From Candidatus Omnitrophica bacterium 4484_213 (GTDB lineage: Bacteria; Omnitrophota; 4484-213), in the NCBI GenBank assembly GCA_002085025.1, contig MZGK01000012.1, forward strand, positions 1 through 41,985: a DNA stretch of 41,985 nucleotides, written 5' to 3'. The position numbers and the translations under genes were made by a program. The notes below the pieces were generated by a model. That model made no database searches and was not told where the DNA came from. It saw nothing but the letters and a program-made list of their open reading frames with translations. Position 1 is the first letter of the stretch. Every line of letters starts with the position of its first letter. Below are positions 1-41,985 of this stretch, piece by piece.

Positions 1-47
1 GTTATTGTTTGGAATTTGTTATTTGGGATTTGAGATTCCTCAACTCT
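1..47. repeat. Heptamer-period tandem array (left edge)
   Basis: Downstream of frr the sequence runs in degenerate seven-base units of the GATTTGG/AATTTGT type, ending in CTCAAC. The same unit type and the same CTCAAC border recur at the end of the XerC/D gene near 33400. No gene is visible here. Confidence 0.6.
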
Positions 48-66
48 GACGAATGTTAAAGTTGAG

Positions 67-639
67 TTATACTTCCCTAATCTCTTCCTCTTTCTTCTTT
101 AATGCCTTGTTTATCTCTTCAATATATCTATCGGTGATTTCCTGAACTCTTTCCTTCCCTTTAATTCTATCATCTTCGCCTATCTTCTTCTCCTTCTCTA
201 AATTTTCTAAACGCTCATTTGCTTCTCTTCTTTCAGCGCGAATAGAAATCCTTCCCTGTTCGCTAATCTGATGGGCTAATTTAATTATCTCCTCTCTCCT
301 TTCCGCATCCAATTGGGGAACCGTTATCCGAATGAGCTTCTTATCGCTCTCCGGGCAAAAACCCAGGTTTGCCTTTAATATTGCCTTCTTTATCTCCTTT
401 ATCGCAGAGATATCCCAAGGCTGGACAACCAAGAGGCGTGGGCCGGGATTAGAAATAGAAGCCAACTGCTTCAGCGGAACCAAACTTCCGTAGTATTCGA
501 CTTTTACATTCTCTAATATATGTGGAGAGGGATGATTGGTTCTCAGATTAGAAAGTTGCTGCTTCGTGGCTTCTACCCCTTTTCTCATCCCTTCTTCCAT
601 CTCTTTAAAGACCTTTTTCTCTTCTAAATTTTCATCCAT
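67..639 (-). CDS. frr: Ribosome recycling factor
   Basis: Releases post-termination ribosomes from mRNA together with EF-G. The 190-residue length fits the family (about 185). Family signatures are visible: VEYYGSLVPL (residues 47-56), PWDISAIKEIKKAI, the IRITVPQL strand and the charged helical C-terminus ending KKKEEEIREV. GGAGG lies 4 bases before the ATG. It is the last gene of the rpsB-tsf-pyrH-frr cluster and starts 9 bases after the pyrH stop. The usually well conserved RTGRAS-like segment reads RTNHPSP here, so the protein is divergent, but the reading frame is intact and the assignment is secure. Confidence 0.95.
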   Translation of the reverse strand: MDENLEEKKVFKEMEEGMRKGVEATKQQLSNLRTNHPSPHILENVKVEYYGSLVPLKQLASISNPGPRLLVVQPWDISAIKEIKKAILKANLGFCPESDKKLIRITVPQLDAERREEIIKLAHQISEQGRISIRAERREANERLENLEKEKKIGEDDRIKGKERVQEITDRYIEEINKALKKKEEEIREV

Positions 640-648
640 ACTGCCTCC

Positions 649-1362
649 TTACTTGACTATCGTCCCAATCTTCTCGCCGAGTATCACCCGACGGACATTT
701 CCTTTCTTCAACAGATTAAAAACAATGATGGGAATCTTGTTATCCATACATAAAGAGACAGCGGTGGCATCCATTATCTGCAGTTTTTTATTCAGGATAT
801 CAATAAAACTCATTTTATCTATCTTTCTGGCTCCTTTTACTTTTTTAGGGTCGGCAGAGTAAATTCCATCTACCTTTGTAGCTTTCAGGATAACCTCGGC
901 TCCAATCTCCGCAGCGCGCAAAGCCGCCGCTGTATCAGTGGTAAAATAGGGATTGCCTGTGCCCCCGCCAAAAATAACTACTCTTCCCTTTTCCAGGTGA
1001 CGAATCGCTCTCCGCCGAATATAGGGCTCGGCTAACTGCTCCATTTTAATTGCTGTTTGCAAACGGCTGAATACACCTAATTTCTCTAAGGCATTCTGGA
1101 GAGCCATTCCATTGATTACCGTAGCCAACATCCCCATATAATCAGCGGTCGCCCGGTCGATTCCTCCATCTGCTCCTCTTATCCCGCGAAAGATATTTCC
1201 TCCCCCGATAACCACAGCTACCTCGCTACCCAGGTCCTTAACCTCTTTTATCTGTTCAGCAATAGAAAAAATGACATTAGACTCAATCCCGTAGCTCAAA
1301 GTCCCCTGGAGAACCTCTCCGCTCAATTTCAATATAACCCGCTTGTATTTAGGGACATTCAT
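649..1362 (-). CDS. pyrH: UMP kinase
   Basis: Phosphorylates UMP to UDP in pyrimidine nucleotide synthesis; amino acid kinase fold. Motifs: KLSGEVLQG near the N-terminus, [31 protein letters not shown], the [18 protein letters not shown] phosphate-binding loop and KATKVDGIY. An upstream ATG at 1413 is in frame, but it lies inside the end of tsf and adds 17 residues unlike the family. The ATG at 1362 gives [16 protein letters not shown] and is preceded by GGAGGT at 6 bases, so it is chosen. This gives 237 residues, the usual length. It lies between tsf and frr in the conserved order. Confidence 0.95.
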
Positions 1363-1393
1363 ATTCTTACCTCCGGCCCAAGTCCATCCTTTT

Positions 1394-1984
1394 CTAGATC
1401 TCCCCTTTTTCATACCTCACAAATCTTTTAATAACTATGTTTTCTCCTACCTTGGCGGCTAATTCTCCCAGGCAGTGATTAACTTTGATATCTGGATTCT
1501 TAATAAATGCCTGTTCAAGCAAACAAACCTGCTCATAAAATTTCTTCAGTCGCCCTTCCAAAATTCTATTAACAATATCCTCGCCTTTGGACTTGTCGAT
1601 TTGCGCCTTCAGAACTTCTTTCTCCTTACTAACCACCTCCTGGGGAACATCCTCCTTTTTGATATAGAGGGGATGAGAGGCGGCAATCTGCATAGCGATG
1701 TCTTTACCAAACTTTTTGAATTCCTCGTTGCGGGTAACAAAATCGGTCTCGCAATTTATCTCCACCAAAACACCAATCCTCCCCCGATGCACATAAGAAA
1801 AGATAGCTCCCTCGCGGGTCTCCCTCTGCATTCTTTTGGCAATAGCCGCTAATCCCTTTTTGCGCAGGACCTCCAATGCCTTCTTCAAATCACTGCCTGC
1901 CTCTAATAAAGCGCTCTTGCAGTCCATTATTCCCGCCCCACTAATCTTCCTTAATTTCTTAATTGTTTCTTTATTTATCGCCAT
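1394..1984 (-). CDS. tsf: Translation elongation factor Ts (short form)
   Basis: Nucleotide exchange factor for EF-Tu. The N-terminal UBA-like domain shows [19 protein letters not shown] (residues 11-29), and the core signature [14 protein letters not shown] is present. At 196 residues it is the short form seen in several phyla rather than the ~280-residue E. coli type. The Shine-Dalgarno AGGAGGG is the terminal part of a multi-hairpin repeat (1991-2079) that separates tsf from rpsB, so translation initiation is linked to that element. Confidence 0.95.
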
Positions 1985-1990
1985 CTTTTT

Positions 1991-2079
1991 CCCTCCTTTC
2001 CTTACTCGCGAAGCGAGAGCCGAAGTTCCCCGAAGGGAAACTGAGGATAGGAAATCTGCCTTGCAGATTTCCGCTGTTA
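1991..2079 (-). repeat. Family B modular hairpin repeat carrying the tsf ribosome binding site
   Basis: Three hairpins in a row are visible on the plus strand: CTCGC-gaa-GCGAG (2005-2017), GTTCCC-cgaa-GGGAAAC, and GAAATCTGC-ctt-GCAGATTTC (2051-2071), joined by the constant words AGCCGAAG and CTGAGGATAG. Read on the minus strand, the element finishes with AAGGAAAGGAGGG, which is the Shine-Dalgarno of tsf. Close relatives lie upstream of panD, groES, groEL and hflK. Confidence 0.8.
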
Positions 2080-2823
2080 TTTTCTTTCCTCTTCCTCTTT
2101 CTCTTCCTCAACAACCGCTTTTTCCTTCTTTAAAAGTTCTCGCTTCCCTTCTAAAACTTTATCGGCCATTAATGAAGTAATCAGGCGAATTGACTTCATA
2201 GCATCATCATTGCCCGGAATGAGATAATCAATCCCCTCCGGCTCACAATTTGTGTCCACAATTGCTACTACCGGAATCTTCAGAATATTTGCTTCGTGCA
2301 CAGCGATGTTTGATTTCTTGACATCTACAACAAAGAGGGCCCCCGGGAGTTTATCCATTCCTTCTATGCCATCTAAATTTTTATGCAGCCTCTCTCTCTC
2401 TTTGTCCAAAATTGTCTTTTCTTTCTTGGTCAAGGACTGAAATGATTCTTGCTTTTCTAACCCTTCAATTTCCTCCAGTCGCCCGACACTCTTGCGGATG
2501 GTTTCAAAATTGGTTAAAGTTCCTCCTAACCAACGCTGATTTACATAAAACGCCCCGCAACGCTCAGCCTCTTCTTTAATTATCTCCTGAGCCTGTCTCT
2601 TTGTTCCCACAAACAAAACATATTCTCCCTTTGCCGATAACTCCTTTAAAAAATTGCCGCTTTCCTCTAAGGCTCTCAGTGTGTGGCGCAAATCAATAAT
2701 ATGAATCCCTTTCCGCTTTCCAAAGATATAATCCTTCATCTTGGGATTCCAGTGGCGGGCTAAATGCCCAAAATGCACCCCGGCTTCCAAGAGTTGTTTT
2801 AGCAGTTCTTTATTATTCTCCAT
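2077..2823 (-). CDS. rpsB: 30S ribosomal protein S2
   Basis: Component of the small ribosomal subunit. Conserved segments: [19 protein letters not shown] (residues 11-29), [41 protein letters not shown] and [19 protein letters not shown], then [24 protein letters not shown]. The 248-residue length is normal, and the acidic/lysine tail is typical of family C-termini. GGAGAGGAG precedes the ATG. It is the first gene of the cluster. Its last codon touches the family B repeat that leads into tsf. Confidence 0.97.
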
Positions 2824-2870
2824 CTCCTCTCCTTCAATAAACAGATAACTTACAGAGCGCAGGGATGAAA

Positions 2871-2876
2871 ATTATA
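2871..2876 (-). promoter_or_regulatory. Possible -10 box for the rpsB cluster
   Basis: A perfect TATAAT on the minus strand lies about 47 bases upstream of the rpsB ATG. No convincing -35 hexamer lies 16-18 bases further up, so this is tentative. A small GC-rich dyad (CCCCGA/TCGGGG) lies upstream of it. Confidence 0.35.
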
Positions 2877-3056
2877 GGGTAAACTCTGCCCTCTAATTTA
2901 GTCTCCCCCGAGGTTACATCGGGGTCTAAATCGTATTCTCGTTAATTATAACACAAATTTCCTCCTTTGTAAATTACACTCAAACCTCATGTTGTTACAA
3001 ATGTTAAAAATAATTACTAAAACAAAATGTTTTCGCCAAGGGCGAATATTTGACAG

Positions 3057-3120
3057 GGTTCACCCCGTTAATGTGCTCTCGAGCAAATTCATTCGGGCGA
3101 ATTATTTAACCGGGTGAAAC
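3057..3120. repeat. Family A palindromic element overlapping the 3' end of the msbA-like gene
   Basis: Imperfect inverted arms GGTTCACCCCGTTAA (left) and TTTAACCGGGTGAAAC (right) enclose about 30 bases. The right arm encodes the last residues of the ABC exporter (HPVK) and is followed at once by its stop codon, so the element defines that C-terminus. Confidence 0.65.
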
Positions 3121-4895
3121 TGCATTTCATAAAGCCGTTTATATAAAGAATCGCGGGATAAAAGTTCACTATGCCTGCCTATATCTACTATCTTACCTCC
3201 ATCTAAAATAACAATCTTGTCGGCATTCTTAACCGTAGATAGGCGATGGGCGATTACAAATACTGTCTTTCCCTGCATCAGGCGTCCGAGTGCCTCCTGA
3301 ATTAGTTTCTCACTTCTACTATCCAATTGCGAAGTTGCCTCATCAAGGATAAGAATAGGGGCACCTTTCAGAAAAGCACGGGCAATAGCCAGACGCTGAC
3401 GCTCGCCGCCAGAAAGACTAAGCCCCTGTTCGCCGATTATAGTCTGATACTCCTCGGGTAAGTTAACAATAAATTGATGAGCATTGGCAGCTTTGGCCGC
3501 CTCTATTATTTCTTCCAAGCGAGCTTCCTGTCTTCCATAAGCAATATTTGCCCGCACTGTATCATTGAACAACACTGTCTCCTGGGTTACAATTCCAATC
3601 TGGTCCCTTAATGATTTCAGAGTAAGTTCTCTCAAGTCATATCCATCAATAGTAACCCTTCCCTTATAGGGATCATAAAAACGGGGGATTAAATTCACCA
3701 ATGTCGTCTTTCCTACTCCGCTATGCCCGACAAAGGCAACAACCTTCCCCTTCTGAACCTCCAAATTTATATCTTTCAATACCTCCTTCACACCATAGTT
3801 AAAATACACCCGGTCAAAAATAATACTCTTATTGAAACGAGGCAAAACAACTGCATCCTCTTTTTCCTTGATCGTTGCTTGGGTATCCAATATTTTAAAT
3901 ATCCGCTTAGCCGCGGCTAATGCCTGCTGGGTGAGCCCATAGATGTTGGTTATTTTCTTAAATGGTTTCATCAGTGAAAGCAAGGCTCCTAAAAATAGGG
4001 TAAATACGCCCGCAGACATTGTTCCCCTTAATACCTCTCTTCCTCCAAAGAAAAGGATAAATGCCGCACTCAATGCCCCTACAAACTCATTTAAGGGGCT
4101 CAAAACAATCGTTCTTTTTATGCTCTTAATAATCAAACGACAAAATCTATTGTTCTCCTGGACGAACCTCTTTATCTCATAATCCTCCATTGAAAAAGCC
4201 TTTACAATTCGGATGCCGGCAATCGTCTCGTAGAGGATATTATTAATCCTGCCCATTTTTTCCTGGGACCTACTGCTAATCTTGCGTAATTTCTTTCCTA
4301 TTTTAATAACCGGTAAAACCACGAGGGGCAGGAGAACCAAAGAAATTATTGCCAATCGCCAGTGAATAAAAAAGACAATTCCTAAAAAAAGGATTATCTG
4401 CAAGGATTGATAAATAAACTCCATCAAGCCTTCAGTAATAGAGTTTTGCACGAGCCCCACATCATAGGTAATCTGGGAAATTAACTCTCCCGTGCGTGCT
4501 TTACTGAAGAAATTAAGCGAGAGACCCTGTAATTTACAATATAATTTATCCCGAATGTCCCGGATAACCTTCTGGCTAATTCCGCTCATCAAAAAGGATT
4601 GGGCAAAGATAAAGAGTCCCTTCAAGATAAAAAGAAGTGGAATTAACCAGGCGATTATTAGCAATAATTCTGAGGGAGATAAAATATTGAGCTTTGTAAT
4701 GAAATTTTTTAAAAATAAGGGTAGAGAGCGGCTAATAACTATCTCTTGATGAGAAAAAATCTTGTCCATTACCGGAACAATCATTCCCAGAGAGACACCA
4801 CTGAAGACAGCGGAAAAAAACATACAGACAACAGCAAGAGAGAGCATGCCTAAATAGGGCTTAAGAAACTTCAGTAAACGAATGTAGTATCTCAT
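3102..4895 (-). CDS. msbA: Lipid A/lipid exporter-type ABC transporter (membrane plus ATPase domains)
   Basis: Homodimeric inner-membrane half-transporter of the MsbA type, expected to flip lipid A-core. Five to six membrane helices occupy roughly residues 10-300. The ATPase domain carries Walker A GHSGVGKTT, Q-loop VTQETVLFNDT, signature LSGGERQRLAIARA, Walker B ILILDEATSQLD and H-loop IAHRLST. A TTG at 4922 would add nine residues; the ATG at 4895 (MRYYIRLLKFLKPYLG) matches family N-termini better, so it is preferred. The last residues come from a palindromic repeat. LpxB and LptFG nearby support a lipid A role, but substrate is inferred. Confidence 0.85.
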   Translation of the reverse strand: MRYYIRLLKFLKPYLGMLSLAVVCMFFSAVFSGVSLGMIVPVMDKIFSHQEIVISRSLPLFLKNFITKLNILSPSELLLIIAWLIPLLFILKGLFIFAQSFLMSGISQKVIRDIRDKLYCKLQGLSLNFFSKARTGELISQITYDVGLVQNSITEGLMEFIYQSLQIILFLGIVFFIHWRLAIISLVLLPLVVLPVIKIGKKLRKISSRSQEKMGRINNILYETIAGIRIVKAFSMEDYEIKRFVQENNRFCRLIIKSIKRTIVLSPLNEFVGALSAAFILFFGGREVLRGTMSAGVFTLFLGALLSLMKPFKKITNIYGLTQQALAAAKRIFKILDTQATIKEKEDAVVLPRFNKSIIFDRVYFNYGVKEVLKDINLEVQKGKVVAFVGHSGVGKTTLVNLIPRFYDPYKGRVTIDGYDLRELTLKSLRDQIGIVTQETVLFNDTVRANIAYGRQEARLEEIIEAAKAANAHQFIVNLPEEYQTIIGEQGLSLSGGERQRLAIARAFLKGAPILILDEATSQLDSRSEKLIQEALGRLMQGKTVFVIAHRLSTVKNADKIVILDGGKIVDIGRHSELLSRDSLYKRLYEMQFHPVK

Positions 4896-4983
4896 ACCAA
4901 AAGAGTTTCCAGTCTCCAGCAAGGAGAAAAAAGGGTTAGCATGGGTGATTGAGAAATTCCTCTACTACCCCTGCTAACCCTTG

Positions 4984-6171
4984 CTATCCCTTTCTAACCA
5001 TTGTGGTTTTCTGGTGATTAGTGACTTGTTTTATTATCTTAGAAATTCTTTCTATCTCCTCTTTTTTTAACTCCGCATACATTGGCAGGGAAAGTACCTC
5101 TTCTTGCGCCTGCTCAGCCACCGGGAAATCACCTTGTTTATAACCCAGGTCCCTATAGACCTCCTGCAGATGGAGAGAGAGAGGATAATAGATAGCCGTA
5201 GCAACCCCTTCTTCTCTCAGTGCCTTTTGCAACCTATCCCGCTGATTATTTTCTACCTTGTTAAATAGCGGCTTTGCCGCTTCCCCGACGGAAGTGTCGG
5301 GGGATTTAACAGGGCGAACCCTAACTGTATAATAATTAAATACCGAGGTCTTATCAATCGTTGGCAAAATTAAGTCTGAATCTTCCAGTAGCTGATTATA
5401 GTAAGCGGCATTAGCCCGACGGCGTTTCACCCACTCGTCTAAATGCCTTAACTTTACCCGCAGGATTGCCGCTTGCAGATTATCCAGACGGCTATTAAAT
5501 CCACTTACTGAGTAGTGGTATTTGTTAAGCGAACCGTGATTTCTCAGCGCCTTTGCCCTCCTGGCAACCTCCGAACTCTCGGTAATAATTGCTCCCCCAT
5601 CGCCATAAGCCCCTAAGTTCTTGGTCGGAAAGAAACTCAGGCAACGAGCATCGCCAATTGCTCCTGCCTTCGCCCCCATCGCTTGAGCGGCGTCTTCAAC
5701 AACTTTCAAATTATATCTCTGAGCAATCTCCATTATCCTGGGCATATCAGCCATTTGCCCATAGAGATGGACAGGGAAAACTGCTTTAATATTCTGCCGA
5801 GCCTTTTTCAAACATCCCTCAATCTTTAGCGGGTCAATATTTAAGGTCTGGGGATGGACATCCACAAAAATTGGCTCTGCACCCACGCGCACAATTGCCT
5901 CAGCAGTAGCAATAAAGGTAAAGGGTGTAGTAATTATGGCATCACCTTTGCCAATTCCTAAACTAGCGAGAGCAATTACAAGGGCATCTGTTCCCGAGGC
6001 AACGCCCACGGCGTATTTTGCCCCACAATAATCGGCCAGCTCTTTTTCAAACTCCTCTAATTCTTCACCGAGAATAAATTCCGCGCCCGTTAACACCCTC
6101 TGGACAGCCGCATCAATCTCCTTTTTTATGCCCTGATACTGCAGTTTTAGATTGGTAAGTTCTATACTCAA
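4984..6171 (-). CDS. DegT/DnrJ/EryC1/StrS-family PLP aminotransferase (sugar aminotransferase)
   Basis: Transfers an amino group to a nucleotide-linked keto-sugar. Family marks: GASGTDALVIAL-type PLP loop (GVASGTDALVIAL), FPVHLYGQMADM, the VEDAAQAMGA aspartate segment and SFFPTKNLGAYGDGGAI with the PLP lysine. It starts at TTG 6171, two bases after the upstream stop, with GGAG at 5 bases. Residues about 286-305 (VKSPDTSVGEAAKPLFNK) are encoded by a family A palindrome inserted in frame. The substrate is not certain. With the Gfo/Idh gene next to lpxB it could form a GnnA/GnnB-like pair making a 3-amino lipid A sugar. Confidence 0.85.
   Translation of the reverse strand: MSIELTNLKLQYQGIKKEIDAAVQRVLTGAEFILGEELEEFEKELADYCGAKYAVGVASGTDALVIALASLGIGKGDAIITTPFTFIATAEAIVRVGAEPIFVDVHPQTLNIDPLKIEGCLKKARQNIKAVFPVHLYGQMADMPRIMEIAQRYNLKVVEDAAQAMGAKAGAIGDARCLSFFPTKNLGAYGDGGAIITESSEVARRAKALRNHGSLNKYHYSVSGFNSRLDNLQAAILRVKLRHLDEWVKRRRANAAYYNQLLEDSDLILPTIDKTSVFNYYTVRVRPVKSPDTSVGEAAKPLFNKVENNQRDRLQKALREEGVATAIYYPLSLHLQEVYRDLGYKQGDFPVAEQAQEEVLSLPMYAELKKEEIERISKIIKQVTNHQKTTMVRKG
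5254..5315. repeat. Family A palindromic element inside the aminotransferase gene
   Basis: Arms CCTTGTTAAAT (5256-5266) and ATTTAACAGGG (5304-5314) enclose two perfect hairpins, AGCGGC-ttt-GCCGCT and CCCCGAC-ggaagt-GTCGGGG. The reading frame of the host gene stays open across it, giving about 20 extra residues. Confidence 0.75.
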
Positions 6172-6172
6172 C

Positions 6173-7420
6173 TCATCTCCTAACCAAATCCCTTGCTACC
6201 TCAGCAGATTTGGCCAATATCTCTTTCTCCCCTTCTACCTTGCGCTCACGCATTAACACCTTCCCGTCGCAAATCAAATCCGAGACACAACTTCCCTGTG
6301 CCGAGTAGACAATATCCGAGATAAAATTATGCCCCGGGACAAACGAAGGTCTCTCGAGGTCAATTAAAATCAGGTCGGCCAATTTCCCTTCCTTTACCAC
6401 TCCTATATCCAACTCCAAAAACCTTGCAGAATTCTGAGTTGTCATTTCCAGACACTCAGCCGCGGGTAAAATTTCCGGGTTATCTAATTTCTGTACTAAA
6501 GCGGCGATTTTCATCTCCTCAAACATATCCAGATTATTATTGCTGGCACACCCATCAGTTCCCAGGGTTATATTTATTCCCACCTTTTTCAGCGCCGCAT
6601 AGTTAAAAATCCCACTGCTCAATTTCATATTGGAGGATGGATTATAAACCACACTAACTTTTTTCTTGCTCAAGATGTCTATTTCATTATCGCTCAACCA
6701 AACAGAATGGGCGGCCAAAACATCTTTATCTAAAAAATTTAGAGAATCTAAAAATTCCGCTGGTCTCTTATTATATTTTTTTTGGCAATCCTCTACCTCT
6801 TTCTTTGTCTCGGAAAGATGAATCTGGATAAATAGGTGGTGGGCAGAGGCAAAGTCTCTCAGCCAACACAACCCCTCTTCGGAAACACTGTAGATAGAAT
6901 GTGGCCCTAAACTAAAGGTAATCCGGGGATTAAAACCCCGGCTCTCTTGAAATACCTCTTCGGTCTTCCTAATCGCCTCTTTTCTTTTTTGAGCATTAAA
7001 AAGGTCAAAAAAGGGTGGAGCAAGCACTGCCCGCAAGCCCATCTCTTCTACTGCCTTTGCTCCTGCCTGAACAAACCAATAGTTATCTACAAAGGTAGTG
7101 GTGCCTGTCTTGAGCATTTCCAAACAGGCAAGTTTCATCCCCCAATAGGCATCATGGGGAGTGAGTTTTGCCTCGACCGGCCAAATTTTTCCTTCCAGCC
7201 ATCTCTCTAAAGGCATATCATCAGCATAACCACGAAAGAGGGTCATTGCTGAATGGGTATGCATATTTATTAAGCCGGGCAAAACCGCTTTCCCTTTGCC
7301 TTCTATCTCTTCGTCTGGTTGGGCATTTAGATGCTCGCCAATCTTTTTTATTCTATTTTCTGCAATAAAGATATCTACGCTCTTATTATTTAACAAAACA
7401 TCTTTTATTAAAATACTCAT
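6173..7420 (-). CDS. mtaD: 5-methylthioadenosine/S-adenosylhomocysteine deaminase (amidohydrolase)
   Basis: Metal-dependent amidohydrolase converting MTA to methylthioinosine and SAH to S-inosylhomocysteine. Metal ligands and family motifs: HTHSAMTLFRGYADD (first HxH), GPHSIYSVSEE, IQIHLSETKKEVE, AAHSVWLS and LGTDGCASNNNLDMFEEMK. The ATG at 7420 (MSILIKDVLLNN) is preferred over an in-frame one at 7462, which lies inside the upstream gene. It sits 22 bases after the MTA/MTI phosphorylase gene and runs directly into the aminotransferase gene, so the three form one operon. Confidence 0.9.
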   Translation of the reverse strand: MSILIKDVLLNNKSVDIFIAENRIKKIGEHLNAQPDEEIEGKGKAVLPGLINMHTHSAMTLFRGYADDMPLERWLEGKIWPVEAKLTPHDAYWGMKLACLEMLKTGTTTFVDNYWFVQAGAKAVEEMGLRAVLAPPFFDLFNAQKRKEAIRKTEEVFQESRGFNPRITFSLGPHSIYSVSEEGLCWLRDFASAHHLFIQIHLSETKKEVEDCQKKYNKRPAEFLDSLNFLDKDVLAAHSVWLSDNEIDILSKKKVSVVYNPSSNMKLSSGIFNYAALKKVGINITLGTDGCASNNNLDMFEEMKIAALVQKLDNPEILPAAECLEMTTQNSARFLELDIGVVKEGKLADLILIDLERPSFVPGHNFISDIVYSAQGSCVSDLICDGKVLMRERKVEGEKEILAKSAEVARDLVRR

Positions 7421-7442
7421 AATCTCTTTAAAAAATTTTGCA

Positions 7443-8135
7443 TCATTTTTTTTGGTGAGCAATCTCTTTTATTATCCTTTCCCAAACCTGCAGATTCCTC
7501 TTAACATTTTCCCTGATTAGTTTATAACTCAAGGGCTTGTTTATCACACCGTTAGCATAGTTATCTACAGAGCAGATGCTCGCGTATCTCAGTCCCAACT
7601 CCCGGGCAATGGTCGCCTCTTTTGAGAGGGTCATTCCTACAATATCGGCATAATCTTTTAAAAGATTAATCTCTGCTTTTGTCTCCAGACGCGGCCCTCT
7701 TGTTTGAGCATAGATGCCCTCGTCCCTAAAATTCAGATTCAATTCCTTTAATATCCGAATGCAAAGCCTCCTCAGCCTTTTATCAAAGCCGGGGGTGATG
7801 TGTTTTATTTTATTATCAAAAATCGTTGCCGTATCAAAGTTGAGATAATCATTAGGGACAATAAATGCACCCGGCTTTACCTCCTCATCTAAGCTTCCGC
7901 AGGAATTTAAAGCAATAACCTCCTTTATGCCTAGGGATTTTATTGCCGTCAGGTTTGCCGGATGGTTTATCCGATGAGGAGGGATGTCCTTATTTATCCC
8001 GTGACGGTTGAGTATAATATAGCGAGCAAAGGGATAAACAAAGACTTCTCCGTATTTAGTAGAAACCCGTTTGGGCCCCTTCTCTTTCAAAAGAGGAAGA
8101 GAAAAAATGCTTGTTCCCCCGATTATGGCAATCAT
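7443..8135 (-). CDS. MTA/MTI phosphorylase (6-oxopurine nucleoside phosphorylase family)
   Basis: Phosphorolysis of methylthio-nucleosides in purine and methionine salvage. Family motifs: IAIIGGTSIF at the N-terminus, NRHGINKDIPPHRINHPAN, LNSCGSLDEEVKPGAFIVPNDY, QTRGPRLETKAEI and GMTLSKEATIARELGL. The base-recognition loop SVDNYANG carries an asparagine where 6-oxopurine enzymes usually have one, rather than the two aspartates of MTA phosphorylases. With the adjacent deaminase this points to methylthioinosine as substrate (inferred). The ATG at 8135 is chosen; the upstream in-frame ATG at 8171 would add only repeat-derived residues. Confidence 0.88.
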   Translation of the reverse strand: MIAIIGGTSIFSLPLLKEKGPKRVSTKYGEVFVYPFARYIILNRHGINKDIPPHRINHPANLTAIKSLGIKEVIALNSCGSLDEEVKPGAFIVPNDYLNFDTATIFDNKIKHITPGFDKRLRRLCIRILKELNLNFRDEGIYAQTRGPRLETKAEINLLKDYADIVGMTLSKEATIARELGLRYASICSVDNYANGVINKPLSYKLIRENVKRNLQVWERIIKEIAHQKK

Positions 8136-8140
8136 AATAA

Positions 8141-8222
8141 AACACTGATTACACTGATGAAAATCCCTCACTGATTACACTGGTTATCAGTGTAATCAGT
8201 TTTTATCAGTGCTATCAGTGAT
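8141..8222. repeat. CACTGATTACACTG-type repeat with a perfect 13-bp hairpin
   Basis: Several copies of CACTGATTACACTG in both directions. ACTGATTACACTG (8170-8182) and CAGTGTAATCAGT (8188-8200) make a perfect hairpin with a five-base loop. The same words flank the broken ndk gene at 28331-28392. It lies just upstream of the phosphorylase start. Confidence 0.7.
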
Positions 8223-8485
8223 GTATTATACACCTTTTCCCCTTTCTTGACAACAAAGAAAAATCCGAGTATCATAAATGAAACTTATCCCGACATATCG
8301 TCGGGATGTTAGCTAAATTTCCCAGCACTAATTTTTAAGACCCAGGTTTAATCTACGGATTAAACAAACATTATAGCTTCAAACAAAGCAATTGCTGATT
8401 TCTATGAAAATTAGTGCTGGGTTCAATTCGCCTAATTTATCTTTGTCCAGAAACTTCGGGATTCGCTAAATTACAGGCTTACTGA
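8223..8485. other. Divergent intergenic region
   Basis: Lies between the minus-strand phosphorylase and the plus-strand Gfo/Idh gene. It holds a TCCCGAC/GTCGGGA dyad (8288-8307) and the first copy of the CCCAGCACTAATTTT inverted-repeat element (8321-8421). No convincing promoter for either gene was found by eye and no ORF is supported. Confidence 0.5.
8321..8421. repeat. Family D element, 15-bp terminal inverted repeats (copy 1)
   Basis: CCCAGCACTAATTTT (8321-8335) and AAAATTAGTGCTGGG (8407-8421) are perfect inverted repeats around a 71-base interior, which itself has a GTTTAATC/GATTAAAC dyad. A shorter relative with the same ends follows groES. The layout is that of a small non-coding mobile element or MITE; no clear target duplication is visible. 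Confidence 0.65.
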
Positions 8486-9403
8486 ATGAGTAAACTAAAT
8501 GTAGCAGTTATTGGTGTGGGGAAATTGGGGCGCGAGCATACCCGTATCTACGCCAACCTCCCCCAAGTGAATTTAGTAGGTATATGCGATACTCAACCGA
8601 CGACTAAAAAGATTGCTTTTAAATACCACATTCCCTTTTACAAAGATTGCTCTTCCCTCCTTTCTGCTTCCAAAATAGACGCCCTGAGTATTGCTGTCCC
8701 TACCTATTTGCATTATTCTATTGCCAAAGAGGTTTTAAAAAGAGGCATTAACATCCTCTTAGAGAAACCGATTACCCCTGCCTTGAAAGAAGCAAATGAA
8801 TTACTGAATCTTGCCCACCAAAGAAATCTTATTTTGCAAGTCGGACACATTGAAAGATTTAACCCCGTAATAAAAAAGGTGAAATCAATGATTAGTAAAC
8901 CCTTATTTATTGAATGCCAGCGTCTTGGTCCCTATACCTCTCGCATAGACGATGTGGGAGTAACCTTAGATTTGATGATCCATGACCTGGACATCATCCT
9001 CCATCTAATAAATTCAGAAATAGAAGCTGTTGAAGCTACTGGCGCTAAAATTCTTTCTGACTATGAAGATATTGTCTTTGCTTATTTAAAATTTAAAAAT
9101 GGGACGCGGGCTAATCTTTCTGCCAGCCGAGTTAGTCGCAAAAAAGTGAGAAAAATCAGAATATTCCAGCCCGATGTTTACCTCTCCTTAGATTATTTAA
9201 ACTCAACAGTCAAAAGGGTGCAAAGAATAAAGGGGAAAATTATCCGCGATAAGATCAAGCTAAAAAATAAACAGGAACAACTCAAGTCAGAAATCGTTTC
9301 TTTTGTTAATAATGTGCGAAATAGGCATATCTTTCAGGATTATGAAGCCGCTGAAGCCCTGAAATTGGCTTTAATGATTACAAAAAAAATAAATGAAAAA
9401 TAA
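8486..9403 (+). CDS. Gfo/Idh/MocA-family dehydrogenase linked to lipid A (GnnA-like)
   Basis: NAD(P)-dependent sugar or UDP-sugar oxidoreductase. The N-terminal Rossmann domain has GVGKLG, the family lysine motif is LLEKPIT, and the substrate domain shows QVGHIERFNPV and DLMIHDLDIIL. The 305-residue length is normal. The stop overlaps the lpxB start by 11 bases, so the two are co-translated. Gfo/Idh genes of this kind beside lpxA/lpxB are known in bacteria that make lipid A from a 3-amino sugar (GnnA). That function is inferred from context and motif style, not proved. Confidence 0.85.
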   Translation: MSKLNVAVIGVGKLGREHTRIYANLPQVNLVGICDTQPTTKKIAFKYHIPFYKDCSSLLSASKIDALSIAVPTYLHYSIAKEVLKRGINILLEKPITPALKEANELLNLAHQRNLILQVGHIERFNPVIKKVKSMISKPLFIECQRLGPYTSRIDDVGVTLDLMIHDLDIILHLINSEIEAVEATGAKILSDYEDIVFAYLKFKNGTRANLSASRVSRKKVRKIRIFQPDVYLSLDYLNSTVKRVQRIKGKIIRDKIKLKNKQEQLKSEIVSFVNNVRNRHIFQDYEAAEALKLALMITKKINEK

Positions 9404-10640
9404 AAAACTCTTCATGATTGCTGGTGAGCCCTCTGGAGACCTGCACGGAGCTAATTTAGCCCGCTCTTTAAAAGAGCTCTCTCCAAACATAGAATTCCTG
9501 GGAATGGGGGGAGAGAAAATGCATGCTGCCGGAGTTCGGCTCATCGAGAATATCACTCCCTTAGCCGTAGTTGGTTTTACAGAGGTAGTCAAAAACCTTG
9601 CGCGGTTTCGCAGAATATTTAACGGGCTAACAAAAGAATTAGCGAGACAAAAACCCGATGCTGTTGTCTTGATTGATTATCCCGGGTTTAATCTAAGATT
9701 TGCCAAAGAAGTCAAAAAAAGAAATATCACTCTTATCTATTACATCAGCCCCCAGGTTTGGGCATGGGGAAAAGGCAGAATAAGAACAATTAAGAGGTTG
9801 GTGGATAAGATGATTGTTCTGTTTAAATTTGAAGAGGAACTCTATAAAAAGGCGGGGATACCTGTTGTCTTTGTTGGGCATCCCCTGGTGGACCTCGTGA
9901 GAATTAGTTCTTCCGACATATCAAGACAGCCCGCCGGCTCTCCGGAAATAAACTCAGAAGGCTCTTTAAAGGACAAACCCTTTGATGGTTTAACCATCTC
10001 CCTCCTTCCTGGCTCAAGAAAAACAGAAGTGCAAAAAATTCTGCCGATAATGCTAAAGACAGCAAAGATAATCTCTTCTCATTTGAACCCCGTTAGAAGC
10101 AGGTCCCGATTTGTCGGGACCGCCCTTAACCCTTTGTGCCAAGGGACTTCTAACGGGGTAAAAAATGTGCGTTTTTTGCTTTCCAAATCACCTAATGTTA
10201 AAGAGAAGAAATTTCACGAAACAGTAAAAAAGTTCTCTCTACCAATAACCCTTGCTGAAAATAATAGATGCCTCGCGGAGGCGGATTTGATATTGGTTTG
10301 TTCAGGAACAGCCACGTTAGAGGTCGCTCTCTATCAGAAACCGATGCTCATCATCTACAAAACTTCTTTCTTAACCGCCCTTCTGGCTAAGTTTTTACTC
10401 AAAATCCCTTATATCGGCTTAATAAACATCGTTGCTGGAAAAAAGATTGTTCCCGAGTTTATTCAATATAAAGCAAAGCCGCAAAGGATTGCCCAAGAGG
10501 TATTAGAACTAATCAGAAACAGACAAAAAATAGAGGAGACTAAACAGGAATTGAGAAAGGCAACCCTTAATTTGGGTCAAGGGGGAGCAAGCAAACTCGC
10601 GGCAGAGGCTGTTTTAACTGCGCTTCATTCTGCGCACTAA
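9393..10640 (+). CDS. lpxB: Lipid-A-disaccharide synthase
   Basis: Joins UDP-2,3-diacylglucosamine and lipid X to form the lipid A disaccharide at the inner membrane. Motifs: AGEPSGDLHGANLARSL at the N-terminus, SPQVWAWGKGRIRTIK, VFVGHPLVD, LLPGSRKTEV and CSGTATLEVAL. At 415 residues it is about 35 longer than usual. The excess is explained by residues about 232-256 (starting NPVRSRS, ending TSNGVKN), encoded by a family A palindrome with the frame preserved. The ATG overlaps the dehydrogenase stop. Its 3' end overlaps the convergent def gene by 27 bases. Confidence 0.95.
   Translation: MKNKKLFMIAGEPSGDLHGANLARSLKELSPNIEFLGMGGEKMHAAGVRLIENITPLAVVGFTEVVKNLARFRRIFNGLTKELARQKPDAVVLIDYPGFNLRFAKEVKKRNITLIYYISPQVWAWGKGRIRTIKRLVDKMIVLFKFEEELYKKAGIPVVFVGHPLVDLVRISSSDISRQPAGSPEINSEGSLKDKPFDGLTISLLPGSRKTEVQKILPIMLKTAKIISSHLNPVRSRSRFVGTALNPLCQGTSNGVKNVRFLLSKSPNVKEKKFHETVKKFSLPITLAENNRCLAEADLILVCSGTATLEVALYQKPMLIIYKTSFLTALLAKFLLKIPYIGLINIVAGKKIVPEFIQYKAKPQRIAQEVLELIRNRQKIEETKQELRKATLNLGQGGASKLAAEAVLTALHSAH
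10086..10160. repeat. Family A palindromic element inside lpxB
   Basis: Outer arms AACCCCGTTAGAAG and CTTCTAACGGGGT enclose a perfect hairpin GGTCCCGA-tttg-TCGGGACC (10102-10121) and a second, degenerate CCCTT...AAGGG hairpin. The same hairpins in the same order occur at 20491-20567 in the helicase gene. Confidence 0.85.
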
Positions 10641-11099
10641 AGAAAATCTTTTTATAAAATTGACATAATCAATAATCAAGATACCTCTTAGATGGTCTAC
10701 CTCATGTTGAATTACTCTGGCCATCAAACCCCTCAGTCTCATCTCTACTTTCTTCCCTCTCCTATTTAAACCAGAAACAATAACCTCCTTGGGCCTTTTC
10801 GCCACTACACTAATCCCCGGCAAACTCAGACACCCTTCTTCCATCTTATCCTTACCTTTGGGAGAGAAAACTTGGGGATTGATGAGTTCTATCAGCCCTC
10901 TGCCAATATCGGCAATAATAATCTGCTTGTTAACCCCCACCTGCGGTGCGGCTAAGCCAATGCCTCTATTCCTATACATTGTCTCAGCCATATTCTTCAG
11001 CAAGTTTATCTCGTTCTCACCGATCTCTTCTACGGGTAGGCATCTCTTTCTTAATATCGCCGCAGGGTAAACCTCAATCTTTAATTCTATTCTGCTCAT
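10614..11099 (-). CDS. def: Peptide deformylase
   Basis: Removes the formyl group from nascent protein N-termini; Fe/Zn metalloenzyme. All three motifs are present: GIGLAAPQVG, EEGCLSLPG (cysteine ligand) and VIQHEVDHLRGIL (HExxH ligands and glutamate). The 161-residue length is typical. Its start overlaps the 3' end of panD by 26 bases, so the two are probably co-translated. Convergent with lpxB. Confidence 0.96.
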   Translation of the reverse strand: MSRIELKIEVYPAAILRKRCLPVEEIGENEINLLKNMAETMYRNRGIGLAAPQVGVNKQIIIADIGRGLIELINPQVFSPKGKDKMEEGCLSLPGISVVAKRPKEVIVSGLNRRGKKVEMRLRGLMARVIQHEVDHLRGILIIDYVNFIKRFSLVRRMKRS

Positions 11100-11421
11100 T
11101 TAGATAAATAATCCTGGGTTCAAAATTAGTCAATTCTCTTTCCTCAAACAATCCGTAAGAGATAATAATAATCTTATCCCCGATTTCTCCTAAGCGGGCG
11201 GCGGGACCATTCAGGCAAATCCCCGAATTCTCCTTGCCTAAGATTACATAGGTCTCAAATCTTGCTCCGTTGTTAAAATTAACCACCTGGACCCTTTCGT
11301 TGGGCAGAATATTAGCGGCCTTCAATAGTTCCTCAGCAATGGTAATACTCGCACCATAATTTAATTTCTTGTCCGTAATTATTGCCCCCTGAATCTTAGA
11401 TTTGCACATTGTAATTAACAT
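11074..11421 (-). CDS. panD: Aspartate 1-decarboxylase proenzyme (atypical cleavage site)
   Basis: Makes beta-alanine for pantothenate/CoA; self-cleaves to create a pyruvoyl cofactor. MCKSKIQGA at the start, NGARFETYVI (substrate arginine and tyrosine) and NGPAARLGEIGDKIIIISYG match the family. The 115-residue length is usual. The cleavage segment reads NYGASITI, whereas the usual form is Y-x-G-S, so alanine precedes the serine that becomes the pyruvoyl group. GGAGG before the ATG belongs to a family B repeat. CoaX, the next CoA step in this window, is at 32445. Confidence 0.93.
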   Translation of the reverse strand: MLITMCKSKIQGAIITDKKLNYGASITIAEELLKAANILPNERVQVVNFNNGARFETYVILGKENSGICLNGPAARLGEIGDKIIIISYGLFEERELTNFEPRIIYLNEQNRIKD

Positions 11422-11425
11422 TTTT

Positions 11426-11520
11426 CCTCCTTTCCTTACTCGCGAAGCGAGAGCCGAAGGAGCCGAAGTTCCCCGTAGGGGAACTGAGGATAGGAAATCT
11501 GCAAAGCAGATTTCCGCTTT
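11426..11520 (-). repeat. Family B modular hairpin repeat carrying the panD ribosome binding site
   Basis: Same order as at tsf: CTCGC-gaa-GCGAG, AGCCGAAG, GTTCCCC-gta-GGGGAAC, CTGAGGATAG, then GAAATCTGC-aaa-GCAGATTTC. On the minus strand it ends in AAGGAAAGGAGG, 5 bases before the panD ATG. Confidence 0.8.
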
Positions 11521-11527
11521 TGTTTTT

Positions 11528-11642
11528 CCTTTCCTTACTCGCGAAGCGAGAGCCGAAGCCCGCCTACGAGCGTAGGCGGGCTGAGGATAGAGATTTGTGA
11601 AGCAAATCTCGCTTTTATCTTCTACCTTACCGCTTTTATCTT
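11528..11642 (-). repeat. Second, tandem family B repeat after birA
   Basis: Shares CTCGCGAAGCGAG, AGCCGAAG and CTGAGGATAG with its neighbour, but the variable hairpins differ: CCCGCCTACG-agcg-TAGGCGGG and GAGATTTG-tgaa-CAAATCTC. A short direct repeat (twice TTATCTTCTACCTTAC) joins it to the end of birA, which appears truncated at this border. Confidence 0.75.
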
Positions 11643-12218
11643 CTACCTTACTTTGAGGTTCCTCAATATCTCTCTCAACAATGCTGGCCGGGAAAAACTC
11701 TTCCCGGTTTCCTGCTTAAGAGACGTGGCTCCCTCTATGAGTTGCTCCTTTCCGGCATTTATTCCCTGAGAAGTCGCCACCGGGCGCCCCGACATACCCT
11801 CGTAATTACCTCTAACCGCGTTTACATTAATCCCCATTCCCAGAATAACAAACTCCAATTTCTCTCCTTTCAGATGCGTCTCGGCAAGCACCCCGGCAAC
11901 CTTTTTTCCGTTTATCAAGAGGTCATTAGGGTGCTTGAAACAGAGAGATAAATCTGTCTTCTTTTCAATCACCTTTTTTATTGCATAAGCCGCTGAGCGG
12001 GTGAGTAAAAAAACTTGCCCGGGGGAAATGTTGGGGCGGAGAATGACAGAACAAAGGATATTCTTTTCCGGAGGAGCAAACCATTTTCTGCCTAATTTTC
12101 CTCTGCCGGCAGTCTGGTAATCGCTAACCACCACCGTTCCTTCTTGCTCTCCCTGCAAAGCCAATCTATAAGCCACATCCTGGGTAGAACTAACTCTATT
12201 AAAAAATAAAAACTTCAC
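11643..12218 (-). CDS. birA: Biotin--protein ligase, catalytic domain only, short at the C-terminus
   Basis: Attaches biotin to carboxylase carrier domains. The N-terminal DNA-binding domain is absent, so no repressor role is expected. Motifs: SSTQDVAYRLA, AGRGKLGRKWFAPP (biotinyl-AMP loop), KHPNDLLINGKKVAGVLAE (usually KWPND) and GMGINVN. At 191 residues it lacks the small C-terminal domain of about 40-50 residues; the reading frame ends just where a repeat begins. Residues about 137-160 (MSGRPVATSQGINAGKEQ) look like extra sequence before ATSLKQETG. A biotin transporter (bioY) lies at 29162. Function is likely but may be impaired. Confidence 0.82.
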   Translation of the reverse strand: MKFLFFNRVSSTQDVAYRLALQGEQEGTVVVSDYQTAGRGKLGRKWFAPPEKNILCSVILRPNISPGQVFLLTRSAAYAIKKVIEKKTDLSLCFKHPNDLLINGKKVAGVLAETHLKGEKLEFVILGMGINVNAVRGNYEGMSGRPVATSQGINAGKEQLIEGATSLKQETGKSFSRPALLREILRNLKVR

Positions 12219-12259
12219 TCATCCCTAATGAGACATTTGAGTCTGACTTGTTTGTCCCA

Positions 12260-13108
12260 TTATCTCACTTCCAGACTAAAATCTATACAATTACTCCTCG
12301 TGGTAAGTGCCCCGATAGAAATCTGCTCTATACCTGTTTGGGCAATCTCTCGAACATTCTCTAAATTTATCCCTCCGGAAACCTCCAGTGGCGGAGAACT
12401 ACTGCCCGTTATCTTCCTCCTGAGTTCTACCGCCTTTCTTATATTTTCTGTATTCATATTGTCAAGCATAATTATATCCGGCTTTCCCTCCAAGGCTTGC
12501 TTAAACTCCTCTAAATTAGTAACTTCAATCTCTATCTCCACTTTCCCTTTACTCTTTTTTCTTGCCTTTTCTATCATTTCTTTTAAATCTGGAGTTTTTG
12601 GGATTTGGGATTTGATATGGTTATCCTTAATCAATATCATCTCATCCAAACCAAAACGGTGATTAAACCCACCTCCAACCCGCACGGCATATTTTTCTAA
12701 TTCTCGTAAATTAGGGGTTGTCTTGCGAGTATCCATAATCTTGACTTCATAACCCTCTGTTTCCTTTACAAACCTATAAGTAAGAGTAGCAATACCCGAT
12801 AAGCGGCTCAGAAAATTCAGCACTACCCTCTCGGCGCTCAATATTGGTCTTAAAATTCCCTCCACCTCAGCAACTATCTCGTTTTCTTTAAAAGCGTCTC
12901 CATCCTTTTTAAAGGCTCTGAATTGCAAAGAGGAATTTAGGCTCTTAAGCACCTTCTCGGCAACTTCAAGCCCAGCGATTATCCCCTCTTCTTTAGCAAT
13001 AATAATCGCTCTTCCTTTTAATCCCCGAGGGATTAAAAGCTCAGCGGTAATATCCCCCTTACCAATATCCTCTTTTAATGCCCTTTTTATGATTTTTATC
13101 ACCTGCAT
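12260..13108 (-). CDS. nadC: Nicotinate-nucleotide pyrophosphorylase (quinolinate phosphoribosyltransferase)
   Basis: Converts quinolinate and PRPP to nicotinate mononucleotide in NAD synthesis. Motifs: EDIGKGDIT near the N-terminus, ERVVLNFLSRLSGIAT, MDTRKTTPNLRELEKYAVRVGGG, NHRFGLDEMILIKDNHI, EIEVTNLEEF, PDIIMLDN and VSGGINLENV with SIGALT near the C-terminus. The 282 residues fit the family. Residues around SQIPKTPD are encoded by heptamer-period DNA (12596-12620) that keeps the frame. It stands between birA and valS on the same strand. Confidence 0.95.
   Translation of the reverse strand: MQVIKIIKRALKEDIGKGDITAELLIPRGLKGRAIIIAKEEGIIAGLEVAEKVLKSLNSSLQFRAFKKDGDAFKENEIVAEVEGILRPILSAERVVLNFLSRLSGIATLTYRFVKETEGYEVKIMDTRKTTPNLRELEKYAVRVGGGFNHRFGLDEMILIKDNHIKSQIPKTPDLKEMIEKARKKSKGKVEIEIEVTNLEEFKQALEGKPDIIMLDNMNTENIRKAVELRRKITGSSSPPLEVSGGINLENVREIAQTGIEQISIGALTTRSNCIDFSLEVR
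12596..12620. repeat. Heptamer-period array inside nadC
   Basis: Reads TTTTGG, GATTTGG, GATTTGA in seven-base steps on the plus strand. The same unit occurs between genes at 1-47 and 33232-33295. It gives the IKSQIPKTP stretch of NadC. Confidence 0.55.
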
Positions 13109-13153
13109 ACTATAATTCTACCAAAAATTAACCAAATCTGCAAACAGATGCTC

Positions 13154-16009
13154 TCAGATCTGCCCGAGCATAGCAAAAATTTTCTTCCTTTCTTGCTTTA
13201 ATTTCTCCCTTGTCTCTTTTGTCTTTTGAACAACTTCTCTCGGCGCCTTTTGCAAAAAGTCCTTGTGCTCTAATTTCTGAGAGAGGCGCTCTAATTCTTT
13301 ATCCAATTCCTCTATTTTTCTTGTCAAACGCTCCTTCCCCTTAGAAAGGTCAATGTCCTTCAAAACAAGATAGAGCTCACTTTTCTGAACTACTGTTGAG
13401 ATTGCTTTTTTCGGCTTTGTGGTTTGGTAATCAATATTTTCTATACGGGTTAATTGAGAAAGGTAATTAGAATACCTCTCTAATCTCTTAGGAAAATGAA
13501 CTAAGACCAACTTAACCTCTTTAAAATTCTTTACACTCAACTCCGCACATAGATTTCGAATTGCCTGAATTATCTCAATAAGCAGTTCCATATCTTCTTC
13601 GGCTTTTTTATCTATCAACTTCTCATCTGCTTTGGGCCACTCAGCCACCATAATGCTTTCAGCTTGCAGATTTTCTGGCTTTTCTTTCTGTTTTCTCTCT
13701 TTTCTCCTCTGTCTTCTGATTCGCTGCCATATCTCCTCGCTGATAAATGGCATAAACGGATGGAGTAGTCGCATTGAGGTTTCTAAAATATGGTAGAGAA
13801 TAGTTTGGGTAATCTCGCTGCGCTCCACGCTCCACGCTCCACGCTCCACACTTTTTGGTTTCAGTTTCTGGCGTGTGGCGTGTGGCGTGCCTGTGCCCGT
13901 TAGGGTATGGCGTGTGGCGTGAACTGACTTTGCCAGTTCAATATACCAATCGCAGAATTGATGCCAGAAGAATTCATAAATCTTGCTTTCCGCCTCCTGA
14001 AATCTATAATTTTCTAAACACCTATTTACCTCCTTGATTGTCTGATTAAAACGACTCAAAATCCATCTTTCTTTGAGCTCCAAATCTGCTGACCCGGCAA
14101 AAACTATGGAGGGTAGCCCTTCATAGTTAGCTTCCCAGTTTTGCAGTATGTAGCGGGAAGCATTCCAAACTTTGTTGGCAAAATTTCTCCCTACAGCAAA
14201 CTTCTGTTTAGAAAGAAAAATATCCTGGCCGGTTGCGCTAATAAAAACAATGCTAAAACGCAGGGCATCGCTACCGATTTCTTTTATTATCTCTAAGGGG
14301 TCAATAGCATTGCCTAAAGATTTAGACATCTTCTTGCCCGAAGCATCCCGAACCGTGCCATGAATATAAACATCTTTAAAGGGGATTTTGCCCATAAATT
14401 TCATCCCGGCCATAATCATCCGAGCAACCCAAAAGAAGATAATCTCCGGGGCCGTGACCAATGTGGAAGTAGGATAAAAGTAATCTAAATCTGTTTTCTG
14501 TTTTCTGTCTTCTGTCTTCTGTTTTTCCGGCCAGCCGAGTGTAGAGAACGGCCAAAGCCAGGAGGAAAACCAGGTATCCAGAACATCCTCATCCTGATAA
14601 ATCTCGCTTGAGCCACAATAAGGACATCTCTCAGGTTTTGTCTTTGCTACAATAATTCCTCTTTGTTTTGGAAATTGGGATTTACTGCCAGTCTTTTGAA
14701 TGCAATTTTTGCAGTAAAAAACTGGCAGTCGATGTCCCCACCATATCTGTCGAGAAATGCACCAATCTCTTATATTCTCCATCCAATTGAGATAGACTTT
14801 TGTCCAGCGAGGAGGATAAAACTTTATCTCTCCTTTCTTAACCACCTCAATCGCCTTCTTTGCCAACGGCTTCATCCGCGCAAACCACTGGTGAGAAAGA
14901 TAGGGTTCTATCATTGTGTGACAACGGTAGCAGTGCTCTACGGAGTGCAGATGTGGCTCTATTTTTAGTAATAATTTTCGTTCTTTTAAATCCTCTATTA
15001 GCGCCTCCCGTGCTTCAAAGCGGCCCATACCCTCATAGTCTTCTCCCGCATTTGCGTTCATAGTTCCGTTAGGATTCATACAAAAAGCTCCGGACAAGTT
15101 ATGCCTCCGGGCAATATCAAAATCGTTGGCATCGTGAAAAGGGGTAATTTTTACTGCTCCCGTGCCAAAATTGGAATTCACTGCCGAATCGCTGATAATC
15201 GGAATTTCCTTATTTAATATCGGCAGAATTGCTTTTTTGCCAATCAATTTTTTATATCTCTTATCTCGCGGATGAACCGCCACGGCCACATCTCCAAACA
15301 TCGTCTCTGGTCTGGTGGTAGCAACAACAACAAAATCGGGTTGCGAGTTCCCTTTGCCCTCTGCCCTTTGCCCTTTGCGCTCTTTTAGAGGATACTTTAT
15401 ATAATACAGCTTTCCCTCTATTTCTTTATGCGGCGCTTCTTCGTCGCTCAAAGCCGTCTGACAACGCGGACACCAGTTAACGATATAATTGCCCCGATAG
15501 ATAAACCTCTCTTCATACAACCTTATAAAAACCTCCTGGACAGCAGCGGAGAGCCCCTTATCCATTGTAAATCTTTCTCTTGACCAATCGCAGGAACAGC
15601 CCAATCTCTTTAACTGATTGATAATTGTAGAGCCGTGCTCCTCTTTCCATCTCCATACCTCCTGGATAAACCTTTCTCTACCCAAATCCTGCCTTTTTAG
15701 CCCTTTTTTGGAGAGCATTCTTTCTACTACATTCTGGGTAGCAATTCCGGCGTGGTCTGTTCCCGGCAGCCAAAGCGTAGGAATGCCCTGCATTCTTTTC
15801 CAGCGGATTAGGATATCCTGCAAAACATTATTTAAGGCGTGCCCCATGTGCAAGACACCGGTGACATTGGGCGGAGGGATAACAATTGTATATGGCTTTT
15901 TCTTTACATCTATTTCAGGAGTAAAATAACCCTGCTCTTCCCAATAGCTATACCACTTCTCTTCGGTTTCTTTTGGCTGATAGCGGAAATTCATATCCTT
16001 TGTTTTCAT
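13154..16009 (-). CDS. valS: Valyl-tRNA synthetase with four heptamer-repeat insertions
   Basis: Charges tRNA-Val; class I synthetase. PPNVTGVLHMGHALNN carries the HIGH motif (54-57), the editing domain has TTRPETMFGDVAV, WCISRQIWWGHRLPVFYC is present, KKMSKSLGN is the KMSKS loop (about 560), and a C-terminal coiled coil ends the protein. At 951 residues it is long. Four stretches encoded by seven-base repeats explain this: about 209-221 (RKGQRAEGKG), 494-506 (KQKTEDRKQKTD), 696-733 (HATRHTLTGTG and SVERGAWSVERS) and 762-781. All keep the frame and seem to lie in surface loops. An ATG six codons in is a possible alternative start. Confidence 0.95.
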   Translation of the reverse strand: MKTKDMNFRYQPKETEEKWYSYWEEQGYFTPEIDVKKKPYTIVIPPPNVTGVLHMGHALNNVLQDILIRWKRMQGIPTLWLPGTDHAGIATQNVVERMLSKKGLKRQDLGRERFIQEVWRWKEEHGSTIINQLKRLGCSCDWSRERFTMDKGLSAAVQEVFIRLYEERFIYRGNYIVNWCPRCQTALSDEEAPHKEIEGKLYYIKYPLKERKGQRAEGKGNSQPDFVVVATTRPETMFGDVAVAVHPRDKRYKKLIGKKAILPILNKEIPIISDSAVNSNFGTGAVKITPFHDANDFDIARRHNLSGAFCMNPNGTMNANAGEDYEGMGRFEAREALIEDLKERKLLLKIEPHLHSVEHCYRCHTMIEPYLSHQWFARMKPLAKKAIEVVKKGEIKFYPPRWTKVYLNWMENIRDWCISRQIWWGHRLPVFYCKNCIQKTGSKSQFPKQRGIIVAKTKPERCPYCGSSEIYQDEDVLDTWFSSWLWPFSTLGWPEKQKTEDRKQKTDLDYFYPTSTLVTAPEIIFFWVARMIMAGMKFMGKIPFKDVYIHGTVRDASGKKMSKSLGNAIDPLEIIKEIGSDALRFSIVFISATGQDIFLSKQKFAVGRNFANKVWNASRYILQNWEANYEGLPSIVFAGSADLELKERWILSRFNQTIKEVNRCLENYRFQEAESKIYEFFWHQFCDWYIELAKSVHATRHTLTGTGTPHATRQKLKPKSVERGAWSVERSEITQTILYHILETSMRLLHPFMPFISEEIWQRIRRQRRKERKQKEKPENLQAESIMVAEWPKADEKLIDKKAEEDMELLIEIIQAIRNLCAELSVKNFKEVKLVLVHFPKRLERYSNYLSQLTRIENIDYQTTKPKKAISTVVQKSELYLVLKDIDLSKGKERLTRKIEELDKELERLSQKLEHKDFLQKAPREVVQKTKETREKLKQERKKIFAMLGQI
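13666..13722. repeat. Heptamer-like array in valS (anticodon-binding region)
   Basis: Pyrimidine-rich TTTTCTG/TTCTCTC/TGTCTTC units close to seven bases long, encoding a basic, low-complexity stretch of ValRS (RRQRRKERKQKEK). Confidence 0.45.
13811..13922. repeat. Heptamer arrays GCTCCAC and GTGTGGC in valS
   Basis: Four tandem GCTCCAC units (about 13820-13850) are followed by GTGTGGC units (13872-13895 and again 13910-13922). The second unit is close to the reverse complement of the first. The same two units flank the palindrome in the helicase gene at 20661-20733. Confidence 0.75.
14491..14527. repeat. Heptamer array CTGTTTT/CTGTCTT in valS
   Basis: Five seven-base units in a row; because three units make 21 bases, the peptide repeats every seven residues (QKTEDRK then QKTD). 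It interrupts a segment that should run from GWPEK straight to DLDYFYPTSTLVT. Confidence 0.8.
15348..15382. repeat. Heptamer array CCCTTTG/CCCTCTG in valS
   Basis: Four to five seven-base units give KGQRAEGKG between the zinc-like CQTALSDEEAPHKEIEGKLYYIKY segment and FVVVATTRPETMFGD of the editing domain. Confidence 0.75.
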
Positions 16010-16051
16010 TAATTACTTTGACCATCTAATTGAGGCGAAACCTCAATCAGT

Positions 16052-16177
16052 TCAATTATACCTTTTTCTTTTTAGCCAGATGATAAAGCCAGTATAAATT
16101 ATTGTAATTCCGCCCAGAACAATTAGCCAACCAACTCTCTCGCCGGCAAAAAAACTCCCAATCTTCTCCAATATCAC
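16052..16177 (-). CDS. Small single-helix subunit of the NSS transporter (MetS-like)
   Basis: A 41-residue protein with a hydrophilic start (ILEKIGSFFAGER), one membrane helix (VGWLIVLGGITIIYTGFIIW) and a basic tail (LKRKRYN). The GTG start overlaps the transporter stop as GTGA, with GGAG six bases upstream, so it is translationally coupled. A longer frame reaches 16252 but lies inside the transporter gene. Tiny subunits encoded right after NSS genes are known (MetP-MetS of Corynebacterium); similarity here is by size, topology and position only. Confidence 0.65.
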   Translation of the reverse strand: MILEKIGSFFAGERVGWLIVLGGITIIYTGFIIWLKRKRYN

Positions 16178-17634
16178 AGCATCTCCTTCTCCTTCTCTAC
16201 CCTTAAAGCCATCCTGGTGAGAAAGGCAAATCCTCCCCAAATAATTAGACAAACAATAAAGGTCATAAGTAGAGTGGACTCGCTAACAGAAAACCCAAAG
16301 ATTTCCTTGATACTCTTTGCAAGCGTAGAGATAAACAGGAAAGAGATAAACAAGGGCACGCCCAATCTTATCCAGTGCTTGAAAAATAGAGGAAGTTTAT
16401 AACGGGCATTCTTGTTTATTTCCCCAAAACCGTTCTTCATTACCCAACCAACGGCAATCACCGCCAATAAGCTAAAAAGAGGCAAGGCAAGCTGACCAAT
16501 GATAGTATCCATCTTGGCAAGGAGAGATAACTTTGTTCCTAATCCACCCTTTGCCCAGCCGTTCAGGATAAACGGCAGGCCCAAAAGCCAGAGGATGATA
16601 CCTGTGAAAAGGGCCGCTTTTTTTCGGCTCCATTTTCTCTCCTCAATCAGCCAGGCAACACTGGGCTCCTGAATACTAACTGCCGAAGAAAGTGCCCCGA
16701 ATAGGAGCAAAAGAAAAAACAAAAAACCAAAAAACCAACCTAAGGGCATTCTAACAAATAACTTGGGCAGAACAATAAAGGTTAAACCAATGCTCTCCTT
16801 ATGAACAACCTCTTCCATTCCGAGAGCAAAGGTAGCAGGAAAGAGAGCAAAGCCAGCCAGTAGAGAAACGGATGTATTGCCCAGGGCACAGGCAAGGGCA
16901 TTCTTGGGAATGCCAATTTTGTCTTTCAGGTAAGAGCCATAGATGAGCATTGCCCCCATCCCCAAACTCAGGGTAAAAAATATCTGGCCCAAAGCCGCAC
17001 TCCATGCCTCTAAGTTCCACATCTCCTGCCAGCGAGGGTGCATATAGAATTCAAAACCTTTGCTTGCTCCGGGCAGGGTTATTGCCCGCAAGACGACAAT
17101 CAAAAGTAAAATAAACAGCGTAGATATCATAAACTTGCTCGCCTTTTCAATACCTTTACGCACCCCTAAACCAATAATCGCACTACAGATTGCTACGCAG
17201 ACAATATGCACCAAAAAGATTGCCGGGCTACTCAAAAAATTAACAAAGAATGCCTCGGCATCAGCTTTAAAATAGGCCCTCCCCAAAGAGGCAAATGCAT
17301 AGAACAAAACCCAGGAGCTAACTACAATGTAATAGGCGTAAAGGAAAAATGGTCCGATAATCCCCCAGACTCCTACTTTTGTTCCCTGAGGGAATTTGAT
17401 TGTTTCAAACGCCCCTAAGGGATTGCGGCGAGTAAATCTCCCCAATGTCCACTCGCACATTACCGCAAAGATAGCCACAGCAAAAAGCAAAATTAGATAA
17501 GGAATGAGAAAAGCGCTCCCGCCGTATTTCCCGCAAAGATAGGGAAATCGCCAGATGTTCCCCAATCCTACCTCAGTGCCAATCATCGCCAGAATCATTC
17601 CAATGTGCGTCCCCCATGTTTCACGTTGTTTCAT
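16174..17634 (-). CDS. Sodium:neurotransmitter symporter (NSS/SNF) family transporter
   Basis: LeuT-fold sodium-coupled amino acid uptake across the inner membrane. The family hallmark in helix 1, MIGTEVGLGNIWRFPYLCGKYGGSAFLIPY, is clear though longer than can be quoted whole; key parts are EVGLGNIWRFPY and GGSAFLIPY. About twelve hydrophobic helices cover the 486 residues. It overlaps the end of the DUF763 gene by 14 bases and is followed by the coupled small subunit. The substrate (perhaps methionine or alanine) cannot be read from sequence. Confidence 0.92.
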   Translation of the reverse strand: MKQRETWGTHIGMILAMIGTEVGLGNIWRFPYLCGKYGGSAFLIPYLILLFAVAIFAVMCEWTLGRFTRRNPLGAFETIKFPQGTKVGVWGIIGPFFLYAYYIVVSSWVLFYAFASLGRAYFKADAEAFFVNFLSSPAIFLVHIVCVAICSAIIGLGVRKGIEKASKFMISTLFILLLIVVLRAITLPGASKGFEFYMHPRWQEMWNLEAWSAALGQIFFTLSLGMGAMLIYGSYLKDKIGIPKNALACALGNTSVSLLAGFALFPATFALGMEEVVHKESIGLTFIVLPKLFVRMPLGWFFGFLFFLLLLFGALSSAVSIQEPSVAWLIEERKWSRKKAALFTGIILWLLGLPFILNGWAKGGLGTKLSLLAKMDTIIGQLALPLFSLLAVIAVGWVMKNGFGEINKNARYKLPLFFKHWIRLGVPLFISFLFISTLAKSIKEIFGFSVSESTLLMTFIVCLIIWGGFAFLTRMALRVEKEKEML

Positions 17635-18685
17635 TTAGCCTCTGTATCGCTTCTAACTTCTCCCTCCGGCCCAATTTTGCCTGTGAAATTGCTTCGCGGA
17701 GAAAGTTTATAGAGTTATCATACTGCTTTTTGTTTACCCAATAAGGGTAGCCGTCTTTGCCCCCGTGGGCAAAGGAAAAGCGAGCCGGGTCGCGGGTACT
17801 TACTTTGGTGCCGTAGATCAGCTCCGAGATTAGTGAGAGCGCTCGCACGGTCCTCGCACCCACACCTTCTATACCTAATAACTCCTCAAAGTTTGCCGGG
17901 TGTCTTTCATAGGTAGTGAGCAAAACCTTATTTAGATTTCGCGGTTGGATATCTTGAACAGAAAGAGAGTGTTTTTGAGGCAAAGTCAATTTTTCTATTC
18001 TATCTATCTCTCTCATTACCTTCTTTGGCCTCTGGCGGGCTAAATAGGCTACTCCTTCTCTCGCTTTCTCACTCTCTCGGGCAACCATATTTAAGGTTCT
18101 CGTCTTATAATCCGAACAGATTGCTGAGTGGGGTTCAGAGACAAAATCTTTAACATCCTCACTCAACCAGTGATAACGCCTTGCCCAGTGGTTAGACATC
18201 CCTTGCTGGACAACCGCCCACTTTCCGCTGCTCGTAAAGATAAATGAGTGGTGATAAAGCTCATAACCGTCCTGCAAGGCGCTACTGTCCACCTTTGCCG
18301 AGAGGCGGCTGGCATAGATAAGTCCCTCGGGATTTTTTACCAAACGCCTCTCGCCAATCTGGGTAATCTCCTGGGGGGTCTCGCGCGATGTCTTTCCCTT
18401 GCCGCCCGCTACAAAAATCCCTAATTCCTTACCCGTATTCTTTAAGCCAGATTTTATTGCCCCGCAAACCGTGGTAGTAAGGCCGGAAGAGTGCCAATCA
18501 AACCCCAAACAACAGCCAAAGGCTTGAAACCAAAAGGGGTCAGAAATTTTAAGCAAAAATTCTTCGACTGAATACTCCTTGACAATCACCGTAATAATCT
18601 GGCTGGCTAATCGCTCCATCCGCGAAAACAGCCAGCGCGGGGTCCTCCCATAATGTAAAGGCAGGTCAGCAATCCCGGTTTTCAT
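17621..18685 (-). CDS. DUF763 family protein with helix-hairpin-helix motif
   Basis: Conserved protein of unknown function found mainly in archaea and scattered bacteria. The ATG at 18685 gives the family start MKTGIADLPLHYGRTPRWLF; the in-frame ATG at 18799 runs back into the nuclease gene. Visible features: a conserved central part (DPFWFQAFGCCLGFDWHSSG), EGLIYASRLSAKVDSSALQDG, SGKWAVVQQGMS, and near residue 265 a helix-hairpin-helix segment LLGIEGVGARTVRALSLI typical of DNA-binding proteins. It follows rmuC, a helicase and a nuclease, which suggests a nucleic-acid role (inferred). 354 residues. Confidence 0.85.
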   Translation of the reverse strand: MKTGIADLPLHYGRTPRWLFSRMERLASQIITVIVKEYSVEEFLLKISDPFWFQAFGCCLGFDWHSSGLTTTVCGAIKSGLKNTGKELGIFVAGGKGKTSRETPQEITQIGERRLVKNPEGLIYASRLSAKVDSSALQDGYELYHHSFIFTSSGKWAVVQQGMSNHWARRYHWLSEDVKDFVSEPHSAICSDYKTRTLNMVARESEKAREGVAYLARQRPKKVMREIDRIEKLTLPQKHSLSVQDIQPRNLNKVLLTTYERHPANFEELLGIEGVGARTVRALSLISELIYGTKVSTRDPARFSFAHGGKDGYPYWVNKKQYDNSINFLREAISQAKLGRREKLEAIQRLNETT

Positions 18686-18725
18686 CTCGTTGTCTATGAG
18701 TGAGGTGAAACCTCTTTCAAAAAAT

Positions 18726-19394
18726 TCATTTCTCTTTTTCCGGGCATATCCCCCGATAGGCGCAGAACTGACAGGCAAAATAACTCGGCTTTGCCGCAAA
18801 ATCGCCCGCCCGAATTCCCTCGCTCGCCTGCTTAATCTTCTCGATTGTCTTTTCTAAATCACTCTCACTGTGCGAATAACTACCCAATAATCCTGTCTCT
18901 AAAAAATAGAGCCCAACCCTATCGGGAATTTTGCCAAATATATTTTTATAAGCCAAGGCATAGATAGAAAGCTGCAAACTCTCTTTTGTCCTTTTATCGG
19001 CTTGCTCCTGGTTAACCACCTTTGAGGACTTAAAATCAATAATTACCGCTCCATCTTTATCCATATCTATCCTATCCCAGCGTCCGCTAATCTTATCCCT
19101 GCCCAACAAAAAGGAAAATCTCTTCTCAATATAAGCCGGCAGTTTCCTCGTTTGTTCCCCTTTATCAAAGAATAAAGACAGGGCTTTCCTTCCCTGCTCG
19201 CGGACTAATTCCTCGTGTTCGCGGGTAAGAAACCCCTCGTTTACAAAAACCGAGTCAAAATGACGAAGCAGCTCTTCCTTGGTTATCCTCCTTCCCTGCA
19301 TTTTCTTCTGGTAATAATAACCAACAGCAATATGCATTGCCCGCCCATAAACAACCGTATGGTGAGGCAGAATAGGCACCCGCAAGATGTGCAC
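18726..19394 (-). CDS. RecB-like PD-(D/E)XK nuclease domain protein with Fe-S cysteines
   Basis: Exonuclease domain of the Cas4/RecB type, probably acting with the adjoining helicase. Motifs: YGRAMHIAVGYYYQ, GRWDRIDMD, VIIDFKSSK (catalytic D and K), QLSIYALAY and the C-terminal ACQFCAYRGICP cysteines for a 4Fe-4S cluster. The GTG at 19394 is the first usual start, but the same frame is open up to 19499 and encodes LNLSYFQIDDYLTCPLKYKY, the family's true N-terminal part with the fourth cysteine. The gene therefore probably belongs to one helicase-nuclease reading frame split by a -1 shift. Confidence 0.85.
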   Translation of the reverse strand: MHILRVPILPHHTVVYGRAMHIAVGYYYQKKMQGRRITKEELLRHFDSVFVNEGFLTREHEELVREQGRKALSLFFDKGEQTRKLPAYIEKRFSFLLGRDKISGRWDRIDMDKDGAVIIDFKSSKVVNQEQADKRTKESLQLSIYALAYKNIFGKIPDRVGLYFLETGLLGSYSHSESDLEKTIEKIKQASEGIRAGDFAAKPSYFACQFCAYRGICPEKEK

Positions 19395-19450
19395 ATACTT
19401 ATATTTTAACGGACAGGTGAGATAATCGTCTATCTGAAAATAACTGAGAT

Positions 19451-21739
19451 TCAGAATATCTTTATTACCGGCATATCCAGCGCCTCCAAAACAAACTGGC
19501 TAACCTTTCTTGACCTCTTTCCGCCATAATCGCGGGCGCTCGTCAAAAAGAGATTTTCCTTTGCCCGGGTCATCCCCACATAAAAAAGCCTTCGCTCCTC
19601 CTGCAGATGAAAATCGTGCTCGGGCAGAATATCCTTTATTAACTCCTCGGGAAGTTCAAGTTCCTGACGGCGGTCAGGTAAGGGAAACTTATGCATCACC
19701 AAACTTACTAAAAAGACCACTCTAAATTCCAACCCCTTTGCTTTATGAATAGTCAGAATGTTTACTACGGGAATATCCGGGTCTACCTCGGCTGTAGGAG
19801 GGTCATCGCCTACTTCTATTAGAGCATCCAAATATCCAACAAAATTGAGAACTCTGTCCTTCTCTAAAAGAATTTCGCTATCCTTCACAATGTCAAAGAA
19901 GCGGGCAATATTCTCGATCTTTTGTTCATCAGCAGGACTCCCAGATTTACTTAAACGATTGATATAGCCAGTTTCCGTAAGGAAGAGATATATTAACCTA
20001 CCAGTGGTCTGCTCACGGGAAAGTTTGATATAATATTGGATGTCCTTCACTATCTTCTCAATGGTCGCCCTGCTTTCTGTGGCGATACTCTGCAACTCCG
20101 GAATTTTATAGATAGAACAAAAAACTTCATAAAGCCCCTGCTTTCTGCGGCTGGCATAGTTCATAGCCCGGGTTAAATCGATAGTATCTAACTGATAAAT
20201 CTCCGAACTTGCTAAATAATAAAGACTGATACTGTCGTTAAGATTGGTAATTACCTTGAGAAAAGCGATGATATTCCTTATCTCCTCCCGGGCATACAGC
20301 CCTTGATTTCCACTAAAATTCCAGGGAATCCCTTTCGTATTTAATGCCTGAATAAAAGGGGTGGCGTCGTTATTGCTTCGAACCAAGATAGCAAAGTCCT
20401 GATAGGTATATTTCTTTAACTCTGCCGCTTCTTTGATAATCTCGGCTACCTTGTCGGCTTCGTCAGAAAGGGTCTCAAAATGCAGATGCTTTACCCCATC
20501 AGAAGTAAGTCCCGACTTGTCGGGATTACCCTTGGCACTTTGTGCCAAGGGACTTCTAACGGGGCCTACTTCTTCAGAGGATAAAACGGGTCTTTCTTTT
20601 TTCTCAAAAAGCTCTTTTTGCCTTTTTTCTATATTTGCCCTTTGGGTAAATCCCTTAGCTGGCGTGGAGCGTGGAGCGTTTACCCCGTTAAATTCCGCCT
20701 GCGGCGGACTATTTAACGGGGTAAACGTGTGGCTTATTAATCTTTTGCTAATCCCTTCCCTCGCCTCCAACCTTTTGGGGTTATTGTATTGAATCAAACG
20801 ATAAGCTGCATCTAAAATCCTCTGGCTTGAACGGTAATTTTTGGTCAAGACTATCTCTCTGAGGTCGGGATATGCCTTTTTGAAGTTCAGGATATTGCCA
20901 ATAGCCGCTCCCCGGAACCTATAGACTGCCTGATCATCGTCACAAACGGCAGTAACCTTGTTTTGCTCTCCGCTCAAAAGCTTCACCAATTGAAACTGGC
21001 TATAATTGGTATCCTGAAATTCATCCACTAAGATATATCTAAATTTCTGCTGATACTTCTTTAAAATAGCCGGATGCTCACGAAAGAGTTTTAGAGTTAG
21101 ATAAACCTGATTGCCAAAATCCACACAATTATTTTCTAATAATAATTGCTCATATTTTCGATAAGAAAGAGCAATCTCTTTCTGACGCTGGGCAAGTTCT
21201 TTCTCCTCCGGGCTCTTTGCTTCTTTTTCTAATTCTTCCGCGTATCTTAAATACTCCTGGGCTCCCACATCCTCATCCTTTGCCCGACTGAATAAACCGA
21301 CGATTGCCTCAATGTAGCGAGTAGGATTGCCTAAGGGGCGATAAGAAGAAAGGGAAAATTTAAAGAGGTGTTCTTTGAAAAAGATAATCTGCTCGGCTTT
21401 GGTCAAGACCTTAAAATCGGCAGTCAGACCCATCTCTAAAGCGTTTTCTCTCAAGAGTTCATCGCCAAAGGAATGAAAGGTGCTGATTAGAACATCGGCA
21501 TAGCCATAGGGAATGAGAAGGTCAACCCGCTCTTCCATCTCGGCAGCGGCCTTATCGGTAAAGGTAAGGGCTAAAATCTCCGATGGCTTTGCTTTTTTAG
21601 TAGAAATCAGGTAGGCAATTTTGCGGGTAATCACGCTGGTCTTGCCTGTTCCTGCCCCGGCGATAATCAAGAGGGGCTTTTCGTCAAAAAGCACTGCTTC
21701 TTTCTGCTCGTCATTTAATCCTTCCAGAACCTTATTCAT
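19451..21739 (-). CDS. UvrD/PcrA-like superfamily 1 DNA helicase
   Basis: ATP-dependent 3'-5' DNA helicase. Motifs: Walker A IAGAGTGKT (residues 27-35), LTFTDKAAAEME, II VDEFQDTNYSQ, III AVCDDDQAVYRFRGA, IV LTKNYRSSQ, V ILTIHKAKGLEF and VI EERRLFYVGMTRAKE. Two family A palindromes are inserted in frame at about residues 338-354 (TPLNSPPQAEFNGV) and 391-416 (GPVRSPLA...TSDGVK). Both fall between motif IV and the start of the next conserved block, a loop likely to tolerate them. The start overlaps the rmuC stop by 8 bases. A nuclease domain continues in the -1 frame. Confidence 0.93.
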   Translation of the reverse strand: MNKVLEGLNDEQKEAVLFDEKPLLIIAGAGTGKTSVITRKIAYLISTKKAKPSEILALTFTDKAAAEMEERVDLLIPYGYADVLISTFHSFGDELLRENALEMGLTADFKVLTKAEQIIFFKEHLFKFSLSSYRPLGNPTRYIEAIVGLFSRAKDEDVGAQEYLRYAEELEKEAKSPEEKELAQRQKEIALSYRKYEQLLLENNCVDFGNQVYLTLKLFREHPAILKKYQQKFRYILVDEFQDTNYSQFQLVKLLSGEQNKVTAVCDDDQAVYRFRGAAIGNILNFKKAYPDLREIVLTKNYRSSQRILDAAYRLIQYNNPKRLEAREGISKRLISHTFTPLNSPPQAEFNGVNAPRSTPAKGFTQRANIEKRQKELFEKKERPVLSSEEVGPVRSPLAQSAKGNPDKSGLTSDGVKHLHFETLSDEADKVAEIIKEAAELKKYTYQDFAILVRSNNDATPFIQALNTKGIPWNFSGNQGLYAREEIRNIIAFLKVITNLNDSISLYYLASSEIYQLDTIDLTRAMNYASRRKQGLYEVFCSIYKIPELQSIATESRATIEKIVKDIQYYIKLSREQTTGRLIYLFLTETGYINRLSKSGSPADEQKIENIARFFDIVKDSEILLEKDRVLNFVGYLDALIEVGDDPPTAEVDPDIPVVNILTIHKAKGLEFRVVFLVSLVMHKFPLPDRRQELELPEELIKDILPEHDFHLQEERRLFYVGMTRAKENLFLTSARDYGGKRSRKVSQFVLEALDMPVIKIF
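20491..20567. repeat. Family A palindromic element in the helicase gene (copy 1)
   Basis: Arms TTACCCCATCAGAAG and CTTCTAACGGGGCC enclose GTCCCGA-ct-tGTCGGGA and the perfect hairpin CCCTTGGCAC-ttt-GTGCCAAGGG. The internal order equals that of the lpxB copy, yet the host gene is on the opposite strand, and both frames are open. Confidence 0.85.
20660..20735. repeat. Family A palindrome with perfect 16-bp arms inside a heptamer array (helicase gene)
   Basis: GTTTACCCCGTTAAAT (20678-20693) and its exact reverse complement (20711-20726) enclose TCCGCC-tgc-GGCGGA. GTGGAGC units lie on the left and GTGTGGC on the right, as in valS. So a palindrome is nested within a seven-base array. Confidence 0.85.
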
Positions 21740-22775
21740 TAAATAATTCCAACTCCTTTTTCTCCTGACTTACTCCGAGAAGTTTATCGCTAAAGCGGGC
21801 TAATTTTCTCTCGGCGTCCTCGTATTTATTTTTCGTATTCCCAAGATGCTTACCGATTAAAACAAAATCCTCGCTAAACTTTGCCAAATCCTGATTTAAC
21901 CTGCCTAAATTGGCAATAATCCTTTGGGCATTCTTCTCTATCTGCATCCCTCGCAGTCCCTGGACAATAACCATCAGATAAGCATAGAAACTATTTGGCG
22001 AAACAAGTATTATCTTTTTGGAAAGGGCATAGGAACAAATATCTGCTTTATCCTCCTTGACTATTGTTTCGTAATAGACATTCTCAGCCGGGATATAAAG
22101 CAGAGCAAAATCATAGGTCCCTTCGTCGGGAAGAATATACTTATTGGCTACGGCGTCAATATGCTTTTGGACATCGCGGACAAACTCTTTATGTAACTTC
22201 TTCCTCTCTTCCTGGTTCTTCTCTTCAATCATCTTTTTAAAATTCTCTAAGGGAAATTTAGAATCCACCGGCACTAATTTTTCTCCCAGACGAATTACCG
22301 CATCCACCTGGACCCCGTTTTTAAAACTATGCTGGAGAGTAAAATGATCCCGGGGGAGGATTTGAGAAAGCAAATTCTCTAATAAAAACTCGCCCATCTC
22401 TCCGCGAAACTTAGGGGCCTTGAGAAGGTTCTCCAAACGGGAAATATCCCTGCCCACTTCATACATCCTATTGCTCGCCTCTTTTAATTCTCCTAATCTG
22501 TTCTGTATGGGAGCGATTACGGCAGCAGCTCTATCCAATCTCTCGCCGATATTCTTGTTGGTTTGTTGCAGAACCTCGGCGTTCTCCTTAAGCCGCTGGT
22601 TGACCTGTTCGGTTATCACATTTAGCTGGCTATTCATCTGAGCAGTGAGTTGACCGATTTGCTGATTGAGCATCAATAGACCCTGCTTATCTCCCTTTGC
22701 TCTACTGCTGTTGATGATATTAAAAATCAAAAGAGCAACTATACTAACAATTAAAACAATAATTAGAGCATTCAT
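21732..22775 (-). CDS. rmuC: DNA recombination protein RmuC
   Basis: Membrane-anchored protein that limits DNA inversions and rearrangements; has a nuclease-like core. One N-terminal membrane helix (IIVLIVSIVALLIFNII), then a coiled coil (about 35-120), then the conserved core: KFRGEMGEFLLENLLSQ, GVQVDAVIRL, VPVDSKFPLENF, YDFALLYIPAENVYYE and NSFYAYLMVIVQGLRG. The 347-residue length is at the short end of normal. GGAGGAATGA precedes the ATG. It heads the chain of repair genes and overlaps the helicase start. Confidence 0.94.
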   Translation of the reverse strand: MNALIIVLIVSIVALLIFNIINSSRAKGDKQGLLMLNQQIGQLTAQMNSQLNVITEQVNQRLKENAEVLQQTNKNIGERLDRAAAVIAPIQNRLGELKEASNRMYEVGRDISRLENLLKAPKFRGEMGEFLLENLLSQILPRDHFTLQHSFKNGVQVDAVIRLGEKLVPVDSKFPLENFKKMIEEKNQEERKKLHKEFVRDVQKHIDAVANKYILPDEGTYDFALLYIPAENVYYETIVKEDKADICSYALSKKIILVSPNSFYAYLMVIVQGLRGMQIEKNAQRIIANLGRLNQDLAKFSEDFVLIGKHLGNTKNKYEDAERKLARFSDKLLGVSQEKKELELFNE

Positions 22776-22815
22776 TCATTCCTCCAGATAAATATACTAA
22801 AGAACTTTATTTTTC

Positions 22816-22846
22816 AGTGTGAAGCCTGTAGCCTGTAACTTGAAGC
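22816..22846. repeat. Heptamer array GCCTGTA
   Basis: GCCTGTA twice, then ACTTGAA and GCTTACC, between the PLD-like gene and rmuC. The unit type recurs before lptG (26748-26825). Confidence 0.6.
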
Positions 22847-23473
22847 TTACCTCTCCTCAATAAACAACCTCCTTATCCTCTTTCCCAAACTCGGTTTGGG
22901 CGGGCTCTCCGAAGCATCAAATTTCTCAGATTTTGCCTGGACTTCCGCAAAATATTTTTTAAATACATCAGCCACTTCCGGGGAATCAATCAAAACCGAG
23001 GATTCGTTATTTTTGTCCAGGGCATAATAAGACCAGTTTGTGCTGCCGATAACTACATATCTTCCATCAATAATGATTAATTTATTATGGCTGGTTTTTT
23101 TAAAATCGTCTAACCAAACCCGGACGCCACCTTCGCTAAAAATCCTAGCTGTTGCTTTATTTTCGGCTGTATTCTTTTCGTTCCAATTAGATCGGTCAAG
23201 GATTACCTGGACATCTACACCTCGCTTAGCTGCTGAAATTAGTTCTCGGATTAATCTATTAGACGAACTATCGGGGTATTTTTGATAATAACGCGCTATG
23301 TAAAGAATAATATAGATTGACTGCTCTGCCTCGGAAATAAGTGAACGGACTTGGGAAAAGTACTTTCTATTGCAGATTGGTTTCACATCCGCAGAAAAAG
23401 AAAAGCAAAAATCGGCTTTAAGGAGAAAAAGAAGAAGGAAAGTAAATAATAGTATTCGGCGTCTTTTGAGCAT
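22847..23473 (-). CDS. Secreted phospholipase D-like nuclease (single HKD motif)
   Basis: PLD-superfamily phosphodiesterase of the small Nuc/cardiolipin-like type. An N-terminal signal peptide (ILLFTFLLLFLLKADFCFSFS) implies export. The mature part has AEQSIYIILYIARY, a helical region, VQVILDRSN and the single catalytic motif SHNKLIIIDGRYVVIGSTNWS (H-x-K-x4-D). Such proteins work as dimers, often as nonspecific nucleases. 208 residues is usual. It is upstream of rmuC on the same strand with a 70-base gap holding heptamer repeats. Confidence 0.88.
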   Translation of the reverse strand: MLKRRRILLFTFLLLFLLKADFCFSFSADVKPICNRKYFSQVRSLISEAEQSIYIILYIARYYQKYPDSSSNRLIRELISAAKRGVDVQVILDRSNWNEKNTAENKATARIFSEGGVRVWLDDFKKTSHNKLIIIDGRYVVIGSTNWSYYALDKNNESSVLIDSPEVADVFKKYFAEVQAKSEKFDASESPPKPSLGKRIRRLFIEER

Positions 23474-23494
23474 AACTCTATCAGAAGAACTCAG

Positions 23495-23625
23495 TCCACA
23501 ATTTACGGTCTACAGGGAACAGAAGGCAGTATACAGTAGGCAATTTTATTTTGCCAACTGTCAACTGCCTATTATTTACTGTTCTCTGTCAACTGTCCTC
23601 TGTTTTTTGTATTCTACCCCATCCC
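23495..23625. repeat. Heptamer-period array, ACAGTNN/ACTGTNN units in two orientations
   Basis: First part in the ACAG orientation (CTACAGG, GAACAGA, AGGCAGT, ATACAGT), second part in the CTGT orientation (ACTGTCA, ACTGCCT, ACTGTTC, TCTGTCA, ACTGTCC, TCTGTTT). The two halves are loosely inverted, so the whole could fold back on itself. Confidence 0.6.
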
Positions 23626-23787
23626 CCTCTAAAAGTCAAGATTGCCTCGCTACCGCTCGGCAATCTGATTACAGTGATTAAAATAGATTACAGAGATATC
23701 TAAAAAAGGGCTTTGGAACAAAAAAGAGGAGAAAGCGAAAAGATAGATTCAGCAAGTTGCAATGTAGGAAATATAGACTTGCGGTAA

Positions 23788-23822
23788 ACCCCGTTAGAAA
23801 GGGCGGGGCTTTCTAACGGGGT
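23788..23822. repeat. Family A palindromic element (minimal form)
   Basis: ACCCCGTTAGAAAG and CTTTCTAACGGGGT, exact inverse copies with a seven-base loop (GGCGGGG). Placed 18 bases beyond the stop of the lipoprotein gene, where it may also serve as an RNA hairpin end. Confidence 0.85.
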
Positions 23823-23840
23823 AAAGATTTAAAAAAGTAT

Positions 23841-24248
23841 TTAATATTCTTGTTCAGTAGTTAAAGGGACTATTTTAAGATTGATGCTCGTTTGGTCAAA
23901 ATCTGTTATTTCGAGTGTAAAATCTGGAAAATCCATATTTATTATTTCATCTGCAAGCTTCTCTACAGAGCCTATATATCTTATCTCTAATTCTGAAGTT
24001 TGAGAAACCGAGAACTTCCTTTGATAAATACTTTTTACACCTTTTATCTCGGATAACTTCTGTTTGAATTGGTTTAAGGTCGGATAATCAGGGGCTTTTA
24101 CATTTATTGATACAGAGATTGGTGCACCAGTGATAGTCAATACAGATTTTTCTTCAGGTTTTCTTACGCGCTCTACCCTCGCGCACCCACTTAAAAACAC
24201 TATCAGCATAACCCCACTCCAGAGAGGCATAAACCGTTTAATCTTCAT
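23841..24248 (-). CDS. Small putative lipoprotein of unknown function
   Basis: A signal peptide with lipobox (MLIVFLSGCARVE) marks a membrane-anchored lipoprotein. The rest (about 110 residues) alternates strands and helices: SVLTITGAPISVSINVKAPDY, LKQKLSEIKGVKSIYQRKF and a C-terminal FTLEITDFDQTSINLKIVPL. No family was recognised. The start overlaps the stop of the gene before it as ATGA. It may be the last member of a decaying lipoprotein/secretion operon (24245-24718). Confidence 0.6.
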   Translation of the reverse strand: MKIKRFMPLWSGVMLIVFLSGCARVERVRKPEEKSVLTITGAPISVSINVKAPDYPTLNQFKQKLSEIKGVKSIYQRKFSVSQTSELEIRYIGSVEKLADEIINMDFPDFTLEITDFDQTSINLKIVPLTTEQEY

Positions 24249-24478
24249 TTCTCCTCCTTTCTTTCTACTTTATCCTTTAACTCCTCTTTCGGTTTATTTA
24301 TTTCCTCTTCAATTCTATCTCTATCAAAGAATCTTTGATAGAATTTCCGGTCTTCGATTATTTTCTCTTCCTCTTTAATCTTTGAAACTTCTTTATCTCC
24401 TCCACCGGGCAAGGGAATGAGCCATAAAAAGAAACGGGTTCTATCAGCCACAAATAATCTTTCACTTGCCAAGGGCAT
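24245..24478 (-). CDS. Hypothetical charged protein, possibly a gene remnant
   Basis: 77 residues: a short hydrophobic part (RFFLWLIPLPGG) and then a lysine/glutamate-rich helix. It starts with an ATG inside the end of a broken frame upstream and ends in an ATGA overlap with the lipoprotein gene. No family recognised. It could be the surviving tail of a longer protein whose first part is the pseudogene at 24462-24718. Confidence 0.4.
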   Translation of the reverse strand: MPLASERLFVADRTRFFLWLIPLPGGGDKEVSKIKEEEKIIEDRKFYQRFFDRDRIEEEINKPKEELKDKVERKEEK

Positions 24479-24718
24479 TAAGGTAAAGAACGGATTTATC
24501 TATCTCGGGAATTATCTTCGCCTGCAAGATTAAAATAATGTCTCTTTTGCCCTTATGGAAATATCTCTTTGCTAAAATAAAATCTTTCTCTTTATCTTCT
24601 TTCTCAATAGCAAACTACTAGGAATAGATAACCTTAATAACTGCCTGATAGAGAAGGCCAGCGGGAAGAGAGAATTCTCTAGAATTATAAGTTGCTTTCT
24701 CTTTAAAGACCTCCTTTG
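24462..24718 (-). pseudogene. Decayed reading frame with two adjacent in-frame UAG codons
   Basis: One frame reads KEKATYNSREFSLPAGLLYQ, then AVIKVIYS, two TAG codons (24615-24620), then FAIEKEDKEKDFILAKRY and so on to LNALGK. It has no start codon and looks like protein-coding sequence disabled by stops. A degenerate family A palindrome (24724-24757) lies at its 5' side. Function unknown. Confidence 0.45.
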
Positions 24719-24723
24719 AAGGG

Positions 24724-24757
24724 TTATTAGAAAGGGCGGAGCCTTCTAGCGGGGTAA
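24724..24757. repeat. Family A palindromic element, degenerate copy
   Basis: Reads GGTTATTAGAA, then AGGGCGGAGCC, then TTCTAGCGGGGTAAA; the arms match the family with some mismatches. Confidence 0.6.
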
Positions 24758-24914
24758 ATTATCATAAAGTCAGAATTTTGTCAAGTATGTAGAGTGAAGT
24801 TAAGGCAAAAATAGCCAGGGACCTGTGCGAAGGACAGGTATAATGTCCGCTTTTTAGGAAAGTAGAAAAGTCAGTAATCCCCTCTCTGCAAGAATAAGAA
24901 AAAACGAACTTCCG

Positions 24915-24943
24915 TTGACAATCATCTAAAATGATAGTATTAT
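24915..24943 (+). promoter_or_regulatory. Sigma-70 type promoter of comF
   Basis: TTGACA (24915-24920), a 17-base spacer and TATTAT (24938-24943). The expected transcription start, about 24950, is only one or two bases before the comF ATG (24952), so the mRNA could be leaderless. There is no Shine-Dalgarno. Confidence 0.7.
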
Positions 24944-24951
24944 GTTAGCAA

Positions 24952-25638
24952 ATGCAGAAATGGTTGACAAATTTAAAAATAATTCTCAAAAAATCCCTTG
25001 ATTTAATCTATCCCTTAAATTGCGTCATCTGCAAGAAAAAGCTGAATTTTGACGATGGTTCTTATCTTTGCAGCGAATGCTACAGTAAAATCATCAAAAA
25101 TAAACCTCCTTTCTCGGTCAAATGCGATTGTTCGCCAGTTTATTTTCAACGGGCTTGGGCAGTGGGTAAATATACGGGCATAATCAAAGACCTGATTCAC
25201 TTGTTTAAATATCACCGACAACAATATCTATCAAAACCATTGGGAAAATTGATGGTTGATTTTATAAAGATAAATTTAAACTGGCAGATAATAAATGTCC
25301 TTGTTCCTGTTCCCTTACACCCAAGAAAACTTCGCCAGCGGGAGTTTAATCAATCTGAACTTCTGGCTAAAGAAATCAATAAACAAATTTCCATACCTCT
25401 TGCCAATGCCCTAATCCGCATCAAGCAAACCTCCTCTCAGACCATCCTTCCCCCGGAAAAGCGGCTTTCCAATATTGCCGGGGCCTTCAAAACGAGAGAG
25501 CAAAAAGAGGTTGCTCAAAAGTCTATTCTTCTCATTGATGATGTGTTCACCAGTGGAGCGACGGCTAATGAATGCGCCCGGGTTTTAAAGCAAGGAGGGG
25601 CAAAGAGGGTAGAGGTTTTAGCACTTGTGGGGAGATAA
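24952..25638 (+). CDS. comF: ComF-family phosphoribosyltransferase
   Basis: Related to the competence protein ComF/GntX; role outside competence is unclear, but it is linked to DNA uptake and processing. An N-terminal zinc-binding part has CVICKKK and LCSECY. The phosphoribosyltransferase fold shows VPVPLHPRKLRQREFNQSELLAK and the PRPP loop ILLIDDVFTSGATANE near residue 195-210. 228 residues is typical. It is preceded by a strong promoter and no ribosome binding site. It ends 93 bases before the lptF remnant start. Confidence 0.92.
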   Translation: MQKWLTNLKIILKKSLDLIYPLNCVICKKKLNFDDGSYLCSECYSKIIKNKPPFSVKCDCSPVYFQRAWAVGKYTGIIKDLIHLFKYHRQQYLSKPLGKLMVDFIKINLNWQIINVLVPVPLHPRKLRQREFNQSELLAKEINKQISIPLANALIRIKQTSSQTILPPEKRLSNIAGAFKTREQKEVAQKSILLIDDVFTSGATANECARVLKQGGAKRVEVLALVGR

Positions 25639-25651
25639 GATATGCCTCACT

Positions 25652-25735
25652 TCGTTTGGCAATCTGATTACGGCAATTAAAACCAGATTGCACAGATTTT
25701 TGCATCGGATTGAAAATCCGATGCTATAAAATGAA
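25652..25735. repeat. Intergenic repeat with CATCGGATT/AATCCGATG hairpin
   Basis: TGCCTCACTTCGTTTGGCA, GATTGCACAGATTTTTGC, then GCATCGGATT-ga-AAATCCGATGC and CTATAAAA. A near copy lies at 38988-39070 upstream of plsC and a part copy at 23633-23700. Confidence 0.7.
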
Positions 25736-25773
25736 AATTCTAAACTCCTATATCTTAAGTAATCAATAAGGGA

Positions 25774-26745
25774 GTGAATTTAGTCTCTGTAGGAAAACTC
25801 TTTCTTCTCCTTCTTCCCTCTTTACTAAACTACACAGTTCCGATAGCCGTGCTTGTGGCTATCCTTTTAACCTTTGGTCATCTCTCTGCTAATAATGAAA
25901 TTACCGCCATTCGCTGCTCTGGTTTTTCTCTCTATCGACTTCTGCTACCTCTGATAACAATAGGGATTATAATAAGTTTATCTCTGGTAGTTCTGGAAAA
26001 TCATATCATCCCCTGGAGCCACTTTGCTTCTCGAAAAACCATTATTGGAATTGGCGCCCGTAAACCGACCTCTTATTTAGAGAGTGGTCGTTTTATCAAG
26101 GAATTCAAGGACTATATCATCTTCATCCATGAGATTAAAGGAAATAAACTAAAGCACATCCGTATCTATCAACCGCGGAAAGGTAAAAAAACACGCACGA
26201 TTATTGCCCGCGAAGGACTAATTTTATCGGCTTCCCCATCCAAAGAAAAAAAGATTATCTTAAAGCTGATTAAGGGTTCCAGCGAGGAGCAAGACCCAAC
26301 CGAGCCAAGTAAATTTTATAAATGCGATTTTGAGGAATACCCTTTAATTCTGAACCTCACACAAGAGTTAAAAAGAAAAAAAATAGAAAAAAAGATTAAA
26401 GATATGAGTATTAAAGAATTGAAAGGCGAAATAAAACAGTTAAGGAAAAAAGGAATCTCGGTTATTCCCTTAATTGCCGAAATGCAACGAAAATTCTCCT
26501 TTTCTTTTTCGGTGCTTGCCTTTATAATTATTGGGTTTCCCTTAGGAGTAATTACTAAACGCGGAGAAAAGTCCATCGGATTTAGTCTGGGATTGGGTAT
26601 TATTTTGTTTTATTATTTGCTAATGGCCGCAGGCAAAGGATTGATTATCTCTAAAAACGCAAATCCTTATTTCTGGATGTGGCTGCCGAATATAATTATT
26701 ATCGCCGTGGGTTTAATTTCAACTTATTTGGCGGTTGAGAGATAA
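25774..26745 (+). CDS. lptF: LPS export permease LptF, N-terminally damaged
   Basis: With LptG forms the membrane part of the LptB2FG machine that lifts LPS from the inner membrane. Features: membrane helices at about 10-35, 50-75, 245-270, 275-300 and 305-322, the conserved ANNEITAIRCSGFSLYRLLLP segment, and a periplasmic beta-jellyroll between. The usual first helix is missing: a family-like start MKILNSYIL is at 25731 in another frame and ends in a stop after 12 codons. The GTG start at 25774 is only the first available codon. About 35-40 codons seem deleted with a frame change. Confidence 0.8.
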   Translation: MNLVSVGKLFLLLLPSLLNYTVPIAVLVAILLTFGHLSANNEITAIRCSGFSLYRLLLPLITIGIIISLSLVVLENHIIPWSHFASRKTIIGIGARKPTSYLESGRFIKEFKDYIIFIHEIKGNKLKHIRIYQPRKGKKTRTIIAREGLILSASPSKEKKIILKLIKGSSEEQDPTEPSKFYKCDFEEYPLILNLTQELKRKKIEKKIKDMSIKELKGEIKQLRKKGISVIPLIAEMQRKFSFSFSVLAFIIIGFPLGVITKRGEKSIGFSLGLGIILFYYLLMAAGKGLIISKNANPYFWMWLPNIIIIAVGLISTYLAVER

Positions 26746-26747
26746 AT

Positions 26748-26825
26748 TCAGGCTACGGGCCTCAAGCTTCAGGCTGCAGGCTTTTTGCTTTTTGACCTGC
26801 AACTTGTGGCCTGAAACTCGCAGCA
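26748..26825. repeat. Heptamer-period array before lptG
   Basis: Units such as GGCTACG, GGCCTCA, AGCTTCA, GGCTGCA, GGCTTTT, TGCTTTT and TGGCCTG in seven-base steps. An in-frame start at 26735 would translate it, but that gives a non-family N-terminus. Confidence 0.65.
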
Positions 26826-26833
26826 AATTTACT

Positions 26834-27883
26834 ATGCTTATCCTTCACCGTTATATCTTAAAGCGTTTTCTGCTCCCTTTATTTTATTGTCTATTGCTGT
26901 TTATTTTCCTTTACATCATTGTAGATTTATTTGATAATTTAGATGAAATCATTAAGCAAAAATGGACGCTTCTCTTTTTGCTCAAGTATTATCTAAATTA
27001 CATCCCTCTTATTCTCACCCGCACCACTCCTATAGCCGCACTCCTCGCTAGTCTTCATTGCCTCGGGAGCTTAGAAAAAACTAACGAAATAATTCCTATA
27101 AAAGCGGCGGGGATAAATTTTGTAAAAACCACTGCCCCTATTCTCTTGCTGGGAATAATTATCAGTCTGGGAATCTTTATTATCAGCGAGAGGCTTGTCC
27201 CTCTGACTTTCAATCCCTTCTCCAGGAAAGAAAAAATTCTGCACAATGTTACTCTCTACGGAAGTAAAAATCAGATATTCTATATAAAAGAATACGATGC
27301 ACAAAAGAATACTGCCAAAGATATAATAATCTTTGTTCAGGATAAAAATAGACATATCCGTCAAAGAATCATCGCTCAAAAAGCAGAGTGGCTGAATAAC
27401 AAATGGAACTTTTCTAATGTTATTATCTCTAAATTAAATTCTCTCGGTAAAATTGTAGGTGAGCCCTTAAAATATGAACAGAAGATAATAGATATAGAAG
27501 AAAAACCAACTGATTTTCTAAATTCCGCAAAAAGGGTTGAGTTTATGAACAGTAGAGAACTAAAGAAAATGATTAAGCGGCTCTCTTCGGCTAATTATAG
27601 ACCGCAAAAAGAATTGGTGGACTGGCACTATAAAATTTCTTTTCCCTGGATAAATTTGGTAATCATATTTTTAGGGCTTTCTTTTGGAATGGCAACTAAA
27701 GGAAGGGGTGGGCTTTTTGCAAGGATAGGAATCTGTTTGTTTTTGGGGTTAGTATATTATGGGTTTATGTCTATCAGTTTAGCGCTGGGAAAAGGGGGAA
27801 TTTTGCCTCCTTTAATCTCGGCCTGGTTTCCTCATTTTCTTTTTATAGTAGTTTCTCTTATGGTGTTAAAAAGAAACTTATAA
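26834..27883 (+). CDS. lptG: LPS export permease LptG
   Basis: Partner of LptF in LPS transport. The ATG at 26834 gives MLILHRYILKRFLLPLFYCLL, the typical cytoplasmic tail and first helix; the longer frame from 26735 reads through heptamer repeats and is rejected. Six membrane helices: three N-terminal (to about 125), three C-terminal (from about 285), with the periplasmic jellyroll between. The conserved LTRTTPIAALLASLHCLGSLEKTNEI loop and GLSFGMATKGRGGLFARIG segment are present. 349 residues is normal. It lies 88 bases after lptF. Confidence 0.9.
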   Translation: MLILHRYILKRFLLPLFYCLLLFIFLYIIVDLFDNLDEIIKQKWTLLFLLKYYLNYIPLILTRTTPIAALLASLHCLGSLEKTNEIIPIKAAGINFVKTTAPILLLGIIISLGIFIISERLVPLTFNPFSRKEKILHNVTLYGSKNQIFYIKEYDAQKNTAKDIIIFVQDKNRHIRQRIIAQKAEWLNNKWNFSNVIISKLNSLGKIVGEPLKYEQKIIDIEEKPTDFLNSAKRVEFMNSRELKKMIKRLSSANYRPQKELVDWHYKISFPWINLVIIFLGLSFGMATKGRGGLFARIGICLFLGLVYYGFMSISLALGKGGILPPLISAWFPHFLFIVVSLMVLKRNL

Positions 27884-27922
27884 AGGTTTGTTTCTTGGGG
27901 AGAGGCCTGCAGCGGGGCACAT

Positions 27923-28332
27923 TTACGCCCACACCTTTTTCTCCATCTCCTTTTTAACAATCTTGGTGGGATAAATATCCACGATAATCTCGTCGGGTTC
28001 AAACCAGAGTTTTATCTCCCGTTCAGCCTCTTTTTCGTTTGCAGAGACATGAATTACATTTTCATAAACGCCGCTGGTAGTTATTCTGCCGTAAGCCCCG
28101 CGAATAGAAACAGCATTTGCCTCCTCAGGATTGGTTTATATTTAATCAGGTCTTCAAAAAAAGATTTGTCTTTTAGATGGCGATAGTGCTCTTCGGCTAA
28201 CTCTCGGCGGACACTTACAATCTTAGCGGCAATAATATCCAGACGGGTTTCCGAAAGACGGGTCAAAACATTGCCGGTTAAGGACTTTTTTAGTCCGTCA
28301 GGCTTGATTAGAACTAAGGTCTGTTGAATCAT
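27923..28332 (-). pseudogene. ndk: Nucleoside diphosphate kinase, internally deleted and frameshifted
   Basis: The first 65 codons are a normal NDK start (IQQTLVLIKPDGLKKSLTGN, EEHYRHLKDKSFFEDLIKYK). The rest is in another frame: NPEEANAVSIRGAYGRITTS, GVYENVIHVSANEKEAEREI and so on to KKVWA, including the active-site histidine (NVIH). The middle, about 30-37 codons ending in the phosphate-binding region, is missing. The kinase cannot be made from this sequence. A real deletion or an assembly error would look the same here. Confidence 0.85.
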
Positions 28333-28392
28333 TATATCACTGATTACACTGATTTATCACTGATTATACTGATAATTCATCAGTGCCATCGT
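28331..28392. repeat. CACTGATTACACTG-type repeat between ndk and lgt
   Basis: ATCACTGATTACACTGATTT, ATCACTGATTATACTGAT and CATCAGTGCCAT. It covers the ndk start region and the last codons of lgt (NDGTDELSV), so it shapes the Lgt C-terminus. Related to 8141-8222. Confidence 0.65.
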
Positions 28393-29161
28393 TGGATTTA
28401 ATCAATGCCATCAGCGCTAATCCCCCTATTCCGGCGAAGAAAAAAGGAATAGAGATTAACTGCCCCATTGTCAGATTCCTCCAGAGAAATCCAAGCTGGG
28501 GGTCGGGCTGGCGAAAAAACTCTACCCAAAACCTAAATAAAGAATAGAGTGTAATAAATAAGAAAAAAATTGTTCCTTTCTTAACCCGCTTTTTATTTAA
28601 ATTCCAGAGAACAGCAAAGATAATCAGGTTTTTAAAAGATTCATAGAACTGAGAGGGGTGACGAAAACCCTCTACCCCCGGAAACTTTACCGCCCAGGGC
28701 AAAGAGCTGATTCGGCCGTATAGCTCACCGTTAATAAAATTCCCTATCCTTCCTAAAGAGAGGCAAAGGGCCAGGGGAATAACAAAAATATCAGCAAGAG
28801 CAAAAAAATCAACCTTGCGGCGACGGCAGTAAATCAACCCACTCAACAGCCCGCCTAAAAAGCCCCCGTGGACTGACAAACCACCATGCCAGATGGCGAA
28901 GATTTCTCCTAAATGGCTTAAATAGAAATTAAAGTTATAGAGCAAAATATAGACGAGCCGCGCGCCCAAAATCCCACCTAAAAGGACATAAAAAACAAGA
29001 TCAAAAATCTCTTTTTTCTCCATCTTTATCTTCTTTCTCTTTGCCAGAGAGTTGATGAGCCCTAAACTGATGAAGAAAGAAAGTAGCCAGATTAGACCAT
29101 AATACCTTATTTCTATGCTTCCAAGTTTTAAAAATACTGGATTTAAACGGGAAACAAACAT
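28364..29161 (-). CDS. lgt: Prolipoprotein diacylglyceryl transferase
   Basis: Adds diacylglycerol to the cysteine of prolipoproteins in the inner membrane. Motifs: GLIWLLSFFISLGL, LGGILGARLVYILLYN, IWHGGLSVHGGFLGGL and the signature GRIGNFINGELYGR (about residues 136-149), then HPSQFYE. Seven hydrophobic helices. The 265-residue length is usual; the last nine residues come from a repeat. It starts directly at the bioY stop and is co-transcribed with it. Confidence 0.95.
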   Translation of the reverse strand: MFVSRLNPVFLKLGSIEIRYYGLIWLLSFFISLGLINSLAKRKKIKMEKKEIFDLVFYVLLGGILGARLVYILLYNFNFYLSHLGEIFAIWHGGLSVHGGFLGGLLSGLIYCRRRKVDFFALADIFVIPLALCLSLGRIGNFINGELYGRISSLPWAVKFPGVEGFRHPSQFYESFKNLIIFAVLWNLNKKRVKKGTIFFLFITLYSLFRFWVEFFRQPDPQLGFLWRNLTMGQLISIPFFFAGIGGLALMALIKSNDGTDELSV

Positions 29162-29809
29162 TTAATATCTCCGCTCTCTGTATCTCGCTTTATCTATCTC
29201 TCCATTATAAGAGGCCTGAGGGAGAATGGAAAAAGATAAACCCGCGGCTAGCAAGGCTTTTACTAAGTCTACAAGAATAAAGGGAATTACTCCTTTAAGC
29301 AGTGTTTCCCAAAGTCCTGATTTTATAACCAGAGACAAAACAAACGCTCCCGAGAGATAAATAATTCCTACTCCTAACATCATAAGCTTCAATTGAGAAA
29401 AAAAACTCCGTGCTCCGATATATCTATCTGTCCGTCGGCCAATTATTAACGGAGTAATAATAAAACCGATAAGATAGCCAAAAGTAGGGGAGACTAAGGA
29501 CGCTGTGGTTCCTCCGGCAAACCAAGGCACCCCGGCTAATCCCAGACTTACATAGAATAATTGGCTAACCGCTCCAAATGTCCCTCCGCAAACTACTCCG
29601 CTTAAAAGAACGCCCAAAACCTGACCGGTGATAGGAACCGGTGTCCAGGGCAGAGGGATACAAATCTGAGCTAAAAGCCCAGTAACCCCTGCCATTGCCA
29701 AGCTTAAAGTGAGTTTACTTATTAATGCTAAACTATACCGCCATTTAAAAAACAGAAATCTTGCTTTCAGATACCTATCAATTACTACTATCTTTTGCAT
29801 TATTTTCAA
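29162..29809 (-). CDS. bioY: Biotin transporter substrate-binding subunit BioY
   Basis: S component of an energy-coupling-factor biotin transporter. After a 30-residue basic N-terminus come six helices with family motifs: LLAQICIPLPWTPVPITGQVLGVLLSG, LFYVSLGLAGVPWFAGGTTA, SPTFGYLIGFIITPLIIG and a final VDLVKALLAAGLS. The length (215) is slightly long at the N-terminus; the ATG at 29800 or one further in could also be used. It is immediately followed by lgt. With the catalytic-only BirA in this window it serves biotin supply. Confidence 0.9.
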   Translation of the reverse strand: MKIMQKIVVIDRYLKARFLFFKWRYSLALISKLTLSLAMAGVTGLLAQICIPLPWTPVPITGQVLGVLLSGVVCGGTFGAVSQLFYVSLGLAGVPWFAGGTTASLVSPTFGYLIGFIITPLIIGRRTDRYIGARSFFSQLKLMMLGVGIIYLSGAFVLSLVIKSGLWETLLKGVIPFILVDLVKALLAAGLSFSILPQASYNGEIDKARYRERRY

Positions 29810-29968
29810 GCATAATCATATTTGACGACTATACTTGATTACAGCAATAACCCTTATACCCTTACGGGCATAAGCGGGCACAAGTTAAAATTTGATGAGA
29901 AGTCTTCTAAATCTGCATTTAATCTCTGTAATCAATTATAAAACATACCACTTCTCTCGTCAAGTGAT

Positions 29969-30028
29969 AAAAAAACCCAGCACTAATTTTTCAGAGATGC
30001 CTAACCAAAGCAGAAAATTAGTGCTGGG
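29969..30028 (-). terminator. Rho-independent terminator of groEL-groES, built from a family D element
   Basis: On the minus strand a 15-base stem (CCCAGCACTAATTTT with its exact inverse) and a 23-base loop are followed by seven T residues, 13 bases after the groES stop. The stem is identical to the ends of the element at 8321-8421. Confidence 0.8.
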
Positions 30029-30040
30029 TAGTTTCATTTA

Positions 30041-30328
30041 TTACTCAATTATTGCCAGAACATCGCTCTCGCGAATAATCAGATAATCTTCTAAATCAAT
30101 CTTGATTTCATCTCCTGAATATTTACCAAAAAGAATTCTATCCCCCTTTTTTACCTCCAGAGGAATAACCTTACCATCCTCAAGCACCTTTCCTTTTCCG
30201 ACAGCAATTACCTTTCCTTGCTGGGGCTTTTCTTTAGCGGTATCCGGGATTACAATTCCTCCTTTTGTTTTGTTTTCTGCCTCTAACCTTTTAACAATAA
30301 TATGGTCACCTAATGGTTTCAAATTCAT
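30041..30328 (-). CDS. groES: Co-chaperonin GroES
   Basis: Lid of the GroEL folding chamber. The ATG at 30328 gives [20 protein letters not shown]; the mobile loop [19 protein letters not shown] and the core [19 protein letters not shown] are clear, ending VLAIIE. 95 residues. Longer in-frame starts run into the repeat and are rejected; GGAGGAG sits 5 bases before the chosen ATG. It lies downstream of groEL, the reverse of the usual groES-groEL order, with two tandem family B repeats between. Confidence 0.96.
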
Positions 30329-30333
30329 TTTTC

Positions 30334-30430
30334 TCCTCCTTTCCTTTCTCGCCAAAGGCGAGAGCCTGCCTGTACCCGTAAGGATAAGCAAAGCGAAGAA
30401 TAGAAATGAACAAAGTCCCTTTCGCTTTTA
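30334..30430 (-). repeat. Family B modular repeat carrying the groES ribosome binding site
   Basis: Begins CTCCTCCTTTCCTTTCTCGCC-aaa-GGCGAGAGCC in the plus direction, i.e. on the minus strand a hairpin followed by AAAGGAAAGGAGGAG before the ATG. The downstream modules differ from the tsf copy but keep AAGCGAAGAATAG. Confidence 0.75.
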
Positions 30431-30443
30431 TTTATTACTTTAC

Positions 30444-30536
30444 TTTTCCTTTCTCGCCAAAGGCGAGAGCCGAAGCCCGGCGAAGCTTTAGCGTAGACGG
30501 GCTGAGGATAGAAATCTGTAAAGCAAATTCCGCTGT
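30444..30536 (-). repeat. Second family B repeat between groEL and groES
   Basis: Same module order as at tsf: CTCGCC-aaa-GGCGAG, AGCCGAAG, a GCCCGGCGAAGC...GTAGACGGGC hairpin, CTGAGGATAG, and GAAATCTG-taaag-CAAATTCC. It ends at the groEL stop region. Confidence 0.8.
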
Positions 30537-30564
30537 TATTATTTTACTTTTTACTACTTTTTTA

Positions 30565-32187
30565 TTAATACATTCCCCCACCCGGAGGCGTTGGAGGCGC
30601 CGCCGGTTTTTCTTTCTCGGGAATATCAGTAATCAAAGCTTCGGTAGTAACCAACAAAGCCGAAATACTTGCCGCATTCTCTAATGCGCTCCGGGTAACC
30701 TTGGTTGGGTCAATAACCCCGGAGTCAATCATATCTACATAATTTTCTTTTAAGACATCATAGCCAATATTACCCTCCTCTTGCTTAACCTTTTCTACTA
30801 CTACCGAACCCTCCACTCCAGCATTATTGATAATCTGCCTCATTGGTTCTTCCAATGCCCGTTTGATTATTTGACGACCAATCTTCTCATCTCCTCGCAA
30901 TCTTAATTCATCCAGGGCCTTAGAAGCTCGCAACAGAGCCACTCCGCCTCCGGGGACAATCCCCTCCTCTACTGCGGCGCGAGTGGCATGCAAAGCATCC
31001 TCTACCCTTGCCTTTTTCTCCTTCATCTCGGTCTCGGTGCTTGCTCCCACATTAATCACTGCTACTCCCCCGGCAAGCTTTGCTAACCTCTCCTGGAGTT
31101 TTTCTTTATCATAGTCAGAGGTAGATTCTTCAATCTGTTTCTTAATCTGAGCAATCCGCCCCGAGATATCCGAACTCTTTCCTTCTCCTTCTACAATAGT
31201 AGTATTCTCTTTATCAATGTGCACTCTTTTCGCTCTTCCTAAATCCTTGATATCAACATTCTCCAATTTTATTCCCAAATCCTCGCTAATCACTCTCCCG
31301 CCGGTAAGTACAGCAATGTCTTCTAACATTGCCTTTCGGCGGTCACCAAAACCGGGTGCCTTTACTGCTGCGCAGGCAAGAGTTCCTCTTATCCTATTTA
31401 CCACCAAGGTTGCTAATGCTTCTCCTTCTACATCTTCAGCGATAATCAAGAGTGGCTTACCGGTGCGGGCGAGTTTTTCTAATAAAGGAAGCATATCCTT
31501 GAGCACCGATATCTTCTTTTCATGAATCAAAATATAGGGCTCCTCCAGAGACACATCCATCTTCTCAGCATTGGTAACAAAATAAGGCGAAAGATAGCCC
31601 TGGTCAAATTGCATTCCCTCTACTACATCTAAATTTGTTTCCATTGTTTTTGCTTCCTCTACAGTAATTACTCCATCCTTGCCTACCTTCTCCATTGCAT
31701 CAGCAATCAGATTACCAATGGTAGGGTCATTATTGGCGGCAACTGTAGCAACCTGAGCAATTTCTTTCTTATCCTTTACTGGTTTACTTATCTTCTTCAA
31801 CTCCTGGACTACTTTCTCTACTGATTTCTCCACTCCGGCTTTTATCAACATCGGATTTGCCCCGGCAGTAACATTTTTAAGACCTTCGTTAAAAATTGCC
31901 TGAGCCAAAAGAGTAGCCGTAGTCGTTCCGTCACCAGCCACATCGCTAGTTTTGGAAGCAACCTCTTTAACTATCTGAGCCCCCATATTTTCATAAGGCT
32001 CCTCTAACTCTATTTCCTTTGCCACACTCACTCCATCCTTAGTAATAGTAGGAGAACCAAATTTTTTATCCAAGGCCACATTGCGTCCCTTTGGCCCTAA
32101 GGTGACCACCACTGCCTTTGCTAATTGGTCCACACCTTTCTTTACTGCTTGACGCGCCTCTTCACTAAACAATAACTGTTTTGCCAT
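30565..32187 (-). CDS. groEL: Chaperonin GroEL
   Basis: 60-kDa chaperonin subunit, ATP-driven protein folding in the cytoplasm. [40 protein letters not shown], the ATP site [48 protein letters not shown] and the GGMY tail (PPGGGMY) are all present. 540 residues. The start is the ATG at 32187 with GGAGGAG upstream; the longer frame to 32295 is leader sequence. It is the first gene of the groEL-groES operon. No CIRCE element was seen upstream. Confidence 0.98.
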
Positions 32188-32190
32188 AAC

Positions 32191-32270
32191 TCCTCCTTTC
32201 CTTCCTCCCGACAGAAGCGTTGGGAGAACCTGCGAAATGACTGAAACGAATAGAGTAGGATAACTAAGGG
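32191..32270 (-). repeat. Divergent family B repeat carrying the groEL ribosome binding site
   Basis: TCCTCCTTTCCTTCCTCCC then a hairpin CTCCC...GGGAG and the word GAATAGAGTAGGATAAC. It has the same position and Shine-Dalgarno border as the other copies, but the first hairpin sequence is different, with the pairing kept. Confidence 0.55.
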
Positions 32271-32287
32271 GTTTCGCCCGAAAGGCA

Positions 32288-32325
32288 AGCTCCATTAGAA
32301 AGAGCGGGGCCTTCTAACGGGGTAA
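32288..32325. repeat. Family A palindromic element in the groEL leader
   Basis: CTCCATTAGAA, AGAGCGGGGCC, then TTCTAACGGGGTAAA. It lies within the transcribed leader between the groEL promoter and its start codon. Confidence 0.65.
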
Positions 32326-32353
32326 ATATAACCTCTTTAAGTACACAAAGAGT

Positions 32354-32382
32354 AGTTTATCCTATTCTCGCTTGAAAGTCAA
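32354..32382 (-). promoter_or_regulatory. Likely groEL-groES promoter
   Basis: On the minus strand TTGACT (32382-32377), a 17-base spacer and TAAACT (32359-32354). The leader would be about 160 bases and contain a palindrome and a family B repeat. Confidence 0.55.
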
Positions 32383-32444
32383 CTCCAATTTAGGAGAATA
32401 AATTCCCATTTTTCCTAAATGTTCCTTATCTAAGGAAGTTTTTA

Positions 32445-33197
32445 TTACCTTTCTCTGTTTTTTTGCTTATATATGAGCCAAAGCCCCCTCAAACTTAGTT
32501 CTTCATCTATTTTATTTATCTGGGAACAATAATCTTTGATAAAGGAGATCTCCCCGCCGGTACCTACAGTTAGGATATCCCGGCCATATTTTTCGCGCAT
32601 TTTTCTGATTATCTCATCGCACAACCCTCCAAACCCATAAGCCGCCCCGGCCAGCATACTTTGAACTGTGCTTCGGCCCAATAAATCTTTCGGAAAACCC
32701 TCTGAAAGGTTAACTAAATCAATTGTCGGCAAAAGGGCGGCTTTTTGCGAAAGGGCATCTACAGAAAGTTTTATTCCGGGAACAATAACCCCTCCTAAAT
32801 ACTCTCTATTTTGGGAAACAAAATCAAAGGTGATGGCTGTGCCAAAATCAATAACAATTACCGGAAAGCCATAAATTTCAGCTGCCGCTAAGGAGTTAAC
32901 CAATCTATCTTGACCTACTTGTTTTGGTTCTTGATAGAGGTTAGACAGAGCTACAGAAACATTCCTCCCTACCACCAAAGGTGAAATATTCAATTCTTCC
33001 TGCAAACTTTTTTCTACCCTTTGTTCAAGAGCAGGAACTACCGAACAGATAATTATTGCCTCTATATCTCTTTTTTTTCTTCCTTTAAATAAATCCCCAT
33101 AGCGAGAAGACGAAACCTTCCATTTATCAACTATCTTACTCTGTTTAAACAGCCCTAAACTTATATTTGTGTTTCCAATATCAATTGCTAGTAACAT
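32445..33197 (-). CDS. coaX: Type III pantothenate kinase
   Basis: First step from pantothenate to CoA. The ATG at 33197 gives the ATP-binding start MLLAIDIGNTNISLGLF; the in-frame ATG at 33272 lies in heptamer repeats and is rejected. Further motifs: KQVGQDRLVNSLAAAEIYG (usually GADR), VIDFGTAITFDFV, EYLGGVIVPGIKLSVDAL and LLGRSTVQSMLAGAAYGFGG. 250 residues is normal. Together with panD it serves CoA supply. Confidence 0.95.
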   Translation of the reverse strand: MLLAIDIGNTNISLGLFKQSKIVDKWKVSSSRYGDLFKGRKKRDIEAIIICSVVPALEQRVEKSLQEELNISPLVVGRNVSVALSNLYQEPKQVGQDRLVNSLAAAEIYGFPVIVIDFGTAITFDFVSQNREYLGGVIVPGIKLSVDALSQKAALLPTIDLVNLSEGFPKDLLGRSTVQSMLAGAAYGFGGLCDEIIRKMREKYGRDILTVGTGGEISFIKDYCSQINKIDEELSLRGLWLIYKQKNRER

Positions 33198-33231
33198 TAT
33201 AACTAAACTTTGATTTTCATCAAAGTTTAGA

Positions 33232-33295
33232 AAATCCCAAATCGCAAATCTCAAATCACAAGTAAATTCCAAATCTCAATGAGCGAATGACCAAA
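33232..33295. repeat. Heptamer array CAAATCN upstream of coaX
   Basis: AAAATCC, CAAATCG, CAAATCT, CAAATCA and CAAATCT in seven-base steps (with one break). It is the reverse complement of the GATTTGG units at the left edge of the window. Confidence 0.7.
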
Positions 33296-33339
33296 ACAAT
33301 TATTTAAAAACATCTCTTTTTTTTATTCTTCATTTTGGC

Positions 33340-33403
33340 CATTGGAATTTGGTGCCTGTGATTTGTTTGCTATTTGGTACTTGGTGCTTGGAATTTCTCA
33401 ACT
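33340..33403. repeat. Heptamer array TTGGTGC/TTGGAAT at the 3' end of the recombinase gene
   Basis: TTGGAATTTGGTGCC, ATTTGGTACTTGGTGC and TTGGAATTTCTCAAC. It encodes the last 11 or so residues of the recombinase (EKFQAPSTK) and the region after the stop. The border word CTCAAC is the same as at the left window edge. Confidence 0.7.
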
Positions 33404-34218
33404 AGCAAAGCCAGATTGCTGTGCCCAAGCATATCTTGCACCACTCTTAAGCTTACATGGCGCTGTAAAAGATGCGTGGCAAAAGAATGACGCAGGGTAT
33501 GTGGGCTAACCTCTTTTTTGATGCCCGCGGCCCGAATATATCTTTTGAGCATCTGCCAGATTCTCTGGCGAGACATCCTATTCCCGTGCACGGTCAAAAA
33601 CAGATAATCACTGTTCTTTCTGTCCAGTTTGGGTCGGACTGTCTTTAGATATTTTCTTATCGCCTCGGCCGCTTTCTGGCCAAAGGGAACAATTCTCTCT
33701 TTACTTCCTTTCCCCGTACACCTTATTACTTTCTCTTTCAAATCTATCCTTGCGGAGGTTAAATCGGAGAGCTCGCTCACTCGCATACCTGTAGCATAGA
33801 GCAGCTCCAAGATTGCCTTGTCGCGGCGTCCCTGCCAATTTTTCTCTTTAGTGGGCTCTTCTAGAAGGGCATCTACCTCTCCGATATCTAAAACCTGGGG
33901 CAGTTTTCTCCCTAATTTTGGCGAACTGATTAAGTTAGTAATATCCTCTTTTAGAAAGCCATAACTTACTAAAAAGCGGTGCAAGGATTTTATCGCCGCC
34001 AGATTGCGGGCTAAAGAAGCCGTTGCCTTTTTCTTCTCCTTCTCCTCCCAGAGAAAAGCCGTTATATCATCCGGTTGGACATCTGAAAATGTCTTACCTT
34101 TCTTTTTTAAAAAAGAAGAATATCTCTCTAAATCCCTTTTATAGGCAAGAAAGGTATTCTGGGAAAGCCCCCTTTCCAAAGAAATATAATTCAGGAATTC
34201 AGCAATCAGATTCTGCAT
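33370..34218 (-). CDS. XerC/XerD-type tyrosine recombinase without its catalytic tyrosine
   Basis: Site-specific recombinase for chromosome dimer resolution. The N-terminal SAM-like core-binding domain (about 1-90) and the catalytic domain are clear: TGMRVSELSDL (first Arg), GKGSKERIVPFG (Lys), SPHTLRHSFATHLLQ (His, Arg) and VVQDMLGHSN (second His). Right after LGHSN the usual TTQIYTHV with the nucleophilic tyrosine is missing; the sequence becomes LALLVEKFQAPSTK, encoded by heptamer repeat. The protein could bind DNA but should not cleave it. 282 residues, about 15-20 short. Probably a disabled gene. Confidence 0.85.
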   Translation of the reverse strand: MQNLIAEFLNYISLERGLSQNTFLAYKRDLERYSSFLKKKGKTFSDVQPDDITAFLWEEKEKKKATASLARNLAAIKSLHRFLVSYGFLKEDITNLISSPKLGRKLPQVLDIGEVDALLEEPTKEKNWQGRRDKAILELLYATGMRVSELSDLTSARIDLKEKVIRCTGKGSKERIVPFGQKAAEAIRKYLKTVRPKLDRKNSDYLFLTVHGNRMSRQRIWQMLKRYIRAAGIKKEVSPHTLRHSFATHLLQRHVSLRVVQDMLGHSNLALLVEKFQAPSTK

Positions 34219-34410
34219 CTTAAAAACCGTTTTTTCTCTTTTTCTAATGCAGAAGATACCCCGTGTCCGGGATAGATAGTTATGGAAGGTTTGAGAGGAT
34301 CATATTTCAACCATCGATAAAGCAAGGCATTTATTTTATTTTCGATTAAAAGATGTGATAAAAGACAGACAATCACTGCTTCAACTTCTGAATTATTTAG
34401 GTCTGGGTAT
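34206..34410 (-). pseudogene. C-terminal fragment, possibly metallo-beta-lactamase-fold
   Basis: An open frame without a good start reads LYPDLNNSEVEAVIVCLLSH, then NALLYRWLKYDPLKPSI, TIYPGHGVSSALEKEKKRFL and stops 13 bases inside the recombinase gene. The IYPGHGxSxxLExEK pattern resembles the C-terminal part of MBL-fold hydrolases, but no other motif is present. It may be a remnant or a chance frame. Confidence 0.35.
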
Positions 34411-34660
34411 AAATTTTTCGCAAGGTTTTTGCAACGTTTCCTTTGAGGGCCTCCTTTTTTGCGGTCTTTCCTCTTGAGGAATTTAAGGCCTCCAGAGCCC
34501 CTTCTAAAGCCTTTTGCTTAAAGCGGTCGAGATCTGTAGGCCAAATATCGTGCTTTCGGCAGTGCTCTGAGGTATCAACATCGCCTTTGAGGCTCTCTAT
34601 AACCAGATCTAGCTTTTCTTGGGCTGTGGAAAGGATAACTACTCTCTTGCCTCTATACAA
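34397..34660 (-). CDS. Small helix-turn-helix-like protein (transposase OrfA-like)
   Basis: 87 residues. The middle (IESLKGDVDTSEHCRKHDIW, then DLDRFKQKALEGALEAL) resembles the DNA-binding N-terminal part of IS3-type transposase OrfA proteins, followed by a lysine-rich helix. It starts 22 bases inside the end of the histidine kinase gene. No catalytic DDE partner or inverted ends are visible, so it is either a domesticated regulator or a relic. Assignment is tentative. Confidence 0.45.
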   Translation of the reverse strand: MYRGKRVVILSTAQEKLDLVIESLKGDVDTSEHCRKHDIWPTDLDRFKQKALEGALEALNSSRGKTAKKEALKGNVAKTLRKIYTQT

Positions 34661-36831
34661 ATAGGCAGTTGAACTGTAAATGTAGAGCCTTTATCGGGTT
34701 CGGATTGGACTGCAATTGAGCCATTGTGTTTTTCAACAATTGTCTGACAGATGGAAAGACCAAGCCCAGCTCCTTTTCCTACATCCTTTGTAGTGAAAAA
34801 TGGGTCAAATATCCTCGAGATTATCTTCTTTGGTATACCCGCTCCTTCATCTTTAACCTCAAGTTTTATCCAATCATCACTTTTTGAAAGGAATATATAT
34901 ATCACACCGCTTTCTTTTATCTGCTTGATAGCGTCCTTTGCATTTAAGATTAGATTTGTCGCCACTTGCTCTAATTCATTATGGTTGCCCCGAACAATAT
35001 AAGTATCTTCTTTGACCTCACTGATTATTTTAACATTCTCTTGCTCTAATTGATAGCCGAGAAAAGAAATTACCTTCTTGAGAACCTTTAACAAATCTAT
35101 CTCAGGTACTTCGCTGGATTCTAATGGCTTTCTGGCATAGGTCATCAATTTCTGAACTATAGTCCGGCAACGCTTGCTTGCTTCCTCAATGAGTTTGAGA
35201 GATTCTTTTGCATCAGCATCAAATGAGTCAGCAGTCGCTAAGAGCATCTGAGTATTGGCCAGTATTGCCGTCAAGGGGTTATTTATCTCGTGAGCCACGC
35301 CCCCCGCCAGCGTACCTACAGTAGCCAATTTTTCTGCCTGAATAAGTTGTTTTTGCACCTCTACTAATTTCTGCGTCCTCTGCCGCACCTGCTGTTCTAT
35401 GTTTTCATAAAGTAAGGAATTAGAGATAGCGATGCTGGATTCGTTTTTCAATGTTGTCAAGAAATGAAAATCTACCGCGCTATAACGTCTTAAACTTGCC
35501 TTTTTGCCCAAATTGATTATTCCTAATAATTTTTCATTTAAAACTAAAGGTACAACCACAATGGCCTGGGTTAGCTCAAGATAATCCTTCGCTTTTTCTC
35601 TGACAGGAGCATACACAGGGTCTATATCAATGAATTCTCTATAGACAACTTTATCATTTTTAGCTAACCATTGCAAAAATGAATCCTCGCCTTCTAATTC
35701 TACAACCTTCTTAGATTTATTTACTATATCTTGCCTGTCGGCAGACAGATTTGCTAATTTGTAATTCCTTTTGTCCTCACTATAAATAAAGATATCAATT
35801 CGTCGGGGATATAAGGTTCCGGCAATCGTGTCCTCTGTGCGCTGGATGAGTTTATTAATTCCTTTTAAATGAATTAGGTCTTCTACAAATCTGCTTGAAA
35901 TATCTTCTAACTTATACCTTCCTCTCTGAAAAAAATGGTCTATTTTGGGCTGGATTATGCGCAGATAAAAAACCAGAATTAAGAAATTAACTGCCCAAAA
36001 TCCAAATTGCAATGTAGTAGTTTTTCTTATATATGGGAAGAACCATCTATAGAGAAGAAAAATGGGAATAATTATAAAAGAGGAAGACAAAATCCACAAC
36101 GCCGTTTTGTGAATAACGGTTTCTATATCAAATGTTTTGTACCTGATAATAGAATAAGCCAAAAGGCAGGTAAAAATAAAGATAGGGATAAAACCAAATG
36201 GATAAACAGATACTGTCCAGATTTTGGCGATATAATCAACCGATGCTATAAACCCGATGATAAAACTGATAATTATCGTTCGAATCTGAGTCTTTTTTAT
36301 CGCTATTTCTTCCCGTTTATAGGCAAACCATAGGTTAGCCTGAATTACAAGAAATAAGGTAAAATAAAGAAACAGAAAAAAGAAATTTAATGGCTTATAA
36401 TGCGGGTAATATCCCCAAAAATAGAGTTTCGGCGATGTAATAAATTTATCGGTTGTAAGAGCTAATAGATAAAAAATGTATGATAAAACAAAAACGCCAA
36501 TTACAAAATTGCGTTGCTCTTTTAAACGATCGGACGAAACCACTGAAAACAAATATGCACTTGGCATTATACTGACTACGCCGAAAAATGTGAAGTATTT
36601 ATACCAGAGTAGAGCTATCTGCGGATTAGCCGAGAAATAAACAAAACCTATTGTCCAAAGCCATAAACTCAAACTTGCGCAGAGGAAAAAAAATGCCACA
36701 TTCTTTATTGACTTTTTCGCTTGGAGAAGTATGAATAAACCTATTGAAAAAATAAGTATGCTCACCACCATCACTGGTATAGCGTGTGGATTATAGCGAT
36801 AATTTGATAAATTGAATAATTGCTCAAGCAT
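34639..36831 (-). CDS. Membrane histidine kinase, 7TM sensor-GAF-HisKA-HATPase
   Basis: Sensor kinase without a response regulator beside it. The N-terminal ~240 residues hold seven membrane helices of the histidine-kinase 7TM type, then a further two helices (about 245-300), a GAF-like domain (about 320-480), a coiled coil (EQQVRQRTQKLVEVQKQLIQ) and the kinase core: H-box GGVAHEINNPLTAIL, N-box NLILNAKDAI, G1 VKDEGAGIP, F-box FDPFFTTKD and G2 GAGLGLSI. 730 residues. Its start overlaps the acyl-ACP reductase stop by 8 bases, so it is coupled to the lipid genes and may sense a membrane or lipid signal (inferred). Confidence 0.9.
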   Translation of the reverse strand: MLEQLFNLSNYRYNPHAIPVMVVSILIFSIGLFILLQAKKSIKNVAFFFLCASLSLWLWTIGFVYFSANPQIALLWYKYFTFFGVVSIMPSAYLFSVVSSDRLKEQRNFVIGVFVLSYIFYLLALTTDKFITSPKLYFWGYYPHYKPLNFFFLFLYFTLFLVIQANLWFAYKREEIAIKKTQIRTIIISFIIGFIASVDYIAKIWTVSVYPFGFIPIFIFTCLLAYSIIRYKTFDIETVIHKTALWILSSSFIIIPIFLLYRWFFPYIRKTTTLQFGFWAVNFLILVFYLRIIQPKIDHFFQRGRYKLEDISSRFVEDLIHLKGINKLIQRTEDTIAGTLYPRRIDIFIYSEDKRNYKLANLSADRQDIVNKSKKVVELEGEDSFLQWLAKNDKVVYREFIDIDPVYAPVREKAKDYLELTQAIVVVPLVLNEKLLGIINLGKKASLRRYSAVDFHFLTTLKNESSIAISNSLLYENIEQQVRQRTQKLVEVQKQLIQAEKLATVGTLAGGVAHEINNPLTAILANTQMLLATADSFDADAKESLKLIEEASKRCRTIVQKLMTYARKPLESSEVPEIDLLKVLKKVISFLGYQLEQENVKIISEVKEDTYIVRGNHNELEQVATNLILNAKDAIKQIKESGVIYIFLSKSDDWIKLEVKDEGAGIPKKIISRIFDPFFTTKDVGKGAGLGLSICQTIVEKHNGSIAVQSEPDKGSTFTVQLPICIEARE

Positions 36832-38395
36832 TTCTTGCAGCTTTCTTTATTTCCTCAATATTCTCTTCTTCGAGTGAGCGACTAGTCCAGAAAAATGGGG
36901 CTAACTCAAAACCATGTTTAGCCGCTAACCCTCTCATCTCATCCATTTTCTCCAAGCTTATATTACCTCTGCCATAGCTATAGTTCTCAAAACGGTGTTC
37001 GAGTGCCAATATTATCACTTCGGAAAAACATCCATAGGAAACATCAGCGGAAGGTAAACCCATATCAATACCTGTATCTATAGGCGTCGGCAAAGAAGCA
37101 AGCCCCCCTGAAAATACCAAAATATCTTTTCTATTTGTGAATGTGTAAGAAATATTCTTAGGGTAAGCAAGGTCGCAAATAATTGAACCAGGTTTAAACC
37201 ACTCTAAATTGAGTATTGAAGAAGAAGTATTTGCGGCGGCTATAACTATATCTGCACTTCGGACTGCTTCTTTATTATCAGTGGTCGCTTCAATCCTGGC
37301 TTTGTGTTTTTTTCTGAGTTCGCTCCTGAGAAGAAGAAGGTTAGATTTTGTCCTGCCGGTTATAGTTACCTGTTTAGCCTTCTCGGACAATGCCCGAGCG
37401 CAAGCGCTGCCGATATCGCCAGTGCCACCAACTATAGTTATCTTTAGGTCTTTTAATTCTCTATTTAAAAGCCGGGCTGCTCTTTCCACTCCGTCAACCG
37501 CTAATACAGCAGTGTAGGTATTACCGGTAGTAATCGGTATATCCACTTCTTCACTTATCTGGTGTCCAAGCCGCTCTCCGACCATTGAAGTAAACCCTCC
37601 TAATGTTACAATACCTACCCCCTGCTTTTCTGCTAGCTTACAGGCACGAACTACTTTTGAATAAACAGCATAGATATCCTTGGATAACATATCAGGTATA
37701 AACGTACAGACTATAAAACAACCAAAGGTTGCATCTCCGGTTTTGGACCTAAATTCTTTCATCTCGTACATCTTAAAAGAAGGAGTTAAATTAAATAGAC
37801 TATTCAAAAATTCTCTAGAGGGCGGTTTAAAATTTGGATTCAGCATCTTCAAGCACCTTTCCAGGTGTTTAAAATTATAGAAATGTCCCAAAATGCCAAA
37901 CCCAGCTATCTTTTGGCTATCTCCGCGTTTGAAACTAGCATATCGGATAGATATTAATCGACGTTCCAATGCCTCTAATATGGCTTCAAAATTCTTACTA
38001 AGCAATCTCTTCACATACGGCTCGGCAAAATCCTTGATTGCCGGAATACCTACTTTTAAATAAACATTTACAATAACCTCAATCCCTTCAGGATGGTCTT
38101 GAAATCTCCATTCTCCCTTAAACTCCTCCAAATCCCCCTCTATTGCCTTAAAATAAATAGCATTTCGTCTAAGCGCAAGGAGATCTTCTTCTACCCAGTT
38201 TATTGGAACTTTATCAATCTCTACCCGCCACTTAGTGGTCATTCTATGCCTGGTTTTTTGAATCACAGATACCTCTTTAACACAAGCTATATATGTGGGT
38301 AATTCCCAAACCTTGGTTATAAAGCGAATTACCCTCCATTTCTGAGCTGGTATAATCTTTGAAATTTTTATTTCTATTAAATCTTTATCCTTCAT
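36824..38395 (-). CDS. START/SRPBCC domain fused to acyl-ACP reductase (fatty aldehyde-forming)
   Basis: Two-domain protein, 523 residues. Residues about 1-150 look like a polyketide-cyclase/coenzyme-Q-binding (SRPBCC) lipid-binding domain. Residues about 160-523 match the cyanobacterial long-chain acyl-ACP reductase: FGILGHFYNFKHLERCL, LGGFTSMVGE, ITTGNTYTAVLAV, the NADPH site IVGGTGDIGSACARAL, ICDLAYPKNIS, FSGGLASLP and SYGCFSEVI with the cysteine that carries the acyl group. It would reduce acyl-ACP to aldehyde. It overlaps plsC by 11 bases and the kinase by 8. No aldehyde-using enzyme is in the window. Confidence 0.85.
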   Translation of the reverse strand: MKDKDLIEIKISKIIPAQKWRVIRFITKVWELPTYIACVKEVSVIQKTRHRMTTKWRVEIDKVPINWVEEDLLALRRNAIYFKAIEGDLEEFKGEWRFQDHPEGIEVIVNVYLKVGIPAIKDFAEPYVKRLLSKNFEAILEALERRLISIRYASFKRGDSQKIAGFGILGHFYNFKHLERCLKMLNPNFKPPSREFLNSLFNLTPSFKMYEMKEFRSKTGDATFGCFIVCTFIPDMLSKDIYAVYSKVVRACKLAEKQGVGIVTLGGFTSMVGERLGHQISEEVDIPITTGNTYTAVLAVDGVERAARLLNRELKDLKITIVGGTGDIGSACARALSEKAKQVTITGRTKSNLLLLRSELRKKHKARIEATTDNKEAVRSADIVIAAANTSSSILNLEWFKPGSIICDLAYPKNISYTFTNRKDILVFSGGLASLPTPIDTGIDMGLPSADVSYGCFSEVIILALEHRFENYSYGRGNISLEKMDEMRGLAAKHGFELAPFFWTSRSLEEENIEEIKKAARNA

Positions 38396-38981
38396 CTATC
38401 ATCTCCGCAATTGTCCTTCTAATTTTAAGAGTTCCTTCCTGCAAATATATATCATCAATTATATCTTCAAATTCTTTTAACAGATATATTGGCTTGCCGA
38501 TTTTTAGTTTTAGGCTTCGGAATAACTTAGGAAATTTAGCTCCTCTGGGAAGTGCTTCATAGGTGCCTAAAATTGCGCAGGGAACAATTGGCCTACCGGT
38601 TTTTATTCCCAATAGGGCTACTCCTCTCCTGAACTCCCTGAGGCGCCCGTCAAAGCTGCGCGTTCCTTCCGGAAATAAACCCACATTCTTATTTTTGGTC
38701 AATAAATAAATTGCCTTTTCTGATGAACTGCCCGTTGGTAAACTTTCCGTTCTCCGCAAAAACCATCTTAGCCAAGATATATGGTAAATTCCTCTTGTGG
38801 CCAACCAGTAAACCTTTTTTGGAATAGCCGCTCCAACAACCAAAGGATCTAAAAAGCTACTGTGATTAGCGACTACTATAAAATTGGTCTTTCGGGGAAG
38901 ATTTTTTAGCCCCTCTACCTTGAGCTTAAAGAATAACTTAAATATAACTATAAACACTATCCGAAATATCCAATACCACAT
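38385..38981 (-). CDS. plsC: 1-acyl-sn-glycerol-3-phosphate acyltransferase
   Basis: Adds the second acyl chain in phospholipid synthesis at the inner membrane. Motifs: VANHSSFLDPLVVG (catalytic HxxxxD), FLRRTESLP, GLFPEGTRSFDGRLREFRRG and PIVPCAILG. One N-terminal membrane segment (IFRIVFIVIFKLFF). 198 residues, typical for small PlsC. No Shine-Dalgarno is evident before the ATG. First gene of the operon with the reductase fusion and the kinase; all stops and starts overlap. Confidence 0.93.
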   Translation of the reverse strand: MWYWIFRIVFIVIFKLFFKLKVEGLKNLPRKTNFIVVANHSSFLDPLVVGAAIPKKVYWLATRGIYHISWLRWFLRRTESLPTGSSSEKAIYLLTKNKNVGLFPEGTRSFDGRLREFRRGVALLGIKTGRPIVPCAILGTYEALPRGAKFPKLFRSLKLKIGKPIYLLKEFEDIIDDIYLQEGTLKIRRTIAEMIDEG

Positions 38982-38987
38982 ATAAAA

Positions 38988-39070
38988 TATGCCTCACTAT
39001 GTTCGGCATATGATTGCACAGATTTCAAAAAGATTACACAGATTTTTGTATCGGATTGAAAATCCGATAC
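38988..39070. repeat. Intergenic repeat with GTATCGGATT/AATCCGATAC hairpin
   Basis: TGCCTCACTATGTTCGGCA, ATTGCACAGATTTC, GATTACACAGATTTTTG and GTATCGGATT-ga-AAATCCGATAC, then CTATAAAA. Near copy of 25652-25735; the hairpin base pair changed on both sides (G-C to A-T ends), so pairing is kept. Confidence 0.7.
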
Positions 39071-39075
39071 TATAA

Positions 39076-39127
39076 AAAACCCAAAGGGCTTATTGGATTA
39101 AAAATCCAATACTTTTCCTTTGGGTTA
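39076..39127 (-). terminator. Rho-independent terminator of hflK-hflC
   Basis: On the minus strand AACCCAAAGG, an inner hairpin ATTGGATT-tttAATCCAAT and CCTTTGGGTT are followed by TTTTTTAT. It lies about 190 bases after the hflC stop. Confidence 0.7.
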
Positions 39128-39226
39128 TTTTAACAAATCCTCTGTTTAAGGTCAATCACCTGCCCACTTCCGTCCGTAACTCATTTCCCTGAATCGAGAC
39201 GAGCCGGCAGGCAGGAAAATAAAAGG

Positions 39227-39316
39227 TTTTACCCCGTTAGAAATATTGCTAAGTAATTTTCTCTTGAATTATGAAGATTTCTTTTATATTTACAAAGGGA
39301 TTTCTAACGGGGTTTA
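39227..39316. repeat. Family A palindromic element with long interior
   Basis: TTTTACCCCGTTAGAAAT and ATTTCTAACGGGGTTTA enclose about 55 AT-rich bases instead of nested hairpins. Its right arm begins at the hflC stop codon. Confidence 0.75.
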
Positions 39317-40270
39317 TTTCCCAACACCTATTCCTTTCAGGTACTTATAGTAGTCGCTATCAGTGGTCAGAATTATGGTGCTATTCTCATCAACGGTCTT
39401 TTGGTATGTCTCCAGGGTTTTTAGAAATGAGTAAAAATCAGGGTCCTGACTATACGCTCGGGCATATATGCTTATTGCTTCCGCATCGGCTTTACCCTTG
39501 AGCCCCTGGACTTTCCTATATGCCTCAGAGGTAATCAATTTCAATTCTTTTTCTTTTTGCCCGCTAATCTCTGCCCGTCGCCCCTGACCTTCGGAACGGT
39601 ATTTTTCGGCCGCCCGCTTTCTCTCGGCAATCATCCGTTCATAGACCTTATTGCGCACATCCTGAACATAATTTATCCGTTTTATACGCACATCTACCAA
39701 TTCAATGCCGTATTGGGGAGCAAGCTTGCGTGCCTTTCTCAGAATCACTTTCTCTAATGCCTCCCGACCTGTCTCTATACGCTCGACGGCTTCTTCGGTA
39801 ACTATCAAATCGTCGCCCTCTTGTTTAGTTTCTAAAATGCGATTGGAATTTCGCACGGTTTCGATAAGCAGGTGGCTGGTAATTGCGTCGCGGGTTGCTG
39901 AGTTAATAATGTCGTCAAGCCGGGCATGGGCACCCATTTCGTTGCTTACAGATTGCAAAAACTTCAGGGCATCAGAAATCCTCCAGCGGGCAGTGGTGTC
40001 TACCCAGATGTATTTCTTATCCTTGGTGGGAATTTGATTAGGGTCACCATCCCACTTAAGCAACCGCTTCTCAAAATAATGCGCCTGCTGAATAAGTGGC
40101 TTTTTAAAATGTAGGCCGGGAGCAGTAACTGGTCTACCCACAGGTCTGCCAAATTGGGTGATTACCACCTGCTGGGTTTCATCCACAATAAATATCAGAC
40201 CGGTCATAAACGCAAGTATTACTAAGGCAGCTATGGCAATAAAGAGCTTTAAAGTTAGCTTTGCTTTCAT
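39314..40270 (-). CDS. hflC: HflC, membrane protease regulator (band 7/SPFH)
   Basis: Partner of HflK; the complex controls FtsH protease. One N-terminal membrane helix (LFIAIAALVILAFMTGLIFIV) and a periplasmic SPFH domain: DETQQVVITQFGRPVG, WRISDALKFLQSV, INSATRDAITSHLL, ELVDVRIKRINY, then the coiled coil AERKRAAEKYRSEGQGRRAEI and SIYARAYSQDPDFYSFLKTLE, an HflC hallmark. 318 residues. Start overlaps the hflK stop as ATGA. Confidence 0.94.
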   Translation of the reverse strand: MKAKLTLKLFIAIAALVILAFMTGLIFIVDETQQVVITQFGRPVGRPVTAPGLHFKKPLIQQAHYFEKRLLKWDGDPNQIPTKDKKYIWVDTTARWRISDALKFLQSVSNEMGAHARLDDIINSATRDAITSHLLIETVRNSNRILETKQEGDDLIVTEEAVERIETGREALEKVILRKARKLAPQYGIELVDVRIKRINYVQDVRNKVYERMIAERKRAAEKYRSEGQGRRAEISGQKEKELKLITSEAYRKVQGLKGKADAEAISIYARAYSQDPDFYSFLKTLETYQKTVDENSTIILTTDSDYYKYLKGIGVGK

Positions 40271-41250
40271 TGTCTACCCCCTTCCTGGCCGATGTTCAGA
40301 AGCGGCAATATCGAAGATTGCTCTGGGTCAATTATGTACTTCTCTCTTACCTTAGGCAGAACCTCCATCATCATCTCAAGATATAATCTTTCCTTGGTTA
40401 TATCCGGGGCTTTCTTATACTCAGCGAGCACCATCGCAAACCTCTCTGCCTCACCTTTAGCCCGGTTTATCTTATCCAGAGCATAACCTTCTGCCTGACG
40501 GATAGCCCTTTCTGCCTCGCCCTTTGCCCGCGGGATTGCCTTGTTATAGTCCTCCCAGGCTTGATTAATCACTCTTTCCCTTTCCTGTTTTGCCTCATTG
40601 ACCTCATTAAAGGCCGGCTTTACTTCATCCGGTGGGTTGACATCCAATAACTTGACCGTAACAACCTGGATACCTGTCCCATAATGGTCTAATATCTTCT
40701 GCATCTCAATCTGAGCAAGGTCATCAATCTCTTCTCGTTTTGTGGTAAGAACCTCATCTAATCTATAATCGCCGACAAACCTGCGCATCACCACATTGGA
40801 GATATCGCGCACATTCTCCAGGGGGTCTCTGGTGTTAAAAAGCAACTTGACCGGGTCCTTTACCTTGAACTGGACAATCCAACGCACATCCAGAATGTTA
40901 AGGTCACCGGTAAGCATGAGGGACTCGTCAAGATAAGACCGATGCGAATATTTACTCCTTATGCCCGGGCGGATAGTTCTCAGCCCAAATTCTTCTTTAA
41001 ATACCCGTTTCACTTTTACCGGGATTGCCTTGTCAATGCCAAAGGGCAGCTTAATGTGCAACCCCGGGCCAGTTGTAGCCGTGTATTTGCCAAAGCGTTT
41101 GATTACCCCTACTTCATCGGGACCAATAGAATAAATCATTGTCCAAGCAATTATGATAACCAAACCCCCGATTACGAGTAGCCCAAATCTCTTAAAATCG
41201 GCAATCTTTTTCTTCCCTACCTCAATTATATCCTCGGGCGTAAAATCCAT
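40267..41250 (-). CDS. hflK: HflK, membrane protease regulator (band 7/SPFH)
   Basis: Forms the HflKC complex with the next gene. The ATG at 41250 (MDFTPEDIIEVGKKKIADF) is preceded by GGGGG and is chosen over an in-frame start at 41340 that lies in a repeat. One membrane helix (LLVIGGLVIIIAWTMIYSI), then SPFH: DEVGVIKRFGKYTATTGPGLH, VRWIVQFKVKDPVKLLFN, VMRRFVGDYRLDEVLTTKR, VTVKLLDVNPPDEVKPAFNE and a coiled coil. 327 residues, without the glycine-rich tail of E. coli HflK. No ftsH gene is in the window. Confidence 0.94.
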   Translation of the reverse strand: MDFTPEDIIEVGKKKIADFKRFGLLVIGGLVIIIAWTMIYSIGPDEVGVIKRFGKYTATTGPGLHIKLPFGIDKAIPVKVKRVFKEEFGLRTIRPGIRSKYSHRSYLDESLMLTGDLNILDVRWIVQFKVKDPVKLLFNTRDPLENVRDISNVVMRRFVGDYRLDEVLTTKREEIDDLAQIEMQKILDHYGTGIQVVTVKLLDVNPPDEVKPAFNEVNEAKQERERVINQAWEDYNKAIPRAKGEAERAIRQAEGYALDKINRAKGEAERFAMVLAEYKKAPDITKERLYLEMMMEVLPKVREKYIIDPEQSSILPLLNIGQEGGRQ

Positions 41251-41255
41251 AACAA

Positions 41256-41450
41256 CCCCCTTTCCTTGCTCGCCAGCGAGCCCTGAACCGTTCTGGGACA
41301 GGGCGAGATCCGAAACCCGCCAATTTCCTTTTAAGGACAATAGAGAAGTTGTTCCTAATTATACCTGAAGCTTTAGCAAAGATAGACAAACCCGGTGCAG
41401 CTTTAGCGTAGATGGGCTGAGGATAGTGGCGAAGCTTCGGGACGCTTTTA
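41256..41450 (-). repeat. Family B modular repeat upstream of hflK, with a 44-base module
   Basis: CCCTTTCCTTGCTCGC-ca-GCGAG at the hflK side, a CCCTG...CAGGG hairpin, then the 44-base module CCTTTTAAGGACAATAGAGA... (41327-41370) and GGGCTGAGGATAG. The module holds TATAAT on the minus strand (41363-41358), a possible -10 for hflK. Confidence 0.65.
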
Positions 41451-41736
41451 TTTATTTCCTTTTTTTATTATATGCCCCGAAAGGCACACCTGCCAAGGCA
41501 TCTCCTTGGAGGTCTCCGGGAAAAATACCTCAGAGACCTCCCCAAAATTTAATCTGGGCAATCGGCTCTTAATCGCCGTAATCAGAGATTGCTGAATTCT
41601 TCAGCAATCTCTACTATCCAGAATAAATGAGGAAAGGACTCGCCCATTCCTTTTAGAGGCGATAGAGAAGGTGCCTCAATTCATACCTGAAGGCAGAGCT
41701 TGAGCAAAGCGAAGGATAGTCTGCCGAAATAAAAAT
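41451..41736. other. Intergenic region between hflK and tRNA-His
   Basis: Contains a GGAGGTCTC/GAGACCTCC hairpin (about 41510-41543), a perfect 13-bp hairpin AGAGATTGCTGAA-ttc-TTCAGCAATCTCT (41583-41611) and another copy of the 44-base module (41649-41692) inside a family B-like block (41615-41722). No gene seen. Confidence 0.6.
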
Positions 41737-41814
41737 TGGGGTGGGCAAGCGGGATTGAACCGCCAACCTTCTGAGCCACAGTCAGACGCTCTAACCAATT
41801 GAGCTATGCCCACC
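41737..41814 (-). tRNA. tRNA-His (anticodon GTG)
   Basis: Complete cloverleaf on the minus strand: acceptor GTGGGCA pairs with TGCCCAC, extra G at position -1 as in tRNA-His, D-loop AGCTCAATTGGTTAGAGC, anticodon stem TCTGA/TCAGA with loop CTGTGGC (anticodon at 41777-41779), T-arm GGCGGTTCAATCCCGCT (mostly paired), discriminator C and an encoded CCA end. Confidence 0.95.
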
Positions 41815-41895
41815 TTTCCTTGCTCGCCAGTTCCTTTTAAGGGCGATAGAGAAGTTGCCCCTAATTATACCTGAAGGCGAGAGCCGAAGTTCGCA
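41815..41895 (-). repeat. Family B-like block upstream of tRNA-His
   Basis: TTTCCTTGCTCGCC, the 44-base module CCTTTTAAGGGCGATAGAGA... (41833-41876) and GGCGAGAGCCGAAG. The module gives TATAAT on the minus strand (41869-41864), about 50 bases before the tRNA, so it could carry the tRNA promoter. Confidence 0.65.
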
Positions 41896-41904
41896 GTGTA
41901 GTTC

Positions 41905-41933
41905 TTCACAATTTCGGTAACAGTTTTTATAAC
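41905..41933 (+). promoter_or_regulatory. Promoter of the gene at the right edge
   Basis: TTCACA (41905-41910), 17 bases, TATAAC (41928-41933). A nine-base word CGGTAACAG lies in the spacer (41915-41923) and its inverse CTGTTACCG (41955-41963) touches the start codon: a possible operator. Confidence 0.65.
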
Positions 41934-41963
41934 AGGAATGTTTAAAAAAGGAGGCTGTTACCG

Positions 41964-41985
41964 ATGAATAAAACACTAAAGCAGG
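41964..41985 (+). CDS. Start of an unknown plus-strand gene (partial)
   Basis: Only MNKTLKQ is present before the window ends. GGAGG (41950-41954) precedes the ATG by 9 bases and a good promoter lies upstream, so the gene is likely real. The inverted CGGTAACAG words around its leader could be an operator or the end of an insertion sequence; the protein cannot be identified from seven residues. Confidence 0.55.

Follow-up and report, generated by a model that had tools for sequence, protein, structure and literature searches.

An SRPBCC–reductase fusion of the acyl-ACP reductase superfamily and its linkage to 7TM histidine kinases with exchanged sensor parts in Omnitrophota

Introduction

What might a bacterium make with an acyl-ACP reductase (AAR)-like enzyme that carries a START-like domain at its N-terminus, and why should the gene for this enzyme overlap with that for a membrane-embedded histidine kinase? 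The question is raised by an operon of Candidatus Omnitrophica bacterium 4484_213, a member of the Omnitrophota, which are widespread, largely uncultured bacteria with small genomes. The whole stretch of DNA that was analyzed (41,985 nucleotides, the window in the following) corresponds to contig 31 of an Omnitrophota MAG of 0.93 Mb, here termed G000. An initial annotation read the operon as a pathway for a fatty aldehyde or special lipid with its own sensor and considered an alcohol, wax or ether-lipid precursor as its product. A limited literature search retrieved no paper on the fusion, or on AAR in connection with kinases or autoinducers.

Results

The fusion protein and its operon

The operon and its immediate downstream neighbor contain the following features:

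38385..38981, minus strand: plsC, PlsC-like 1-acyl-glycerol-3-phosphate acyltransferase (198 aa; Pfam Acyltransferase PF01553, 3e-23)
36824-38395, minus strand: whole fusion ORF (523 aa)
37946..38395, minus strand: SRPBCC/START-like domain of the fusion, residues 1-150 (PF03364; AF2 model; PDB 2d4r)
36827..37912, minus strand: AAR-like acyl-thioester reductase domain of the fusion, residues 162-523, elsewhere given as 162-520 (matches to 6jzq, PigE and TIGR04058)
37412..37429, minus strand: GGTGDI, NADPH-binding loop, fusion residues 323-328 (aligned with AAR GATGDIGSA)
37028..37030, minus strand: codon of the predicted acyl-accepting cysteine C456 of the fusion (aligned with AAR C294)
34639-36831, minus strand: 7TM histidine kinase ORF (730 aa)
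35932..36831, minus strand: N-terminal 7TM sensor of the kinase, which comprises about residues 1-300 and is the segment that is exchanged (PF16927 HisKA_7TM, 2e-10; mosaic; helices)
34642..35412, minus strand: catalytic part of the kinase, HisKA and HATPase_c, residues 474-730 (PF00512, PF02518; 97-98% conserved in G001)
34397..34660, minus strand: transposase-like fragment with an HTH, immediately following the kinase gene (87 aa; PF01527 HTH_Tnp_1, 1.8e-5)

The ORF coordinates bear out that plsC, the fusion gene and the kinase gene overlap by 11 and 8 bases, and the motifs NHSSFLD and EGTRS are present in the PlsC sequence. A chance reading frame can be ruled out for the fusion, as the full-length protein is kept at 42-70% identity across genomes of the phylum. 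Its N-terminus, initially annotated as a lipid-binding-like domain, indeed belongs to the SRPBCC/START-like helix-grip proteins by both profile and model fold: residues 24-138 match Pfam Polyketide_cyc (PF03364, E 5e-11) with 43.3 bits, above the curated gathering cut-off of 23.4, and an AlphaFold2 model of residues 1-154 (mean pLDDT 81) has PDB 2d4r as its best match (TM 0.82-0.86). The C-terminal part aligns with the cyanobacterial AAR 6jzq (E 3e-31), and in this alignment the cysteine of the YGCFSEV motif, C456, falls on the acyl-accepting C294 of AAR and GGTGDIGSA on the NADPH loop, just as had been read from the sequence. Fold, catalytic cysteine and NADPH-binding loop thus place the protein in the AAR superfamily. 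A full-length model also has 6jzy and 6jzq as top Foldseek matches; with a pLDDT of 54 from a four-sequence alignment it is a low-confidence model and serves as support only.

The term cyanobacterial-type, used at first for the reductase, holds as a statement of family resemblance and goes too far otherwise. Identity is only about 25%, the match to TIGR04058 (4e-47, 161.2 bits) lies below the curated cut-off of 449.7 bits, and by profile the fusion is closer to the reductase half of PigE (NCBIfam NF053554; 7e-52, 176.8 bits), where the match covers that half only and does not reach the cut-off of 850. As the fusion is neither a TIGR04058 equivalog nor PigE by curated profile, it is, judged by its sequence, a distinct member of the AAR superfamily.

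Distribution of AAR-like genes and conservation of active-site residues

A search with an AAR-domain profile found AAR-like genes in 110 of 384 sampled Omnitrophota genomes. When the annotated loci around the matches were fetched, 68 AAR genes proved to be fused to SRPBCC, and a separate SRPBCC gene lies directly upstream of 15 further ones. Thirteen of the 384 genomes, including that of the window, carry a divergent second type, AAR2. In the window's genome it is encoded at L058 2959-4263 (G000:C20; 434 aa, cysteine in VFGCLAES), accompanied by a receiver and a 7TM kinase of its own. In the plasmids surveyed outside the Omnitrophota, the annotated matches were only PigE-like reductase-aminotransferases and separate SRPBCC proteins.

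These data bear on the possibility that the AAR fold is vestigial and that the fusion acts in vivo in lipid binding or regulation, not as a reductase. Scores below the equivalog cut-offs would agree with this, as would the replacement of the cysteine by serine or another residue in 12 of 117 Omnitrophota AAR domains; many of the domains lacking it belong to second AAR copies in multi-AAR clusters. Against it stand the cysteine in the other 105 domains, the retention of E459 and of G291 in 116 domains each, the nearly invariant glycines of the substrate and NADPH regions, and the presence in the clusters of enzymes suited to aldehydes, for example a class III aminotransferase matching the other half of PigE. 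We consider a vestigial reductase very improbable.

AAR-like genes are linked to 7TM kinases across the phylum

The genetic environment of the AAR genes is highly consistent with respect to the kinase. An AAR cluster was termed informative if a kinase was found or if enough downstream sequence was available to judge. In 96 of 105 such clusters, a 7TM kinase is encoded on the same strand at most six genes downstream, immediately next to AAR in 65 cases; the other nine have none nearby. For other genes of the same loci the corresponding figure is 22 of 129 (Fisher p 8e-33), a background that is itself kinase-rich. The kinase gene is often followed by one for a receiver. Where the relatives G002/L059 have this receiver gene, the window has a transposase-like fragment and xerC. 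The initial proposal, a pathway to a fatty aldehyde or special lipid that has its own sensor, agrees with this picture and gains strength from the phylum-wide linkage, with the aldehyde chemistry itself being predicted from sequence.

In the window kinase, the N-terminus matches HisKA_7TM (PF16927; 41.1 bits, cut-off 28.6), the C-terminal end is a standard HisKA/HATPase_c module (PF00512 and PF02518), and weak GAF matches occur besides. Hydropathy indicates a sensor part of membrane helices that are joined by loops no longer than 23 residues and lack an extracellular domain. Because of this architecture, the ligand is likely to be hydrophobic and perceived in the membrane.

The genes between AAR and kinase vary among clusters. 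They encode a class III aminotransferase together with a GNAT or formyltransferase protein, an HpnA-type SDR with a long C-terminal region and an HxxxDG-like motif, a GMC oxidoreductase, a radical SAM/B12 protein, or an AONS-family enzyme together with an ICMT-type methyltransferase. The AONS gene of one cluster fits BioF/Kbl models better and has a weaker match to the model for alpha-hydroxyketone autoinducer synthase. The aminotransferase scores best against the profile for the other half of PigE; following the PigE precedent (thioester to aldehyde to aminotransferase), such clusters could yield fatty amines and, where GNAT or formyltransferase is present, the corresponding amides.

Upstream, RND efflux genes are present in 11 fetched loci (10 if the duplicate L032/L126 is counted once). 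Two AcrB-type pump genes precede the fusion gene in L040, L036, L047, L095 and other loci of family f2, accompanied by a membrane-fusion protein gene wherever the locus reaches that far, and may export the product. ORFs of 70-90 aa for an excisionase-type HTH_17 protein (L100 12856-13092 etc.) lie just upstream of plsC/AAR in several loci and are candidates for a local regulator.

This gene content also suits the main rival to the reading developed below, namely that the product of the cluster is a lipid with a structural role or a place at the cell surface (a fatty alcohol, a wax, an ether lipid or an amino lipid) and that a homeostatic kinase senses the cell's own membrane without any cell-cell signaling, polymorphism arising from phage or predator pressure as at O-antigen loci. 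PlsC, FabF/FabG/FabZ and desaturase-like genes in many clusters agree with it, as do the membrane-embedded sensor without an extracellular domain and the direct tie of one kinase to each AAR gene in most clusters. On the other hand, the outputs are usually stand-alone receivers or second kinases and not a dedicated DNA-binding regulator. Taking into account also the second site described below, we judge a surface lipid with a homeostatic sensor to be rather unlikely.

The operon is a mosaic of exchanged and conserved segments

A genome of the same genus, G001, shares 92-97% DNA identity with the alignable regions of the window; its GroEL is 98% identical. Along the operon, identity varies: it is about 97% in hflKC and 98% at the 5' end of plsC, falls to about 72% in the plsC core, returns to about 95% in the plsC 3' end and the SRPBCC part, drops to about 65% in the AAR domain and about 45% in the sensor and middle part of the kinase, and is again about 97% in its catalytic part. 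The exchange reaches about kinase residue 472 (around base 35416). The PlsC proteins are 82% identical with a divergent core, and the reading frames stay open throughout. Chimerism of the MAGs is an unlikely cause, since several independent loci with open frames are affected.

The more distant G002 (mostly 83-90% DNA identity) carries the sensor type of the window (87% DNA, 84% protein). The AAR and sensor of the window are nearest to those of another family, f47 (73% and 61%, respectively); for G001, the closest AAR comes from f40/f16 and the closest sensor from a different f47 genome. Different families therefore share the alternative types. Matching of plsC core alleles was also tried and rejected, as it gave no consistent nearest type. 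Short dispersed repeats, MITE-like or REP-like, are found in the window at 8321-8421, 11426-11560, 33220-33400 and 41810-41890, with many copies over the G001 and G002 contigs.

With regard to the product, the joint exchange of enzyme or tailoring genes and the sensor half between close relatives points away from the making of wax or ether lipid in bulk and instead to a pair of signal or product and receptor.

A second site beside pgsA

Beside pgsA, G000 has genes for a receiver, AAR2 and a kinase, G002 for a receiver, a methyltransferase and a kinase, and G003 for a methyltransferase and a kinase. The kinases of G000 and G002 are 25-38% identical before residue 240 and 77-90% after it, and PgsA is 86% identical. 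The sensors of the methyltransferase-linked kinases of G002 and G003 are 32-60% alike, and the assemblies of G000, G001 and G004, within their extent, lack the methyltransferase of this site. The simplest reading of these sequences is that an unrelated enzyme replaced the synthase and that the sensor changed with it while the kinase was kept. A methyltransferase-only module in the place of AAR2 is hard to fit with a bulk membrane lipid.

SAM methyltransferases, one of them with a PilZ domain, often precede a further 7TM kinase (L059 7861-8865, L057 3583-4620, L032 12121-13485), and a distant relative is encoded on a Pseudanabaena plasmid beside a kinase and a response regulator. The kinase-adjacent methyltransferase of Omnitrophota may be PhcB-like.

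Sensor type and tailoring class

The association was counted for 21 kinases from clusters with a classified tailoring gene. For 15 of the 21, the closest sensor outside the kinase's own family comes from a cluster of matching tailoring class, a number never above eight in label shuffles; for the kinase domains of the same proteins the nearest neighbor is in the same tailoring class in 0 of 20 cases. In family f2, SDR-type sensors from three loci in three genera are 65-70% alike; against sensors of the same genus whose loci lack the SDR gene the figure is 29-41%, and kinase domains group by genus. Pairs at the same-genus level that do not differ in tailoring diverge in the ordinary way (e.g., kinase 84-90%, sensor 62-82%), the window/G001 pair being the exception, and pairs with a tailoring difference have kinases of 85-87% and sensors of 34-40% identity. 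That the AAR domain would follow the sensor better than the kinase had to be rejected, as overall its correlation is higher with the kinase (r 0.83) than with the sensor (r 0.43) and the domain as a whole goes with lineage more than with sensor type; the claim of co-variation was therefore narrowed to tailoring genes and specific loci. At the level of sequence, sensor type varies with the synthesis genes, strongly for the tailoring genes and weakly for the AAR domain itself.

Could mere linkage account for this pattern? The tailoring gene adjoins the 5', sensor-coding half of the kinase gene, so that co-transfer is physically expected and one tract can carry both without functional coupling; recombination tracts might simply happen to span synthase and sensor ends, and the kinase would sense something unrelated to the pathway. 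The generally rapid evolution of kinase sensor domains and the closer tie of AAR to the kinase are in line with this. Exchange boundaries, however, lie near the sensor/kinase junction at several loci, the adjacency of AAR and 7TM kinase is kept phylum-wide despite quite different intervening genes, and the sensors of pairs differing in tailoring are far less alike than those of the other pairs at similar kinase identity. Linkage as the sole explanation is accordingly improbable in our view.

Discussion

We therefore return to the reading that we regard as probable: the operon encodes a product synthase and its cognate receptor, and a polymorphic lipid-derived signal or product is read by the cognate 7TM kinase. 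On C456, the AAR domain would receive a fatty acyl group (or a related one) bound to ACP as a thioester and would use NADPH to reduce it to the aldehyde, while the SRPBCC domain probably holds or delivers the hydrophobic chain. PlsC in the window, or other tailoring enzymes elsewhere, would turn the aldehyde into a lineage-specific hydrophobic molecule, which the adjacent kinase would detect in the membrane and answer by phosphorylating a stand-alone receiver. Synthase/tailoring cluster and sensor would constitute alternative specificity types that are swapped between relatives, and because of this exchange the molecule is most likely an autoinducer-type signal with pherotypes. Weighing against this reading are the nine informative clusters with no 7TM kinase in the vicinity, the absence of a receiver gene beside the window kinase, the plsC core without a matching allele type and the closer overall tie of the AAR domain to the kinase.

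Whether this extends to a hitherto uncharacterized class of chemical communication found throughout the Omnitrophota appears evenly balanced to us. In such a class, signals derived from fatty aldehydes would be made by AAR reductases together with tailoring enzymes that can be interchanged, membrane-embedded 7TM kinases would read them and define pherotypes through sensor halves that can be swapped, and AAR and methyltransferase synthases would replace one another at some sites. If the proposal is true, synthase, receptor and specificity-determining segment are named together, AAR-like reductases join the enzyme families known as signal synthases, and the ligand becomes testable in a heterologous host via the naturally occurring sensor chimeras. 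The gene between AAR and kinase serves as a guide to the chemistry of each type.

Comparison with known systems

With the cyanobacterial long-chain AAR (TIGR04058, PDB 6jzq/6jzy) the fusion shares fold, acyl-accepting cysteine, NADPH loop and reductase length. It differs in its low identity and sub-threshold score, in being fused to SRPBCC and in its association with a kinase and tailoring genes. An alkane pathway through ADO was rejected because the annotated loci and their neighborhoods showed no ADO gene. In the CqsA/CqsS and LqsA/LqsS systems, too, the synthase of a fatty-acyl-derived signal adjoins its kinase, the difference being that the core enzyme of the Omnitrophota module is AAR-like.

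PigE of prodigiosin (MAP) biosynthesis, a thioester reductase joined to a class III aminotransferase, provides the best NCBIfam profile for the reductase half, and its aminotransferase half is the next gene in some Omnitrophota loci. PigE, which possesses the conserved Cys296, reduces a thioester to an aldehyde, and the aminotransferase then converts the aldehyde (PMC8341465). Unlike PigE, the Omnitrophota halves are separate genes and the reductase is SRPBCC-fused and kinase-linked; a prodigiosin-type pathway was rejected, as the PigE halves alone recur in the loci and no other prodigiosin genes were noted.

For the polymorphism, ComP of the ComQXPA system offers a precedent with its variable N-terminal membrane domain, conserved cytoplasmic kinase and several pherotypes (PMC4008528), and in Vfm it is the biosynthesis genes that are polymorphic among strains and set signal specificity (PMC9306890). 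Neither has an AAR synthase; ComQXPA uses an isoprenylated peptide and Vfm NRPS-type genes. In the PhcB/PhcS system (3-OH PAME / 3-OH MAME), a fatty-acyl-derived signal made by a methyltransferase is read by a kinase of the same operon, and strains are grouped by their PhcB and PhcS sequences (PMC8578825). By analogy with comQXPA, vfm and phc, the exchange pattern found in Omnitrophota is the signature of a polymorphic synthase-receptor system.
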